Notes under the pieces: generated by a model
The model's database searches: none
What the model saw: the letters and a program-made list of their open reading frames with translations, nothing else
What the model was told of the DNA's origin: nothing
Part shown: in pieces, positions 1 to 64,000 of the stretch
Position numbering within the stretch: the first letter of the stretch is position 1
Layout: each line of letters begins with the position of its first letter
Program-made: the position numbers and the translations under genes
NCBI RefSeq assembly: GCF_000297055.2
Contig: NC_022357.1
Location: 992,001 to 1,056,000, forward strand
Direction: 5' to 3'
Length of the DNA: 64,000 bases
Origin: Sulfuricella denitrificans skB26
GTDB lineage: Bacteria; Pseudomonadota; Gammaproteobacteria; Burkholderiales; Sulfuricellaceae

Positions 1-546
1 GCCTGGCAGGATGCTGGGCTGCCCCCGCTGCGCATGGCAGTGAATTTATCCGCTCGCCAGTTCCGTCAGGAAAACCTGGTGGAAATGATCGATAGCATTC
101 TGCTGGAAACGGGGATTAGCCCCAAGCTGCTGGAGCTTGAACTGACTGAAGGCTTGCTGATGGAAAACACCAGCGATACCAGCCTGATTCTCGGGCAGTT
201 CAAGAGTCGCGGCGTGCAGGTGGCCATCGACGACTTCGGCACCGGCTATTCCTCGCTCAGCTACCTTAAACGTTTTCCGATCGATCGCCTCAAGATCGAC
301 CAGTCTTTTGTGCGGGACATTATTATCGATTCGAACGATGCGGCAATCGCCGTGGCTGTCATCAGTCTGGGGCGCAGCCTGGGCCTGAGTGTAATTGCCG
401 AAGGCGTGGAAACCTTGGATCAGCTTGAGTTCCTGGGTGTGCAGAAATGTGACGAATATCAGGGCTACCATTTCAGCCGCCCGGTCCCGCCAGAAGAAAT
501 CGTTTGCCTGTTCAAGCCTGAAAAAACCGTGAAGGGTGAGGGGTGA
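1..546 (+). CDS. EAL-domain protein, C-terminal part (partial)
   Basis: The reading frame is open from base 1, so only the C-terminal 181 residues are present. Visible EAL phosphodiesterase features are NLSARQF, the E-L-T-E glutamate helix, the DDFGTGYSS loop, LKIDQSFV and the late VIAEGVE segment. These hold the metal- and substrate-binding residues of c-di-GMP phosphodiesterases, and all look intact, so hydrolysis of c-di-GMP to pGpG is likely. The upstream EAL signature and any GGDEF, PAS or membrane part lie outside the window. The ATG at base 34 is internal to the domain and is not the start. Confidence 0.93.
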   Translation, partial: AWQDAGLPPLRMAVNLSARQFRQENLVEMIDSILLETGISPKLLELELTEGLLMENTSDTSLILGQFKSRGVQVAIDDFGTGYSSLSYLKRFPIDRLKIDQSFVRDIIIDSNDAAIAVAVISLGRSLGLSVIAEGVETLDQLEFLGVQKCDEYQGYHFSRPVPPEEIVCLFKPEKTVKGEG

Positions 547-618
547 GGGGAAAAATCAAAGTCGGCGCTGCCGCTGGGTTTACTCCTTGAATTCCATTTC
601 TACACCAAAGCTGAATTT

Positions 619-677
619 GTAGGAGCGACCTCCCGGTCGCGATATCCGGTGGGTCGCGACCGGGAGGTCGCTCCTAC
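619..677. repeat. REP-like palindrome, 24-bp perfect arms
   Basis: Bases 619-642 and 654-677 are perfect reverse complements separated by 11 bases. The arm starts gtaggagcgacctcccggtc. GC-rich extragenic palindromes beginning gtaggagcg resemble REP elements of proteobacteria mobilised by RAYT (Y1) transposases. It sits between the EAL gene and uup and could also end transcription of the former. No RAYT gene is in the window. The rest of 547-806 shows nothing else recognisable. Confidence 0.85.
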
Positions 678-806
678 AGGGGCTTGGCTTCACTATTGCA
701 TGAGCCATTGAATTACGTGGCGTCCGCTGCGGTGATGAAGAATTCTCCCGGTTCGACCTGCGCGGTGTAAAATCCGCCTTTCGTTAAAATCTCACCCGCT
801 ACTCCT

Positions 807-2708
807 ATGCCCCTCATTACCCTGGAAAAACTCTCTCTCGCCTATGGCCACCATCCCTTGTTGGATCAGGCGGATTTACAGCTCGACCCCGGCGAGCGGG
901 TAGGCCTGATCGGTCGTAATGGCGGCGGCAAATCCAGCCTGCTAAAAATCATCGCCGGCGTGGCTGTTGCCGACGACGGCAAGGTATGGCGCGCGCCCGG
1001 GTTGAATCTGGCTTACGTGCCGCAGGAGCCGCAGATCGATCCCGATCACACCGTATTCGAGGCGGTGGCGGAGGGGTTGGTGGGCTTGAGCCAGCTGTTG
1101 ATCGACTATCATGCCGTTTCCCATGCGCTGGGGGAGGAGGGCGCGGATACCGATGCGCTGCTGGATCAGATGCAGCACTTGCAGACTGAACTTGAAGCGC
1201 GCGATGGCTGGCGCCAGCAGAGCCGTATCGATGCGGTGATGACTCGTCTGGCACTGCCTGAAGATGCTCTGGTTTCATCGCTTTCCGGCGGCTGGAAGAA
1301 GCGCGTTGCGCTGGCCCGGGCGCTGGTTGCCGAACCGGATGTGCTGGTGCTGGACGAGCCCACCAACCACCTTGACCTGGCTGCCATCGAGTGGCTGGAA
1401 GAGCTACTCAAATCCTTTGGCGGCGGTGTGCTGTTCGTTACCCACGACCGGCGCTTTCTCGATAACGTCGCTACCCGCATTATCGAACTGGACCGGGGGC
1501 AACTGGCGAGTTTTCCCGGTAATTTCTCCGCTTTTCAGCGCAGAAAGCAGGAAATGCTCGAAGCCGAAGAAGTCCTGAACGCAAAATTCGACAAGGTCCT
1601 GGCCCAGGAAGAGGTGTGGATACGCCAGGGCATCAAAGCTCGGCGCACCCGCAACGAAGGCCGGGTACGCCGGTTGGAGCAGCTGCGCCGCGAGCATACC
1701 GCGCGCATCAACCAGACCGGCAAGGCCCGGCTGGCGGTCGACGCGGGTGATCGCTCCGGCAAGCTGGTGGCGGAACTGGAGCATGTGTCCAAGTCTTTCG
1801 GCGACAAGGTCATCATCCGTGATTTCACTACGCGCATCATGCGCGGTGACCGGATCGGCCTGATCGGCCCGAACGGGGCCGGAAAAACTACCCTGCTCAA
1901 GCTCATTCTGGGCGAGTTGCAGCCGGATTCCGGCACGGTGAAGAGCGGCACCAAGCTCGCCGTCGCCTATTTCGACCAGATGCGCGAGCAGCTTGACGAG
2001 GAGGCAACCCTGATCGATACCATCAGCCAGGGTAATGATTTTGTCGAAATCGGCGAGGTGAAGAAACACGTCATCAGCTATCTCGGCGATTTCCTGTTTC
2101 CGCCGCAACGGGCGCGCGCCAAGGTCTCTTCACTCAGCGGCGGCGAGCGCAACCGCTTGCTGCTGGCGCGTTTGTTTACCCGCCCCGCCAACGTGCTGGT
2201 GCTGGACGAACCGACCAACGATCTCGACATCGAGACCCTGGAACTGCTCGAAGAACTGCTGCTGGAATATTCCGGCACCCTGTTCCTGGTCAGCCATGAC
2301 CGGACCTTCCTCGACAACGTGGTGACTTCGACCATCGCCTTCGAAGGGGATGGTCATCTGGCCGAGTATGCCGGCGGTTACGAGGACTGGCTGCGCTACC
2401 GTCCCCGTCCGGAAACGGAGGCGGAGAAGAAAGCCGCTGCCGCCAAACCGAAGCCGGCACAGGAAAAGCCGGTGGCCAAGGCCAAGCTTTCGTTCAAGGA
2501 ATTGCGCGAACTGGAAGCATTGCCGGGACAGATCGAAGCACTGGAGCAGGAGCAGTCCATGCTCGGCGCAAAGCTGGCGGACGGCGAACTCTATCGAGCC
2601 AATCCCGAGGAGGTAAAGCGTCTGCAGGCACGCAACGCCGAGATCGAGGAAGCGCTGCTGAGCGTTATGGCGCGCTGGGAAGAGCTGGAAGCGAAACAAA
2701 AACAATAA
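807..2708 (+). CDS. uup: ABC-F ATPase Uup
   Basis: Soluble ABC-F protein of 633 residues with two nucleotide-binding domains and no membrane domain. Walker A motifs are GRNGGGKS (residues 36-43) and GPNGAGKT (about 354-361); signature motifs are LSGGWKKR (about 157) and LSGGERNR (about 443); both Walker B segments read LVLDEPTN. The charged C-terminal region (about 540-633) is rich in Glu, Lys and Leu, as in the DNA-binding coiled coil of Uup. ABC-F proteins act on ribosomes, and Uup also affects transposon excision and branched DNA. The gene appears monocistronic. EttA or YheS are alternatives, but the C-terminal tail favours Uup. Confidence 0.93.
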   Translation: MPLITLEKLSLAYGHHPLLDQADLQLDPGERVGLIGRNGGGKSSLLKIIAGVAVADDGKVWRAPGLNLAYVPQEPQIDPDHTVFEAVAEGLVGLSQLLIDYHAVSHALGEEGADTDALLDQMQHLQTELEARDGWRQQSRIDAVMTRLALPEDALVSSLSGGWKKRVALARALVAEPDVLVLDEPTNHLDLAAIEWLEELLKSFGGGVLFVTHDRRFLDNVATRIIELDRGQLASFPGNFSAFQRRKQEMLEAEEVLNAKFDKVLAQEEVWIRQGIKARRTRNEGRVRRLEQLRREHTARINQTGKARLAVDAGDRSGKLVAELEHVSKSFGDKVIIRDFTTRIMRGDRIGLIGPNGAGKTTLLKLILGELQPDSGTVKSGTKLAVAYFDQMREQLDEEATLIDTISQGNDFVEIGEVKKHVISYLGDFLFPPQRARAKVSSLSGGERNRLLLARLFTRPANVLVLDEPTNDLDIETLELLEELLLEYSGTLFLVSHDRTFLDNVVTSTIAFEGDGHLAEYAGGYEDWLRYRPRPETEAEKKAAAAKPKPAQEKPVAKAKLSFKELRELEALPGQIEALEQEQSMLGAKLADGELYRANPEEVKRLQARNAEIEEALLSVMARWEELEAKQKQ

Positions 2709-2824
2709 GCTGCCGATGCAGAACCGGGTTTGCGCGCCTGACATTGGTTTGTATTGATTTAACTCATTGTCAGCCGCGGGAAAATGTTGTCACATAGCGA
2801 AAATCGTTTTATGCGTGCTTACTT

Positions 2825-4096
2825 GTGACCCAAATTTTTCTTTTCCTCTTTCTGCTGGTGTCTCCCATGGCTGCGTTGGCAGCTTATCCTTCCTTTCAGG
2901 CCCTGATCGACGCCACACCCATTGGCGGGACCTTGCATCCCAAGCCAGGGGTCTACGCCGGCCCGGCGATGATTTCGCACCAGATCATCGTGGATGGCGG
3001 CGGCAAGGTTAGAGTGGATGGCGGCGGTGCCGGATCGGTGCTGGTCATCAACGCCAACGGGGCGGTAGTGAGAGGGCTGCGGCTGACGAACTCGGGCAAT
3101 TCCCATGACCAGTTGGATGCCGGCATCGCACTGACCGGTAACAGCAACAGTATCGAGGACAACGTGATTGACGGCACGCTCTTCGGTATCAGCCTGAAGC
3201 GGGCCAACCAGAACACTTTGCGGCGCAATAGCATCCGCTCCAAACCAGCTGAACTGGCGATGCGGGGCGAGGCGATCCGACTGTGGTACAGCATGGACAA
3301 CCTGGTCGAAGGCAACGACATCGACCAGGCGCGCGACGTCACCCTGATGAATTCGCCGCGCAATCGCCTCGTCGGCAACAGTATCCGCAACAGCCGCTAT
3401 GGCATCCACCTGTTTTTTTCTCCGGACAGCGTGGTCGAGAGCAACAGCCTCGACCACAACGCTACCGGTGTCATCGTGCTGAATTCAGATCGGGTGAAGC
3501 TTCTGCGCAACCGGATTTTTCATTCCCTGGGTGTAAGCGGGGCGGGGCTGGCTTTCAAGATGAGCGCTGAAGGTCTGGCGGAGGGTAACGAAGTCATCCA
3601 CTGTGCGGTGGGGCTGTTGGCCGATTCGCCCATCGAACCGGCTGACAAGACCATATTGCGAGGCAACCGCTTTGCTCATAACTCCATCGGTATCCAGTTC
3701 TCCGGCGAGCGGGGCGGACATGTTCTGCATGGCAACAGCTTCGAAAGCAATCTTACCCATGTCTCGATGGCGTTTGGCAGTGGCGATGCGAACAAAAATG
3801 ATTGGCGTGGCAACTACTGGGACGATTTTCAGGGTTTCGATCGCAACCATGACGGGATCGGGGATACGCCTTACGAACTGTATGCCTATGCCGACCGGAT
3901 CTGGATGGAAATTCCCATGGCGCGCTTTTTCCGCAATTCGCCGGTGCTGGAATTACTGGATTTTCTCGAACGGCTGGCGCCATTTTCCGCGCCGGACATG
4001 CTGCTGCGTGACCCGACGCCACTGTTTAACAAGCCGGTTACCCATCCCCCGGCTAATCGTCGATCCGCCATACACAGACACGATTTCGGCCGGTAG
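2825..4096 (+). CDS. NosD-like periplasmic parallel beta-helix protein
   Basis: 423 residues with a hydrophobic N-terminus (FLFLFLLV, then an AALA-A cleavage-like site), followed by repeated right-handed beta-helix coils (N-x-I-x-x-N type, e.g. NSIEDNVIDGTLFGISL), as in the CASH/NosD family. The C-terminal part contains GNYWDDFQGFDRNHDGIGDTPY, typical of NosD. NosD helps load the copper site of nitrous-oxide reductase. No nosZ, nosR or nosF is nearby, so the client is unknown. The start is uncertain: GTG at 2825 gives the signal peptide but has no clear ribosome site and lacks the usual positive N-region. The last 44 bases overlap the convergent diguanylate cyclase gene. Confidence 0.82.
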   Translation: MTQIFLFLFLLVSPMAALAAYPSFQALIDATPIGGTLHPKPGVYAGPAMISHQIIVDGGGKVRVDGGGAGSVLVINANGAVVRGLRLTNSGNSHDQLDAGIALTGNSNSIEDNVIDGTLFGISLKRANQNTLRRNSIRSKPAELAMRGEAIRLWYSMDNLVEGNDIDQARDVTLMNSPRNRLVGNSIRNSRYGIHLFFSPDSVVESNSLDHNATGVIVLNSDRVKLLRNRIFHSLGVSGAGLAFKMSAEGLAEGNEVIHCAVGLLADSPIEPADKTILRGNRFAHNSIGIQFSGERGGHVLHGNSFESNLTHVSMAFGSGDANKNDWRGNYWDDFQGFDRNHDGIGDTPYELYAYADRIWMEIPMARFFRNSPVLELLDFLERLAPFSAPDMLLRDPTPLFNKPVTHPPANRRSAIHRHDFGR

Positions 4097-4967
4097 CCTT
4101 GGCGCATAGCAGTGCATGGTCAGCCATGTTGATGGCGTCCTGAATGGACATTTCTGTGGTCATGATGGCGACCCCGAAAGAGGCCGCTATGGATACTGTC
4201 GAATTTCCGCCCTGCAAGAGGATGGCATGCTCTGAGAGTTCGGTGCGTATCCGGTTCAGAATCAATTCCGCTTCATCAAGCTGAGTTTCAGGCAGACAGA
4301 TCAGGAATTCCTCGCCACCATAGCGGAAGATGGAATCATATTTGCGCAAGCGGTCAGCGATGAACTGTACCGACGTCTGCAGCACCTGATCGCCGACAGA
4401 GTGGCCATGGTTGTCGTTGACCTCTTTGAAGTGATCGATATCCATCATGCAGATGCAGCAGGGTTGCCCGCTTCTGGTCATGCGCTCCATTTCCGCAGTG
4501 AGTTTTGACATCATCGATTGGCGGTTCCAGGCACCGGTCAGATAATCAGTGGTGCAGATGCTATTCACGATTTCGAACTGTAAACAGCGAACTTCCCATT
4601 TGAAGCTGATGGCCCCGTCCATGAATTTATCGTATTCGGCAAGTCCGATTTCGTGCCCAGCGGATTTTGCCTGCAGCAGAGTCCTGGCATCGTCATGCAT
4701 CATCTTGTGCAGTGCGCCGATTTTCAGGAACACCGAATTTTCGCGCAACGCGGGAAAATTGTTGCCCTGGTAATACCAGTGGCCAAATTTGCAGTGACAA
4801 TGCGCTTCTTCAGATAAATCGAGCGGCTCTGGGATTTCATCGCAGATCAGGGCACGATGCAGCGTCTTCATCCAAGTCATATGGTTCATGATGCCGGTGT
4901 CCAGATCTCTGAGTATCTGCATGGCATCTTGCGGGGTTGATGATTGCTGATCGGTCGTTATTTTCAT
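4053..4967 (-). CDS. dgcZ: DgcZ-like diguanylate cyclase with zinc-binding CZB domain
   Basis: 304 residues. The N-terminal domain carries the CZB zinc ligand pattern: H29 with nearby W, C59 in HCHCKFGHW, and H87/H91 in LHKMMHDD. The GGDEF domain follows (about 140-300) with DIDHFKEVNDNHGHSVGD and the active-site motif GGEEF (217-221). An inhibitory-site motif RKYD (208-211) lies exactly five residues upstream. This is the architecture of E. coli DgcZ (YdeH), which makes c-di-GMP and is inhibited by zinc. It is cytoplasmic, with no membrane segment. The gene converges on the NosD-like gene and overlaps its 3' end by 44 bp, so the two messages are partly antisense. Confidence 0.9.
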   Translation of the reverse strand: MKITTDQQSSTPQDAMQILRDLDTGIMNHMTWMKTLHRALICDEIPEPLDLSEEAHCHCKFGHWYYQGNNFPALRENSVFLKIGALHKMMHDDARTLLQAKSAGHEIGLAEYDKFMDGAISFKWEVRCLQFEIVNSICTTDYLTGAWNRQSMMSKLTAEMERMTRSGQPCCICMMDIDHFKEVNDNHGHSVGDQVLQTSVQFIADRLRKYDSIFRYGGEEFLICLPETQLDEAELILNRIRTELSEHAILLQGGNSTVSIAASFGVAIMTTEMSIQDAINMADHALLCAKATGRNRVCVWRIDD

Positions 4968-5417
4968 GATTGCCTCTTTTTATTTTTCTGTAAAGAACCA
5001 TACAGATTAAATGCTGTTACAGGGATTCTACATGCGAACTGCCAATTCAGAAGAGGGCTAAAGAAGGCGGGCGGCTTCGATGGGGCGGCTTCTTAAAAAT
5101 TTCGCAATGAGCCCACGCAATGAAACAGTCCATGAAAACCAATCCGAAGCTCACCCATTTGACCCTGCTGGGAATGGCGATGCGGCTCCGGAAGGTCGTT
5201 TAACATCGGGTCAGAGAAGGAGAAAAATGTTGGCAAGGTCTGGTAAAATAAATCCGTCCCCTTATATTTATATTGTTCGCTGAGGCATGGCGGGAACATC
5301 GGCAGTCATGTGCTAGACTCAAAAATGGTTACGCTGAGCCGAAGCGACCTGCATTTTTCAAACGGCCCCGTAGTTGCTCGGGCGGGACCGGACTTTCTTT
5401 GACAGTGAGGCTGGGCA
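4968..5417. other. 450-bp intergenic region without a supported gene
   Basis: This gap separates the dgcZ-like gene (leftward) from the membrane protein at 5418 (rightward), so promoters for both should lie here. A 67-codon frame at 5080-5283 lacks a ribosome site and coding character. The stretch 5248-5262 (aaataaatccgtccc) resembles motifs seen near scattered Y1-transposase-associated repeats; this is a weak impression only. Confidence 0.5.
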
Positions 5418-6095
5418 ATGGACGAAAAAACGATCGACAAACCCGTCGCTGAGGGCGCTTGGACCGATCCTGCGCGCGCGCCAGGCGCGCGCCATTCTGC
5501 GCGTAGTCGTTCATCCCATTCGAGCTCGGAGCTTCACAAGGTGAGTCGCAGACTGGCGCTGGCGGTCGCCCTTTTCGTTTCCCTGTTGGCGCTGCTTTTC
5601 GTGATTATATTCTCGGTCATACGAATCGATGGCCTTGAGGAGGAAAACGACGCACTGCAAGCCGAGCTCACCAAGACCCGGCTGGAACTGAGCCAAGCGG
5701 GCCCTGAACTGGAGAAGACCAGAAAGATCATGTCGGAGATGACGAAAGGGCGGCTTCCGCACCTGCTCGACATGGTGCCGGACAAGGTGCTCCAGATCAA
5801 TGGCCCCTACCTCAAGAACATCGTCTTTACGGTGCTGAATCAAAACGGCACAAAGAGCTACGAATACAAGCTGGTGATGGAAAACAGTACGGCCAAAACG
5901 GTCCGCCCCGCAGCCAGAATTTTTGTGTTCGATCGCCATGGTGTCCAGATAGGCAGCGCGGAAGTCGCCGGTCGGGCTGAACTTGCTTCCGGAGAAAGCC
6001 GTTCCCAGTCTGCCGTGATCGATCTCTTCATCGACGAAGAGCCGCGCTATTTTTACGCATCCACTGCGGACAAGCCAACCGGGCTCATTCAATAG
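5418..6095 (+). CDS. Single-pass membrane protein with coiled coil, unknown function
   Basis: 225 residues. A basic, Arg/Ser-rich cytoplasmic N-terminus (about 1-43) precedes one membrane helix (about 44-70, LALAVALFVSLLALLFVIIF). A heptad-rich coiled coil follows (about 72-110, EEENDALQAELTKTRLEL), then a soluble domain of about 110 residues presumably on the periplasmic side (LKNIVFTVLNQNG, YKLVMEN, FDRHGVQIGSAEV), which looks like a beta-sandwich. No enzyme motif is seen. The ATG follows a gaggctggg stretch. The gene stands alone and converges on the GIDE-type gene. No family was recognised. Confidence 0.75.
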   Translation: MDEKTIDKPVAEGAWTDPARAPGARHSARSRSSHSSSELHKVSRRLALAVALFVSLLALLFVIIFSVIRIDGLEEENDALQAELTKTRLELSQAGPELEKTRKIMSEMTKGRLPHLLDMVPDKVLQINGPYLKNIVFTVLNQNGTKSYEYKLVMENSTAKTVRPAARIFVFDRHGVQIGSAEVAGRAELASGESRSQSAVIDLFIDEEPRYFYASTADKPTGLIQ

Positions 6096-6188
6096 CGTTT
6101 GCCTTCCGCGGGTTCACCTTCCAGGGTGATTGAAAAAACTTAAACCTCTCGGACAAGTTTTCCTTTGAAGGATGTGCCTAGGGCTGAC

Positions 6189-7085
6189 TCAGACACCCAG
6201 CAAGTAGGCCGCGCCGCCTGTGGCACCCATCAATGTCAGCAGGTGGAACCCACCCCACAGCACGTATTTCCTTGCCAGATTTTCCTCCGGCAGGTTGGAA
6301 AGCAGGAACAGTCGGCCATCCTTCGGCTTGTGCATGAGGTGCGTGCCGTCCCTGAGGCGGATTTCGCCATGCTGCTTCGCTACTTCGCGCTTGGCTGCAA
6401 GCAGCACCAGTTCCCATTCTCCTGGGTCGATCTGACCATCTCCATTGAGGTCGAAACGCTCGTGCAGCCGCGTCTTGTCACGTTTCCACTCGGTAAGCAG
6501 GGCGTTGAGGTCTTCCTTGACGTCGAGATTGCTGTTTGCCCCGCCCAGGGTGGCGAATTCACCGATGACATAAAGGGTGTCGAGCGGGGAAAGCAGGTAT
6601 TCGGTATAGCGGTAGAGGTCTTTTTTCCACACCTGTTTGTGGCTGGTGATGATCTCGGCATAGTCCGGATCGATGAAGCACTGTCCGCTGCCGTCGTCGA
6701 TCAGGATGGTGTCGTCGCTAGTGCCCTGTTCCACGATCTCGTAACCTTTGTCGTCGTTGCGCTCTTGCTCGATGATGTAGCGATACCACACGCAGGGCAG
6801 CAGGGTGAGTTTGCTCAGCAGCGGGATGTCATGCGCCTGTCTGGCGCGGCCTGTCAGCTCGATATAGCCCTGGGCGGCTGAGGCAATCCTTGATGTGGGG
6901 GTATCGAGAATCAGGCGGCTGCGGCGCTGGTTGCCGATCCAGGCAAAAAAGCTGATAGCGCCGATTAGTCCCAGTATGATGGGCCAGGCTTCCCGGCTTT
7001 CGATTTGCCAGCCGGCGAACAGCAGTACCAAATGCCCACCTGAGGTGAGCAGGTTGACCCAGTGCTGCTTCAGTCCTTCGAACAT
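6189..7085 (-). CDS. GIDE-domain membrane protein with EF-hand loop
   Basis: 298 residues. Two hydrophobic segments near the N-terminus (about 17-50) and one at the C-terminus (about 275-297) bracket a soluble domain. LPCVWYRYIIEQE (about 96-108), DDGSGQCFIDP and the following KKDLYRYTEYLLSPLDTLYVIGEF match the GIDE domain known from eukaryotic mitochondrial E3 ligases, but there is no RING finger here. Residues 212-223 form a canonical EF-hand loop, DLNGDGQIDPGE, with ligands at positions 1, 3, 5, 7, 9 and 12, so calcium binding is likely. The gene lies 16 bp downstream of lemA in the same direction. The cellular role is unknown. Confidence 0.85.
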   Translation of the reverse strand: MFEGLKQHWVNLLTSGGHLVLLFAGWQIESREAWPIILGLIGAISFFAWIGNQRRSRLILDTPTSRIASAAQGYIELTGRARQAHDIPLLSKLTLLPCVWYRYIIEQERNDDKGYEIVEQGTSDDTILIDDGSGQCFIDPDYAEIITSHKQVWKKDLYRYTEYLLSPLDTLYVIGEFATLGGANSNLDVKEDLNALLTEWKRDKTRLHERFDLNGDGQIDPGEWELVLLAAKREVAKQHGEIRLRDGTHLMHKPKDGRLFLLSNLPEENLARKYVLWGGFHLLTLMGATGGAAYLLGV

Positions 7086-7101
7086 CGAACCGGCTGGGGG
7101 C

Positions 7102-7671
7102 TCAGTTATTGAATAACTGTTTCACGTTGACGTCGGTTATCTCCGCAGCGTCGAATTCGAGCAGGTCGGCAGGCTGAAAATTGAACATTCGCGCCACGAT
7201 CACGTCCGGGAACTGCTCGATGCGCACGTTGTTGAGGTTGACGCTGTCGTTATAGTACTCGCGCCGGTCGGCGATGGCGTTCTCCAGCCCGGTGACGCGC
7301 CCCTGCAGGTGCTGGAAGGTCTCATTGGCTTTCAGTTCCGGATAAGCTTCTGCCACCGCGAACAGGTTGCCGAGCAGCCCGCGCAACGAGCCTTCGGCGG
7401 CACCCAGCGCGCCCATGTTGTGGCTGGCGCTGGCGGCAGCAATCTGGGAGCGCGCCTTCATCACCTTCTCCAGGGTTTCCTGCTCGTATTTCATGTACTG
7501 CTTGCAGGTTTCCACCAGCTTGGGCAGCTCATCGTGACGCTGCTTGAGGAGTACGTCGATGTTGGCCCAGGCCTTGGCGACATTGTGCTTGAGGTTGACC
7601 AGACCGTTGTAGAGCATGATGAAATAAATCACGACGATAGTCAGAATGGCAAGCAGGACGAGAAATCCCAT
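7102..7671 (-). CDS. lemA: LemA family protein
   Basis: 189 residues with one N-terminal membrane helix (FLVLLAILTIVVIYFIMLY) and a mostly helical domain. The signature NGLVNLKHNVAKAWANIDVLLKQRHDELPKL is the LemA family hallmark, and the length is normal. LemA proteins are membrane-anchored helical proteins of unclear function, often next to TPM or GIDE/BatD-like genes. Here the next gene, 16 bp downstream, encodes a GIDE/EF-hand membrane protein, so a two-gene envelope operon is likely. The promoter should lie in the 155 bp shared with the divergent fbaB. Confidence 0.93.
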   Translation of the reverse strand: MGFLVLLAILTIVVIYFIMLYNGLVNLKHNVAKAWANIDVLLKQRHDELPKLVETCKQYMKYEQETLEKVMKARSQIAAASASHNMGALGAAEGSLRGLLGNLFAVAEAYPELKANETFQHLQGRVTGLENAIADRREYYNDSVNLNNVRIEQFPDVIVARMFNFQPADLLEFDAAEITDVNVKQLFNN

Positions 7672-7826
7672 GGCAGTTCCTCATTGTTATGAATTGGTAT
7701 GCATGCATTTTGCCGAAATTCATGCCGATTCGCCAGTTTAAGCGGGTATTTTTGGGATGGTTGATCATGGCTGCTATATTTAAAAACGATGAACCTTATT
7801 CACTTTGATCAGTAAGGGAAACGAAA

Positions 7827-8876
7827 ATGACCGATCTCATCAAGTTGCTGGGCAACGAAGCGGAGAGTTTGCTGGCCTACCAGTGCAAGGGCATTCCCAA
7901 GGACATGCTGCACCTGCCGGGACCGGACTACGTCGATCGGGTGGTGGCGCAGAAGGACCGCAAGCCCGGCGTGCTGCGCGCGCTGCAAACCCTGTTCGAC
8001 CATGGCCGGCTGGCCGGGACGGGATATATGTCGATTCTGCCGGTGGACCAGGGGGTGGAGCATTCGGGTGGAGCTTCTTTCGCGCCCAACCCGATTTACT
8101 TCGACCCTGAAAATATCGTCAAGCTGGCCATCGAGGGCGGCTGCAACGCGGTGGCTTCGACCCTGGGCGTGCTGGGGTCAGTGGCGCGCAGGTATGCGCA
8201 CAAGATCCCGTTCATCGTCAAAATCAACCACAGCGAGATGCTTACCTACCCGGAGATCCACGACCAGACCCTGTTCGCTAGCGTCGAACAGGCGTTCGAC
8301 ATGGGGGCGGTGGCGGTGGGGGCAACGGTGTATTACGGCTCGGCCGAGTCGCGTCGGCAGATCATCGAGATCAGCGAAGCCTTCGCCCATGCGCACGAAC
8401 TGGGCATGGCGACGGTGCTGTGGGCCTACCTGCGCAATTCCGGTTTCAAGAAGGATGGCGTCGATTATCATACCAGCGCCGATCTGACCGGCCAGGCCAA
8501 TCACCTCGCCGCCACCATCGAGGCAGACATCATCAAGCAGAAGCAGGCCGAGAATAACGGCGGCTATACCGCAATCAAGTTCGGCAAAACCCATCCCAAG
8601 GTGTATTCAGAGCTGACCAGCGACCACCCGATCGATCTGGTACGCTACCAGGTCGCCAACTGTTATATGGGTCGGGCCGGTATGATCAATTCCGGCGGCG
8701 CCTCGGGTGAGAACGACCTGGGTCAGGCAGTGCGCACTGCGGTGATCAACAAGCGCGCCGGCGGCATGGGGCTGATCTCCGGTCGCAAGGCTTTTCAGAA
8801 GCCGATGCAGGATGGCGTGATATTGCTCAACGCGATTCAGGACGTGTATCTGGCGAAGGACGTAACGATTGCGTAG
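7827..8876 (+). CDS. fbaB: Class I fructose-bisphosphate aldolase (FbaB/DhnA type)
   Basis: 349 residues of the DhnA/FbaB TIM-barrel family. Visible features are [22 protein letters not shown] near residue 70, IVKINHSE (about 130), [13 protein letters not shown], and [17 protein letters not shown], where a lysine forms the Schiff base. The enzyme cleaves fructose 1,6-bisphosphate to dihydroxyacetone phosphate and glyceraldehyde 3-phosphate without a metal. Length and motifs look complete. A good ribosome site (aagggaaacg) precedes the ATG. The gene diverges from lemA and is followed by a palindromic repeat that may end its transcript. Confidence 0.93.
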
Positions 8877-8893
8877 CGGCTAAAAAGCATTTG

Positions 8894-8995
8894 AACCGCA
8901 GAGGACGCAGAGGTTTTCAAGGGATCGACATAAAGGTTACGTTTAGTTAGGCAACCAAACCGCTAGAAACGTTTTTCCTCCGCGTCCTCCGCGGT
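8894..8995. repeat. Dispersed inverted repeat, copy A
   Basis: The left arm (8894-8913, aaccgcagaggacgcagagg) is nearly the reverse complement of 8977-8995, with about 17 of 19 positions matching. The pair lies between the convergent fbaB and mlaF-like genes. Related pairs occur at 40193-40246, 45545-45613 and 53466-53527, always between genes. Possible roles are a bidirectional terminator or a mobile-repeat remnant. Confidence 0.8.
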
Positions 8996-9031
8996 GAATG
9001 AACTGCTTTTTTTAGGCTATTAGGGAGTTCT

Positions 9032-9886
9032 TCAGCCGTTGGTGCCCTCGATCCCCAGATCTTCCGTGTAGGGGTTGCTGGGGTACTGGAAGCCGACGGG
9101 CCCGTCCGGTTCGGCATGGACGAACTGGTGGACGAACGGATCGGTGGAATCGAGCAATTCTGCCGCCTCACCCTCGGCTACCACCACGCCGTCATGGATG
9201 AAATAGGCGTAGTCGACGATTTTCAGGGATTCCGACATGTCGTAGGTCACCACTATCGAGGTTACGTCCAGCGCATCGTTCAGGCGCCGGATCAGGTTTG
9301 CAATGGTGTTGAGCGAGATCGGATCGAGACCGGCGAAGGGCTCGTCGTAGATGATCAGTGTGGGGTCCAGTGCGATTGCGCGAGCCAGTGCCACGCGCCG
9401 CTCCATGCCGCCCGACAGCTCGCTCGGCATCAGGGCGTGGGCGCCGCGCAGGCCGACGGCGTGGAGCTTCAGCAGCACCAGATCGCGGATCACGCTTTCC
9501 GGCAGGTCGGTGTGTTCGCGCATCGGGAACGCAATATTGTCGAAGACCGACAGATCGCTGAATAGCCCGCTCACCTGGAACATCATGCCCATTTCACGGC
9601 GCATGGCGTAGAGTCCGTCATTGTCGAGTTCGTGGATGACCTTGCCTTCAACCTTGACGCTGCCTCGCGACGGCCTGAGCTGCCCGCCGACATGGCGTAG
9701 CAGCGTCGACTTGCCACATCCGCTCACCCCCAGAATGGCAACGATTTTTCCGCGCGGAATAGTGAGGTTGATGCCTTTAAGTATCTTATGGCGACCATAT
9801 GCAAAATGGAGGTCGCTGATTTCGACCAGATTTTCCGGGGATTGCTCCAAAGCTACTGTCTCCTTGCTGGCTAATTTTAAACTCAC
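9032..9886 (-). CDS. MlaF-like ABC transporter ATP-binding protein, stand-alone
   Basis: 284 residues with Walker A GVSGCGKST, signature LSGGMERR, Walker B LIIYDEPFAGLD and the MlaF-like tail FVHQFVHAEPDGPVGFQYP. MlaF powers the MlaFEDB complex, which moves phospholipids between envelope membranes. Two oddities stand out. No mlaE, mlaD or mlaB gene is adjacent. The H-loop reads VVTYDMSES, with Tyr (TAC) where the family normally has His; that His senses the gamma-phosphate, so ATPase activity may be reduced. The start is GTG at 9886 with no obvious ribosome site, and a later start is possible. A paralogue with intact partners may exist elsewhere. Confidence 0.85.
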   Translation of the reverse strand: MSLKLASKETVALEQSPENLVEISDLHFAYGRHKILKGINLTIPRGKIVAILGVSGCGKSTLLRHVGGQLRPSRGSVKVEGKVIHELDNDGLYAMRREMGMMFQVSGLFSDLSVFDNIAFPMREHTDLPESVIRDLVLLKLHAVGLRGAHALMPSELSGGMERRVALARAIALDPTLIIYDEPFAGLDPISLNTIANLIRRLNDALDVTSIVVTYDMSESLKIVDYAYFIHDGVVVAEGEAAELLDSTDPFVHQFVHAEPDGPVGFQYPSNPYTEDLGIEGTNG

Positions 9887-9926
9887 GAAGCGAGACTTCG
9901 TCCCTCTCTCCCTTTGGGAGAGAGGG
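9885..9926. repeat. Two adjacent hairpins upstream of the mlaF-like gene
   Basis: The arms acgaag/cttcgt (9885-9901) overlap the start codon of the mlaF-like gene. They are followed by ccctctctccc (9902-9912), ttt, and gggagagaggg (9916-9926), a perfect 11-bp inverted repeat. The second hairpin resembles the 'ccctc...gagggttaggg' repeat seen again at 24053-24092. Confidence 0.7.
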
Positions 9927-9994
9927 AAAGGGTCATTGCCTGAACGATATTATCCATTATCTTATCGCATGTTTATTCCGGTGCGCGTAATTGA

Positions 9995-11200
9995 TTACGC
10001 AACTTGGCCCGCAACCCAGCCCGAAGACCACGCCCACTGGAAGTTGTAGCCGCCGAGCCAGCCGGTGACGTCGACTACTTCCCCGATGAAATAGAGCCCC
10101 GGCGCCGGCTTGGCTTCCATAGTTTTTGACGAGAGTGCATCCGTATCGACACCGCCCAGCGTGACTTCGGCCTTGGCGTAGCCCAGCGTGCCGGATGGCA
10201 GTAGTGCCCACCCCTTGAGGGCCTGCGCGGCGGCATCGAGTTCGCGCTGGGAAAGTTCGTTCACCGGCTTTGCCCAGCCGAACAGCGCACACCACTCATG
10301 CGCAAAGCGGCGCGGTAGTTGTTCAGCCAGCAGATTCGACAGCAACGCCTTGCTGCGGCGATGTTCTGCCAGCCAGGCGGCAGCGTCGAGGTCGGGCAGC
10401 AGGTCAATTTCAACCGGCTGTTTTTTTCCACCGCCATATTCCTGCATCTGCCAGTAGCTCGAAATCTGCAGGATGGCCGGCCCGGAAAGGCCGCGGTGGG
10501 TAATCAGCACATTTTCTCGGAATGAGCCGCCGTCGCAGTGGGTGCCGGCATCGAGCGATGCGCCGGCGAGCGGCTTGAGCGGGTCCAGCGTCTCCGGCGC
10601 GAGTGCCAGCGGCACCAGAGCGGGTTTGGGCGGTACCACGCGCAGGCCGAATTGTTCCGCGATTCTATAGCCGAACGGGCTGGCACCGATTTTCGGAGCG
10701 GCGAGGCCGCCGGTGGCGATCACCAGAGACTGGCAGCGAAAGGTGCCGAGCTCGGTGGCGACTGCGAAGCGCAAGCCTTCCACATGGTTTTCGATGCGCT
10801 CGATGTGGTGCACTGCGCACGGCATCGCCCACTGCACCCCGGCATCGTCGCAGCCGTCCTTGAGCATGTCGATGATGTCTTGTGCCGACTCATCGCAGAA
10901 AAGCTGGCCGTGCTCCCGCTCGTGGTATGAAATTCGGCGCCGCTCGATCATTGCGATGAAGTCGAGTTGCGAGAAGCGGGCTAGCGCCGAGCGGCAGAAA
11001 TGGGGGTTCTGCGAGAGATAGTTCTCTGCGCCTACGTTGCGGTTGGTGAAATTGCAGCGCCCGCCGCCGGAAATGCGGATGCGCTCGCCGAGTTTGGCGG
11101 AGTGGTCGATGATCAATACGCGCCGCCCACGGTGTCCGGCCTGCGCGGCACACATCATGCCGGCGGCACCGGCGCCGATTACGATGACATCGAAGTGCAT
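9995..11200 (-). CDS. HI0933/YhiN-family flavoprotein
   Basis: 401 residues. The N-terminal dinucleotide fold reads DVIVIGAGAAGMMCAAQAG (about 4-22), followed by the family signature SGGGRCNFTNRN (about 43-54). LVIATGGLAAPKIGASPFGYRIAEQFG and the C-terminal GLYFIGEVVDVTGWLGGYNFQWAWSSGW complete the FAD site typical of this family (TIGR00275-like NAD(P)/FAD-dependent oxidoreductase). The substrate is not known; BaiN, a bile-acid reductase, belongs to the same superfamily. The length is normal. The gene is leftward, separate from hup by about 190 bp and from the mlaF-like gene by about 110 bp. Confidence 0.9.
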   Translation of the reverse strand: MHFDVIVIGAGAAGMMCAAQAGHRGRRVLIIDHSAKLGERIRISGGGRCNFTNRNVGAENYLSQNPHFCRSALARFSQLDFIAMIERRRISYHEREHGQLFCDESAQDIIDMLKDGCDDAGVQWAMPCAVHHIERIENHVEGLRFAVATELGTFRCQSLVIATGGLAAPKIGASPFGYRIAEQFGLRVVPPKPALVPLALAPETLDPLKPLAGASLDAGTHCDGGSFRENVLITHRGLSGPAILQISSYWQMQEYGGGKKQPVEIDLLPDLDAAAWLAEHRRSKALLSNLLAEQLPRRFAHEWCALFGWAKPVNELSQRELDAAAQALKGWALLPSGTLGYAKAEVTLGGVDTDALSSKTMEAKPAPGLYFIGEVVDVTGWLGGYNFQWAWSSGWVAGQVA

Positions 11201-11352
11201 GGAAGGCGAAATGAGTTAAGCGGTAGAAAGGATGCTGTCGCCGTAAGGTCGAAACGGCTGGGTTCTGTGCTTATTGCTGCGTTTTGAAGCGGCATGGTCG
11301 GGGGGCGCGAATTGCGTAGAATATGCGCAAGAGGGTGTTTCTGAAAAGCAGA

Positions 11353-11380
11353 AGGGCGGCCGAGGAGGCCGCCCTCTTGA
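11353..11380 (-). terminator. Hairpin terminator of hup
   Basis: The arms agggcggcc (11353-11361) and ggccgccct (11367-11375) form a perfect 9-bp stem with a 5-base loop, directly after the hup stop codon. Read on the minus strand, the stem is followed by tctgctttt, a weak U-rich tract. Confidence 0.75.
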
Positions 11381-11390
11381 ATTACTTTAA

Positions 11391-11684
11391 TTACTTCTTC
11401 TTGGCTTTGACGCCGGCAACAGCGTCTTTCAGCTTGCTGCCAACTTTGAATTTGGCGACTTTCTTGGCGGGAATCTTCAATTCCTTGCCGGTGGCTGGGT
11501 TGCGGCCAACGCGTGCGGCGCGCTCTTCAACGGCAAAGGTGCCGAAGCCGATCAGCTGGACATTGTTGCCCTTGGCCATGGCGCCCTGGACGGTGGCCAT
11601 CAGTGCGTTCAAGGTTGCTTCGGTATCGGCTTTGGTTTGCTTGGTGGATTTGGCTACGGCGTCGATCAGTTCTGCTTTGTTCAT
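11391..11684 (-). CDS. hupB: HU family DNA-binding protein
   Basis: 97 residues. NKAELIDAVAKSTKQTKADTEATLNAL forms the helical dimer part; GFGTFAVEERAARVGRNPATGKELKIPAKKVAKFKVGSKLKD is the HU/IHF beta-arm and signature. The C-terminus ends in a short lysine-rich tail (VKAKKK). HU bends DNA without sequence specificity and compacts the nucleoid. The ribosome site gggagc precedes the ATG. It has its own hairpin terminator. A second HU/IHF-fold gene in the window, ihfB at 49538, is clearly distinct. Confidence 0.95.
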   Translation of the reverse strand: MNKAELIDAVAKSTKQTKADTEATLNALMATVQGAMAKGNNVQLIGFGTFAVEERAARVGRNPATGKELKIPAKKVAKFKVGSKLKDAVAGVKAKKK

Positions 11685-11910
11685 GTTGTTAGCTCCCGTT
11701 GTGGTTGATTAAAGCAAACACATTGTAGGGGAAATTTGACAGCAAGCCAATCGCCTTTGAAAAAATGCTGGAGTATTATTTTTCGCTGCGCAGTCGCCGT
11801 GCCTAACTGGTTAGAGACGTGCAACACTTATTCTGGATGGCAGGGGTGCATCACGTTGGTGGTCTTTGGCGGTTTATACTGTGAGCCGATGTGTGATTAA
11901 TGGAAAGCCA

Positions 11911-12462
11911 ATGAGCAAACTTTACGTCTCGACCTACCTGGGAAATCGGTTCTATCCTCTGGAGCCGCGCATCGATGATGTGGATATCGAAGACATTGCG
12001 CACGGCCTAGCCTACCAGTGCCGCTTCAATGGCCAGACCAATGCCTTCTACTCTGTTGCCCAGCACAGCCTGATTGTTGCCTCCCTGGTGCCGGAAGAGC
12101 TGCGCTTCGCCGCCTTGCTCCACGACTCCGCCGAAGCCTATCTCGGGGACATGGTGAAACCGCTCAAGGTGCTACTGCCGAGTTTCTCTGAAATCGAGGA
12201 TAACGTCAGCCGCATCATCGGTGAGCGCTTCGGGGTCGACCTGAACCACAATCCCATCGTCAAACAAGCCGACCTGATCGCACTGGCCACCGAAAAGCGC
12301 GACCTGATGCCGTATTCCGTTGAAGAATGGATCTATCTGATCGGTGTGGAACCGATGGGGGAGACGATACTGCCCATGCCACCGGATGTGGCCAAGCAGG
12401 AATTCATCAGGGAATTTGAACGAATGCACATCGAGTCTGGCGGTGGGGGCGCGAGTTCCTGA
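11911..12462 (+). CDS. HD-domain phosphohydrolase
   Basis: 183 residues from ATG 11911, chosen because ggaaag precedes it; an upstream TTG at 11866 in the same frame lacks support. The HD metal site is visible as VAQHSLIVASL (first His), ALLHDSAEAYLGDM (His-Asp pair) and a later KQADLIALATEKRD segment. The pattern resembles YfbR-like 5'-nucleotidases and related HD hydrolases acting on nucleotides. Opening strands YVSTYLGNRFYPLEP and DIEDIAHGLAYQCRFNGQT precede the domain, as in phage and bacterial HD proteins of this type. The exact substrate is unknown. The peroxiredoxin gene follows 56 bp later. Confidence 0.85.
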   Translation: MSKLYVSTYLGNRFYPLEPRIDDVDIEDIAHGLAYQCRFNGQTNAFYSVAQHSLIVASLVPEELRFAALLHDSAEAYLGDMVKPLKVLLPSFSEIEDNVSRIIGERFGVDLNHNPIVKQADLIALATEKRDLMPYSVEEWIYLIGVEPMGETILPMPPDVAKQEFIREFERMHIESGGGGASS

Positions 12463-12518
12463 TTTCTGCGGCTGCCGGCTGGCTGCGCTGTACGGATCGT
12501 ATTTAATGGAGAATTTCA

Positions 12519-13052
12519 ATGAAAATATTAGCTGTTTCCCTGGCATTTCTTGTACTTATCGTGTTGTGGATGCGCCTGAGTTACGCGGATGAACTGCCTC
12601 AGGTTGGTCAACCCGCGCCTTCGTTCAGCCTCCCCGACCAGAACGGAAAAGTGCATACGCTGGACGATTACAAGGAGCGCTGGGTGGTGCTCTATTTTTA
12701 TCCCAAAGACGATACGCCGGGATGCACTCAAGAAGCTTGCGAGTTTCGTGACGACCTTCACAAACTCACCGCGCTGGGCGCGCAGGTCATTGGTGTGAGT
12801 GTGGATGACACCGCCTCACACGCAGAATTTGCCAAGAAATACCATTTGCCGTTTCCGCTTCTTGCCGACAGGGGTGGCAGAATCGCCGACAGTTATGGTG
12901 CCCTCAGGAATCTGGGCTTTATCAAGTTTGCCCGGCGCTATACTTTTTTGATCGATCCACAGGGCAATGTCGCCAAGTCCTACCTCAATGTTGACACTTC
13001 CCGACATTCCAGTGAGATCGTAGACGACCTGACCCGATTGAAAGGCAACTGA
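12519..13052 (+). CDS. Exported BCP-type peroxiredoxin
   Basis: 177 residues. A hydrophobic N-terminus (MKILAVSLAFLVLIVLWM...YA) looks like a signal peptide or membrane anchor, placing the enzyme in the periplasm. The thioredoxin-fold domain has FYPKDDTPGCTQEACEF with peroxidatic C69 and a second Cys, C74, spaced as in atypical two-Cys BCP enzymes. GVSVDDTASHAEFAKKYHLPFPLLAD is also typical. It reduces hydrogen peroxide and organic peroxides, using a thiol donor not identifiable here. The ATG is preceded by taatggaga. Cytoplasmic Bcp lacks the leader, so export is the distinguishing feature. Confidence 0.9.
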   Translation: MKILAVSLAFLVLIVLWMRLSYADELPQVGQPAPSFSLPDQNGKVHTLDDYKERWVVLYFYPKDDTPGCTQEACEFRDDLHKLTALGAQVIGVSVDDTASHAEFAKKYHLPFPLLADRGGRIADSYGALRNLGFIKFARRYTFLIDPQGNVAKSYLNVDTSRHSSEIVDDLTRLKGN

Positions 13053-13096
13053 TATTGCTGATATAGTTTCAGTCAACAATCACCCAGCCAACAGTC

Positions 13097-13468
13097 ATGA
13101 CCAAACAACCCGATCACGCGCGGCTCGACCGCGTTATCGCCGAAGCCCGCAAACACAGCAGCGAGCGTGAGGCCACTTATCGCGAGCGGGCGCTCAAATT
13201 ATTTCCATGGATTTGCGGGCGGTGTGGCCGCGAGTTTGCCGGGGTGCGCCTGAAAGAATTGACGGTGCATCACAAAGATCACAATCACGACAACAATCCG
13301 CTGGATGGCAGCAACTGGGAGTTGCTCTGTATGTACTGCCACGACAACGAGCATTCCCGCGTCATGGATGAGGCGGTGAGGGGGAGAAGCTCCGGCGATC
13401 AGTCGTCCGTGGCAACCCATAATCCATTCGCCGACCTGAAAGCGAAGCTGGAAGGGAAGAAGGGCTGA
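13097..13468 (+). CDS. yajD: YajD-family HNH nuclease
   Basis: 123 residues. The zinc/HNH core is visible: ICGRCGREFAG (first CxxC), LTVHHKDHNHDNNP (catalytic His pair), SNWELLCMYCHDNEHSR (second CxxC and closing His). This pattern and length match E. coli YajD, a small HNH protein without a firmly assigned role. The N-terminus is charged, and the C-terminus NPFADLKAKLEGKKG is a conserved family tail. It stands 44 bp after the peroxiredoxin gene and converges on the exonuclease gene. Confidence 0.9.
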   Translation: MTKQPDHARLDRVIAEARKHSSEREATYRERALKLFPWICGRCGREFAGVRLKELTVHHKDHNHDNNPLDGSNWELLCMYCHDNEHSRVMDEAVRGRSSGDQSSVATHNPFADLKAKLEGKKG

Positions 13469-13494
13469 TGGCTCTGGTCAAATCCGGTAGTTGA

Positions 13495-14115
13495 TTACAG
13501 GCCGAGCCTGCATTTGGCTCGTTCAACGCAGCTAGTCATCTGCGTCTTTGGCGCCTTCTGCAGCGCAAGCAGAAATTCGTGCGGAACGGTGTTCAGGCCA
13601 TATTGCTGCTGGATATCCGACACCATTTGTACCCATAGATGAGCGGTCATTTCTGCGTCGGCCAGGGCGCGGTGATGGCGGGCCGCCGAGGGCAGCCCCA
13701 GATGCCTGACCAGCGTGCCCAGTTTGTGATTGGGTGCAGACGGATAAATCCGGCGGGCCAGCAACATCGAACAGGCAAATTCCTGCCGCCGCCGCTGGTT
13801 GATCCTCAGCCACTCGGCATCCAGAAATTTGCTGTCGAACGAAGCATTGTGCGCCACCAGGGGTATGTCCCGGACAAACTCCGCCAGCGCACGCATCACC
13901 TCTGATGCCGGCGGTGCCTTGCTGATCATGGTGTTGGAGATCCCGGTCAGGGCTTCGATGAATGCCGGAATGCGAGTACCCGTATTCATCAGGCTTTGGT
14001 AGCGGTCGACGATCTTGCCGTCAGCCACGATAACCACCGCCACCTCGGTCGCACGGTCCCCCATGGCTGGCGATAGCCCCGTTGTTTCAAAGTCGATGAC
14101 CGCTACGGTCTCCAT
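13495..14115 (-). CDS. DEDDh 3'-5' exonuclease, DnaQ/RNase T fold
   Basis: 206 residues from ATG 14115, chosen because agga lies five bases upstream; an in-frame ATG at 14154 would add 13 residues. Exo I motif AVIDFETTGLSP, Exo II LVAHNASFDSKFLDAEW and Exo III HHRALADAEMTAHLW give the full D-E-D-D-h set, so the protein should be active. The domain fills nearly the whole protein, as in stand-alone epsilon-like exonucleases. Its substrate (DNA proofreading or RNA trimming) cannot be read from sequence. It converges on yajD. Confidence 0.87.
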   Translation of the reverse strand: METVAVIDFETTGLSPAMGDRATEVAVVIVADGKIVDRYQSLMNTGTRIPAFIEALTGISNTMISKAPPASEVMRALAEFVRDIPLVAHNASFDSKFLDAEWLRINQRRRQEFACSMLLARRIYPSAPNHKLGTLVRHLGLPSAARHHRALADAEMTAHLWVQMVSDIQQQYGLNTVPHEFLLALQKAPKTQMTSCVERAKCRLGL

Positions 14116-14189
14116 GCATATCCTGTTGATGGGTAATAATTCAGACGGAATCATACCTTGCGCCTTCCGGCCGGGATAGTGACATCAGG

Positions 14190-14417
14190 ATGAAACGGAA
14201 TACAAACTGGTTTCGGGGGAGGGATGGAGAATGGGAGAGAACTGAGAAATCGAAGCGGAAGCCCATGGCTTCGGATTTAACCAATCTAAGCCAGGGTACC
14301 GACCTCGACAATCTCTTCACAACCGATCAGGACACCTTCGGCCAATGGTATTTGCGCGGCGCGATTGACGCCAGAATTGACTGGACTGAAAGTCCGTCGG
14401 GAACAAAATGCCTGTAG
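14190..14417 (+). CDS. Possible small hypothetical protein
   Basis: A 75-codon frame starting ATG after atcagg, a passable ribosome site. The N-terminal half is Arg/Lys/Glu-rich; the second half (LTNLSQGTDLDNLFTTDQDTFGQWYLRGAIDARID) looks protein-like. It fills the gap between the divergent exonuclease gene and the convergent dsrC-like gene. No family was recognised, so it may be spurious. Confidence 0.35.
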   Translation: MKRNTNWFRGRDGEWERTEKSKRKPMASDLTNLSQGTDLDNLFTTDQDTFGQWYLRGAIDARIDWTESPSGTKCL

Positions 14418-14445
14418 CCGCATCCCGACGGAAGAGACCAACCCT

Positions 14446-14775
14446 TTAGCCCGTACTCCAGCCCCGCGGCCGCTTCATGCCGGCAATCTTGCAGGCCTGC
14501 TTCACATAACCGTAGGGAAACATCTCGAACAGCCTGTTGCGCGATGCCGTTCCCATACGCTCCGCCAGATGCTTGATCACGTAGCGGGCGTCGGGCGCGA
14601 TCTGGCGCTCCTCGTAAAACTCGCGCATAAAGCGGATCACATCCCAGTGGTCTTCCGTCAACTGGATGTTTTCCTGGCTGGCAAATTCTTCCGCCAGTTC
14701 GTCGTTCCAGTCCTGCGGGTCAACCAAGTAACCTTCGTCATCGATGGCCGGTAATTTCACGAATGTATCCATCAT
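14446..14775 (-). CDS. TusE/DsrC-family protein lacking the terminal cysteine
   Basis: 109 residues. The family body is clear: GYLVDPQDWNDELAEEFA, LTEDHWDVIRFMREFYEE and the C-terminal arm KQACKIAGMKRPRGWSTG. DsrC/TusE proteins carry sulfur as a persulfide or trisulfide using two Cys near the C-terminus, 11 residues apart. Here the first (C95) is present, but the position of the second is W106, read directly as TGG. It therefore cannot be a normal two-Cys sulfur carrier and resembles the regulatory Rsp-type homologues. The start may be the second ATG (14772). It faces a MarR regulator across 112 bp. Confidence 0.87.
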   Translation of the reverse strand: MMDTFVKLPAIDDEGYLVDPQDWNDELAEEFASQENIQLTEDHWDVIRFMREFYEERQIAPDARYVIKHLAERMGTASRNRLFEMFPYGYVKQACKIAGMKRPRGWSTG

Positions 14776-14830
14776 TCACCTCTTATGAAAAAAAGGAATC
14801 AAATGCCCATAGGAATTATATATCACAGTT

Positions 14831-14841
14831 TGATATTATCA
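14831..14841. promoter_or_regulatory. Palindrome between the dsrC-like and MarR genes
   Basis: tgatattatca has 5-bp perfect arms around one base, inside an AT-rich 112-bp divergent promoter region (14776-14887) in an otherwise GC-rich neighbourhood. It is a candidate operator for the adjacent MarR-type protein. The core is short, so chance is possible. Confidence 0.35.
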
Positions 14842-14887
14842 CAACATGCTATTTTGTGGGTGTTAACAAAACAGGTAGTATTACCCT

Positions 14888-15343
14888 ATGGCTAAAGACG
14901 TTCTCAGCAAGAAAGAATTTGAAACCCTCTCCCATTTCCGGTACCAGCTGCGCCGTTTCCTGCGCTTCAGCGAGGAGGTGACACACGGCGATGGCATTAC
15001 CCATCTTCAATACCTCCTGCTACTCCACATCAAAGGCTATCAGGGCCGGGAATGGGCGACCATTGGAGAACTGGCCGAACGGCTGCAGTCACATCATCAC
15101 GGTGTTGTTTCCTTGGCGTCGCGCTGCGAGAAATTGGACTTGGTATACCGTGAGCAAGGCAAGACGGACCGGCGCGAGGTAGAAGTGCATCTCACCCCTA
15201 AGGGTGAAAAAATAGTGGAGAAGCTCGCTCGCCTGCACCGTGATGAACTGCTGAAGCTGCAGGGCATCTTCCGGGTGCCCGGCGTTCAAGATCTTGAAGG
15301 GGATGGTGCAACCGAGAAGGCGACCCCTGAGCAATCCGCCTGA
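14888..15343 (+). CDS. MarR-family winged-helix regulator
   Basis: 151 residues. YLLLLHIKGY...WATIGELAERLQSHHHGVVSLASRCEKLDLVYREQGKTDRREVEVHLTPKGEKIVEKLA shows the MarR winged helix: recognition helix around SHHHGVVSLASRCEKLDLV, the wing with D-R-R, then the L-T-P-K-G dimer helix. It is a cytoplasmic dimer, usually a repressor released by small molecules or oxidation. It diverges from the dsrC-like gene, and the GST gene follows 80 bp later, so both are possible targets. The DNA-binding part is complete. Confidence 0.9.
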   Translation: MAKDVLSKKEFETLSHFRYQLRRFLRFSEEVTHGDGITHLQYLLLLHIKGYQGREWATIGELAERLQSHHHGVVSLASRCEKLDLVYREQGKTDRREVEVHLTPKGEKIVEKLARLHRDELLKLQGIFRVPGVQDLEGDGATEKATPEQSA

Positions 15344-15423
15344 CATGAAAATTTTCATATTACTGAGCAACCGTGATTTTTGTTTAAGCTAGTTGCCGCC
15401 AACTCTGACAGGAGATCAAGATC

Positions 15424-16092
15424 ATGCCGAAATTACATCTGGTAAGCCATGAAATCTGCCCGTATGCGCAACGTGCAGCCATCGCGCTAATCGAAAAGAA
15501 CGCCCCGTATGAGCGCACCAATATCGACTTCAACAATAAGCCGGACTGGTTCGGAAAAATTTCTCCACTCGGCAAGGTGCCTCTGCTTCAGGTTGACGAC
15601 GAGGTTATTTTCGAATCCGCCGTCATCTGCGAATACCTGGACGAAACGATTGCGCCGCGCCTGCATCCTGAAGATCCGCTGAAGCGCGCGCAGCACCGAG
15701 CATGGATCGAGTTCGGCTCGGTGCTCCTGGGCACGATCTGGGAGTTCAATACGACAAAAGACGCGGAAGTCTTCGAGGAAAAGCGCAAGGAACTGCAATC
15801 CCGATTCGAAATGATTGAAAATGTATTGCAGGAAGGCCCTTATTTCGCCGGCAAGAACTTCTCGCTGGTCGATGCGGCTTTCGGCCCGATCTTCCGCTAT
15901 TTCGACGTGTATGACGGTATTGCCGACTTTGGTGTATTTGCCAACACGCCCAAGGTGCGTGCATGGCGGCAAGCCCTGGCGATGCGCCCTTCAGTCAGGA
16001 ATGCGGTCGCTGCCGACTACCCGCAGAAACTCATGAATTTTATTAAAAGCCGTGACTCCGAGCTCGCGCGGCGCATGGCTGCTGTAGCATAG
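15424..16092 (+). CDS. Glutathione S-transferase family protein
   Basis: 222 residues. The thioredoxin-like N-domain has HEICPYAQRAAIAL with C12-P-Y at the active-site position, then GKVPLLQVDDEVIFESAVICEYLDE, where the cis-Pro and the E-S pair bind glutathione. The helical C-domain contains FAGKNFSLVDAAFGPIFRYFDV. A Cys active site suggests an omega-like or stringent-starvation-type GST with thiol-transferase activity. Ribosome site: aggagatcaag. The upstream MarR gene could control it. Confidence 0.92.
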   Translation: MPKLHLVSHEICPYAQRAAIALIEKNAPYERTNIDFNNKPDWFGKISPLGKVPLLQVDDEVIFESAVICEYLDETIAPRLHPEDPLKRAQHRAWIEFGSVLLGTIWEFNTTKDAEVFEEKRKELQSRFEMIENVLQEGPYFAGKNFSLVDAAFGPIFRYFDVYDGIADFGVFANTPKVRAWRQALAMRPSVRNAVAADYPQKLMNFIKSRDSELARRMAAVA

Positions 16093-16234
16093 CCAGGGCC
16101 TGCGATGCCTTGGCTTCAGCAGCTTTGAAAGCGGCGGCCGGATGTACCCAAGGGCTGCCCTCGCATGGCGTATTTGACAATTGGCGGGCATTTGTAATAA
16201 ATAGCGGTGCCTTTAGTGGATACATGGATATGTT

Positions 16235-16483
16235 ATGAGCAATAAAAATACCAAGCCAGAAAATGGCGAAAACCGGCGTGCTAAAAGCAGGCGTAACAAA
16301 GAATCGGGCCCGCCCCCCGGCTGGAAGGAGCGTCGCCTTTCTATCGAGAAACGGCAACCAGAAGTGGGTGAAGGTTCTTTGGAAGAATGGGAGGCATTAA
16401 TGGGCAAGAGTCACGCCCAGGTGGCTACGGAAACTAAGGATGAGCCGGCCTTAACCGATTGGGAAGGCCTGAAGCACCTTTAA
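16235..16483 (+). CDS. Small basic hypothetical protein
   Basis: 82 residues, strongly hydrophilic. The N-terminal half is rich in Lys, Arg and Asn (NRRAKSRRNKESGPPPGWKERRL), and the C-terminal half is acidic (EEWEALMGKSHAQ). No membrane segment or motif was recognised. The disordered look and acidic/basic split suggest a nucleic-acid-associated or adaptor protein, but this is speculative. It converges on the gene at 16522, with a GC-rich hairpin between them. Confidence 0.65.
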   Translation: MSNKNTKPENGENRRAKSRRNKESGPPPGWKERRLSIEKRQPEVGEGSLEEWEALMGKSHAQVATETKDEPALTDWEGLKHL

Positions 16484-16497
16484 GATGCCCCATGCTT

Positions 16498-16520
16498 CGG
16501 CCGGCCAGCCCCGCCGGCCG
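16498..16520. terminator. GC-rich hairpin between convergent genes
   Basis: cggccggc (16498-16505) and gccggccg (16513-16520) pair perfectly with a 7-base loop, between the stop codons of two convergent small genes. There is no T-tract on either side, so a terminator role is only plausible. Confidence 0.45.
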
Positions 16521-16521
16521 A

Positions 16522-16764
16522 TCAGCCGATTTCCAGTTTGCTATCCAGCCCGGTTACGGTTGTGAGGATGTCGTTGGTCAATTCCTCGTCCTCATCGGTC
16601 CAGGTCGCATCCATGTCATTCTCCTCGGTAGCCAGTGGCACGATATCGAAATCGATGAACCGATCGCCGATTTTCAGCGCCTGGATACCCGACTTGTGTT
16701 CGATAACCTCCCAGTCGTCCGGAATTTCCAGCTCTGCATGGATGCGGACAGTCAGTTTTTTCAT
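16522..16764 (-). CDS. Small acidic hypothetical protein
   Basis: 80 residues. It starts with a beta-like segment, KKLTVRIHAELEIPDDWEVIEH, then GIQALKIGDRFIDFDIVPLATEEND, and ends in an acidic stretch (TWTDEDEELTNDILTTV). No known domain was recognised; the opening resembles small proteins with a beta-alpha-beta fold. The ATG is preceded by caggga. It lies 69 bp downstream of the WYL regulator in the same direction and may share its transcript. Confidence 0.65.
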   Translation of the reverse strand: MKKLTVRIHAELEIPDDWEVIEHKSGIQALKIGDRFIDFDIVPLATEENDMDATWTDEDEELTNDILTTVTGLDSKLEIG

Positions 16765-16833
16765 GGCGGTTTTCCCTGTTATGTGTGACTGCCTATCCTA
16801 GCATGCACCGCCAATTAATGCGCTTTTCGTGCA

Positions 16834-17808
16834 CTAGCTGTCGCCGTATATCTTCGAGGTCTGTCCGACCAGGTCGATGATCCGGCGGCGCAGTAGATCC
16901 GGCCCCAGCACCTCTACCTCCGGGCCGAATTTCAGGATATCCATCACCAGTTCCCGGTCGTCACTGTAGGGCACCTTCAGGATGTAGCGCCCCTCGTCGT
17001 CGAAGTGCGACTTCTGCTCCGGATGCCAGGCTTCGCGGCTCACCCAGCGCGCACGCTGCAGCGTGAAACGCAGCTCCGCCCACTTCACCTCCTTGCCCGA
17101 GAAAATCCCGTAGCCGGTGCCCAGGGTTTCGTCGAGTTCCTGTTCGCTGACATCCAGTGCTTGCTCGTTAATCAGTTTTACCCGCCGGATGGCGTCCAGC
17201 GAAAAACTGCGAATGCCGTTGCGCATGTGGCACCAGGCATCCAGATACCAGTTGTCCCGGTAGTGCGTCAGACGTTGGGGCGACAGCAGACGATCCTGCG
17301 TTTCATCCCGGCTACGGGTGTAGTAGCTGATTTCCAGCTTCTTGCGCTGGAGGACGGCGGTCGCGATCGGGGAGAAATGCTCGGGTTCGTAGGAGCGGGC
17401 GTTGACGCGCAGGATGCGGATGCGCTTTTCGACCGAATCCATCGGAATATCAGCCGATTCCAGCAGCAGCTTCAAGCGTGTGAGCAGCGGGTCGACATGA
17501 GGAGAAAGCAGGCCCGGCCCCAAGTTCTGCAGCAGGTGCTGCATGGTGAGCAGGGCGTGGATTTCAGAGGCATTGAACCACAGCCCGGGCAACTCGTACT
17601 TGTTCCCGGCCATCGGCTTGTCGAAGCGGTATCCCCCGGCCTCCCGGTCCCAGACGATGGGCGCGTTCAGCCTGTCCCGCAGGTATTCGATATCCCGCTT
17701 GAAGGTGGCGCGGGAGATTTCCAGATCCTCAAGAAAAATTTCGATGGGAACAATCCTGCGTTCATTCAGCAGCTGGTCGATGCGATAGAAGCGTTCCGTG
17801 CGGTCCAT
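16834..17808 (-). CDS. WYL-domain transcriptional regulator
   Basis: 324 residues. The N-terminal winged helix reads RFYRIDQLLNERRIVPIEIFLEDLEISRATFKRDIEYLRDRLNAPI (about 5-50). The WYL domain covers about 140-225, with LEISYYTRSRDET, LSPQRLTHYRDNWYLDAWCHMRNGIRSFSLDAIRRV. A C-terminal WCX-like part follows (LRFTLQRARWVSREAWHPEQ). Such proteins bind nucleotides or nucleic acid through WYL and often repress defence or stress genes (CapW, BrxR, PafBC types). A 33-bp perfect palindrome sits 21 bp upstream of its start, strong evidence for autoregulation together with the divergent gene. Confidence 0.9.
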   Translation of the reverse strand: MDRTERFYRIDQLLNERRIVPIEIFLEDLEISRATFKRDIEYLRDRLNAPIVWDREAGGYRFDKPMAGNKYELPGLWFNASEIHALLTMQHLLQNLGPGLLSPHVDPLLTRLKLLLESADIPMDSVEKRIRILRVNARSYEPEHFSPIATAVLQRKKLEISYYTRSRDETQDRLLSPQRLTHYRDNWYLDAWCHMRNGIRSFSLDAIRRVKLINEQALDVSEQELDETLGTGYGIFSGKEVKWAELRFTLQRARWVSREAWHPEQKSHFDDEGRYILKVPYSDDRELVMDILKFGPEVEVLGPDLLRRRIIDLVGQTSKIYGDS

Positions 17809-17828
17809 GAAACTACCTGAAATGAAAT

Positions 17829-17861
17829 TATAGTGTGGCTCATCCTGTGAGCCACACTATA
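17829..17861. promoter_or_regulatory. 14-bp-arm perfect inverted repeat, likely WYL operator
   Basis: tatagtgtggctca (17829-17842) and tgagccacactata (17848-17861) are perfect reverse complements around tcctg. It fills most of the 64-bp gap between the WYL gene (leftward) and the 81-residue gene (rightward), so a bound dimer would block both. The right arm ends 11 bp before the rightward ATG. Confidence 0.85.
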
Positions 17862-17872
17862 CCCCACAATGC

Positions 17873-18118
17873 ATGGCAGAACGAGAGCAGCTATTTGAAA
17901 ACCGCATGATTCGACTCGAAAGGGCATTAGAGATGGAAAACCATAACGGACTGAAACTGATGATGGCGATACGCCGGATCTGCAACCGCGCGGCAGCAGA
18001 AGGAAAAACTATCGTGCGGCCGGCCACATTGCGCCAGATGGACAAGCACATCAGCCGGATGCGCAAAACCCTCAAGGCCGGGCTATCCGAAAAACCCCAC
18101 ACCGCAAGCCTGTTTTAA
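17873..18118 (+). CDS. Small helical hypothetical protein, divergent from WYL regulator
   Basis: 81 residues, mostly charged helix: REQLFENRMIRLERALEMENHNGLKLMMAIRRICNRAAAEGKTIVRPATLRQMDKHISRMRKTLKAG. There are no Cys-rich or catalytic motifs and no membrane segment. Its promoter must overlap the 33-bp palindrome, so it is the best candidate target of the WYL protein. A second small gene follows 40 bp later. No family was recognised; a small regulatory or antitoxin-like protein would fit the size. Confidence 0.7.
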   Translation: MAEREQLFENRMIRLERALEMENHNGLKLMMAIRRICNRAAAEGKTIVRPATLRQMDKHISRMRKTLKAGLSEKPHTASLF

Positions 18119-18158
18119 CCACGGTCCGAATTGAATGAATCGCTTTAAGGAGAAACAC

Positions 18159-18434
18159 ATGAAACTAGGTATCGTCAGCAGCCACGCCAGAATGAGCATG
18201 AAGCGCCGCGGCATTCCGCCACTGGCCCTGGAAACGCTGTTCGCCTACGGCCGGATCGAGCATGCGCCTCACGGCAGCCGGGTGGTGTATTTCAGCCGCG
18301 TGGGGAAGGCCGCGCTTTCCAAATTGCACCCGCCAAAGCAGATCGACCGCTGGGCGGATATGTACGCCGTCCTCGACCCACAAAACGAAGTGATCACGGT
18401 GGGCTATCGTACCAACCGGATACGGCGTCATTAA
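18159..18434 (+). CDS. DUF4258-like small protein, possibly RelE-fold
   Basis: 91 residues from ATG 18159, which has a strong aaggag site; the ATG at 18135 lacks one. The pattern SHARMSMKRRGIPPLALETLFAYGRIEH, SRVVYFSRVGK and DPQNEVITVGYRTNRIRR resembles DUF4258 proteins, which share the small RNase/RelE-like fold of many toxins. The family call rests on pattern memory and is moderate. The gene lies 40 bp after the 81-residue gene and probably shares its WYL-controlled transcript, making a possible two-gene cassette. Confidence 0.7.
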   Translation: MKLGIVSSHARMSMKRRGIPPLALETLFAYGRIEHAPHGSRVVYFSRVGKAALSKLHPPKQIDRWADMYAVLDPQNEVITVGYRTNRIRRH

Positions 18435-18440
18435 GGCGTA

Positions 18441-18716
18441 TCAATAAACTGCGTCATGGTCACCGACGTTGACGGGAATGATTTCTTCATCCGATATCAG
18501 CAATTCCAGAGTAATGCGGTAGGAAAGATTGATCGAAACCGAATGCAGCCCCTCCAGCCGCCCGCTCAGCGGGTGTAGGCGCAATCCGGGATGGAAGGGA
18601 TTGGCCTCAAGCAACTGAAGTGTTTTGAGGTATTGCTGCTTCAATTCGGGATGCCGTTTGAGAAAACGGCCTGCACGACGGATGTATTGCGCTGTAAAGA
18701 CCAGCGCGTAGCTCAT
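18441..18716 (-). CDS. RelE/ParE-superfamily toxin
   Basis: 91 residues starting at the ATG that overlaps the antitoxin stop (ATGA, 4 bp). A longer frame extends upstream but runs through the antitoxin gene. The sequence YALVFTAQYIRRAGRFLKRHPELKQQYLKTLQLLEANPFHPGLRLHPLSGRLEGLHSVSINLSYRITLELL, ending VNVGDHDAVY, is typical of RelE/StbE-like toxins, which cleave mRNA on the ribosome or act as plasmid-stabilisation toxins. Length is normal and no truncation is seen. It forms an operon with the upstream antitoxin. Confidence 0.88.
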   Translation of the reverse strand: MSYALVFTAQYIRRAGRFLKRHPELKQQYLKTLQLLEANPFHPGLRLHPLSGRLEGLHSVSINLSYRITLELLISDEEIIPVNVGDHDAVY

Positions 18717-18970
18717 TCGGTGGTATCCAGCCGCGCCAGATGGGCCTCCGCCGACTCCTTGACGAAACGCCCGGCAGCCAAATCTGCCCGCGTCTCGGCC
18801 AGCGCGGCATCCAGTTCGCATTCCCGCAGATAGTGGTAATGGGCCATATCCATCACCACGAACCGATCCTTGCCGCGTACCGAAATAATCACTTCAGGCT
18901 GATGTGCCAGTTCGGCTTCTATGGCGGAAATCCCTTTGGTCTTGAGATCGTTGGCGCTGATGGTCGACAT
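18713..18970 (-). CDS. Phd/YefM-like antitoxin
   Basis: 85 residues. MSTISANDLKTKGISAIEAEL resembles the N-terminal DNA-binding part of Phd/YefM-type antitoxins. VIISVRGKDRFVVMDMAHYHYLRECELDAALAETRADLAAGRFVKES is the usual middle plus the toxin-binding acidic helix. The toxin start overlaps its stop by 4 bp, implying translational coupling. The ribosome site taggaga lies upstream. A palindrome at 18997-19016 is a likely operator. Confidence 0.85.
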   Translation of the reverse strand: MSTISANDLKTKGISAIEAELAHQPEVIISVRGKDRFVVMDMAHYHYLRECELDAALAETRADLAAGRFVKESAEAHLARLDTTE

Positions 18971-18996
18971 GTTTATCTCCTAAAGAGTGCGATACA

Positions 18997-19016
18997 TAAT
19001 ACTATATATCGTATTA
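18997..19016. promoter_or_regulatory. Candidate operator of the toxin-antitoxin pair
   Basis: taatac (18997-19002) and gtatta (19011-19016) are perfect 6-bp arms with 8 bases between, in an AT-rich stretch 27 bp upstream of the antitoxin ATG. Antitoxins of this class usually bind such repeats to repress their own operon. Confidence 0.55.
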
Positions 19017-19051
19017 CTAAGGGAGTTGTAATGCTGCGTATATTTAGATGG

Positions 19052-19066
19052 TAGCAGTAACTGCTA
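19052..19066. promoter_or_regulatory. 15-bp palindrome upstream of the secreted orphan
   Basis: tagcagt (19052-19058) and actgcta (19060-19066) are perfect arms around one A, 58 bp before the start of the rightward gene. It may be an operator or leader hairpin; no matching regulator is evident. Confidence 0.4.
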
Positions 19067-19124
19067 AACTCCTATTTCACCACATGCTTCCGCATTGGTC
19101 GGTTCCAAAAAATCAAGGGTGAAA

Positions 19125-20453
19125 ATGAAAGCCACGCACCATGCGTTCCTCAGGTATGTCTATTTTGTCTTGCTGACACTAGCCCTCTACGCCTCCCCGA
19201 CACGTGCTGCCGAGACCAGCCCGATACCGAAAATGACCGTAAAAGTCTCGCTGTTATCTCCGTACTATCCCGTCGTCCTTCGTGGTGCCGAAGTCAAAGC
19301 ATTGCTCGGCACAGCCGATTCAAAAATACGGGCGATAGCCCGGCATGGCAATGTGCTGGAAACCATCCCCTTTCAGATCGACAAGCGGGATGCCAGCGGC
19401 AACTATGACCTCGTCAGGAATGTTGCCGGTAATCCTTCGGTGCTCGGGGCTGTCGACGAGTGTGTATTTATGACCGCCGACGCGGGGGAGCGCATCACAC
19501 TCATGCCGGAACAATATGCGCAGCAACCCGCCGTTGGAATTGCCCTGGTCGACCCGAAAAGCGGGGCGCAGAAATGGGTCTATCTGCTGGAAACAAAGAG
19601 CGCACAATACCTGCCGCCTTCAGGCAAGCACCATGTCGCATACGATCCTCTGCGCGATGTTATTGAAACCAATACCTACCGGATCGGTTTTTCCAGCGCT
19701 CAGCCTTTCATTGTCAGCAGCCTGCAATGGCATACCGGCGAGACTAACAAATGGAGCCCGAACGTGCTCGACACCATGAAGATCCGCCACTATGGAAAAC
19801 TCTTCGGCAACATCGACTTCATCCGTACCCAGGACGATTATCTGTCGCGCATTGCCGCCGTCAAAGAAGGTCCGGTGCGCGTCATTCGGCGAACAATCAA
19901 TTCAGTGCGCGTCATTGGCTACTTGCAGAGCCCTTCGGTGACGATCGATTACGTGGCTTACGCCAATGGCTTTCAGATGGACACCACCATCGACTTTCCT
20001 TTCCCATTGGGCTGGTTCTTTTCCGACATAAAGACCTTAACCACCATAGACTGGAATGACGATCCCGCCTTGCCCGGGCTACGCATTCATGGCGGTGACA
20101 CACCCAAGGGGCTAGCCGTGGACGGCCACATGACCCCGGAAAAAGAGCGCTTCAACAACGTGGCCAGCCAGCGTTTTGCCGTCGAAAATGCTTACGGGTT
20201 GCTACTGGTCCAGCTTGAAATGGAAAAAACCCTGCCGGTCGTGGCACGCCTCACCCTGCAGGATGACCGAACACGCCCAGACGCACCGGAAAATATCTCC
20301 GGACAATATGGCAACGTGGGTTTCCTGACTACCGGTTGGGAAAAGGTCGGCACATCAGTTCATCATCTTCTGTTCAATGCCCTGCTGCTACAAAAGACCA
20401 CCATGGAACAAGGCAGCGGAATGCTGGGCCGCTATCCTTGGAAGAATCCATGA
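19125..20453 (+). CDS. Secreted protein of unknown function
   Basis: 442 residues from ATG 19125, preceded by aagggtg; an upstream TTG at 19095 is less likely. A signal peptide (YVYFVLLTLALYASPTRAAE) indicates export. The rest is beta-rich: KVSLLSPYYPVVLRGAEV, GNVLETIPFQIDKRD, VGIALVDPKSGAQKWVYLLET, and a long domain with VTIDYVAYANGFQMDTTIDFPFPLG. No catalytic motif, Cys pair or lipobox is seen. The fold may be a sugar-binding or beta-sandwich type, but I do not recognise it. It is followed 252 bp later by YpfJ. Confidence 0.8.
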   Translation: MKATHHAFLRYVYFVLLTLALYASPTRAAETSPIPKMTVKVSLLSPYYPVVLRGAEVKALLGTADSKIRAIARHGNVLETIPFQIDKRDASGNYDLVRNVAGNPSVLGAVDECVFMTADAGERITLMPEQYAQQPAVGIALVDPKSGAQKWVYLLETKSAQYLPPSGKHHVAYDPLRDVIETNTYRIGFSSAQPFIVSSLQWHTGETNKWSPNVLDTMKIRHYGKLFGNIDFIRTQDDYLSRIAAVKEGPVRVIRRTINSVRVIGYLQSPSVTIDYVAYANGFQMDTTIDFPFPLGWFFSDIKTLTTIDWNDDPALPGLRIHGGDTPKGLAVDGHMTPEKERFNNVASQRFAVENAYGLLLVQLEMEKTLPVVARLTLQDDRTRPDAPENISGQYGNVGFLTTGWEKVGTSVHHLLFNALLLQKTTMEQGSGMLGRYPWKNP

Positions 20454-20705
20454 ACCAAAGTGGGCGACCCTGTTTCAAGGGGTTTTCGATGAACAGGGCA
20501 TCCCAAGGGGCATGACTCGCGGCATAATGGTGTTTGTACTCGCCATCCTTGGTGGCATGGAGTGCAGGTGAGGTGGTGGACTGGGCCCAGGGAAAAATAG
20601 AGGGGCCGCATCCGGCAGTACAAATTCCAGATAATTTATGCAGTCTGCTGAAGTCAGCCGGTCAGCTGCACCAGTGACCACGACCATTTCTTTACGAGGA
20701 TAATT

Positions 20706-21569
20706 ATGCGTCTGGATGATGAACGATTAAGTGACAATGTAGAAGATCGGCGTGGCTCGGACGGTGGCGGCTTCAGCTCGGGAAGGTTAGGCATAGGTGG
20801 TGTCGTGCTGGCGCTGGTTGCCAGCTATTTCTTTGGGATAGACCCATCTGCTGTGCTTGGCTTGCTCTCAAATGGCACTCAGCCTTCACCCCGGTCGGTG
20901 CAGTCCCATAAACCGCCAGCCAACGACGAAATGGCGACTTTTGTTTCAAAAGTGCTGGCAGATACCGAAGATACCTGGACTGGCGTTTTTTCTGAGGCGG
21001 GCAAAGAATATAAAGTTCCGAAACTCGTCCTGTTTACAGGTTCAACCCCGACCGCATGCGGCACCGGCGCCACCGCCATGGGGCCATTTTATTGCTCGCT
21101 CGATCAGAAAGTTTATATTGATCTCGCCTTCTACCGCGACCTGAAAGAGCGCTTTCATGCGCCGGGTGAATTTGCAGAAGCCTATGTGATCGCTCATGAG
21201 GTGGGCCACCATGTGCAAAAATTACTCGGCACATCGGATCGGGTTCATGCTGCCCAGCAACGAGCGGGCAGCGAGACCAAAGTAAATTCGCTGTCCGTGC
21301 GTCTCGAACTGCAAGCCGATTGTTATGCAGGGGTATGGGGCAATCGTGCCAACACCATGAGACACATTATTGAACCGGGGGAAATCGAACAGGCCTTGGC
21401 TGCGGCCACCGCCATCGGCGATGACAGATTGCAGAAACAGGCCAGAGGTTACGCAGTGCCAGAAACGTTTACCCACGGCACTTCCGAGCAACGGGTGCGC
21501 TGGTTTAAACGTGGTATTGAAAGCGGCGATCCCAAACAGTGCAATACTTTTAAAACTCAGGAGTTATGA
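20706..21569 (+). CDS. ypfJ: YpfJ-family neutral zinc metallopeptidase
   Basis: 287 residues. The N-terminus MRLDDERLSDNVEDRRG is a family hallmark, then comes one membrane helix (about 30-48) and the catalytic domain. Zinc site: IAHEVGHHVQ with H164, E165 and H168. TACGTGATAMGPFYCSLDQKVYIDLAFY precedes it, and LELQADCYAGVWG (with the third metal ligand region) follows. The active site probably faces the periplasm. A substrate is not established for the family. It has a good ribosome site (gaggataatt). The TAXI gene follows 42 bp later, probably in the same operon. Confidence 0.9.
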   Translation: MRLDDERLSDNVEDRRGSDGGGFSSGRLGIGGVVLALVASYFFGIDPSAVLGLLSNGTQPSPRSVQSHKPPANDEMATFVSKVLADTEDTWTGVFSEAGKEYKVPKLVLFTGSTPTACGTGATAMGPFYCSLDQKVYIDLAFYRDLKERFHAPGEFAEAYVIAHEVGHHVQKLLGTSDRVHAAQQRAGSETKVNSLSVRLELQADCYAGVWGNRANTMRHIIEPGEIEQALAAATAIGDDRLQKQARGYAVPETFTHGTSEQRVRWFKRGIESGDPKQCNTFKTQEL

Positions 21570-21611
21570 ATACCCTCGCACCTGAGTCAGGCAGCTCATC
21601 ACGGAATCTGT

Positions 21612-22928
21612 ATGAAAAATCCATTTAGCAACAAATCGCTCAGGGAAATGCTCGTCGTTGCTTTGCCCGCCCTTGCGCTGATCATCGCCTTGTTCTGGAT
21701 TGCGTCCATGTTCGTGCAACCAGCGCCCCCCAAACTGCTCTACATAACCACCGGGTCGGAGAGTGGTGCGTATCATGCCTATGCCAAACAATATAAAGAA
21801 ATTCTGGCCCGTCACGGCATAACGCTGGAGCTGCGAACTTCATCCGGTGCGCTGGAAAACCTGCAGCGCCTGAAAGACAGCAGCAGCCAAATTACCATTG
21901 GCTTCATCCAGGGCGGAACCGCCACGGCTGAAGACGGCAAAGACCTGATGTCACTGGGCAGCATGTACTACGAGCCCTTATGGGTGTTCTACAGGAGCAA
22001 AGACCCTCTCGACCGGGTAGTCCAACTCCGGGGTAAAAAACTCGCGGGGGGCGCAGAAGGTAGCGGCACGCGCAAGCTTGCATTGCAAATATTGGCCGCC
22101 AATGACATGAACAAAGAAGGCGAAAGTCTTGCCCCTCTTGCTGGGGATGCCGCCGCAGAAGCCATCCGGCAAGGCAAGGTGGACGCCGCTTTTATTATTG
22201 CCGGAGCCGATTCGGCAGTGGTTCACAAGCTGTTGGGTATGGACGGCGTCCGCCTCATGCACTTCGCACAAGCCGGTGCTTACGTAAAACGCTTCCCTTT
22301 CCTTTCGCAAGTCACCTTGCCGCGCGGCGCGGTGGATCTGGTGCGAGATATACCCGAACAGGATGTAACGCTGATCGCAGCCACCGCCAATCTGGTTGCG
22401 CGGGACGATATCCATCCTGCATTGGTTAGCCTTTTGGCTCAAGCCGCGTCCCAGGTGCATGGCGAGGCGGGGATGTTCCAGCAGGCGAAAGAGTTTCCTG
22501 CATTTAAGGATGTGACGTTTGAAGTCAGCAAGGACGCCGAACGCTACTACAAATCCGGCCCGCCTTTCCTTCAGCGCTACCTGCCATTCTGGGCCGCTGT
22601 GCTGGTAGACCGCATCTTGGTCTTGGCCCTGCCGTTACTGGTGCTCATCCCCATACTGCGAGCTATTCCCGCCCTGTATCGATGGCGCATTACTTCACGG
22701 ATTTATCGTTGGTATGGAGAACTGTCGGCGTTGGAAAGCGAAATTAAAAGCCAGTACGAACCCGCCCGCTACGCAAATTTTCTGGCGCAAATTGAAAGTA
22801 TGGAAGACCGTGCCCACAATCGCCCGATTCCCGTTGCTTATGCGCACCTCCGATATACCCTGCGCGAGCACATCAATCTGGTTCGGGCATCTCTGGAGCG
22901 AAAAAGAGGGGAAGAAAAATCCGCCTGA
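21612..22928 (+). CDS. TAXI-family TRAP-type solute-binding protein with membrane anchors
   Basis: 438 residues. One membrane helix lies at about 13-35 (LVVALPALALIIALFWIAS) and another at about 328-350. Between them is the TAXI binding domain: LLYITTGSESGAYHAYAKQYKEILAR, then TIGFIQGGTA, LRGKKLAGGAEGSGTRKLALQIL and KVDAAFIIAGADSAVVHKLL. TAXI proteins bind organic acids such as glutamate for TRAP transporters. No permease gene is near, and the anchor plus a cytoplasmic helical tail (about 350-438) suggest a sensor or a component working with a distant transporter. It follows ypfJ by 42 bp. Confidence 0.88.
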   Translation: MKNPFSNKSLREMLVVALPALALIIALFWIASMFVQPAPPKLLYITTGSESGAYHAYAKQYKEILARHGITLELRTSSGALENLQRLKDSSSQITIGFIQGGTATAEDGKDLMSLGSMYYEPLWVFYRSKDPLDRVVQLRGKKLAGGAEGSGTRKLALQILAANDMNKEGESLAPLAGDAAAEAIRQGKVDAAFIIAGADSAVVHKLLGMDGVRLMHFAQAGAYVKRFPFLSQVTLPRGAVDLVRDIPEQDVTLIAATANLVARDDIHPALVSLLAQAASQVHGEAGMFQQAKEFPAFKDVTFEVSKDAERYYKSGPPFLQRYLPFWAAVLVDRILVLALPLLVLIPILRAIPALYRWRITSRIYRWYGELSALESEIKSQYEPARYANFLAQIESMEDRAHNRPIPVAYAHLRYTLREHINLVRASLERKRGEEKSA

Positions 22929-22967
22929 GGCAGTGGTTGGGGGCTGCAACCAAAGGGGGTGGCTACA

Positions 22968-23356
22968 CTAAGGCAGGGGTGCCAAGGCGGAAACTTTTTC
23001 CAGCAACAAGTCGGCCACTTGGACGAGTTCCTTTACTAGTTGTTCATCGATTTCCAGGTGTCCTTCGTATTCCGCAAGGTTGCGGCGCTCATGGCACAGC
23101 GCCAATATCCGCCAATGCGCTGGGCCAAAATCCAGCGTATGTTGCAGACATTGAAAAACAATGTAACGATTTTCCGAGCGGTAGCCATGCCAGCGCAAGG
23201 CCGCCAGTGCCAGAGCATGGGAAGCGTTTCTATATGCGCATCTTTCAGCCGCGCGCAGGCGGAACGTACCAAGCCGTCGAATTCCTTCCGACTTGGTGCT
23301 TCCGCTTTAAGCTGGCCGGTCTTTGCCAGATTCGCCAGGTTTTGGGAGGTCATCAT
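22968..23356 (-). pseudogene. Frameshifted HEPN-like partner of the MNT regulator
   Basis: Two minus-strand frames together encode one broken protein. The first (from 23356) reads MTSQNLANLAKTGQLKAE...GLVRSACARLKDAH and then leaves frame. The second continues from about 23215 with NASHALALAALRWHGYRSENRYIVFQ, then ALCHERRNLAEYEGHLEIDEQL, and stops at 22968. From memory of the family, the intact protein has about 17 further residues at the junction, so a small out-of-frame deletion near 23210-23240 is inferred. The start overlaps the 3' end of the MNT gene, the normal order of this pair. A sequencing error alone would not explain the missing residues. Confidence 0.72.
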
Positions 23357-23936
23357 CCGCTCCAATTAAATATATCTTCGGCTGTTCCAGTGTCCGTAGC
23401 AGAAAATCACTGCCATCCAAAAGTTTGCGTTTGAATTCATCCGGACTATAAACAGTCGGGTTAATGGCACGGCCGATTTGGCTTTCCGTTTGAGCCAGAC
23501 AAGAAAACACATCGGCATAAGACAAATTTTCACCAATCACCATCACGTCAATATCACTACGTGCAGTATCGCTGCCCTTGGCGATCGATCCATAAATGAA
23601 AGCAGCGCGGATGCTGTTTATCAAAGGGGCCAATGCTTCACGCAACACATCTGCCACGCCGAAAGTTTTCAAGACAATACCGCGCAGTTCCTCGAAAATC
23701 GGCGATTGACGATCAGCCTGGTAGTGCTTCTGGTTGCCGATCTTCGTTACCGAAAGCAGCCCGGCTGCTGTCAGCTTTTCCAGTTCCCGTTGAACCGCAC
23801 CCGTACCAGCGCCTGCGAAGCGGACGATTTCATTCGCGTAGTAACTTCTGTCCGGATTACCGAACAGCAGCCCGACTACGCGCTGCTGCGTTTTTGTGAA
23901 TAAGGCATCTGAAAGGCTGGATTTAGTCGTTCCCAT
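23307..23936 (-). CDS. Winged-helix protein with MNT nucleotidyltransferase domain
   Basis: 209 residues from ATG 23936; in-frame starts at 23957 and 23972 would translate through the operator-like repeats and are less likely. The N-terminal winged helix reads TKTQQRVVGLLFGNPDRSYYANEIVRFAGAGTGAVQRELEKLTAAGLLSVTKIGNQKHYQAD. The C-terminal minimal nucleotidyltransferase has GSIAKGSDTARSDIDVMV, the complete GS-x10-DxD motif. In HEPN/MNT modules the MNT protein silences the HEPN RNase, in known cases by AMPylation. Here the downstream HEPN-like gene is broken, so this protein may have lost its partner. Confidence 0.87.
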   Translation of the reverse strand: MGTTKSSLSDALFTKTQQRVVGLLFGNPDRSYYANEIVRFAGAGTGAVQRELEKLTAAGLLSVTKIGNQKHYQADRQSPIFEELRGIVLKTFGVADVLREALAPLINSIRAAFIYGSIAKGSDTARSDIDVMVIGENLSYADVFSCLAQTESQIGRAINPTVYSPDEFKRKLLDGSDFLLRTLEQPKIYLIGADDDLPKPGESGKDRPA

Positions 23937-23965
23937 ATAGGGAATGATAATACCCATTAAGGGAA
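23930..23965. promoter_or_regulatory. Paired operator-like palindromes at the MNT gene start
   Basis: ttcccatatagggaa (23930-23944) is a perfect palindrome-type site. tacccattaagggaa (23951-23965) is the same site with one arm mismatch, starting exactly 21 bp further, two helical turns. Site 1 overlaps the proposed start codon. The winged-helix MNT protein is the obvious candidate binder. Confidence 0.7.
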
Positions 23966-24052
23966 TTATCAATATTTATGTGTTGTCGTGAAAGATAATC
24001 GGGGTACGTCACCTATTGTTAATGAAATAGTTCCTTCCCCATGCATATAAGT

Positions 24053-24092
24053 CCCCTCGCCCGCCTGCGGGAGAGGGTTAGGGAGAGGGAAG
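24053..24092. repeat. Pyrimidine/purine hairpin repeat
   Basis: ccctcgcccgc (24054-24064) and gcgggagaggg pair with one mismatch around a two-base loop, followed by ttagggagaggg. It resembles the hairpin at 9902-9926 and widespread extragenic repeats of this type. It lies between the MNT gene and the DUF4389 gene. Confidence 0.6.
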
Positions 24093-24122
24093 TAGTGAAT
24101 TCGGTGGTAATACAGGTCGGCG

Positions 24123-24395
24123 TTACGACGGCCAATCGATGAAAGGAAACGGCTTTTCCTCGGTATTGAAGGTTTGAAAGTTAACAATCTGTTGAACGTA
24201 GCTTCCCAGGCTGCGACCAAAGCTGAGCAGCCTGGTGTTGGGCGCACTGCCAATCAGAACAAGGATGAACTGCAGCAACACCACCACAAATAACACTGTC
24301 CCCGCCAAACTGTAGAGTATGCCGAACAGGATCATGAATACCCCGCGCAACCAGATGTTGTTTTCCGTGGATGCCTCGTTTCCCTGTTGTGTCAT
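24123..24395 (-). CDS. DUF4389 family membrane protein
   Basis: 90 residues with one long hydrophobic region (about 16-50: WLRGVFMILFGILYSLAGTVLFVVVLLQFILVLI), probably two tight membrane helices. NTRLLSFGRSLGSYVQQIVNFQTFNTEEKPFPFIDWP follows. The N-R-L-L-x-F-G-R-S-L-x-x-Y-V-x-Q-I and E-K-P-F-P-F segments are the DUF4389 signature. The function is unknown. It is monocistronic, and the vapBC-like pair diverges from it. Confidence 0.85.
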   Translation of the reverse strand: MTQQGNEASTENNIWLRGVFMILFGILYSLAGTVLFVVVLLQFILVLIGSAPNTRLLSFGRSLGSYVQQIVNFQTFNTEEKPFPFIDWPS

Positions 24396-24537
24396 CGCTG
24401 CCTACGCGCGCCTTCTTGATATCAAAATATAGACGTTTGCTGAATATAAGGATCAAAGTAAATCAATATTAAGGCCGATTCATTTGATTGGTTTAAGTTG
24501 AAAATGGCTCAGTGGATTTATTGCCAGTTGTGATATA

Positions 24538-24551
24538 TGATATGCATATCA
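24538..24551. promoter_or_regulatory. Perfect 14-bp palindrome upstream of the vapB-like gene
   Basis: tgatatgcatatca is fully self-complementary and lies 20 bp before the antitoxin start. Ribbon-helix-helix antitoxins bind such short palindromes, so this is a likely autoregulatory operator. Confidence 0.65.
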
Positions 24552-24571
24552 AAATCATCAAGGAAAACGCT

Positions 24572-24784
24572 ATGCGTACATTGGTCGATATCCCAGACAG
24601 GCAGATCAAGGATTTGACGGCGATATGCGAAGCCGAGAAGATTTCTCGTGCTGAAGTCGTCCGTCGGGCAATTGCTGATTACCTGGAAAAGAAAAAGCCG
24701 AGTGCCGCTGAGGCGTTCGGTCTCTGGAAGGATCACAAGATAGATGGGTTGGCCTATCAAGAGCAGGTTCGTTCTGAATGGTAA
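24572..24784 (+). CDS. Ribbon-helix-helix antitoxin (VapB-like)
   Basis: 70 residues from ATG 24572, preceded by aaggaaa; an upstream in-frame start at 24512 runs through the operator and is rejected. MRTLVDIPDRQIKDLTAICEAEKISRAEVVRRAIADYLEKKK is a ribbon-helix-helix fold (beta strand then two helices). The C-terminus AFGLWKDHKIDGLAYQEQVRSEW is the toxin-binding tail. The downstream PIN toxin start overlaps its end by 7 bp, so translation is coupled. Confidence 0.88.
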   Translation: MRTLVDIPDRQIKDLTAICEAEKISRAEVVRRAIADYLEKKKPSAAEAFGLWKDHKIDGLAYQEQVRSEW

Positions 24785-25143
24785 GCGCCCTATTTGATAC
24801 CAATATACTGGTCGACTATCTCAATGGGATCGAACAGGCAAAGACTGAGTTGGACAGATACACCGACAAAGCCATCAGCCTGATAACCTGGATGGAAGTC
24901 ATGGTGGGCGCAACGCCAGAAACCGAAGCAATCATTCAGAATTTTTTGGGTACCTTCGTCAACCTGCCTATAGATGAGCAGGTCAGCCATTTGGCCGTGG
25001 CACTCCGCAAGAAACACAAAATCAAATTACCGGATGCCATCGTGTGGGCAACGGCTCTGGTGCACAAAAGAATACTGGTCACGCGGAACACGAAGGATTT
25101 TTCGAAGGACGAACCCGGCATTCGTGTCCCGTATCAAATTTAA
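24778..25143 (+). CDS. vapC: VapC-type PIN-domain toxin
   Basis: 121 residues. Acidic PIN residues are visible: ALFDTNILVDYLNG (first Asp), ITWMEVMVGA (Glu), KLPDAIVWATAL (Asp) and LVTRNTKDFSK (Asp). This is a full active-site set for a magnesium-dependent RNase, which in VapC toxins cuts tRNA or rRNA. It overlaps the antitoxin gene by 7 bp. Base composition is lower in GC than the core genes, consistent with acquisition. Confidence 0.92.
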   Translation: MVSALFDTNILVDYLNGIEQAKTELDRYTDKAISLITWMEVMVGATPETEAIIQNFLGTFVNLPIDEQVSHLAVALRKKHKIKLPDAIVWATALVHKRILVTRNTKDFSKDEPGIRVPYQI

Positions 25144-25371
25144 AATTGAAACCTCAGTTGGACAAGTTGAAGTGTGCGGTTTTTGGGGCGCATGGCAAGG
25201 CGTAATGACGATGAATGGTATTTCATACAATTGGTTACAACGAAAAAATGGGTGATCGCTGGCAATGAATGTTTGCCCATATCTATCAATATCTTCTACT
25301 GTCTATCGTAATTTAGTTAGATATTTTCTCAGGCAGCAGTTGTTCCGCTAGTTGAATATGCGGCTAAACTG

Positions 25372-26232
25372 ATGGTGCCGCAACTCAACCTAAGGGAAAA
25401 GGCGCAAACGGTTGGTGTCGTTTTAGCGCCGCAAGACATTATGACCACAAGCCGCTGGAGCAAAGAACAACTCAAGCTCGCATTCCATCTTTATTGCCAA
25501 CTACCTTTTGGAAGGTTGCACAGCCGAAACCCGGAAATTATCCAGCTTGCCAAACTAATTGGGCGAACACCCGGTGCGGTAGCGATGAAACTCGTGAATT
25601 TTGCCAGCCTTGACCCGGCAATCACCAGCACAGGGCGCGCGGGTTTGGGTAATGCTGGCTCACTTGACAAAGAAGTTTGGGCTGAATTTCATGCCGGCTG
25701 GGAAAAGCTCGCGCTTGAATGCTCTCAGTTAAATGTTCAACTCCGCAAAGAGAAGGGAGCCGAAGCGGTTGTTGAATTGGACGTTACCGAGCAAGAGGGA
25801 CTCCAAGATTTTACTGGTGAGACAAAGCGAGTGGTGACCGAACAGCGGATTAAGCAACACTTCTTCCGGCGTGCGGTGCTGAGTAGCTATCGGGGGCGGT
25901 GCTGCATATCTGGCCTTTCGGATGCGCGCTTGCTGATGGCAAGCCACATCGTGCCGTGGAGTAACGACAAAGAAAATCGGCTTAATCCCAGCAATGGCCT
26001 ATGTCTTTCTCCCATCCACGACAAAGCATTTGATCGCGGGTTGATAACGATCTCTGGTGATTATGAGGTGATGTTGTCCGAGCAACTAAAGCAGAATGAT
26101 GATGCCTTTGTTGCCCAGATATTTCTGCCATTGGAAGGACGGAGGATTGAACTGCCAGAAAGATTTATTCCGAGCATCGCGTTTCTTTCTCGTCATCGCA
26201 ACGAGATATTTATTGATGCCGCAGGACAATAA
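25372..26232 (+). CDS. HNH endonuclease family protein
   Basis: 286 residues from ATG 25372; a later ATG (25441) is possible, and neither has a clear ribosome site. An N-terminal domain (about 24-110) reads SRWSKEQLKLAFHLYCQLPFGRLHSRNPEIIQLAKLIGRTPGAVAMKLVNFASLDP, a helix-turn-helix-like module. The C-terminal HNH domain has FFRRAVLSSYRGRCCISGLSDARLLMASHIVPW and NPSNGLCLSPIHDKAFDRG, with the expected His, Asn and His. It is probably a modification-dependent or defence nuclease. There is no methyltransferase nearby. Codon use is AT-richer than the chromosome core. Confidence 0.85.
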   Translation: MVPQLNLREKAQTVGVVLAPQDIMTTSRWSKEQLKLAFHLYCQLPFGRLHSRNPEIIQLAKLIGRTPGAVAMKLVNFASLDPAITSTGRAGLGNAGSLDKEVWAEFHAGWEKLALECSQLNVQLRKEKGAEAVVELDVTEQEGLQDFTGETKRVVTEQRIKQHFFRRAVLSSYRGRCCISGLSDARLLMASHIVPWSNDKENRLNPSNGLCLSPIHDKAFDRGLITISGDYEVMLSEQLKQNDDAFVAQIFLPLEGRRIELPERFIPSIAFLSRHRNEIFIDAAGQ

Positions 26233-26256
26233 ACTTCTACCCGCAAAGGAGTGGTT

Positions 26257-26640
26257 ATGATTACTCCAGTTGTACTTCACGAAGACGCTTTCTATGAGTA
26301 TTTCAAACCATATCGCCACCCTGATGCGTGCCACGATATTTGGGGTGGATTGGATCTGGAAACCTTTGGCAAAGACCTTGATACAGTCAGAAAGCTAGAT
26401 GCCTCTTATTTGTGGACAGTGCTGGAAGGTGGTTCTAGCAATGATCAATGGATTACTCCCGGATATCATTTTGTTAATTGCATATGCTACTTGGTCACAG
26501 AAAAATCTCATCTAGGGATTGATATCGATTTTCGAGTTCCAAGTAGATTAAATTTTTTAACGCCTATCGGACTGTCGAGGCAGATGAATAAAATTTCCCG
26601 TTTAATTCAGGACGCTCATCAACACATCTCAGTCCGGTGA
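26257..26640 (+). CDS. Hypothetical protein downstream of the HNH gene
   Basis: 127 residues from ATG 26257, preceded by aaaggag; an in-frame GTG six bases earlier is part of that site. The sequence MITPVVLHEDAFYEYFKPYRHPDACHDIWGGLDLETFGKDLDTVRKLDASYLWTVLEGGSSNDQWITPGYHFVNCICYLVTEK looks like a compact alpha-beta protein. No family was recognised. It begins 24 bp after the HNH stop and is probably co-transcribed; an inhibitor or accessory role is possible but not shown. Confidence 0.7.
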   Translation: MITPVVLHEDAFYEYFKPYRHPDACHDIWGGLDLETFGKDLDTVRKLDASYLWTVLEGGSSNDQWITPGYHFVNCICYLVTEKSHLGIDIDFRVPSRLNFLTPIGLSRQMNKISRLIQDAHQHISVR

Positions 26641-27055
26641 TACCGGGATTGGGTAAAACTCAGATAACACCGGCATTTCTCAGGCCGCGTAATAACCAGT
26701 GGGTATTACACTGAAATATTAGGGTCGTAGTCTAACTAGAGTGGCAGCTCAGCCTCGCAATATTCCTTGAAGGAGCAACTTCCCGGGTTTACGACCGTGA
26801 CCGGGACCGGGACATTCCGGAAGGCCCAAAAGCAGAAACCCGTTTCAGCTTTTTCTCGCCGGAACGGGTTCCTGTGTTTACTCCGCTTTAGCAGGATTTA
26901 TTAAGCGCCCTGCAATCTGTTAGCTTCTTTATTTCAAATCGGCGCTTCACGTTTTAAAATTAGCACAGATTTTAAGAAGTGCAAATTTTCGAATAAAAAT
27001 TTTTTGCGGGTTGAGTAGCCTCTGGGCGGCTGCTTTAAATGGAGGCGGGGGGAGA
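26641..27055. other. 415-bp intergenic region with a hairpin and a tmRNA-like repeat
   Basis: No gene was seen. aacccgtt (26837-26844) pairs with aacgggtt (26863-26870), a long-loop hairpin between two converging genes. The stretch 26930-27010 is AT-rich. At 27040-27053 tggaggcgggggga exactly repeats 28950-28963 inside the tmRNA 3' end. Confidence 0.55.
27040..27053. repeat. 14-bp copy of the tmRNA 3' end, possible att-like scar
   Basis: tggaggcgggggga occurs here in direct orientation with 28950-28963, the acceptor and T-arm part of the tmRNA gene. It lies two bases before the fic stop codon (27056). Tyrosine-recombinase islands often use the ssrA 3' end and leave such a partial copy at the far end. 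No integrase is present. Confidence 0.4.
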
Positions 27056-28204
27056 TCAACGAGTCAGTAGCTCGATGTACGGCTGGTAGCTGTAATTTCG
27101 GTTTTTCTTCTGGCCGGTCATTTCGGTGACGATACCGAGATCCTCGAGCATCTTGACGGCCGCATTCGCTGTCGGGAAAGTCGTGTCCAGCATCTGTCTC
27201 ACCCGCTCGATGGTGAAGCGGGGCATCATCGGCAGTTGTTCAAACAAACGGTAGCTGGCGGGGCCGGCCTTGGGCGATCCTAGCAAGCGGCGCCGGTCTG
27301 CCGCCACCAGGCTGGCGATGGCGATGATGCTGCCCTCAGCTTCAGTGGCTGCGGCTGTTACCCCCTCCAGGAAAAAACTTACCCAGGCTTCCCAATCACC
27401 CTCGGTGCGGATGATCGAAAGTCGCCGGTAATACTCTGCTTGATGCTGCTTCAAATAGCCGCTCAGGTACATCAATGGTTCGGGCAGCAAGCCCCAGTAC
27501 TCCAGCAGCGCGGTGATCAGCAGGCGGCCGATGCGTCCGTTGCCGTCCAGAAATGGGTGGATGGTTTCGAACTGTGCGTGTACCAGCGCAATTTTCACGA
27601 GTGGTTGGAAAGCAGGCAATGGACCGTGTATGAATTGCTCCAGATTGCTCAGCAGCTTGGGCACTTGATCGGCTGGTGGCGGTACAAAGGCGGCGTTGCC
27701 CGGACGGGTACCGCCAATCCAGTTTTGTGAGCGCCTCAGCTCACCGGGTTGTTTGCCAGCTCCCCGCACTCCATCAAGCAGCAAGCGGTGGGCCTCGCAC
27801 AGTAGGCGAACGCTGATGGGCAAGCCGTTGGGGGCACGCAGGTTGTCTTGCACCAGTCGGAAGGCGCGCAGGTAGTTGGTGACTTCTTCCACATCATCCG
27901 TGTTGCTGACCGCGAAACCTGCTTCCTCGTCGAACAAGTCGGTCAGCGTGGCCTGTGTCCCCTCGATTTGCGAGGTAAGCAAGGCTTCCTTGCGTATCGC
28001 GCTGTACAGCAACCAGTCCACCGACGGCACCAGCCCCGACACTCCGGACAGACGGGCTAGTGCCAGTTCCGCCAGGCGGTTGTGCTCGATAAACGCGTCC
28101 GGCGCAAGCGCAGGATTGGCGGGTGGGAGAGGATGTGGAACGAAAGCCTGGACAGGCTCGCCCAGAGTCGTCGAGATGACATACGTTCCTGTAGATCGCA
28201 CCAT
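27056..28204 (-). CDS. Fic family protein with N-terminal inhibitory motif
   Basis: 382 residues. The Fic core is HPFLDGNGRIGR (216-227), complete for AMP transfer to hydroxyl side chains. The inhibitory helix motif TSQIEG (77-82) matches the S/T-xxx-E-G/N rule and lies N-terminal to the core, as in class II Fic proteins, so activity is normally held off. A C-terminal winged helix is suggested by LFEQLPMMPRFTIERVRQMLDTTFPTANAAVKMLEDLGIVTEM. Target proteins are unknown. Three palindromes just upstream suggest that this winged helix binds its own promoter. Confidence 0.92.
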   Translation of the reverse strand: MVRSTGTYVISTTLGEPVQAFVPHPLPPANPALAPDAFIEHNRLAELALARLSGVSGLVPSVDWLLYSAIRKEALLTSQIEGTQATLTDLFDEEAGFAVSNTDDVEEVTNYLRAFRLVQDNLRAPNGLPISVRLLCEAHRLLLDGVRGAGKQPGELRRSQNWIGGTRPGNAAFVPPPADQVPKLLSNLEQFIHGPLPAFQPLVKIALVHAQFETIHPFLDGNGRIGRLLITALLEYWGLLPEPLMYLSGYLKQHQAEYYRRLSIIRTEGDWEAWVSFFLEGVTAAATEAEGSIIAIASLVAADRRRLLGSPKAGPASYRLFEQLPMMPRFTIERVRQMLDTTFPTANAAVKMLEDLGIVTEMTGQKKNRNYSYQPYIELLTR

Positions 28205-28206
28205 GG

Positions 28207-28284
28207 TAAAGACCTCTTTAAACTGATGTTTTAATATTAAAGCATTCTTTAGTACTCAGCGCAACAATTAAAGAACTCTTTAAT
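28207..28284. promoter_or_regulatory. Three 31-bp-spaced palindromes upstream of fic
   Basis: The 14-bp sites taaagacctcttta (28207), taaagcattcttta (28238) and taaagaactcttta (28269) follow the rule TAAAGA-NN-TCTTTA, with one mismatch in the middle site. Starts are exactly 31 bp apart, about three DNA turns, so a regulator would bind all three on one face. The first site begins 3 bp from the fic ATG. Confidence 0.82.
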
Positions 28285-28369
28285 AAAAATCAGTGGGTCT
28301 ACTTTTGACGTGAAGGCGGAGGATTGCCCGTCTTTCGCGCGTCATCCGCGAAAGCTGTTTCCCTGCTAC

Positions 28370-28870
28370 TTATTTGCCACTATCCCAACGCTCGAACCAG
28401 TCGGTCAACGCGCGGCTTTCGCCAAGGCCGGCGAGCCGGTGGTCAATGGCATCGTGATTGCCCCAAACCACGTTCGCCAAGGCACCATCGGCTACGCGGG
28501 ATTCGATGTCGTGGCAATAAAGCCCCAGGTCGCGCTGCACGTAGAAGCCGTAGGTGCGGCATGCCACCGGTCGCTGGGTGTAGACAGGGCAGGAGCCGGT
28601 AGCAAGGTCCAGCAGTGGGCAGGTGATGGGGGGCGACCGCTGGCCGGATAAGACGGCCATGTTCCCGCGGATTTCCTGGAGTCGTTCTGGCGGTAGGGCT
28701 GCCAAGCCCTCGCGCAGCAAGTCCCATTCTGCTGCCGTCAGTTGCGGTATGTCGGCGAGCCGCCGACAACAACCGTCGCAGCCCTTCCCGCACAGCCAGT
28801 CGGAACGATTCTCCCGGATGGTTTGTACGCGCACATCAATGTCGACATGGAGGTGGGTTAGAGTGGTCAT
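28370..28870 (-). CDS. YkgJ family cysteine-cluster protein
   Basis: 166 residues. The N-terminal cluster WLCGKGCDGCCRRLADIP has Cys spaced CxxxCxxCC. The later CPLLDLATGSCPVYTQRPVACRTYGF adds three more, the usual YkgJ layout thought to bind zinc or an iron-sulfur cluster. The P-V-A-C-R-x-Y-G segment is the strongest signature. Function in the family is not established. The gene lies between fic and the tmRNA gene, all on the minus strand. Confidence 0.9.
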   Translation of the reverse strand: MTTLTHLHVDIDVRVQTIRENRSDWLCGKGCDGCCRRLADIPQLTAAEWDLLREGLAALPPERLQEIRGNMAVLSGQRSPPITCPLLDLATGSCPVYTQRPVACRTYGFYVQRDLGLYCHDIESRVADGALANVVWGNHDAIDHRLAGLGESRALTDWFERWDSGK

Positions 28871-28906
28871 ATTTATTTACGTTAGTTCGTTCCCATTTGC
28901 CCACCA

Positions 28907-28940
28907 AACAAAAACGGCACCCGAAGGTGCCGTTTTTGTT
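28907..28940 (-). terminator. Rho-independent terminator after tmRNA
   Basis: aaaaacggcacc, a cgaa tetraloop and ggtgccgttttt form a long perfect stem with flanking A and T tracts. It lies just beyond the 3' CCA of the tmRNA on the minus strand and upstream of the ykgJ-like gene. Confidence 0.9.
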
Positions 28941-28946
28941 CGATTT

Positions 28947-29319
28947 TGGTGGAGGCGGGGGGAATCGAACCCCCGTCCGCAAGCCCTCTACAGGCAGTTC
29001 TACATACTTAGTCCGATTATTTGATTTCGCCCGAATTACGCCAACCGAACAGGCTGAATTCACGCTAGTTGCCTTAAGTTTAGTATCGGTTCAAGCAACC
29101 CGGACCGACACGAGTCTCTGTTAATGACTCTGCTCTTGTTACCTTGCGGCTTCAAGCCGGCCCAGAGACCAACCGGTGCAGAGTCTAACCGGCAATTAAG
29201 CGGCTAGAGCGTAGTTTTCGTCGTTTGCGACTAGTTTTTTTCAGATGGATTTACGAGGTAACTGAGCCTCGGTATGCCCTACGCTGCTTTGCAACCCACG
29301 TCGAAACCGGGTCGCCCCC
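28947..29319 (-). ncRNA. ssrA: tmRNA (ssrA)
   Basis: About 373 nt. The 5' end GGGGGCGACCCGGTTTCGACG and the 3' end, a T-arm GGTTCGA followed by CGCCTCCACCA, form the tRNA-like acceptor stem with seven pairs (one G-U). The tag frame at 29196-29228 reads ANDENYALAA then TAA, a typical betaproteobacterial degradation tag ending in LAA. Pseudoknot-like paired segments follow the tag. tmRNA rescues stalled ribosomes with SmpB, whose gene is not in the window. The terminator at 28907-28940 follows directly. Confidence 0.96.
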
Positions 29320-29381
29320 ATGCTAACCATAGACTTGGCATTGAAGAGAAAGTTCCCGAGCCAAGCTCGACAGTTATTGAA

Positions 29382-29957
29382 TTATACATGATACGCCAGG
29401 GCATGATCGGTTCGGGTGTCGATGTCGGCGAATATGCCGAGGTCTTCGCAATCGAATGATTCGATGCGTGCAGCGTGGGCGGTGAGCAAGGGATGCGCGC
29501 CCCGGTCGCCGCTGAGCTGGGCCAGGTCGTGGAAAAATTCGCGCGCGAAGCCGACTGGATGGCCGCGGATGCTTTGGTGGCGCGGTGCGGCGATCGGCGC
29601 GCCGGCCCTGATCAGGTTGGCTACGCTGCGGATGGTGTCGGGCTGGATGAACGGCATGTCGGCCAGGGCGATCAGCCAGCCATGTGAGTCCTGTGCGGCG
29701 CTGACGCCGAAGGCGAGGCTGGTTCCCATGCCGGTGTTCGCGTTAGGGCAGTACGCTATCTGAAAGCCTTCCTCTTCCAGCAGTTGCGCAAGCGGCTGAT
29801 CGTCTGGGCGCACCACTGCAATGCCATGGTCCACAGCGCTGAGCAGATTGCGAGCCGCTTTTACTCCGATCGGTGTGCCGCACCGCAGGGGGGCCAGCAA
29901 TTTGTCGCCGCCGAAGCGCGTTCCGGCCCCCGCAGCCAGCAGGATCCCGGTGATCAA
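29382..29957 (-). CDS. mocA: MocA-type molybdenum cofactor nucleotidyltransferase
   Basis: 191 residues. The N-terminal nucleotide-binding signature ILLAAGAGTRFGGDKLLAPL fits NTP transferases. GMGTSLAFGVSAAQDSHGWLIALADMPFIQPDTI gives the metal-binding Asp, and RGHPVGFAREFFHDLAQLSGDRGAHPLL matches MocA. It adds CMP to the molybdenum cofactor for xanthine-dehydrogenase-family enzymes. The start overlaps the xdhC stop by 4 bp. The 3' end lies 62 bp from the tmRNA 5' end, so the tmRNA promoter sits at or inside this gene's end. Confidence 0.92.
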   Translation of the reverse strand: MITGILLAAGAGTRFGGDKLLAPLRCGTPIGVKAARNLLSAVDHGIAVVRPDDQPLAQLLEEEGFQIAYCPNANTGMGTSLAFGVSAAQDSHGWLIALADMPFIQPDTIRSVANLIRAGAPIAAPRHQSIRGHPVGFAREFFHDLAQLSGDRGAHPLLTAHAARIESFDCEDLGIFADIDTRTDHALAYHV

Positions 29958-30958
29958 GAGACCGCCGCCAGTGGCTCGCAGGTTAGCGGCCCATTCGCAG
30001 CGGCAGGCAGAACAACCAGTTCGATGCCATGGCGCACCGCGGTTAGTTCAGCCAGGATGGATACGGCAATCTCCGGCGGTGTGCGGCTGCCGATGGGGAG
30101 GCCTACCGGCCCGTGCAGACGGCCGATTTCGGCTTCGCTCAGGTCGAACAGGCGCAGGCGTTCGCGTCGCCTCTGGTTGTTGGCATTCGAGCCGATGGCG
30201 CCGACGTAGAATGCCGGTGATTTGAGCGCTTCCAACAGGGCCATGTCATCGAGTTTGGGGTCGTGGGTCAAGGCGATCACCGCGCTGCGGAGGTCAGGCC
30301 TGGAGGCGGTTACCGCGTCGTCCGGCATCCCCGGTACGAGTTTGGCGCCGGCAACATCCCAGGCTGCGCTGTACTCCTCGCGCGGGTCGCAGGCCTGTAC
30401 CTGATAATCCAGTGCCAGTGCCATCTGCGCCAGATAGCGGGAAATCTGGCCGGCGCCGATCAGGAGCAGTCGCCAGCTTGGCCCGTGTACGGTGGTCAGC
30501 GATTGCCCGTCGAACTGTGTGGCTTCGTCGATGTGCGGCAGATAAAGCATGGTGCGGCCAGTGGCAAGCTCGATGCGGCGGCCGATCAGCCTGCGCTGAG
30601 TGAGGGCGTCCAGGATGGCTTGCAGCACGAGGGCGTTGGGCGCTGGTTCCAGCACCAGTTGCAGCGTGCCGCCACAGGGCAGGCTGAAGCGGTGGCATTC
30701 TTCGGCGGTGCCGCCATAGGTGAGCACTTCCGGTTGGGTGGGTGATGCGGTGCGCACCCGTTCGATCAGATCGGCCTCGATGCAGCCGCCGGAAACCGAG
30801 CCGGCAAGCAGCCCGTCGTCTCGCAGCGCAAGCAGGGAGCCGACCGGGCGTGGTGAAGAGCCCCAGGTTTTGACTACGGTGGCGAGAGTGACGCGACGGC
30901 TTTCATTCTGCCATTGCAAGCATTTCTGCAGGACTTCCATATCCGTGTTGTTCATCAT
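29954..30958 (-). CDS. xdhC: XdhC/CoxI family molybdenum cofactor insertion protein
   Basis: 334 residues. The N-terminal part [43 protein letters not shown] is the XdhC/CoxI signature. The C-terminal Rossmann-like part has [30 protein letters not shown] and [18 protein letters not shown]. XdhC proteins bind sulfurated cofactor and hand it to xanthine-dehydrogenase-type enzymes. It overlaps iorB upstream and mocA downstream by 4 bp each, so the four genes form one operon and its client is almost surely the IorAB-like enzyme. Confidence 0.93.
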
Positions 30959-33150
30959 GCGCTCCGCAGTTCGAATGTTTCGAATGGCAGCTTGCGCAGG
31001 CGCTTGCCGGTTGCGGCGAACAGTGCGTTGGCGACTGCCGGGGCCAGCGGCGGTACGCCCGGCTCGCCGACCCCGGTGGGTGCCGCTTGGGACGGGACAA
31101 TGTGGACTTCGACCTGAGGCATTTCGCTGATGCGCAGCAGCGGATAATCATTGAAGTTGGATTGTTCGACGCGGCCATCCTTGAAGGTGATGGCGCTGTG
31201 CAAGGCTGCCGAAAGGGCGAAGCCAATACCGCCTTCCATCTGCGCCCCGATCTGGTCCGGGTTCACCGCGACGCCACAGTCTACGGCACACACCACCCGG
31301 TCGACGCTGAACGAACCGTCTGGCCTGACGCTAACCTCCGCCACTTCGGCGGTGAATGAGTGGAACGATTCATGCACCGCGATGCCGCGCCCGCGCCGGA
31401 CGCCGCTTTTTGGTGCCAGCGGCTTGCCCCATCCTGCCTTGGCGGCAGCCAGTTCGAGCACGCCGATGTGGCGCGGCTGGTGGGCCAGCAGGCTGCGGCG
31501 GAATTCGTAAGGATCCTTGCCTGCGGCTACCGCCAGCTCGTCGATGAATACCTCGGTTGAGAAGGCTGTATGGGTATGCCCGACGCTGCGCCACCACAGC
31601 ACCGGCACGCCCAGTTTAGGAGAATGCAGTTCGACGTGCAGATTGGGGATTTTGTAGGCGAGATTGGATACGCCCTCGACCGAAGTCATGTCGATGCCGT
31701 CCTTGACCATTCCGCCTTCGAACGCTGTGCCGGCAACAATCGACTGGCCGACCAGGCGCTGGCTCCAGGTCACCAGATTGCCTTGTTCATCCAGTCCGCC
31801 GCTGACGGCATGGACGAACATGGGCCGGTAATAGCCGCCATGAATATCATCCTCGCGCGTCCACATGAGGCGGATCGGCGCGTTGAGATGGCTGACGGCC
31901 TTTGCCACCGATACCGCCTCCGCGATGTAGTCGGAGGTGGGGTTGGCGCGCCGACCGAAGCTGCCGCCGGCAAGCATGGTGTGGATTTGCACCTGTTCCG
32001 GCTGGATCCCGAGAATTTTCGCGGCGGTGGCCTGGTCGCCGGTCTGCATCTGAGAGCCAGCCCAGATTTCGCAGCCGTTTTCCTTTAGCTTCACGACGCA
32101 GTTGATCGGCTCCATCGGCGCGTGGGCGAGATAAGGGAACTCGAACGTGGCTTCCAGCTTTTTCGTGGATTCTCCTAGGGCCTTCGCTGCATCGCCTTCG
32201 TTGCGGGCGACCATGCCGGGCTGCTTCAGCAGTTCCAGGTAGTGTTCGCGTTGTGCGGCGGAGCTGACCCGTTCCGCGCCCGTTTCATCCCATTCCACCT
32301 GCAACGCATCGCGCCCCTTTTTCGCGCTCCAGAAGTCTGTCGCGATTACCGCAACGCCGCGCGGCACTTCAACCACGGCGCGCACGCCGGGCACTGCTTT
32401 GGCTTTGTCAGCCTGGATGCGTTTGACCTTGGCGCCGAATAGCGGTGGGCGCGCGATCAGTGCAGTGAGCTGGCCGGGCAGGCGCAGGTCGGAGGCGAAT
32501 AGGGCGCTGCCGTCGGATTTTGCTTTCGAGTCGGTGCGCTTGAATTGCTTGCCGATGTATTTGAAATCCTGGGCTGATTTGAGTGTTACTTCGGCAGGCT
32601 GGGGCATTGTTGCAGCTTTATCCGCCAGCTTGCCGTAGCTCGCTTTGCGGCCGCTGGCGCGGTGCAGCACCATGCCGTTCTGGGTGGCGAGGGTGCTGGC
32701 GTCCACTTTCCAGTTATCCGCCGCCGCCGCGATCAGCATGGCGCGCGCAGTGGCGCCCGCCCGGCGCATCTGGTCGAATGAATTGGCCATGGCGGTGCTG
32801 CCGCCGGTGCCCTGCATCGGCCCCCAGAGCAGGTTGTTATACAGCTTGGCGTCGGCCGGCGCGGATTCGACCCTGATCTTTTCCCAAGGTACATCCAGTT
32901 CCTCGGCAACCAGGGTCGGCAGGCCGGTGTTGACGCCTTGCCCCATCTCCAGATGCTTGACGATGACCGTTACGGTGTCGTCGGGCGCGATCCGGATGAA
33001 GGCGTTGGGCGCAAAGGGTTTGCCTGCACCTTGGCCCGCCATCATCCTGGCGGCGCCGACAGGCAGGTAGAACGCGATGGTGAGGCCGGCGCCCAGGGTG
33101 GCGCTGGTTTTCAGAAATTTGCGACGGGTCGGGTCGATAATTTTGTCCAT
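30955..33150 (-). CDS. iorB: Molybdopterin-binding large subunit, IorB-type oxidoreductase
   Basis: 731 residues. A twin-arginine leader ([25 protein letters not shown]) sends the folded enzyme to the periplasm. Molybdenum cofactor motifs include [55 protein letters not shown] and the C-terminal [18 protein letters not shown] with the probable catalytic Glu. This is the two-subunit isoquinoline 1-oxidoreductase/aldehyde dehydrogenase type. Substrate cannot be read; aldehydes or N-heterocycles are usual. No cytochrome subunit gene is adjacent. Confidence 0.93.
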
Positions 33151-33153
33151 GGC

Positions 33154-33612
33154 TCATCCCTTCATCGATCTGGCGGCTTGATGCACCGCCGCACGTATGC
33201 GTTGATAGGTGGCGCAGCGGCACAGGTTGCCGTCCAGCGCTGCGTCGATGTCGGCATCGGTCGGATGGGGGTTGCGCGCGAGCAGCGCTGCCGCCGACAT
33301 GATCTGCCCCGACTGGCAGTAGCCGCATTGCGGCACATCAAGCTTGACCCAGGCATCCTGCAGGGCTTTCACGGCTTTGCTTTTGGCGCCTTCAATGGTG
33401 GTGATTTTCTGTCCGGCGGCGGCTGAAATGGGTGTCATGCAGGATCGCACCGGTGCCCCGTTGAGATGGACGGTGCATGCGCCACACAGGGCCACGCCGC
33501 AGCTATATTTGGTGCCGGTCAGACCCAGATTGTCGCGCAGCACCCAGAGCAGTGGGGTGTCCGGCGCGGCGTCTATGCTGTGCGGCTTATCGTTTACGAA
33601 AAAAGAGATCAT
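33154..33612 (-). CDS. iorA: [2Fe-2S] small subunit, IorA-type oxidoreductase
   Basis: 152 residues with two iron-sulfur clusters. The plant-type cluster ligands are in [17 protein letters not shown] and the following RSC. The second, all-helical cluster is in [12 protein letters not shown] and [11 protein letters not shown]. This subunit passes electrons from the molybdenum site. It is the first gene of the operon, 3 bp before iorB. There is no leader of its own, so export would be by piggy-back on the twin-arginine signal of IorB. Ribosome site: ggaggaac. Confidence 0.94.
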
Positions 33613-33731
33613 GCGAAGTTCCTCCGGTACTGGTAAATAGCGAAGATGGGAACTACGAGGGGTGAGACAGACGCCGGGCAGCGCGTTACGTCACGAGTTC
33701 AGAGCTGAACTCATTATAGACAATTCAGAAA

Positions 33732-34379
33732 TTAGGGAAGGAAGGCGAGGATGCCCAGCGGGGTATCGATGCGACCATCGGCGCCCCAGGTTTCGGGACG
33801 GTCTTCCGCGCCGAGGTAGCCATAGTCGGCGATCAGGGCGGCCATGCCGGCGGCGCGCGCAGCTTCGATGTCGCGCTCGGCATCGCCTACGTACAGGCAG
33901 GACTGCGGTGCTACGCCGATCTCGCGGGCAGCGCGCAGCAGCGGTTCGGGGTGCGGTTTGGGGTGGGCGCAGGTGTCGCCGCTGATGATGCTGGCAGCGC
34001 GTTTGGACAGCCCCAGCAGCTCCAGCAGCGGGTTGGTGAAGCGGGCCGGTTTGTTGGTGACCACGCCCCATGAAATGTTTCTGGCTTCGAGTGCGGCCAG
34101 TAACTCGGCCATACCCGGGAAGAGCGTGGTGTGCAGACACAGGTTGGCGGTGTAGAGCGCCAGGTATTCCTCGCGCATGGGCGCGAATCGTTCGTCTTGC
34201 GGCGTCAGGCCGAAGCCGATGTCGAACAGGCCGACGGTGCCATGCGAGGCATAGGGGCGGATGGTTTCCTGTGGCAATGGCGGTAGTCCGTGCCGTTCGC
34301 GCTGCAGGTTGAGGGCATGGCCGAGGTCGGGCGCGGTATCTGCCAGCGTGCCATCGAGGTCGAACAGTACTGCTTTCAT
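33732..34379 (-). CDS. gph: Phosphoglycolate phosphatase (HAD family)
   Basis: 215 residues from ATG 34379, which overlaps the ubiG stop as ATGA; an adjacent ATG at 34382 is too close to the ribosome site (cagga). HAD motifs are LFDLDGTLADTAPDL, VTNKP and KPHPEPLLRAAREIGV, then YVGDAERDIEAARAAGM, all complete. It removes phosphate from 2-phosphoglycolate, a product of oxidative DNA-end repair or Rubisco side activity. Family placement against other HAD phosphatases rests partly on the ubiG neighbour, which is standard in proteobacteria. Confidence 0.9.
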   Translation of the reverse strand: MKAVLFDLDGTLADTAPDLGHALNLQRERHGLPPLPQETIRPYASHGTVGLFDIGFGLTPQDERFAPMREEYLALYTANLCLHTTLFPGMAELLAALEARNISWGVVTNKPARFTNPLLELLGLSKRAASIISGDTCAHPKPHPEPLLRAAREIGVAPQSCLYVGDAERDIEAARAAGMAALIADYGYLGAEDRPETWGADGRIDTPLGILAFLP

Positions 34380-35086
34380 CATTCCTGCTGGCAATGGATC
34401 AGGTAGTTGATGCTGGTGTCGGCGCCGAGGGTGTAGGTTTTGGAGATGGGGCTGTAGCTCATGCCGGTGATGCCGGCGACACCGAGGCCGACGGCGCGGC
34501 AATAGCCGCCCAGTTCGGAAGGTTTGATGAATTTGGCGTATTCGTGGGTGCCTCTGGGCAGCATGTTTAGCACATACTCGGCGCCGATCACGGCGAACAG
34601 ATAGGATTTAGGGTTGCGGTTGAGGGTGGAAAAGAACACATGGCCGCCGGGTTTAACCAGTTCGGCACAGGCTCGCACCACGCTGGCCGGATCGGGTACA
34701 TGTTCGAGCATTTCCATGCAGGTGACGATGTCGTATTGGTGCGGCTGCTCCTTGGCAAGTTCTTCTACCGCAATCAGGCGGTAGTCGACTTTCTGGCCGC
34801 TTTCCAGCAGGTGCAGCTTGGCGACCTTGAGCGCTTTTTCGCCGAGGTCGATGCCGGTCACCTGAGCGCCACGGGTTGCCATGCTTTCGGACAGGATGCC
34901 GCCGCCGCAACCGACGTCGAGCACCTTCTTGCCAGCCAGACCGGCGGTCTGGTCGACGTAGTCGAGGCGTAGCGGATTGATGTCATGCAGCGGTTTGAAT
35001 TCACTGTTGGGGTCCCACCAGCGATGGGCGAGCTGGGCGAATTTGTCCAGTTCCTGTGCGTCGACGTTCAAGTTTGGTTCGTTCAT
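34379..35086 (-). CDS. ubiG: Ubiquinone biosynthesis O-methyltransferase UbiG
   Basis: 235 residues. The N-terminal [32 protein letters not shown] is the UbiG hallmark. The SAM site is [27 protein letters not shown], followed by [46 protein letters not shown] is also diagnostic. It performs both O-methylations of ubiquinone synthesis. It sits between mtaD (62 bp upstream) and gph (4-bp overlap) on the same strand. Confidence 0.96.
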
Positions 35087-35148
35087 TTTTGGCTCCGGTT
35101 AACTCGTAAGGTTAACCCCCACAAAAAAAGTTTGAGTTCCGACTAACC

Positions 35149-36495
35149 TCAAGGTTGCCCTTCGCTGAAACTTTTCTGGTTGCTGATTTTTTCGTGCCAG
35201 AAGCGGGTTCTGGCATTGAGTTCATGGATGTCGATGGTGGTGAGATGCCGTTCGTCCAGCACCAGCTTGCCGTTCACCCAGACGTGACTGACGTTTTCCC
35301 GTCCGGCGGCATACACCAAGTGCGAGGTGACATCATAGCATGGCTGGGTTTCCGGGGCCGACAAGTCCACCGCGGTGATGTCCGCCGCCTTGCCGATGAC
35401 GAGCGAGCCGGTCAGGCTGTCGATGCCCAGCGCCTGGGCGGCATGGAGGGTGGCCATGGCCAGCGCCTGGTGGGCGGGAAGCGCGGCGGCATGGCGACTC
35501 TGGCCCTTGGCGAGCAGGGCTGCGAGGCGCATTTCCGCGAACATGTCGAGGCGGTTGTTGCTCGCTGCGCCGTCGGTGCCCAGGCCGACGTTGACGTGAT
35601 GTTCGAGTTTTTCCAGCACCGGGCCGATCCCGCTGGCGAGCTTGAGGTTGGAGCTTGGACAGTGGGCAACGTGGCAGCCGTGTTCGGCAAGCAGGCGGAT
35701 TTCTTCGGTATTGGCCTGAACCACGTGTACCGCGATCAGGTTGGGACCGAGCAGGCCGAGGCGGTGCAACCGCTCAAGCGGTCTCATCTGGTATTGCTTG
35801 AGGCTTCCCTCGATCTCGTCGTGGGTTTCATGGAGGTGGATGTGGATCGGCAGATCGAGCTGCTCGGCGTAGGTCAATACTTTGGCTAAGGTCTTGTCGC
35901 TCACCGTGTAGGGCGCATGGGGGGCGAGCGTGAAGGTGAGCAGCGGCTCGCCGTGGAATTCGTCGCGCACCGCCAGCCCTTTGCTCAGGTAATCGTCGGC
36001 ATCGGCGGCGTAGGCAGTGGGGAAGTCGACCACGATCATGCCGATAGCGGCGCGCATTCCGGCGCTGAGCGCTGATTGCGCGGCCGCTTCGGGGAAGAAA
36101 TACATGTCGTTGAAGCAGGTGATGCCGCCCCGGAGCATTTCTGCACAGGCGAGGAGGGTGCCGTCGCGGACGAATTCCGGCGATACGAATTTCGCTTCGG
36201 TAGGCCAAATGTGATGGTTGAGCCAGTCCATCAGCGGCAGGTCATCCGCCAAGCCACGCAGCAGCGACATGGCAGCGTGGGTGTGGAGGTTGATCAGGCC
36301 GGGGATCAGGACATGATCGTCAAGACGGAAATGCTGTTTGGCGCTGTATTTTGCATGCGCCTCTCCGGTGGGCAGGATGTCGCGGATGATGCCGTCGTCG
36401 ATGGCGATGGTGTGCCGGGACAGGGTTTGCCGGGCGGGTTCGACGGGGATGATCCAGCGCGCATCGATCAGGGTGTCTACAGTGTTATCAGGCAT
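35149..36495 (-). CDS. mtaD: 5-methylthioadenosine/S-adenosylhomocysteine deaminase-type amidohydrolase
   Basis: 448 residues of the TRZ/ATZ amidohydrolase family. Metal ligands are visible in PGLINLHTHAAMSLLRGL (HxH), HIHLHETHDEIEGS, AVHVVQ and GLGTDGAASNNRLDMFAEMR. PEDMYFF-like and HAPYTVS segments fit MtaD/SsnA-type deaminases of adenosine derivatives. It would remove by-products of SAM-dependent methylation, matching its place just upstream of the methyltransferase ubiG. Its promoter region contains a 142-bp inverted repeat starting 8 bp before the ATG. Confidence 0.9.
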   Translation of the reverse strand: MPDNTVDTLIDARWIIPVEPARQTLSRHTIAIDDGIIRDILPTGEAHAKYSAKQHFRLDDHVLIPGLINLHTHAAMSLLRGLADDLPLMDWLNHHIWPTEAKFVSPEFVRDGTLLACAEMLRGGITCFNDMYFFPEAAAQSALSAGMRAAIGMIVVDFPTAYAADADDYLSKGLAVRDEFHGEPLLTFTLAPHAPYTVSDKTLAKVLTYAEQLDLPIHIHLHETHDEIEGSLKQYQMRPLERLHRLGLLGPNLIAVHVVQANTEEIRLLAEHGCHVAHCPSSNLKLASGIGPVLEKLEHHVNVGLGTDGAASNNRLDMFAEMRLAALLAKGQSRHAAALPAHQALAMATLHAAQALGIDSLTGSLVIGKAADITAVDLSAPETQPCYDVTSHLVYAAGRENVSHVWVNGKLVLDERHLTTIDIHELNARTRFWHEKISNQKSFSEGQP

Positions 36496-36502
36496 GGCTT
36501 GC

Positions 36503-36644
36503 GGGCACCTCTAAAAAATCCAGATTTCATCCCAACTGCTGCGTTGCGGAAAAAATTTCTTGCTTACATATCAACCATATGCTGCGCTGCAAAATTTTTT
36601 CCGCGCCTTGCATTTGGGCGAACTCTGAATTTTTAGAGGCGCCC
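36503..36644. repeat. 142-bp imperfect inverted repeat (MITE-like)
   Basis: The ends gggcacctctaaaaa (36503-36517) and tttttagaggcgccc (36630-36644) are near-perfect reverse complements. Similarity continues inward through gcggaaaaaattt and aaaattttttccgc to a central part containing atatcaaccatatgctgcg. Total arms are about 55 bp. It lies between the mtaD start and the ompA terminator. It has no coding capacity and looks like a non-autonomous mobile repeat. Confidence 0.8.
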
Positions 36645-36670
36645 ATAATCGGCAGAATCTAGCATAAAAA

Positions 36671-36698
36671 AAAAGCCCCGCACTAGGCGGGGCTTTTT
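36671..36698 (-). terminator. Rho-independent terminator of ompA-like gene
   Basis: gccccgc (36675-36681) pairs with gcggggc (36687-36693) around a 5-base loop, flanked by A and T runs. It is 17 bp beyond the ompA-like stop codon on the minus strand. Confidence 0.92.
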
Positions 36699-36714
36699 CA
36701 GACCGGGAAGCTTG

Positions 36715-37407
36715 TTACTTGGTCGGAACCTGAATTTCAGGTTCAACCGTAACGCGGCGATCGGGTTGCAGGCACTCGATCAGCTTCTTGGTTTTCTTGT
36801 TGCCTTTGCACTTGCTGACGGTGTCGGCATCCGCGTTAGGCTCGGATTCACCCTTGCCTACGGCCTTGACGCGGTCGGCAGCAACGCCCTGGCTGGCCAG
36901 GTAATCCTTGACGGCGACAGCGCGACGCTCGGAAAGCTTCTGGTTGTACTTGTCGGAGCCGAGGCGGTCAGCATGGCCGGTAACCAGCAGCAGTTCCACT
37001 TCAGGGTGCTCTTTCATGTTTGCGACCACTTTGTCGTCCAGCTCTTTCTTGCCTTCTGCACGGACAACAGCCTTGTCGAAATCAAACAGGGTTTCAGCCT
37101 TGAAGGTTACTTTGACAGCAGGTGCTGCAGGGCCGGCTACGGGTGCGGGTACAACGGCTTTCGGTGCCTCTTTCTTCGGCTCTTCCTTCTTCGCTACCAG
37201 ATCAGGATCGCATTCTGCGGTTGCCATGGCAGGAGTCCAGTAGCCGGTACGCCAGCACTGGTCGTAGTTGTTCTTGACCACGTTGCCGCGGGTGTCGTTC
37301 AGGTAGCCGGCGTTGGCTACGTCGTGCGCGTAAGCGGTGCTGACGGCAGAAATGCCGGTTGCAAGCGTGAGGCTTAAAACAAGTTGTTTAACTATTGAGA
37401 TTTTCAT
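36715..37407 (-). CDS. ompA: OmpA-family outer membrane protein
   Basis: 230 residues. Signal peptide KQLVLSLTLATGISAVSTAYAH, then a short mature N-part with two Cys (NYDQCWRTGYW, ATAECDPDL), a Lys/Pro/Ala-rich linker (about 72-97) and the C-terminal OmpA peptidoglycan-binding domain: FDFDKAVVRAEGKKELDD, LVTGHADRLGSDKYNQKLSERRAVAVKDYL. There is no eight-strand barrel, so it is a small linker-type OmpA protein tying the envelope to peptidoglycan. Two further Cys (SKCKG, LIECL) could pair. It has its own terminator, and the 5' region is shared with gyrA. Confidence 0.92.
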   Translation of the reverse strand: MKISIVKQLVLSLTLATGISAVSTAYAHDVANAGYLNDTRGNVVKNNYDQCWRTGYWTPAMATAECDPDLVAKKEEPKKEAPKAVVPAPVAGPAAPAVKVTFKAETLFDFDKAVVRAEGKKELDDKVVANMKEHPEVELLLVTGHADRLGSDKYNQKLSERRAVAVKDYLASQGVAADRVKAVGKGESEPNADADTVSKCKGNKKTKKLIECLQPDRRVTVEPEIQVPTK

Positions 37408-37632
37408 TATTTAGCTCTCCATTTTAAAAAATTAGCACTATTGTTATTTGAGCTTGTTTTGTAATCAGGGCTCAGATCTAACCATTTGATGTTCATATCA
37501 TACACTATAGATAATCAAATTGCCAAAATGACGGTGGCCCTTTGGATTGGCCTGGGATGCGCCGGTATGCTAAAATCGCTGACATTTTGTTTTCGTATAT
37601 CAACAAGTAAGTTCATAAGAAACTGAGCATCC

Positions 37633-40192
<2,560 letters not shown>

Positions 40193-40194
<2 letters not shown>

Positions 40195-40246
40195 CCATGG
40201 AGGACGCAGAGGGAAATAGAATCTAACCTCCGCGTCCTCCGCGGTT
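40193..40246. repeat. Dispersed inverted repeat, copy B
   Basis: aaccatggaggacgcagag (from 40193, overlapping the gyrA stop) is nearly the reverse complement of cctccgcgtcctccgcggtt (40227-40246). It lies between gyrA and serC, 18 bp before the serC ATG. It is related to copies at 8894, 45545 and 53466. Confidence 0.8.
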
Positions 40247-40264
40247 AGATAAGGGTTTTAGTGT

Positions 40265-41347
40265 ATGGAACGAATTTACAATTTTGGTGCTGGCCCTGCC
40301 GCATTGCCTGAGGAAGTCCTGGAGCAGGCGCGCGATGAGATGCTCAACTGGCAGGGCTGCGGCATGTCGGTGATGGAGATGAGCCATCGCGGCAAGGACT
40401 TCATGGGTATCGCTGCCCAGGTTGAGGCCGACCTGCGCGGGTTGCTGGGTATTCCCGCTAATTACAAGGTGCTGTTTCTGCAGGGCGGGGCTTCCAGCCA
40501 GTTCGCCATGGTACCGATGAATTTGCTCCGCGGCAAAAAGACCGTGGACATCGTCAACACCGGCGTATGGTCACAGAAGGCGATCGATGAGGCAGAGAGA
40601 TACTGCACGGTGAACGTTGCCGCCAGCTCGGAAGACGCCAGATTCAGCTATGCCCCGACCCAGGATAAATGGCGCTTGAGCCAGGATGCCGCCTACGTCC
40701 ATTACACCCCGAACGAGACCATCGGCGGGGTGGAGTTCCACTGGATACCGGAAACCGGCAGCGTGCCGCTGGTAGCGGACATGTCTTCCAACATCCTGTC
40801 CGGCCCGCTGGATGTTTCCCGCTTCGGCCTGATTTATGCCGGGGCACAGAAGAACATCGGTCCGGCCGGCTTGTGCATCGTGATCGTGCGCGAAGACCTG
40901 ATCGGCCAGACACTGCCCGGCACGCCGACAATGTTCGACTACAAGATCCATGCCGACCATGATTCGATGTACAACACCCCGCCTACCTTTTCGCTCTATA
41001 TCGCCGGCCTGGTGTTTAAGTGGCTGAAGCGCCTCGGCGGGTTGGCAGAAATGGACAAACGCAACAACGCCAAGGCCGCGCTGCTTTACGGTTACCTGGA
41101 CAGCAGTGGTTTCTACCATTGCCCGGTGGCAAAAGACAGCCGCTCGCGCATGAACGTGCCTTTCACCCTCAAGGATGCGGCACTGGACGAGGAATTCCTC
41201 AAGCAGTCCCAGTCTCGCGGCCTGGCTCAACTGAAGGGACATCGTTTGCTTGGTGGGATGCGGGCCTCGATCTACAACCCCATGCCGCTGGAGGGTGTTC
41301 AAGCCTTGGTGGATTTCATGCGCGAGTTCGAGCAGAAACATGGATAA
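40265..41347 (+). CDS. serC: Phosphoserine aminotransferase
   Basis: 360 residues. MERIYNFGAGPAALPEEVLEQA is the SerC start, MEMSHRGKDF and LFLQGGASSQFAMVPMNLL bind PLP phosphate, and the Schiff-base lysine is in GLIYAGAQKNIGPAG. The C-terminal GHRLLGGMRASIYNPMPLEGVQALVDFM is typical. It transaminates 3-phosphohydroxypyruvate for serine and a related step for PLP synthesis. No clear ribosome site is visible because repeat copy B sits just upstream. Its end overlaps pheA by 8 bp, as in the conserved proteobacterial supraoperon. Confidence 0.97.
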   Translation: MERIYNFGAGPAALPEEVLEQARDEMLNWQGCGMSVMEMSHRGKDFMGIAAQVEADLRGLLGIPANYKVLFLQGGASSQFAMVPMNLLRGKKTVDIVNTGVWSQKAIDEAERYCTVNVAASSEDARFSYAPTQDKWRLSQDAAYVHYTPNETIGGVEFHWIPETGSVPLVADMSSNILSGPLDVSRFGLIYAGAQKNIGPAGLCIVIVREDLIGQTLPGTPTMFDYKIHADHDSMYNTPPTFSLYIAGLVFKWLKRLGGLAEMDKRNNAKAALLYGYLDSSGFYHCPVAKDSRSRMNVPFTLKDAALDEEFLKQSQSRGLAQLKGHRLLGGMRASIYNPMPLEGVQALVDFMREFEQKHG

Positions 41348-42404
41348 GGAACTTTCTCAACACCGCGCGAGCATCGACGCGATCGACGGCGAGATGCTGA
41401 AGCTCGTGAATCAGCGCGCCGAGCACGCAAAAGCGATTGGCGTCCTGAAGGATGGCGCGGTTTATCGCCCCGAGCGCGAAGCGCAGGTACTGCGCCGGAT
41501 CAAGGAAGAGAACCCCGGCCCTCTTGCCGACGAGACCGTGGCGCGCCTGTTCCGCGAGATCATGTCGGCTTGTCTGGCGCTGGAGCAGCCGCTCTCGGTG
41601 TCATTCCTCGGGCCGCAAGGCACTTTTACCCAGGCGGCAGCCATCAAGCATTTTGGCCATGCTGCACTGACTCGTCCCTGCGCTTCGATCGACGAGGTGT
41701 TCCGCGAGGTGGAAGCGGGGCTGGCGGATTACGGCGTGGTGCCGGTGGAAAACTCCACTGGCGGCGCGGTCGGCACTACCCTGGATCTGTTGTTGCAGAC
41801 GCCTCTTCAGGTGTGTGGCGAGGTCGATCTGCGGGTGCACCAGTTCTTGCTGCGCAAGGCGGGGGCAACCGGCAAGGCAGAGAAAATCTATTCGCATGCG
41901 CAGTCCCTCGCTCAGTGCCATGAGTGGCTTAACCAGAATCTGTCGGGCGTGGAGCGCGTGGCGGTGGTGAGCAATGCCGAGGCGGCGCGCTTGGCTGCTG
42001 AGGATGGTGCTGCGGTAGCGATTGCGGGCGAGGCCGCGGCGGAGCATTACGGGTTGGAAAAGCTGGCGGAAAATATCGAGGACAAGCCCGACAATACTAC
42101 CCGCTTTCTGGTGATCGGCCAGCATGATGCTGCGCTCTCCGGCCGGGACAAAACCTCTCTGGCGATGTCCGCCAGGAACCGTCCGGGTGCGGTGTACGAG
42201 CTGTTGACGCCGCTTGCCCGGCACGAAGTGAGCATGACCAAGCTGGAGTCCCGTCCTTCCCACTCGGGGCTTTGGGAGTATGTGTTTTACGTGGATGTGG
42301 AAGGGCATCGCCAGGATGTGAAGGTTGCTCAGGCATTGGCTGAACTCGCCGACAAGGCAGCCTTCCTGAAAATCCTCGGCTCCTATCCCGTGGCGGTACT
42401 TTAA
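41340..42404 (+). CDS. pheA: Bifunctional chorismate mutase/prephenate dehydratase (P-protein)
   Basis: 354 residues from ATG 41340, inside the serC end. Residues about 1-85 are an AroQ-type chorismate mutase ([29 protein letters not shown]). The prephenate dehydratase domain follows ([51 protein letters not shown]). The C-terminal ACT domain reads [42 protein letters not shown], with the GALV/ESRP-type phenylalanine site. It makes phenylpyruvate from chorismate and is feedback-controlled. Confidence 0.97.
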
Positions 42405-42439
42405 CTAATCATATTAAAGATCAAACGATTGTACTTGAA

Positions 42440-43549
42440 ATGGATTTGAGCGAATTAGCACCGGGTTACATCCGCGCCATTGCACCGTACCAGACGGGCA
42501 AGCCGATTGCCGAAGTGGCCCGGGAAATGGGCCTGCCGGAAAGCGATATCGTCAAGCTGGCTTCCAACGAGAACCCGCTCGGCGCCAGCCCGCGCGTGCT
42601 GGCAGCGATCGAGAACGTGATCATGGAACTCGCACGCTATCCGGATGGCAACGGCTTTACGCTGAAAACCGCACTGGCGGCAAGGCACGGCGTCGGACTT
42701 GAGCAGATCGTCCTGGGCAACGGTTCCAACGATGTGCTGGAGTTGGCGGCGCGCGCCTTTCTGATGCCTCAGACCTCTGCGGTTTATAGTCAGCATGCTT
42801 TCGCCGTTTACCCGCTGGCGACCCAGGTGGTCGGTGCACGTGGCATCGAGGCGCCAGCGAAGGATTTTGGCCATGACCCCGAGGCGCTGCTGGCAGCTAT
42901 TGCAGATGATACCCGCATCCTGTTTATCGCCAATCCCAACAACCCTACAGGCACGCTGCTGGATCCCGTTCAACTGCTGGGTCTGATCGAGCGCGTGCCG
43001 GAGAATGTGCTGGTGGTGCTGGATGAGGCTTATACTGAATATCTGCCCGAGGAGATGAAAAGCGACAGTGTCGGTTGGCTGAAACGCTTTCAGAATCTGA
43101 TTGTCACACGCACCTTCTCCAAGGCTTACGGTCTGGCAGGCCTGCGCGTGGGCTATGCGCTGGCGAGCGCGCAGGTGGCGAGCATGATGAACCGGGTGCG
43201 GCAGCCGTTCAACGTCAACAGTCTGGCTCAGGCGGCGGCGGTGATGGCGATGCAGGACGAGGCTTTTCTCGACGAATGTCTGGCAATCAACCGCGCCGGC
43301 ATGGTGCAGCTGACAGACGGCTTCAAGCGCCTGGGGCTGACTTACATTCCTTCCTACGGCAACTTCGTCGCAGTGCGAGTGGGCGATGCCGCCGCTATCA
43401 ATCTCAGTCTGCTGAAGCAGGGCGTGATTGTGAGGCCGGTCGCTAATTATGGGTTGCCTGAACACCTGCGCGTCAGCGTCGGGTTGGAAGGGGAAAACAA
43501 GGTATTTTTGCAGGCCCTGGAACGGGCACTTAAGGAGATTAAAAAATGA
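42440..43549 (+). CDS. hisC: Histidinol-phosphate aminotransferase
   Basis: 369 residues. [53 protein letters not shown] and the PLP lysine in [20 protein letters not shown] mark HisC. In this supraoperon the enzyme often also serves aromatic transamination (the hisH-b type), handling phenylpyruvate or prephenate. A second hisC in the histidine operon is therefore likely elsewhere. It overlaps aroF by 4 bp (ATGA), and pheA ends 35 bp upstream. Confidence 0.94.
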
Positions 43550-44562
43550 TCATCGTAATGAACAGTGGTGCGACCGAGCAACAGATAGAAGGCGTCGTCA
43601 ATAAAATCAAGGAAGCTGGCCTGGACGCCAATATTTCTCGTGGCACCGAGCGCACCGTGATTGGCGCCATCGGCGACGAGCGCAAGCTGGAACAGGAGTA
43701 TTTCGAAGCCCTGCCGGGCGTCGAGCAAGCCATGCACATCGTCAAGCCCTACAAAATCGTCGGGCGTGAATGGCACAAGCAGGACAGCGTGGTCAACATC
43801 AAAGGTATTCCGCTGGGCGGAAATCAGATACAGATCATCGCCGGTCCGTGTTCGGTGGAAACTCCGGAGCAGATGGCTTTGGCGGCTCAGGAAGTGCATG
43901 CCGCAGGTTGCCGCTTGATGCGCGGCGGTGCTTTCAAGCCGCGTACCAGCCCTTATGCTTTTCAGGGCCATGGAGTGGAAGGCCTGAAGATGTTCCGCAC
44001 AGCAGCCGAAAAATACAACCTGCCTATCGTCACCGAGCTGATGGATGCGCGCCAGCTTGAGACCTTCATGGAATACGACGTGGACGTGATCCAGATCGGC
44101 ACACGCAGCATGCAGAATTTCGACCTGCTCAAAGAAGTTGGCAAGGTCAACAAGCCGGTGATCCTCAAGCGCGGCATGTCGGCAACCATTTCCGAATGGC
44201 TGATGGCAGCAGAATATATTGCCGCCGGCGGCAACCACAACATCATCTTCTGCGAACGTGGCATCCGCACCTACGAAACCTACTATCGCAACGTGCTGGA
44301 CGTGACTGCCATTCCGGTGCTGAAAAAGGAAACCCACCTTCCGGTGATCGTTGATCCATCCCACGCGGGGGGCAAGGCGTGGATGGTGCCGGCACTGTCG
44401 CGTGCGGCAATCGCCGCCGGTGCTGACGGTCTGCTGGTGGAAATGCACCCTAACCCCTGCGAAGCCTGGTGCGACGCGGATCAGGCGCTTACCCCGCAGG
44501 AACTGAAAGACTTGATGGTCAGTTTGGGCGCGATTGCCGGAGCGATCGGACGGACGATCTAG
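43546..44562 (+). CDS. aroF: 3-deoxy-7-phosphoheptulonate synthase, type I-beta
   Basis: 338 residues. The N-terminal ferredoxin-like regulatory domain (about 1-70) reads [33 protein letters not shown]. The catalytic barrel starts [15 protein letters not shown], with [46 protein letters not shown] and [15 protein letters not shown]. This is the Thermotoga/Bacillus-like I-beta class, not the E. coli AroFGH class. It begins the shikimate pathway. Its place inside the aromatic block lets it be expressed with pheA and tyrA. Confidence 0.94.
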
Positions 44563-44568
44563 GCTAGT

Positions 44569-44598
44569 GCCGATGAACGTCGATGAACGCCGATTAAC
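44569..44598. repeat. Three tandem 10-bp repeats
   Basis: gccgatgaac, gtcgatgaac and gccgattaac follow one another without gaps in the aroF-tyrA space. The period is near one helical turn. It may be a remnant of a larger extragenic repeat; no function is evident. Confidence 0.6.
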
Positions 44599-44645
44599 CC
44601 ATCAACGCGCCAGTCCGTGTTTATCCAGGTCGCCTAGAGGCGCCT

Positions 44646-45545
44646 ATGTTTGGTCAGGCGTTTGACATGGATTTCCAACTTAATAAACTCGTTATTTTTG
44701 GCGTCGGACTGATCGGCGGATCCTTCGCACTGGCCTTGCGCGAGGCTGGAGCGGTGAAGGAAATCGTCGGTGTTGGACGTACTGCGGGAAATCTGGCGGA
44801 GGCACTGCGACTTGGAGTGATCGACCGGGTTGCGGTTGACGCTGCCAGCGCGGTGCAAGATGCAGATCTGGTGATGCTGGCCGTCCTGGTCGGGCAGATG
44901 GCTGCGGTGATGGCATCGATTTCGCCGCATCTGTCGGCGCAGACCGTCGTTACCGATGCCGGCAGTACCAAATGCGATGTGGTGGCGCTGGCGCAGCAGC
45001 ATCTGTCGGGCCACTTGGCGCGCTTCGTGCCGGCGCATCCGATCGCCGGTGCCGAAAGGAGTGGTGCGGCTGCCGCCAGTGCTGGGCTGTACCGGGGCCG
45101 CAACGTGGTAATCACGCCCATGTCCGAGATCAACCCTTCGGCCGTGCGCATGGTGCGTGTCCTATGGGAGGCCTGCGGGGCGACGGTCAGGGAAATGACG
45201 CCGCAGGCCCACGACGAGGTCTTCGCCGCGGTTTCCCATCTACCGCACCTGCTGGCGTTTGCCCTGGTCGAAGACATCGCCTCGCGCAGCAACAGTGAGG
45301 AGTTGTTCAGCTATGCCGCCGGTGGTTTTCGCGATTTCACCCGGATCGCCGGCAGTTCGCCGGAAATGTGGCGCGACATCTGCCTGGCGAATCGTGCTGC
45401 GCTGCTCAAGGAACTTGAAATTTACCAGGCGCAGCTTGATCGTCTGCATGTCATGCTGGAGCAAGCCGACGGGGCAGCGCTGGAGCAGGTTTTTAACCAC
45501 GCCAGCCAGGCAAGAAACGCCTGGGCTTCGCAAAAAACTGATTGA
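44646..45545 (+). CDS. tyrA: Prephenate/arogenate dehydrogenase
   Basis: 299 residues, or 292 if the ATG at 44667 is used; neither has a strong ribosome site. The NAD(P) motif is KLVIFGVGLIGGSFALALREAG. VVTDAGSTKCDVV, RFVPAHPIAGAERSGAAAA and AVSHLPHLLAFALVEDIA are the TyrA substrate-site signatures, and GGFRDFTRIAGSSPEMWRDI is also conserved. It converts prephenate (or arogenate) to the tyrosine precursor. There is no fused mutase. aroA follows, with repeat copy C between. Confidence 0.95.
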   Translation: MFGQAFDMDFQLNKLVIFGVGLIGGSFALALREAGAVKEIVGVGRTAGNLAEALRLGVIDRVAVDAASAVQDADLVMLAVLVGQMAAVMASISPHLSAQTVVTDAGSTKCDVVALAQQHLSGHLARFVPAHPIAGAERSGAAAASAGLYRGRNVVITPMSEINPSAVRMVRVLWEACGATVREMTPQAHDEVFAAVSHLPHLLAFALVEDIASRSNSEELFSYAAGGFRDFTRIAGSSPEMWRDICLANRAALLKELEIYQAQLDRLHVMLEQADGAALEQVFNHASQARNAWASQKTD

Positions 45546-45613
45546 ACCGTGAAGACGTAGAGTAATTCCATGAATTGTTCTAGCCTCTATAACCCTCCGC
45601 GTATTCTGCGGTA
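45545..45613. repeat. Dispersed inverted repeat, copy C (degenerate)
   Basis: aaccgtgaagacgtagag (from 45545, at the tyrA stop) and ccctccgcgtattctgcggta (45593-45613) are a weaker version of the pair seen at 8894, 40193 and 53466. It fills most of the space between tyrA and aroA. Confidence 0.6.
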
Positions 45614-45641
45614 AATGCCTTTTTACTTAAAAATTTCACTC

Positions 45642-46943
45642 ATGGACTATCTCGATCTTTCTCCCATTCCCCGTGTCAGCGGCACCATCCTGTTGCCAGG
45701 CTCGAAAAGTATTTCCAATCGCACCCTGTTGCTGGCCGCGCTGGCCGAGGGCGTTACTGAGGTCAAGGCTCTGCTTGCTTCCGACGACACCCAGCATATG
45801 CTGGGTGCACTCAAACAACTGGGCGTCAACTGGACACAACATGGCGATAGCCGGAATTACCGGGTGGAGGGTGTGGGCGGCGAGTTTCCGGTGAAGTTGG
45901 CCGACCTGTTTCTGGGTAATGCCGGTACTGCCTTTCGTCCGCTGACTGCCGCTCTGGCGCTGTCTCACGGTGAATACCGATTGAGCGGCGTGCCACGCAT
46001 GCACGAGCGGCCGATCGGTGACCTGGTCGATGCGTTGCGCCAGCTTGGTGCGGATATCGCCTACATTGGCAACGATGGCTATCCACCGCTTGCTATCAAG
46101 CCGGCAGCGATCCAGGCAGGTCGGGTGAGCGTGCGCGGCAACGTGTCCAGCCAGTTTCTCACGGCGCTACTGATGGCCGCCCCGCTGGCGCGGCAGGACG
46201 TGACTATCGAGGTGGTCGGCGAACTGATCTCCAAGCCGTATATCGAGATCACCCTGAATCTGATGAGCCGATTCGGTGTCGAGGTCGAACGTCAAGGCTG
46301 GCAGGCATTTACCATTCATGCCGGACAGACCTATCGCAGCCCGGGCATGATCCATGTCGAGGGCGATGCTTCGAGCGCTTCCTATTTTCTGGCTGCCGGT
46401 GCGATTGGCGGCGGACCTGTGCGGGTCGAAGGTGTGGGAAAAGTCAGTATCCAGGGCGACGTGCGCTTTGCCGAGGCGCTGGCGCAGATGGGCGCCGAAG
46501 TTTCCATGGGCGATAACTGGATCGAGGCGCGCGCACCCAAAGGAGGGAAACTCAAGGCTCTAGACCTCGACTGCAACCATATTCCCGACGCAGCGATGAC
46601 TCTGGCGATAGCAGCCCTGTTTGCCGACGGAACGACCACCCTGCGCAACATCGCCAGTTGGCGGGTCAAGGAAACCGACCGCATTGCCGCCATGGCGACC
46701 GAACTACGCAAGGTTGGCGCAATAGTCGAGGAAGGGCCGGACTATATCTGCGTTACTCCCCCTGACGCTTCACGTCTTACCTCTCACGCTAGCATAGACA
46801 CCTATGACGATCACCGCATGGCGATGTGCTTTTCCCTGGTGGCGCTGGGTGGCGTGCCGGTCAGGATCAACGAACCCAAGTGCGTTGCCAAGACCTTCCC
46901 CGACTATTTCGAACGCCTGAGTTCAATAGCAAAAACGGCTTAA
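45642..46943 (+). CDS. aroA: 3-phosphoshikimate 1-carboxyvinyltransferase (EPSP synthase)
   Basis: 433 residues from ATG 45642; an ATG at 45615 would add nine residues not typical of the family. [20 protein letters not shown] carries the shikimate-phosphate Lys and Ser, [17 protein letters not shown] the PEP-loop, [20 protein letters not shown] the second substrate site, and [14 protein letters not shown] the C-terminal signature. It joins PEP to shikimate-3-phosphate. The [11 protein letters not shown] glycine is the normal glyphosate-sensitive form (class I-like). cmk starts 9 bp after its stop. Confidence 0.97.
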
Positions 46944-46952
46944 GGATTTGTG

Positions 46953-47630
46953 ATGAACAACCCTTTACCAGAAATCCCGATTATCGCCATCGATGGTCCT
47001 TCCGCATCCGGTAAAGGGACGGTGGCACAACTCGTCGCTCAGGAGTTGGGCTATTACTATCTCGACAGCGGCGCCTTGTACCGGTTGCTTGCACTGGCGG
47101 CAGTGGGGCGCGGCGTGCCGTTCGACGACGAGGAGGGCTTGGCGCGCTTGGCGGAAGGACTGACCATTCGCTTCGAGGGTGGCGAAGTGTGGCTGGATGG
47201 AGAGCAGGTGGGGGATGCGATTCGCACCGAAGAATGTGGCAACGGCGCCTCGCGTATCGCTGCCTATCCCCGTGTACGTGCGGCGTTGCTTGATTTGCAG
47301 CGCGCCTTCCTCCAGGCTCCAGGGTTGGTTGCTGACGGTCGCGACATGGGATCGGTGGTGTTCCCTGGCGCGATGCTCAAAATATTTCTGACCGCCAGCG
47401 CGGAGGTGCGGGCCGATCGACGGTATAAACAGTTGATGGGTAAAGGAATGCATGCTAATATTAAACAGATTTTGCATGACATCAGGCAACGCGATGAGCG
47501 CGACAGTGCGCGGAGCGTGGCCCCATTGCAAAAATGTGCGGATGCCAGTCTGCTGGATACCAGTTCCATGACCATTGTCGAAGCGGTGGACGAGGTGCTG
47601 GCTTGGTTCCAGCAGGTTTGTGTCCGATAG
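46953..47630 (+). CDS. cmk: Cytidylate kinase
   Basis: 225 residues from ATG 46953, with aagga six bases upstream; the adjacent in-frame GTG at 46950 is less likely. The P-loop is IAIDGPSASGKGTVAQ, with YYYLDSGALYRLLALAA and LVADGRDMGSVVFPGAMLKIFLTAS for CMP binding, and a lid with RQRDERDSARSVAPL. It phosphorylates CMP and dCMP. aroA-cmk-rpsA is a widely conserved order. Confidence 0.97.
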   Translation: MNNPLPEIPIIAIDGPSASGKGTVAQLVAQELGYYYLDSGALYRLLALAAVGRGVPFDDEEGLARLAEGLTIRFEGGEVWLDGEQVGDAIRTEECGNGASRIAAYPRVRAALLDLQRAFLQAPGLVADGRDMGSVVFPGAMLKIFLTASAEVRADRRYKQLMGKGMHANIKQILHDIRQRDERDSARSVAPLQKCADASLLDTSSMTIVEAVDEVLAWFQQVCVR

Positions 47631-47792
47631 GCGCTTTGAGCTCCAACAGTTTGGTCGGTTGGCAGGAACTTTTTTTGCTATTGCGACAGGCTTTCCTTTT
47701 TTAGACTGTTAGAAATTTTTAGCGAGTGATAACTAACCCCGTTGCTTTTGCCATCCGGGCAACAGCCGGGCTTTTACAGGTTTTTTTAAACA

Positions 47793-49511
47793 ATGACTAC
47801 TGCTTCCCCTTCTGTTGCACCATCCACTGAAAGTTTCGCCTCTCTGTTTGAAGAGAGCTTGTCCCACCAGGAAATGCGCGCCGGCGAGGTGATTACCGCC
47901 GAGGTCGTGCGTGTCGATAACGACAGCGTGGTGGTTAATGCCGGCCTGAAATCCGAAAGCGTCATTGACGCCAACGAATTCAAGAACGACAAAGGCGAAA
48001 TCGAAGTGAAGCCGGGCGATTTCGTCAAGGTTGCGATCGAAATGCTGGAGGATGGCTACGGTTCGACCAAGTTGTCGCGCGAGAAAGCCAAACGCGTCGC
48101 CGCATGGCTGGATCTGGAAGCCGCCATGGAAGAGGGTACGCTGGTTAGTGGTATGGTCAATGGCAAGGTCAAGGGCGGCCTGACCGTGATGGTCAATGGT
48201 ATTCGTGCCTTCCTGCCGGGTTCGCTGGTGGATATTCGTCCGGTCAAGGACACTACTCCCTACGAAAACAAGGAAATGGAATTCAAGGTTATCAAGCTGG
48301 ACCGCAAGCGTAACAACGTTGTGGTTTCGCGCAAGGCCGTGCTGGAGCAGAGCCTGGGCGCCGAGCGTCAGGCACTGCTGGGCAACTTGAAAGAAGGTAT
48401 GGTCGTCAAGGGTATCGTCAAGAACATCACCGACTACGGCGCGTTCGTGGATCTGGGTGGTGTTGACGGTCTGCTGCATATTACCGATCTGGCCTGGCGC
48501 CGTGTCAAACATCCATCCGAAGTGCTGGCTGTGGGTGATGAAGTCGAAGCCGTGGTGCTCAAATTTGATCAAGAGAAGAACCGTGTTTCTCTGGGCGTCA
48601 AACAACTGGGCGACGATCCATGGGTCAACCTGTCCCGTCGCTACCCGCAAAGCACCCGCATGTTCGGCAAGGTCACCAACCTGACCGACTATGGTGCATT
48701 CGTCGAGATCGAGCAGGGTATCGAAGGTCTGGTGCACGTCTCCGAAATGGACTGGACCAACAAGAACGTGCATCCGGGTAAAGTGGTGCAGTTGGGTGAC
48801 GAAGTCGAAGTCATGATTCTGGAAATCGACGAAGAACGTCGTCGTATCTCCCTCGGCATGAAACAGTGTAAATCCAATCCATGGGATGATTTTGCTGTGA
48901 CCCACCAGAAGGGCAATAAAGTTTCCGGCCAGATCAAGTCCATCACCGACTTCGGCGTGTTCATCGGCCTGCCTGGCGGTATCGACGGCCTGGTGCACCT
49001 GTCCGACCTGTCCTGGAATATGCCCGGCGAAGAAGCAGTGCGCAACTACAAGAAGGGTGACGAAGTCGAAGCCATGGTGCTGGCGATTGACGCCGAGCGT
49101 GAGCGTATCTCCTTGGGCATCAAGCAGATGGAAGGTGATCCGTTCACCAACTATGTTGCCATGAATGACAAAAACAGCATCGTCAAGGGTATTGTCAAAT
49201 CGGCAGATGCTAAGGGTGCAGTCATCACTCTCGACGGCGAAGTGGAGGGCTACCTGCGTGCTTCCGAAGTGTCTCGTGACCGTGTCGAAGACATTCGCAC
49301 TCACCTGAAAGAAGGCGACGAAGTTGAAGCCAAAATCATCAATATCGATCGCAAGAACCGCAATATCAACCTGTCCATCAAGGCCAAGGATATGGCGGAC
49401 GAGGCAGATGTGATGCAGAAGATGTCGGCTAGCGATACTGGTGCTGCTGGCACCACCAACCTTGGGGCGTTGTTGAAGGCCAAGATGGATACGAAGCAAA
49501 CTGGCCAATAA
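47793..49511 (+). CDS. rpsA: 30S ribosomal protein S1
   Basis: 572 residues with six S1 repeats. The first two lie in the ribosome-binding N-terminus ([28 protein letters not shown]). The later four are clear from repeated [19 protein letters not shown] strands: [63 protein letters not shown] and a divergent sixth with [15 protein letters not shown]. It unwinds and docks mRNA on the 30S subunit. A longer 162-bp leader separates it from cmk, where its own promoter or autoregulatory site may lie. Confidence 0.98.
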
Positions 49512-49537
49512 CAACCCAACCTCGGAAGGTCAAGCTT

Positions 49538-49819
49538 ATGACAAAATCGGAGCTGATTTCGAAGCTGGCGATGCGTTACCCGCAACTGGTAACTAAAGAC
49601 GCAGAACTGGCAGTGAAGACGATCCTCGACGCAATGGGTGATAGTTTGTCCCAGGGCGAACGGATCGAGATTCGGGGATTCGGCAGTTTTAGCCTGAATT
49701 ACCGGCCCCCCAGAGTGGGTCGCAATCCCAAAACCGGCGGCAAGGTGAGCGTGCCTGAAAAGTACGTGCCACACTTTAAAGCCGGAAAGGAATTGCGCGA
49801 GCGGGTTGATGCCAATTAA
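49538..49819 (+). CDS. ihfB: Integration host factor subunit beta
   Basis: 93 residues. [33 protein letters not shown] and [51 protein letters not shown] are the IHF-beta sequence, including the R-x-G-x-G-S-F and P-R-x-G-R-N-P-K-T-G motifs. It pairs with IhfA to bend DNA at specific sites. It lies 26 bp after rpsA with an aaggtcaagc leader, the standard rpsA-ihfB order, and is followed by a strong terminator. Confidence 0.97.
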
Positions 49820-49854
49820 AGCGGGCAAGTTGGGCTACTGACTAACCGCAAGGC

Positions 49855-49891
49855 AAGGCGGCATAATCGAAAGATCATGCCGCCTTTTTAT
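49855..49891 (+). terminator. Rho-independent terminator after ihfB
   Basis: aaggcggcat (49855-49864) pairs perfectly with atgccgcctt (49877-49886), followed by ttttta. It closes the rpsA-ihfB transcript 36 bp after the ihfB stop and separates it from lapA. Confidence 0.9.
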
Positions 49892-49912
49892 TGTTTAAAT
49901 GATTGAGAAATA

Positions 49913-50182
49913 ATGCGCTACTTGTCCTGGTTGTTTGGTTTCGCTCTGTTCCTGCTGGCCTTGGGTTTTGCAGTGAAGAACAGCGACACCGTTGTGGTCA
50001 ATTATTATTTGGGGTACCAGTGGCAGGCGCCGATGGTTTTGGTGCTGCTGGTATTTCTCATTGCCGGTGTTGCGATTGGTGTGGCGGCCAGTCTGGGCTT
50101 TATATTCAGGCAGCGACGCGAGATTTTTTTCCTGAAGCGGGAAATGCGGGCCAGGGCGCAGGCGGTCAAGAGTGATGAGTAA
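49913..50182 (+). CDS. lapA: Lipopolysaccharide assembly protein A domain protein (LapA)
   Basis: 89 residues with two membrane helices (about 4-21 and 40-62). NSDTVVVNYYLGYQWQAPMVLVLLVFLIAGVAIGV and a charged tail (RQRREIFFLKREMRARAQ) follow. This is the DUF1049/LapA pattern. In E. coli LapA works with LapB to control LpxC turnover and lipopolysaccharide amount. The lapB gene follows 49 bp later. Confidence 0.92.
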   Translation: MRYLSWLFGFALFLLALGFAVKNSDTVVVNYYLGYQWQAPMVLVLLVFLIAGVAIGVAASLGFIFRQRREIFFLKREMRARAQAVKSDE

Positions 50183-50231
50183 TGAGTGAGACTCACTTTT
50201 TCCTCTTACGCAATACGCTAACTAATTAAAG

Positions 50232-51431
50232 ATGGAATTCGAATACTGGTGGCTCCTGACTTTCCCGTTGTTTTTCAGCCTGGGCTGGATGGCGGCGCGG
50301 ATCGATATCAAGCATGTCCTGTCGGAATCGCGCAGGCTGCCCGCTTCCTATTTTCAGGGGTTGAACTTCCTTCTCAACGAGCAGACCGACAAGGCGATCG
50401 AGGCTTTCATCGAAATCGCTAAGGCCGATAATGAGACGGTCGAATTGCAATTTGCTCTCGGCAGCTTATTCCGCCGACGAGGTGAGGTGGAGCGGGCCAT
50501 TCGCATGCACCAGAGCCTGCTGGAGCGTAGCGACCTGGAAGAAGAAAAGAAGCTGACCGCGATGAACGAACTGGGTCAGGATTACCTGAAAGCAGGCTTG
50601 CTGGATCGTGCGGAGCAGGTTTTCAGCGAGTTGCAGCAAACCCGCTATTCCAGCGGAGCACTGAAATACCTGCTGGAAATCTATGTGCTGGAAAAGGATT
50701 GGCTTAAGGCGGTCGAGGCGGCGCACAGGCTGGGCGAAATTTCGAGCCGTTCCTACCAGGTCGAGATTGCCCATTTTTTCTGCGAGCTGGCGGCCAGCGA
50801 GATTGCCCATTCCGACCATGCAGCGGCACGACAACATCTGGATGAAGCACTGCGGGTGAATCGCGACAGCGTGCGCGCCAATATACTGCATGGCGACATT
50901 GAAGTCGCTGAAGGGCGGCACGATGCCGCGATTCAGTGCTGGAAGCGAGTTGAAACGCAAAACCCGGCTCACCTTGCTCTGGTGGCGGAGCGCCTCCTGG
51001 CGAGCCATCGCACACTCGACCGGTTTGCCGAAGGCATGGATCTGCTGCGTGGTTATCTGGCGCGCTATGGTTCATTGGATATGCTGAACGTGATCTTCCA
51101 GGCAGTACTAGAGACCGAGGGGCCACAGGTTGCCTACCAGCTGGCGCGCGATGAATTGCGACGTAATCCCAGCATGCGTGGCCTCGACCGACTGCTGGAG
51201 GCGCAATTGATGGAGGCTCCCGCCGAGCGCAGGCAGGATCTACAGCTGGTGCATAATTTAATCCATCAGCATTCCGCCGGACTGGCGTTGTATCGCTGCG
51301 AGAACTGCGGATTCAGGGCGCGCCAGTATTTCTGGCATTGCCCCGCCTGCGGCAAGTGGGAAACTTATCCGCCGCGCCGCAGCGAGGAAACCGAAGTGCT
51401 GGTCAAAGCCAGTATGCAGGATTTAATGTAA
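50232..51431 (+). CDS. lapB: Lipopolysaccharide assembly protein B (LapB/YciM)
   Basis: 399 residues. One N-terminal membrane anchor ([20 protein letters not shown]) is followed by a TPR array (about 35-340; e.g. [46 protein letters not shown]). A C-terminal rubredoxin-like zinc module has CENCG and CPACG (about 355-375). LapB adapts LpxC for degradation by FtsH. Length and all three parts match the family. pyrF starts 2 bp after its stop. Confidence 0.95.
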
Positions 51432-51433
51432 TC

Positions 51434-52138
51434 ATGAGCAATCCCCAAATCATTGTCGCTCTCGATTTCGCAGTGCAGAAGGACGCACTTGCGCTGGTAG
51501 ACAGGCTCGATCCCAAGCTGTGCCGGCTCAAGGTCGGCAAGGAAATGTTCACAGCCAACGGCCCGGTGCTGGTGGAGACGCTTATTCAGCGTGGATTCGA
51601 GGTATTCCTGGACTTGAAATTCCACGACATCCCCAACACCGTGGCAAGCGCCTGCAAAGCAGCAGCCCAGTTGGGCGTGTGGATGGTGAATGTCCATGCG
51701 CTGGGCGGACGTCGCATGATGGAAGCGGCGCGCGAATCGTTGGAGAGTGTGACCTCGCGGCCCAAGCTGATCGCGGTGACCGTGCTGACCAGCATGGGCC
51801 AGGCGGATTTGAATGAACTGGGCATACCCGGCGAACCGCGAGATACCGTGCTGCGGTTGGCGAAGCTGGCGCAGGCCAGCGGTCTGGATGGGGTAGTGTG
51901 CTCCGCGCAGGAGGCACAAGTGCTACGGCAAGAACTGGGGGCGGATTTCTGTCTGGTTACGCCCGGAATCCGCCCGGCGAACGCCGCTCAGGACGACCAG
52001 GTGCGCATCGTCACGCCCGCCGAGGCAATCCGCCTTGGCTCGGATTATCTGGTGATCGGTCGGCCCATAACCAAGGCGGCAGATCCCCTGCAGGTTCTAC
52101 AGCAAATCAATTTTGAACTTAGTGGAGAAAAGCAATGA
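51434..52138 (+). CDS. pyrF: Orotidine 5'-phosphate decarboxylase
   Basis: 234 residues from ATG 51434. [29 protein letters not shown] and the catalytic [11 protein letters not shown] (Asp-Lys-Asp network) are complete. [41 protein letters not shown] closes the phosphate site. It makes UMP in the last step of pyrimidine synthesis. It is tightly linked to lapB (2-bp gap) and overlaps the sugar dehydrogenase gene by 4 bp. Confidence 0.97.
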
Positions 52139-53457
52139 AAGTTAGCGTGATCGGCACCGGCTATGTCGGCCTGGTGACAGGCACCTGCCTGGCGGAAGTG
52201 GGCAACGATGTATTGTGCCTGGACGTGGATGTGAACAAGATCAACATCCTCAAGCAGGGCGGCATCCCGATTTACGAGCCGGGCCTGGAAGACATGGTCA
52301 AGCGCAACGTGGCCGCAGGCCGGCTGCGCTTCACCACCGACGTGGCCGAGAGCGCAAAGCACGGTGCGATTCAGTTCATCGCCGTGGGCACGCCGCCGGA
52401 CGAAGACGGCTCCGCCGACCTGCAGTACGTGGTTGCCGCGGCGCGTGCCATCGGCCAGAACATGCAGGAATACAAGGTGATCGTGGACAAGTCCACAGTG
52501 CCGGTAGGCACCGCCGACAAAGTCCGTGCCGCAGTCCAGGAAGAGCTGAGCAAGCGCGGTACCCAGCTCGAGTTCAGCATCGCTTCCAACCCGGAATTCC
52601 TCAAGGAAGGCGCGGCGGTGGAAGACTTCATGCGTCCCGACCGTATCGTGCTCGGTGCCGAGGACGCCCGTGCCGTGGAACTGATGCGCTCGCTGTATGC
52701 ACCCTTCAACCGCAACCACGACCGCCTGATCGTGATGGACATCAAGTCCGCCGAACTCACCAAGTATGCTGCCAACGCCATGCTCGCCACCCGCATCTCG
52801 TTCATGAACGAACTGGCCTTACTGGCCGAGAAAATGGGTGCGGACATCGAGAACGTGCGCCACGGCATCGGTTCCGATCCGCGCATCGGCTACCATTTTC
52901 TCTATGCCGGCTGCGGCTATGGTGGTTCCTGCTTCCCCAAGGACGTGCAAGCAATGCAGCGCACCGCCAAGGAATATGGCAGCGAGCTGCGCATCCTGAA
53001 TGCCGTGGAAGTGGCGAACGAGCGCCAGAAGGAAGTGCTGCTCGACAAGATCACCGCCAGATTCGGCACCGATCTCAGCGGCAAGAACATCGCTATCTGG
53101 GGCCTCGCATTCAAGCCTAACACCGATGATATGCGCGATGCCCCCAGTCGTGTGCTGATCAAGGGGCTGTGGGAGCGCGGTGCCACCGTGACCGCGTACG
53201 ACCCGGTAGCGATGCATGAGGCCACGCGAATCTTTGGCAACGATCCTCGTTTGAAACTGGTGGACACACCGATGGCGGCACTGGAGGGTGCGGATGCCCT
53301 GGCTATTGTCACTGAGTGGCAAGTGTTCCGTGCGCCGGATTTCGTCGCGCTTAAAGCCCAGCTCAAGAACCCGGTGATCTTCGACGGCCGCAACCTGTAC
53401 GATCCGAAGGATGTGCGTGCGGCGGGGATTGAGTATTTCGCTATCGGAAGGTTGTAA
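52135..53457 (+). CDS. ugd: UDP-glucose/GDP-mannose dehydrogenase family protein (UDP-glucose 6-dehydrogenase)
   Basis: 440 residues. The N-terminal NAD site is [84 protein letters not shown] and the catalytic Cys in [12 protein letters not shown] fit UDP-glucose dehydrogenase. The C-terminal domain has [17 protein letters not shown]. It oxidises UDP-glucose to UDP-glucuronate for surface polysaccharide. Its start overlaps pyrF (ATGA), and it leads into the heptose genes. Confidence 0.95.
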
Positions 53458-53465
53458 TCTGATTT

Positions 53466-53527
53466 AACCGCAGAGACGTAGAGGCGCGGAGGAATCAAGA
53501 TATTCTCTGCGTCTCCGCGCCTCTACG
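53466..53527. repeat. Dispersed inverted repeat, copy D, adjacent to the hldE start
   Basis: The arms gtagaggcgcggag (53478-53491) and ctccgcgcctctac (53513-53526) are perfect over 14 bp with a 21-base loop. The outer parts aaccgcagagacg and cgtctctgcg-like segments extend the pairing less well. It ends 13 bases before the hldE ATG, so in mRNA the stem would lie next to the ribosome site. Confidence 0.82.
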
Positions 53528-53539
53528 GTGGAAAAAACT

Positions 53540-54472
53540 ATGCTACCTAACTTTGAAAATGCCCGCGTTCTGGTCGTGGGCGACATCATGCTCGACCGTT
53601 ACTGGTTCGGCGAGGTGAGCCGTATCTCGCCCGAGGCGCCGGTGCCGGTGGTGCATGTGAGTCGCACCGAAGAGCGCCCGGGTGGTGCCGCCAACGTGGC
53701 GCGCAATGCCGCGGCGCTGGGGGCCAGAGTTTCCCTGTTGTCGGTGGCGGGCAAGGATGAGGCGGGAGACAGTCTGGCCCGCCTGCTACACGACGAGAAC
53801 GTCAATGTCGTGCTGCACCGCGATGCAGGCCTGGATACCACTATCAAACTGCGAGTGATCGGGCGGCAGCAGCAGTTGCTGCGCATCGATTTCGAAACCC
53901 AGCCGAGCCATGAGGTGCTGCTCAACAAGCTGGCGGATTTCGAAAAAATGCTGGCTGGTGCCGATGTGGTGATCCTGTCGGACTACGGCAAGGGCGGGTT
54001 GACCCATATCCGCCAGATGATCGAATTGGCGAATGCCACGCACAAGCCAGTGCTGGTCGATCCCAAGGGCGACGATTACGCGCGCTACCACGGTGCCACT
54101 CTGCTGACGCCAAATCGGGGTGAATTCCGCGAGGTGGCGGGAAGCTGGAAAAGCGAGGAAGAACTGGCGAAGAAAGCACAGCAGTTGCGCCTAGATCTCA
54201 ATCTACAGGCGCTACTGGTGACCCGCAGCGAAGAGGGGATGACGCTCTACCGCGAAGCAGGTATGGTGCACGAGCATGCCCTGGCGCGCGAGGTTTACGA
54301 TGTCAGCGGCGCAGGCGACACCGTGATCGCCACCTTGGGCGTGATGCTGGCGAGTGATTCCACCATGCCCGAGGCAGTGCGCGTCGCCAATCTTGCCGCC
54401 GGCATCGTGGTCGGCAAGCTCGGTACGGCGGTGGTGAGCTGCGATGAACTGATTACAGAATTGAACAAATAA
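53540..54472 (+). CDS. rfaE1: D-glycero-beta-D-manno-heptose-7-phosphate kinase
   Basis: 310 residues from ATG 53540; a GTG at 53528 overlaps the repeat and is less likely. PfkB/ribokinase-fold motifs are [17 protein letters not shown] (substrate) and [17 protein letters not shown] (catalytic Asp and anion hole). This is only the kinase half of HldE; the cytidylyl/adenylyl half (RfaE2/HldC) must be separate. The ribosome site is probably ggtgga at 53527-53532. It makes the bisphosphate for ADP-heptose, used in lipopolysaccharide core. rfaD follows 11 bp later. Confidence 0.95.
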
Positions 54473-54483
54473 AGGAAAACACC

Positions 54484-55479
54484 ATGTACTACATCGTCAC
54501 CGGCGCAGCCGGCTTTATCGGCGCCAACCTCGTCAAGGGGTTGAACGACCGCGGCATCACCGACATCATCGCGGTAGACAATATGAAAAAGGCCGACAAA
54601 TTCAAGAATCTGGTGGATTGCGAGATCGCCGATTATCTCGACAAGGAAGATTTTCTCGACCTTATCCTGGACGGCGCATTCGAAGGCGATGTCGCCGCCA
54701 TTTTTCACGAGGGCGCCTGCTCCGACACTATGGAGACCGATGGTCGCTACATGATGGAGAACAACTACCGTTACACCGTGTCACTGCTGGATTATTGCCA
54801 GAACGAGGACGTGCCCCTGCTGTACGCTTCCTCGGCCAGCGTTTACGGTGGTGGTTCGGTGTTCAGCGAGTCGCGCGAGCACGAGGGACCGCTCAACGTC
54901 TATGGCTATTCCAAGTTCCTCTTCGACCAGTACGTGCGCCGCATGTGGCAGCACAAAACCTCACAGATCGTCGGCTTCCGCTATTTCAACGTGTACGGTC
55001 CGCGCGAGCAGCACAAGGGGCGTATGGCCTCGGTGGCCTTTCATTTCTTCAACCAGTACCAGGCCGAAGGCAAGGTCAAGCTGTTCGACGGTTGTGACGG
55101 CTATGCCAACGGCGAGCAGCGGCGCGATTTCGTGTCGGTGGAGGATGTGGTCAAAGTTAACATGTGGTTTCTCGATCACCCCGAGCAGTCCGGCATCTTC
55201 AATCTCGGCACCGGCAACAGCCAGACCTTCAACGACGTGGCCGTGGCGGCCGTGAACAGCTGCCGCAAGGCCAAGGGCGAAGCGCCGCTTGGCCTGAAGG
55301 AAATGCAGGCGCAGGGACTGGTCGAATACGTGGCCTTTCCAGAGGCGCTCAAGGGCAAGTACCAGAGTTTTACCCAGGCGGATATCTCCGCGTTGCGCAC
55401 GGCGGGTTACGATGAGCCGTTCCTGACTGTGGAGCAGGGCGTGGAGCGTTATGTGGATCATCTGCGTCAACGCGTGTAG
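54484..55479 (+). CDS. rfaD: ADP-L-glycero-D-manno-heptose 6-epimerase
   Basis: 331 residues. The N-terminal NADP site reads [22 protein letters not shown], followed by [12 protein letters not shown], which is specific to HldD. The catalytic triad includes SSASVYGGG and Y-S-K-F ([15 protein letters not shown]). [27 protein letters not shown] is diagnostic. It epimerises ADP-heptose for inner-core lipopolysaccharide. It has a good ribosome site (aaggaaaacacc). Confidence 0.96.
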
Positions 55480-55537
55480 CGCTGCAGCGTTATGAGGATT
55501 GCAAGTCTGTTTCGTTAATCAACACTAGGGGATTTTC

Positions 55538-55849
55538 ATGAAAAAACTGTTTCTTATCCTGATCGCCTGTTTCGCCTTTGCTACCACCGCTTTTGCGGGC
55601 CCGGTCAATCTGAATAGCGCCACTACCGCCGAGCTGGAAGTCCTGAATGGCGTTGGCCCGGTTAAAGCCAAAGCGATCATGGACTATCGCGTCAAGAATG
55701 GCCCTTTCAAGTCGGTGGATGATCTGGAAAAGGTACCGGGTTTCGGAAAAAAGACAGTGGACAAGCTGCGCGCCGACCTGACGGTGACCAGTGGTGCGGC
55801 GCCCTCCAAGGTTGCAGGAAAGCCCAAGGCTGCGGCTGATAAGAAGTAA
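55538..55849 (+). CDS. ComEA-like helix-hairpin-helix protein
   Basis: 103 residues. Signal peptide KKLFLILIACFAFATTAFAG, then PVNLNSATTAELEVLNGVGPVKAKAIMDYRVKNGPFKSVDDLEKVPGFGKKTVDKLRADLTV, two helix-hairpin-helix motifs as in the ComEA DNA receptor. The C-terminus is a short Lys/Ala tail. It probably binds double-stranded DNA in the periplasm during uptake. Single-domain ComEA proteins of this size are common in proteobacteria, including in strains not known to be competent. A hairpin follows the gene. Confidence 0.92.
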   Translation: MKKLFLILIACFAFATTAFAGPVNLNSATTAELEVLNGVGPVKAKAIMDYRVKNGPFKSVDDLEKVPGFGKKTVDKLRADLTVTSGAAPSKVAGKPKAAADKK

Positions 55850-55870
55850 CTGCTACCGGAGCACTGCTAA

Positions 55871-55894
55871 AACAGCCCCGTTCGCGGGGCTGTT
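55871..55894 (+). terminator. UUCG-tetraloop hairpin after comEA-like gene
   Basis: aacagccccg (55871-55880), loop ttcg and cggggctgtt (55885-55894) form a perfect 10-bp stem with a very stable tetraloop, 22 bp after the stop. The following gctattt is only weakly T-rich. Confidence 0.8.
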
Positions 55895-55976
55895 GCTATT
55901 TGCGGGGTATGTTTGAGTGTTTCTGGAAAATGCTTTAAATTGAACAAATTGCTATTAAACAGAAAGAGAGTCGCGT

Positions 55977-56984
55977 TTGTCTGATGCAGGAGAAATTCTG
56001 ATTCCGTCCTGGGCGATGGGACTGCATGCCATAGCCCTGGCGGTGCTGGATGATGAGGGCCGAATTATCGAGTCTAATCAGGGCTTTCTTTCAGTAACAG
56101 CGGAGGCAAAGGTGGAGGGGAGCAGCGTGCGCCTGGCCAAGCCGGATATGGCAGCGCTCAGCAAGGCAGAAGTCGGGTTGAACGGTAAGGTATACACCGG
56201 AGCGCTCGTCTTTGCTGTCCTTACAGGTTCGTCGGATGGTTGGGGTGCTTTGTCTGGCAGCGTCTACCGTGCCGGGTCAGGATGGCTGCTCGCAGCCGAG
56301 GTAGGTATTTCGGCATACCCGCAGCTCAATGGCGTGATCGAGCGGCTGGGAAGAGATCTGGAGGATACGGAGCGCACCCTGGCGCGACGCAATCAGGCGC
56401 TGCAAAAAGCACTGGAGGAGGTCGAACTGCTCAAGCGCCAGGATACCCTGACCGGTTTGGCTAACCGCAGAAGCCTGGATGACCGCATCACTGAAGAGAT
56501 TGGCCGCTGGGAACGGTATCGCCGTCCGCTGGGGTTGATATTGATGGAGATGGATGATTTCGGCGGGGTCAATGAAAACTACGGCCGCGAAGTGGGGGAT
56601 GAACTGCTGCACCATGTAGCGACGGTTATCACCCACTCGGTGCGCACCACCGATCTGGCGGCACGCTATGGCGGATTGGAGTTTGCCATGCTGTTGCCGG
56701 AAACCAATGAAATGGGCGCGCTGATCGTGGCTGAACGGCTGCGCATGGAACTGGAAGGGCAGTTTATCCTGCCCATGACACGTCCTCTGACCGCCAGTTT
56801 TGGCGTAGCCATGCTGTTGCCGGGGGAGAGCCGCCAGGAGTTGTGTGCCAGGGCCGGTCGGGCGGTTGGGTATTCCAAGAAAAACGGCAGGAATTGCGTG
56901 ACGATGGCAGGTGTGATCAGCGAATGCGACCAGCTCTATGGGGTTGCTCCACAAGGCACACAGGGAACAGACAAGAATGTTTAA
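55977..56984 (+). CDS. Degenerate GGDEF protein with intact I-site
   Basis: 335 residues, TTG start at 55977 preceded by aaagagag. An N-terminal sensory-like part (about 1-115, PAS-like: LAVLDDEGRIIESNQGFLSVTAEAKVEG) is followed by a coiled linker (LGRDLEDTERTLARRNQALQKALEEVELLKRQD) and a GGDEF domain. The active-site loop reads GGLEF, and the metal/substrate segment MEMDDFGGVNENYGREVGD lacks the usual K, ND and GH residues, so cyclase activity is doubtful. RTTD, five residues before GGLEF, keeps the c-di-GMP inhibitory site. A receptor role is likely. It overlaps cysM by 8 bp. Confidence 0.88.
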   Translation: MSDAGEILIPSWAMGLHAIALAVLDDEGRIIESNQGFLSVTAEAKVEGSSVRLAKPDMAALSKAEVGLNGKVYTGALVFAVLTGSSDGWGALSGSVYRAGSGWLLAAEVGISAYPQLNGVIERLGRDLEDTERTLARRNQALQKALEEVELLKRQDTLTGLANRRSLDDRITEEIGRWERYRRPLGLILMEMDDFGGVNENYGREVGDELLHHVATVITHSVRTTDLAARYGGLEFAMLLPETNEMGALIVAERLRMELEGQFILPMTRPLTASFGVAMLLPGESRQELCARAGRAVGYSKKNGRNCVTMAGVISECDQLYGVAPQGTQGTDKNV

Positions 56985-57864
56985 AAGCATAGAGGAATTT
57001 GTCGGTAATACGCCACTGGTGAAGCTGAAACGATTGCCTGGCAATACCAGCAACACCGTGCTGGTCAAACTGGAAGGCAATAATCCTGCCGGTTCGGTCA
57101 AGGATCGGCCGGCGCTTTTCATGATCCAGCGGGCAGAAGCGCGCGGCGAGATCAAGCCGGGCGACACCCTGATCGAGGCGACCAGCGGCAATACCGGCAT
57201 CGCACTTGCGATGGCGGCGTCGATGCGCGGGTACAAAATGGTGCTGGTGATGCCGGAGCATATGAGCGTGGAGCGACGCCAGGTGATGCGCGCCTTCGGT
57301 GCGGAAATTGTGCTGACACCGAAGGAAGGCAGCATGGAAGCCGCGATCGACACGGCCAACCGGATGCATGACGAGGGCCGGGGGATCATCCTCGATCAAT
57401 TCTCCAACCCGGACAACCCGCAAGCCCATTACGAGGGCACCGGCCCGGAAATCTGGCGCGACACTCAGGGCACAATCACCCATTTTGTCAGCAGCATGGG
57501 TACCACCGGCACCATCATGGGCTGCTCGCGCTACCTCAAGGAACAGGATCCGGACATCCAGATCGTTGGCGTGCAACCCAGCGAAGGCTCGCAGATTCCC
57601 GGCATCCGCAAGTGGCCGCTGACCTATCTGCCAAAAATCTGTGATTTCAAGCGGGTAGACCGCCTGATCGAAGTTGGCCAGCAGGAAGCCGAGGAAATTA
57701 CGCGCCGGCTGGCGGCGGAGGAAGGTATTTTCGCCGGTATCTCGTCTGGCGGCGCATTGGCGGCCGCGCTCAGAGTGTCGGCGGAAACCGAAAATGCGGT
57801 CATTGTATCCATCGTGTGCGACCGGGGTGACCGCTACCTGTCAACCGGCGTGTTCCCGGCCTGA
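56977..57864 (+). CDS. cysM: Cysteine synthase B
   Basis: 295 residues from ATG 56977, inside the end of the GGDEF gene. The PLP lysine is in EGNNPAGSVKDRPAL, with EATSGNTGIALAMAAS and SSMGTTGTIMGCSRYL for the cofactor phosphate and substrate. GVQPSEGSQIPGIRKWP is typical of CysM rather than CysK. It makes cysteine from O-acetylserine with sulfide or thiosulfate. The 8-bp overlap suggests translational coupling to the c-di-GMP-related gene, an unexpected pairing. Confidence 0.96.
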   Translation: MFKSIEEFVGNTPLVKLKRLPGNTSNTVLVKLEGNNPAGSVKDRPALFMIQRAEARGEIKPGDTLIEATSGNTGIALAMAASMRGYKMVLVMPEHMSVERRQVMRAFGAEIVLTPKEGSMEAAIDTANRMHDEGRGIILDQFSNPDNPQAHYEGTGPEIWRDTQGTITHFVSSMGTTGTIMGCSRYLKEQDPDIQIVGVQPSEGSQIPGIRKWPLTYLPKICDFKRVDRLIEVGQQEAEEITRRLAAEEGIFAGISSGGALAAALRVSAETENAVIVSIVCDRGDRYLSTGVFPA

Positions 57865-57874
57865 TTCCAGGGAA

Positions 57875-59875
57875 ATGAAGTCTTCCTTGCCATGGGCGAA
57901 GGCTGTCCGTGCCATGATCCTGCTCGCGTTTTTTTCTCCCGGTGTCGAGGCCGGGCAAATTACGTTGAGCATCGATGATATTTCTTCACCTGCTTTTCAT
58001 GCCAAGGCGATTAGCGCTACGCTGGACGGCCCGAATTTTTCCCGTCTAGAGGCACGTATCGGAGAGTTTTCACTGCGTGAGCGGACTTGGCGCAAGGTAC
58101 GCCTGACCTGCGTAAAGACTCAATGGAAAAATGGCGAGATCCGCTGCGACCAGGGTGAGCTGGATCTGGGTGAAAAGTTGCCAGTACGCTTCGTTTATCA
58201 GCAGCAGTCAAAAACGCTGGCGCTGACCCTGAATTTTCCTCTTGGTGAGACTTGGCAGCTTGGTGCGCAATGGGGCAAGCCCGGCTGGAAAGTCCGGGTC
58301 GAGGCCCGCAATGGACAGGTCGTGCGGCTGGCCGGTTTTCTGCCGCAGGGCGGCGTTCGGCCTACTGCAGGAACGTGGAGCGGCAGTATCGGTCTGGACG
58401 GTAGCCATGCCGGGGTGGAAAGCGTCACCGCCGATGCGGTGTTCAAGGATATTGCTTTTGCCGATGCCAGCGGATTGCATGCCGGCGAGAAAATCGGTGG
58501 TGGGGTGCGATGTGATGTGTCGCGCCGGAAAGACGGCTGGCTATGGCGGGGCGAGGTGGACTGGAAGTCCGGAGAGATCTTCTGGCAGCCGATTTATTTT
58601 GCCGATGGCGGGCATCGGTTTGTCGGGCAGGGCAGCCTGGAAGCGGGCTTGTTGCGCGTCAATCAGGGCAGCTTGCGGTTGGCGGGGGTGGGGGAGGCCC
58701 AGCTTTCCGGTGCATGGGACATGGCGGGCCGGGGCCTGACGGATTTCGATCTTAAGGCGGCGGGTATCGACGTGGCCGGGCTGTATAAGGTGCTGCTCAA
58801 ACCTTTTCTGGAAAAAACTGCCTTCGTTAAGCTGCAGGCCAAGGGCGCCGCCGATCTGGCGTGGCGCTACCGCGACGGCGTGACCACTGACTTCGACCTG
58901 AACCTGCGCGCTGCCGAATTCGTCGACGAGGACCAGCGCTTCGCGCTGCATGGCATGAACGCCCATATCCCATGGTCGAACATAGAAGAGCGACAAGCAG
59001 AATTTGGCTTCCAGAGTGGCGAGGTTTTGCGACTGGCGCTGGGCGAAACAAGGGTGCTGCTGACGACGAGAGGATGGCAGATCAGCACACCCGACTTTTC
59101 CATTCCGCTGCTCGATGGCAGGATCAATGTCGATGGCTTCACTGCCAGCCGTAGCGATGGCGCCTGGCAGTGGCGCTTCAGCGGGGGTCTCGCGCCTGTT
59201 TCGATGGAGCGTTTCAGCGAGGCATTGAAGCTGCCGCTCATGCATGGCACGCTGTCCGGCATCATCCCCGCCGTCAGCTATGCCGGCGGCAATCTCAAGG
59301 TGGATGGCGCCTTGTTGTTCAAGGTGTTCGACGGCACTGTCGTGGTCAAAGATCTCTCGCTGTTAGAACCTTTCGGTCGCGTTCCGCGCCTGTCGGCTAC
59401 TCTCGACATGCGTAACCTTGATCTCGATCTGCTGACAAGTGCCTTTTCCTTCGGCAACATGCAGGGGCGCATCGACGTTGCGGTGGGTGGGCTGGAACTG
59501 TCGAACTGGCGTCCGGTGAAGTTCGATGCCAATGTGGCAAGCAGCCCCGGAAACTATCCGAAGAAGATAAGCCAGAAGGCAGTGCAGAGCATTTCGTCTC
59601 TGGGTGGCGCCGGGGCCGCCGCCGCGATACAGCGCAGCTTTCTGAGCTTCTTCGAGCAGTTCGGTTACGACCGGATCGGCCTTTCCTGCGTGCTGCGCAA
59701 TGGGGTGTGCCTGATGGACGGTGTCGAGCCGGCGCTGCATGGCTACGTTATCGTGAAGGGCGGCGGCATACCGGCGATCAGCGTAATCGGTTACAATCGC
59801 GAGGTGAGTTGGGACGAGTTGCTGGAGCGGCTGAAGCGGGTCACCCAGAAGAATGTGAAGCCGGTTATCCAGTAA
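57875..59875 (+). CDS. ydbH: YdbH-like AsmA-superfamily envelope protein
   Basis: 666 residues from ATG 57875, preceded by caggga; the frame is open further upstream but that part overlaps cysM. A signal/anchor (WAKAVRAMILLAFFSPGVEAG) is followed by a long beta-rich body with repeated amphipathic strands. The C-terminal part (GRIDVAVGGLELSNWRPVKFDANVAS, ending GGIPAISVIGYNREVSWDELLERLKRVT) resembles the YdbH/dicarboxylate-transport domain. YdbH, TamB and YhdP move phospholipids to the outer membrane in E. coli. The next two genes match YnbE and YdbL, which makes the call firm. Confidence 0.85.
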   Translation: MKSSLPWAKAVRAMILLAFFSPGVEAGQITLSIDDISSPAFHAKAISATLDGPNFSRLEARIGEFSLRERTWRKVRLTCVKTQWKNGEIRCDQGELDLGEKLPVRFVYQQQSKTLALTLNFPLGETWQLGAQWGKPGWKVRVEARNGQVVRLAGFLPQGGVRPTAGTWSGSIGLDGSHAGVESVTADAVFKDIAFADASGLHAGEKIGGGVRCDVSRRKDGWLWRGEVDWKSGEIFWQPIYFADGGHRFVGQGSLEAGLLRVNQGSLRLAGVGEAQLSGAWDMAGRGLTDFDLKAAGIDVAGLYKVLLKPFLEKTAFVKLQAKGAADLAWRYRDGVTTDFDLNLRAAEFVDEDQRFALHGMNAHIPWSNIEERQAEFGFQSGEVLRLALGETRVLLTTRGWQISTPDFSIPLLDGRINVDGFTASRSDGAWQWRFSGGLAPVSMERFSEALKLPLMHGTLSGIIPAVSYAGGNLKVDGALLFKVFDGTVVVKDLSLLEPFGRVPRLSATLDMRNLDLDLLTSAFSFGNMQGRIDVAVGGLELSNWRPVKFDANVASSPGNYPKKISQKAVQSISSLGGAGAAAAIQRSFLSFFEQFGYDRIGLSCVLRNGVCLMDGVEPALHGYVIVKGGGIPAISVIGYNREVSWDELLERLKRVTQKNVKPVIQ

Positions 59876-59893
59876 AGAAGCAAAGGAGATTTA

Positions 59894-60079
59894 ATGAGAA
59901 CATTACCCATGGCTATGGCCGTGTTGCTGGCTGCGACGGTTTCGGCGTGCGTCACCATCAACATCTATTTTCCCGCAGCGGCAGCAGAAAAGGCTGCCGA
60001 CAAGATCATTGACGAGGTGTGGCAGTTGAAGAAACAGGGCGAAGCACCGGCACCGGCCAAACCGGACGAACAGAAATAG
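59894..60079 (+). CDS. ynbE: YnbE-like small lipoprotein
   Basis: 61 residues. Lipobox VSAC gives a mature lipid-bearing Cys at about residue 19, followed by VTINIYFPAAAAEKAADKIIDEVWQLKKQ and a Pro/Ala/Lys tail. The short beta strand right after the Cys is the YnbE feature thought to extend the YdbH groove to the outer membrane. It lies 18 bp after ydbH with an aaaggaga site, and ydbL follows 9 bp later. Confidence 0.88.
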   Translation: MRTLPMAMAVLLAATVSACVTINIYFPAAAAEKAADKIIDEVWQLKKQGEAPAPAKPDEQK

Positions 60080-60088
60080 GAGGTCACA

Positions 60089-60511
60089 ATGTACAGCCAG
60101 ATTCTTCGTTTGTGGATGCTTGTTGCTCTGCTGTGGATGCCTTTTCTGGCGTTTGCCGCAGCTGACCTGGAAATCAACACGCCTGCCATCGGCAGCCTGA
60201 AAATGACCATGCAGCAGCGTCATGATCAGCTTGCAGGTCACTATGTCAGTGGCGCGGTCGGCTTGACGCGCGACGGTCTGATTGCGATGCGCGACGCTTC
60301 CTTGGTGCCGCTGGCGCAACGCCAGGTGGTGAACGGCCTGGTTGCGGCAGAGAACCAGGATCGCCATGCCCTGTACCGCGAGATTGCACGCGCCAACGGC
60401 CATCCGGAATGGGAGGAGGAGATACGTACCACCTTCGCCCAGCGCTGGGTGCAGAAGGCTGCGTCGGGATGGTGGTATCAGAATCAGAGCGGGGCATGGG
60501 TACGAAAGTAG
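60089..60511 (+). CDS. ydbL: YdbL-like periplasmic protein (DUF1318)
   Basis: 140 residues. Signal peptide (RLWMLVALLWMPFLAFAA), then DLEINTPAIGSLKMTMQQRHDQLAGHYVSGAVGLTRDGLIAMRDASLVPLAQRQVVNGLVAAENQDRHALYREIARANGHPEWEEEIRTTFAQRWVQKAASGWWYQ, the DUF1318/YdbL signature. In E. coli YdbL helps YnbE and YdbH form a proper intermembrane bridge. It is the last gene of the three-gene operon. Confidence 0.92.
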   Translation: MYSQILRLWMLVALLWMPFLAFAAADLEINTPAIGSLKMTMQQRHDQLAGHYVSGAVGLTRDGLIAMRDASLVPLAQRQVVNGLVAAENQDRHALYREIARANGHPEWEEEIRTTFAQRWVQKAASGWWYQNQSGAWVRK

Positions 60512-60667
60512 TGCTCGGATACTTCCGCGACAAAATTTCCCGGAAAGAATACGGAATATCGTGAAATTACCACGACATTTTTAATATTTCATCCTTTGTG
60601 TCCTCTGTTGGGTTCTTTCTAAAGTCTTCTTCTGCTTCATGCATATAAAGAAAAACTAAAAGTTGCC

Positions 60668-63205
60668 ATGACAAAGATAGATTGTTTTATCAACCGGCTA
60701 AGACGCTGGTCGTGTATTTGTCTTGGGTTTGGCCTGATATTGTTTGCGCCCCGCATTGTTGCGCTGGGCCTGGGCGAAATTCAGGTTGCCTCGAAATTGG
60801 GCGAGCATTTCAGCGGCCGGATTCCTGTTATTTCCACGACCGGCGAATCAGTCGAGCCATCGTGTTTCAAGTTGGTGAACGAGTCACACAAACAGGATGG
60901 AATTCCCCTTGTCGACTCCGCCAGACTGACTGTAGCTGGCGGGAGTGGCAAGACTTATCTCCAGGTTTCCAGTCGGAAAAGAATTAACGATCTGGCAGTC
61001 AGGCTGCTGGTCAAGGCTGGCTGTGAAAGCGAAGTAATCCGGGAATACACGATTCTGCTCAACCTGCCTGATAACGTGATAACCACCCGACCTGATCAGG
61101 CGGTTATCAGCGCGCCGCTGGTTGAACCCGACCTTTCTCCACCCCAACCTGTTTTGTCCGCGAGCCAGCGCGATCGTCGCGCAGGCGGCATGGTATGGGA
61201 AATCACAGCAGGGGAAAGCCTGGCTAGCATAGCTGCGAATATTTACCCGAATAGCCGACGCATGCAAAGACGATTTTCTCGTCATGCAATGGCAGCTAAT
61301 CCTGAAGTCTTTGCGGATAAAAATCCTGACATGCTTCTGTCTGCCGGGACAGTGCTCTATTTTCCGGACTTGAGAGAATTGGCACGTCAGCCTGCCGAAA
61401 AAAAAGCGGGTCAGGGCCTGGCAGCGGAGTCTGCTGCACAACCGGATACGAAGCCAGATGTGAAGCCAGATAAACCTCCTGTTAGCCGAAAAACCTCAAA
61501 GGCCAAAAAGCTGGGTGCTGAATCTGAAGTACGCCTCAAATTGACCACGGGTGATCTGGATATTTCTGCCAGCGGCAAGATCACCGAAGGAGAGCGCGAA
61601 ATTCTGCGCGAGAAGCAGCGCATCCTGATGGACATCGATGATATGGCAGCCAACAACCTGTCGTTAAATCATCGTCTGAAGCAGATGGAGGAACACATCC
61701 TGGGGTTGCAGACCAAACTGGAAGGGCTGGAACGTCAGCGCAGCGAAATGGCGTCCAATCGACCCGCCGTGCCAGCACCCCATTCCGAGCCACGCCAAGA
61801 AATATGGGAATGGCCAGCCTACACTGCGATTATCGCCCTCTCTGCCGGAGGCTTGGGGCTGCTGATGGTTGCGTATTTGAAGAGAAAGAGAAAAAAGGCT
61901 GAAGCTGAAGCCCTGATGGAACTTGATGTGGACCTGGGTAGCGTTTGGGAGGTTGATCCTGATGCCAAGAAATCGGGTTCGTCGGCTTCCTTATCAAACT
62001 CCGCGAACGCTGGTGTCCAGATGGGAAAGGCTATCGCGCCTGTAGACGTCCTGGAAATAGACGGGCAGCCTTCCTCTTCTGATGTACCTAAAGCTCAGTA
62101 TGGTGTTTCTGACACCGGTTTTGAGATTGCGCTGGACAGCATTGAAAGCGCGGTTGAAGAGGCGGATATTTACCTTGCTCTGGGGGAGAAGGACAGGGCT
62201 ATTGCCAACCTGAAATATCAGATTGATTCCCACCCCAGATCAACTGCCGACCTCTGGTTTAAACTTATGGAAATCTATCATGATTTCGATATGCGGCCGG
62301 AATTTGAGGCGCTGGTGACCGAATTTCGCCGGTATTTCAATATTGCTAAGCCAAACTGGGAAACGATGGCGTCTGGTGAGATCTCATCCCGCAGTATTGC
62401 GGAGTTTCCGCGCCTGATGGGAAAAATATCTTCCACCTGGGGTAGCGCCGCTTGCCTTGAATACCTGCATCATCTCTTGCTGGACAACAAGGGTGGGCTG
62501 CGGGAGGGGTTCGAGCTTGGCATAGCGAGCGATATTCTCCTGCTTATTCATCTTCTGGAAGGGATGCTTGGAAAGCTGCCTGCCGGTGAGGTGCCTTCCG
62601 AGGAAAATAGAGCCCTGGAGTTCACTTTTGAGCCAAGCGTGCAGGTTGAACCCGAGAAAAATGATTTTTCATCGCATACCATCGAAGTAAGCGATCCGAC
62701 TGTAGCGGAACTCGGCCCTCTTCTTGAGTTGGAGATTGTGCCACCAGTTGTTAAGAATTTTCCTGAACTAAATCAGGAAGACGCAGGCCAAGCGGTCTTG
62801 CTCGAGGCTGAAAAGCGGGCGTTCAGCCTTGATCTAGGCACAGCAGGCGAACCTGAGAAAAGCCATCACGATCTGCCCAAACTGGAGTGGGACAATCTTC
62901 CGGTAGTGGAGTCTGTCAGCGTCCTTGCAAGACCAGATCCGAGATCTGCGCTGGAAAGGCGTCATCCCAGAATTGTCGAGAACATTACCTTGATCTGGGG
63001 TGGGCTGGAAATTGTAAGCTATCTAAAAAGTCTCGTCGTTGACAGTCGAGGCGATCGAGAAGGTTTCGATAAGGAGGTCTTATCCGAGTTAATGATGCTC
63101 TCCACTATAGCGGTGGTTGATGAAGGCGTCACCGATATCTGGAGTTCGTCGGGTGAGAGCAAGCTGGCGGCGCAGGAAGCTTTAAAGCCGCGTAAGGCGG
63201 ATTAG
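60668..63205 (+). CDS. fimV: FimV/HubP-like polar protein with duplicated C-terminal module
   Basis: 845 residues. The N-terminal FimV domain reads LGLGEIQVASKLGEHFSGRIPV. A LysM-like region (about 175-235: VWEITAGESLASIAANIYPNSRRM...TVLYFPD) should bind peptidoglycan. A coiled coil (about 320-355) and one membrane helix (about 381-403, AYTAIIALSAGGLGLLMVAYL) follow. The acidic cytoplasmic part includes a TPR-like segment (EADIYLALGEKDRAIANLKYQI). Two related ~53-residue modules (about 574-627 and 761-815) sit in the C-terminus, not the usual FimV end. It probably organises the pole and type IV pili. Confidence 0.9.
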   Translation: MTKIDCFINRLRRWSCICLGFGLILFAPRIVALGLGEIQVASKLGEHFSGRIPVISTTGESVEPSCFKLVNESHKQDGIPLVDSARLTVAGGSGKTYLQVSSRKRINDLAVRLLVKAGCESEVIREYTILLNLPDNVITTRPDQAVISAPLVEPDLSPPQPVLSASQRDRRAGGMVWEITAGESLASIAANIYPNSRRMQRRFSRHAMAANPEVFADKNPDMLLSAGTVLYFPDLRELARQPAEKKAGQGLAAESAAQPDTKPDVKPDKPPVSRKTSKAKKLGAESEVRLKLTTGDLDISASGKITEGEREILREKQRILMDIDDMAANNLSLNHRLKQMEEHILGLQTKLEGLERQRSEMASNRPAVPAPHSEPRQEIWEWPAYTAIIALSAGGLGLLMVAYLKRKRKKAEAEALMELDVDLGSVWEVDPDAKKSGSSASLSNSANAGVQMGKAIAPVDVLEIDGQPSSSDVPKAQYGVSDTGFEIALDSIESAVEEADIYLALGEKDRAIANLKYQIDSHPRSTADLWFKLMEIYHDFDMRPEFEALVTEFRRYFNIAKPNWETMASGEISSRSIAEFPRLMGKISSTWGSAACLEYLHHLLLDNKGGLREGFELGIASDILLLIHLLEGMLGKLPAGEVPSEENRALEFTFEPSVQVEPEKNDFSSHTIEVSDPTVAELGPLLELEIVPPVVKNFPELNQEDAGQAVLLEAEKRAFSLDLGTAGEPEKSHHDLPKLEWDNLPVVESVSVLARPDPRSALERRHPRIVENITLIWGGLEIVSYLKSLVVDSRGDREGFDKEVLSELMMLSTIAVVDEGVTDIWSSSGESKLAAQEALKPRKAD

Positions 63206-63273
63206 CCCAGGCCGGATTTAACTGGCGCTGTCGGAGGTATAATGGCCGCCCTGATCAACGGAATTCGAAGAAC

Positions 63274-64000
63274 ATGACCCCGGTACTGGTGTTTGACATA
63301 GAAACGGTCCCCGATATAGCGGGATTGCGCAAGCTCAACGGGCTTGGGGATGAAATCGACTCGGCCCAAGTGGCGGAGATGGCCTTCCACCAACGTCGTC
63401 AGGTAACGGGCAACGACTTTCTGCAACTGCATGTGCAGCGTGTGGTAGCGATATCCTGCGCCCTGCGCGAGCGCGACAGCTTCCGCATCTGGTCGCTGGG
63501 CAATCCCGAGGACGACGAGGCGGAGTTGATCCGCCGCTTCTTCGAGGGCATCGAGAAATATACGCCGCAGATCGTGTCGTGGAACGGCAGTGGCTTCGAT
63601 CTGCCGGTGCTGCACTACCGCGCCATGATCCACGGCATCCAGGCGCCGCGCTACTGGGACATGGGCGAAGACGACCGCGAGTTCAAGTGGAACAACTACA
63701 TCAGCCGCTACCACACCCGCCATCTCGACCTGATGGACTTGCTTGCGCTCTACCAGCCACGCGCGAATGCACCGCTGGACCAGATTGCACAACTGGTCGG
63801 CCTGCCCGGCAAGCTCGGCATGGATGGCTCGAAGGTCTGGGATGCCTTCCAGAACGGCGAGATCGACGGTATCCGCAATTATTGCGAAACCGACGTCGCC
63901 AACACCTACCTGGTTTACCTGCGTTTCCAGCTGATGCGCGGCGCGTTGACGCGCGAGGCATACCAATCCGAGTGCGATCTGGTGCGCGCTACCTTGAGCA
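63274..64000 (+). CDS. PolB-like 3'-5' exonuclease, partial
   Basis: The frame is open to the window end, so 242 residues of the N-terminal part are seen. Exo I is VLVFDIETVPDIAGL, Exo II VSWNGSGFDLPVLHYRAM and Exo III NYCETDVANTYLVYLRF, the layout of the predicted exonuclease family related to DNA polymerase B (PF10108 type). YHTRHLDLMDLL and LDQIAQLVGLPGKLGMDGSKVWD are also family features. The family is found as a stand-alone protein in proteobacteria; its role is not firmly known. The ATG follows gaattcgaagaac. Confidence 0.92.
   Translation, partial: MTPVLVFDIETVPDIAGLRKLNGLGDEIDSAQVAEMAFHQRRQVTGNDFLQLHVQRVVAISCALRERDSFRIWSLGNPEDDEAELIRRFFEGIEKYTPQIVSWNGSGFDLPVLHYRAMIHGIQAPRYWDMGEDDREFKWNNYISRYHTRHLDLMDLLALYQPRANAPLDQIAQLVGLPGKLGMDGSKVWDAFQNGEIDGIRNYCETDVANTYLVYLRFQLMRGALTREAYQSECDLVRATLS

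Follow-up and report, generated by a model that had tools for sequence, protein, structure and literature searches.

The window, i.e. the whole 64,000-nucleotide stretch of the Sulfuricella denitrificans skB26 genome that was analysed, contains a fic gene preceded by three short palindromes (Table 1). Pfam recognised the Fic_N and Fic domains of its product with E-values of 2.7e-21 and 5.5e-21, respectively. Class II Fic proteins are characterised by the active-site pattern HPFx[DE]GN[GK]R and the N-terminal inhibitory pattern [ST]xxxE[GN]. Both patterns are matched in our protein, by HPFLDGNGR and by TSQIEG; residues D220, G221, G223 and R224 of the former as well as E81 and G82 of the latter are invariant in 58 aligned Fic proteins. 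The best PDB match was 7cb8 (1.6e-34), followed by SoFic entries such as 3eqx (1.2e-30), and the SoFic chains align with our protein up to residue 380, i.e. through the C-terminal domain. The PADLOC SoFic model (PDLC03963) matched it with an E-value of 5.1e-111, and the NCBIfam score of 136.3 bits lies under the SoFic equivalog cut-off of 550 bits, hence the protein is called SoFic-like here and not SoFic itself. A loose sequence-similarity search of 53 close loci returned no widely shared antitoxin-like small gene of the EcAS1 kind downstream of fic; the largest set of shared downstream reading frames comprised four other loci of the 53, and these frames begin inside the end of fic.

Table 1. 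Features of the fic locus (positions are those of the window)
Feature	Position	Strand	Sequence	Remark
Fic gene, 382 aa, class II SoFic-like	27056..28204	-		Fic_N PF13784 + Fic PF02661
Inhibitory-helix motif, residues 77-82	27959..27976	-	TSQIEG	translation
Fic active-site motif, residues 216-224	27533..27559	-	HPFLDGNGR	translation
Recognition-helix region of the C-terminal winged helix, residues 338-355	27140..27193	-	around FPTANAAVKMLED	inferred placement
Putative operator P3, adjoining fic	28207..28220		TAAAGACCTCTTTA	overlaps Shine-Dalgarno-like AAAGAGG
Putative operator P2, central	28238..28251, extended 28236-28253		TAAAGCATTCTTTA	best-conserved site in relatives
Putative operator P1, farthest from fic	28269..28282		TAAAGAACTCTTTA	position kept in relatives
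Everted half-site pair bridging P3/P2	28216..28242		CTTTAAA-N13-ATTAAAG	1 mismatch
Everted half-site pair bridging P2/P1	28247..28273		CTTTAGT-N13-ATTAAAG	1 mismatch to CTTTAAT-N13-ATTAAAG
Unit of fic + operator array, ~1.28 kb	27050..28324	.		absent from same-genus genome G010

The original prediction had described three palindromes with a single mismatch in total and an exact 31-bp phasing, and both statements hold: scanning the window with TAAAGANNTCTTTA returned P1 and P3 without and P2 with one mismatch, and their starts are 31 and 31 bp apart, which corresponds to 2.95 helical turns of 10.5 bp. The P1 copy extends to ATTAAAGAACTCTTTAAT (28267-28284) with arms of 8 nt, and P3 ends 2 nt before the ATG, since the start codon of fic is at 28204 on the minus strand. 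No further match with up to two mismatches was found elsewhere in the 64-kb window. The mere number of such matches is not extreme (0.81 expected; at least three in 4 of 100 shuffles); the remarkable part is that near-perfect copies are found inside 76 bp and equally spaced. P1 and P3 are the only exact copies of TAAAGANNTCTTTA in the whole 3.2-Mb genome, and up to one mismatch is found at seven places, three of them here, compared to 12 for a reversed-pattern control. Outside the window, two 1-mismatch copies are situated 20 bp apart at C1:1113419-1113452 of the same genome (L005, L006). A strict scan did not find a sigma-70 promoter here, and a -35 element upstream of the right half of P2 (TTTAAT) had no better support than at shifted anchors, so that the place of the promoter is only presumed.

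To analyse the conservation of the array, loci were collected from three sources. Named genomes gave the best 80 of 583 confirmed loci, and 61 near genomes gave 30. Of 369 genomes of the class, 76 had a match at 1e-60, which added 40 further stretches; of the 51 class-genome matches without a locus, 40 were taken in and 11 were left out as short, cut off, weak or containing stops. For the first two sources, 94 of the 97 listed loci were used, and 31 bp scored best as the lag between like palindromes in 60.8 of these promoters (ties split), whereas no lag exceeded 3.1 in shuffles; a best lag within 29-33 bp was found in 68.3 promoters versus 10.7 in shuffles. Altogether, a three-palindrome array with lags of 29-33 bp precedes fic in 61 of 143 promoters at a protein identity of at least 40%. 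This set includes the window's own promoter and keeps near-duplicates; the threshold is the highest score among 143 shuffled promoters, one shuffle each. The neighbouring lag classes 24-28, 34-38 and 39-43 yielded only 0, 3 and 8 arrays among the same 143 promoters, and merely 2 of 412 control windows passed the threshold. Arrays were detected in 44/51 promoters at 70% identity or more, 4/4 at 57-70%, 11/30 at 47.5-57%, 2/37 at 43-47.5% and 0/21 at 40-43%, leaving 7 close relatives and, in the three lowest bands, 19, 35 and 21 promoters below the threshold. Because the frequency drops with protein identity in this way, the three-palindrome array is, judged from these promoters, a trait of a Fic subfamily. 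Above-threshold arrays upstream of fic came from records named as proteobacteria, Planctomycetota and Verrucomicrobia. A search with L082 as query in 398 genomes gave 18 matches besides the window's own (L193 and L195-L211, with L195 and L205 repeating earlier loci), one of which, L193, had an above-threshold lag-31 array. Among the more distant members, many are organised differently, for instance with a 41-bp period, direct 8-mer repeats being 41 bp apart in 15 of 94 promoters (1.3 expected). The distant relatives L107, L113, L100 and L109, for example, have a period of about 41 bp or a mixed 31/41 one, together with a recurring 23-bp everted spacing.

The individual half-sites are conserved to different extents. 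In 46 non-redundant close relatives, the two half-sites of P2 match ATTAAAG at 6.63 and 6.72 of 7 positions, the inner halves of the outer palindromes at 5.70 and 5.91, and their outer halves at 5.20 and 4.93. Inner halves are better conserved than outer ones (Wilcoxon p 1.4e-5; p 0.049 for the upstream palindrome alone), with p 0.078 for the same comparison in 13 distant arrays; the downstream outer half-site overlaps the start region. These 46 promoters remained of 52 after removing six near-identical ones, and the 52 came from 59 loci after leaving out L087, L110, L120, L072, L078, L067 and L079.

The half-site itself varies as well, from ATTAAAG in close relatives to AGTAAAG/T, GTCAAG, GGAACG or AAGC-type half-sites in distant ones. 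It was compared with the protein in 52 arrays that remained after thinning at a protein identity of 93%. Base 2 of the half-site is T in all 39 arrays whose Fic protein has F or Y at residue 343, and it is not T in any of the 13 arrays without F/Y at this residue. On a quick tree calculated without the winged helix, both traits change twice each and the two independent pairs agree (2/2), i.e. too few events for a sign test on the association of operator and helix. In the 12 distant arrays, the distance between operators is tracked by the recognition helix (Spearman 0.672; 2 of 5000 permutations) but not by the catalytic domain (0.022; 2020 of 5000 permutations), and the top 6 of 370 13-residue segments along the Fic protein start at residues 338-343. 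Over all 52 arrays, catalytic domain and helix perform equally (0.755 and 0.741; partial correlations 0.421 and 0.373, each reached in 0 of 2000 permutations), because both follow the tree, and the same is seen in the 40 closer arrays (0.439 and 0.432). Hence, the contrast between helix and catalytic domain comes from the 12 distant arrays only. The scan along the protein in these 12 arrays is the strongest evidence that the sites are read by Fic itself.

Gene and array are also missing together in a species of the same genus. In the same-genus genome G010, the counterparts of window positions 26818-27049 and 28325-28876 are directly adjacent (L189), thus representing an empty site, and no fic match at E 0.001 was found in that genome; G011 (L188) likewise lacks the unit at the same place and has 41 bp there. 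This empty site indicates that fic and array are one single-gene insertion in the present lineage or a clean loss in others. It lies beside a gene for a CxxCxxCC-domain protein. The stretch 26782-26989 downstream of fic is matched a second time in G010, with 90% identity, across this CxxCxxCC gene (L189:1076-1278), although the genome of the window has just one copy of it. A 14-nt exact direct repeat of the 3' end of the tmRNA gene occurs just past the end of fic (27040-27053) and at 28950-28963. An ssrA attachment site was dropped as unproven, the 14 nt being absent from the empty site of G010; the repeat may be a former attachment site or a coincidence. Relatives of the protein were found in 154 of 72,556 plasmid records at E <=1e-60, 15 of them at 60-80% identity, and in 5 of 50,697 phage records at E 1e-20, all below 60% identity. 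Furthermore, the neighbourhood at 23310-26232 appears defence-like, since PADLOC models match a protein at 23310-23972 (candidate PDC-M05A) and an HNH endonuclease at 25372-26232 (PDLC04132), and a ribbon-helix-helix/PIN pair resembling a toxin-antitoxin system lies between them (24542-25143).

Taken together, we consider it highly probable (roughly 0.87) that the three palindromes are the Fic protein's own operators and serve its negative autoregulation. Direct binding and repression are what we infer from the sequence comparisons, and the same applies to cooperativity, low fic expression and the location of the promoter. Fic dimers would dock via their C-terminal winged-helix domains on the ATTAAAG half-sites, and once the three same-face sites are filled, the presumed core promoter and ribosome-binding region would be covered and transcription switched off. 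A potentially toxic SoFic-type AMP-transferase could thereby be held low, and fic with its operators would form one self-contained unit. The original prediction had proposed that the Fic protein may be its own regulator and had named a lack of the sites in relatives as its refutation. This refutation fails, as they do recur upstream of fic there (61/143 promoters; 44/51 at 70% identity or more), and array conservation together with the co-variation of operator and recognition-helix region makes the proposal well supported at the level of sequence. The prediction as a whole is partly supported, its other half being the conjecture that enzyme state may be coupled to transcription.

A possible, although rather doubtful, variant concerns the binding unit. 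Fic dimers may bind the everted pair CTTTAAT-N13-ATTAAAG and not the palindromes, so that a dimer would span two adjacent palindromes and each palindrome would be the junction of two dimers. A chain of toxin dimers on the promoter would silence the gene and at the same time store the enzyme, perhaps restrained in its activity. The centres of the everted half-sites are 20 bp or ~66 A apart, and a similar distance of 70.2 A separates the DNA-binding helices in the CccR dimer according to the consulted sections of PMC9755527, which suggests such an interleaved layout, with mixed support. With up to one mismatch, the two everted pairs at our locus are the only ones among the genome matches listed. 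Spacings were compared in 145 of 158 promoters, with L087, L110, L120 and L072 among those left out. Among relatives, the junction spacing (AAAG to CTTT) is 8 or 18, a helical turn apart, and an everted spacing of 23 (CTTT to AAAG) recurs; the mutually similar L100, L109 and L115 have both junction spacings. In sub-threshold promoters at 43-57% identity, 23 is the top everted peak (13/51, 0.1 expected), and junctions of 18, 12 and 8 occur in 9, 6 and 6 of them. The junction is 18 in 8 of the 14 everted-23 carriers listed from this identity range, while L084, L094, L101 and L142 have 8 and not 18, some of these being two-palindrome promoters of the type present in the window. When the core was [AT]AAG, 23 was the leading spacing in 30 earlier promoters, with 11 cases against 0.3 expected, and took second place in 68 later ones, with 7 against 0.7.

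Other spacing data are mixed or speak against the everted unit. For the later loci L118-L186 (<57% identity), 23 is again the top peak with the AAAG core, yet in just 5 of 61 promoters, two of which (L122, L123) are lag-31 arrays themselves, which weighs against the interleaved layout. Two other cores gave top everted peaks at 20 and at 31 in these later loci; 23 was absent from the leading everted peaks of two further cores, and no everted 23 peak was found at 36-43% identity. In close relatives, the inner spacing of the palindromes is more rigid (8 in 40/48, 7 in 5) than the everted spacing (23 in 31, 22 in 7), and conservation remains good even in the outer half-sites (5.20 and 4.93 of 7); both points count against an everted unit.

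A separate host regulator, e.g. a MarR- or Rex-like repressor that binds the palindromes and thereby silences an acquired gene, is an improbable alternative to autoregulation by Fic. Many regulators typically bind short AT-rich palindromes, which suits this explanation, and the assignment of Fic as binder is itself an indirect one. However, a host factor does not easily account for fic-upstream arrays in records from proteobacteria to Planctomycetota and Verrucomicrobia, or for a half-site that changes together with Fic's own recognition-helix region. Moreover, the motif is not enriched elsewhere in the genome (four other 1-mismatch places, control 12), and the empty site shows that array and gene are present or absent together. 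Control at the RNA level appears very improbable. Here, the palindromes would act as hairpins in the mRNA leader that mask the ribosome-binding site, in line with the overlap of P3 with the Shine-Dalgarno-like sequence. But folding of the leader is unexceptional (z -1.44, with equal or better folding in 18 of 200 shuffles), the arms of each 14-nt palindrome are just 2 nt apart, and Rfam at the gathering threshold yields the tmRNA alone; on the folding and Rfam results this explanation was rejected. The fixed 31-bp lag and bases tracking the winged helix are, furthermore, traits of DNA operators. Finally, chance similarity or iteron-like repeats without regulatory meaning are practically negligible and were rejected, since the stretch is indeed AT-rich relative to its flanks but its near-perfect copies are evenly spaced, conserved in a lag-specific manner across relatives (61/143 promoters, 2/412 controls) and positioned just upstream of one gene family.

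The preferred reading, autoregulation by Fic through its own operators, touches the question of what keeps a solitary toxic gene quiet when no antitoxin is evident, SoFic-type Fic enzymes being candidate phage-defence toxins. With a triple operator that is linked to its gene and co-varies with the recognition helix, self-silencing can be tested directly in many species. The matched protein and DNA variants represent a natural set for working out the recognition code and whether DNA-bound Fic is on or off.

Among known systems, the SoFic/Sofic anti-phage family (PDLC03963; EcSofic, PMC12249575; SoFic, 3EQX) shares the domain layout of our protein. In the consulted sections of PMC12249575, the C-terminal domain of EcSofic is described to influence its toxicity, and wild-type EcSofic was unclonable behind one lac operator but clonable behind three. 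The terms 'transcription', 'DNA-binding' and 'winged' occur 0 times in the main text as covered by our word search. The Sofic-AS1 pair includes the small downstream gene EcAS1, whereas our Fic type has no widely shared one in 53 close loci. CbFic2 of Coxiella burnetii, another class II Fic protein, has an HTH domain that binds DNA, and this binding stimulates its (de)AMPylation; random DNA was used there, and the sections consulted show neither an operator nor autoregulation (PMC10628234).

A functional precedent is CccR of Yersinia pseudotuberculosis, a Fic toxin with a C-terminal HTH that represses its own promoter. According to the sections consulted, its C-terminal part binds this promoter, the DNase I footprint covering inverted repeats, and repression needs the dimer (PMC9755527). 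CccR (PDB 7XUX) is homologous to our protein (E 2.6e-16), yet distant (63 bits versus 123 for 7cb8), and the same sections of PMC9755527 present it as an effector secreted by a T6SS. CccR protects one pair of boxes, AGATAATCAT-N26-ATGATAATCT, as given in the same source; the window has three 14-bp palindromes at 31 bp, and two inverted 10-bp boxes 26 bp apart do not describe its array. The open-licence literature, among the matches listed, did not yield a description of an operator array upstream of SoFic-type genes. The principle of a self-repressing Fic protein is known from CccR, while the architecture of a conserved triple array with 31-bp spacing, a possible interleaved layout and the co-variation of the array with the protein are apparently new.
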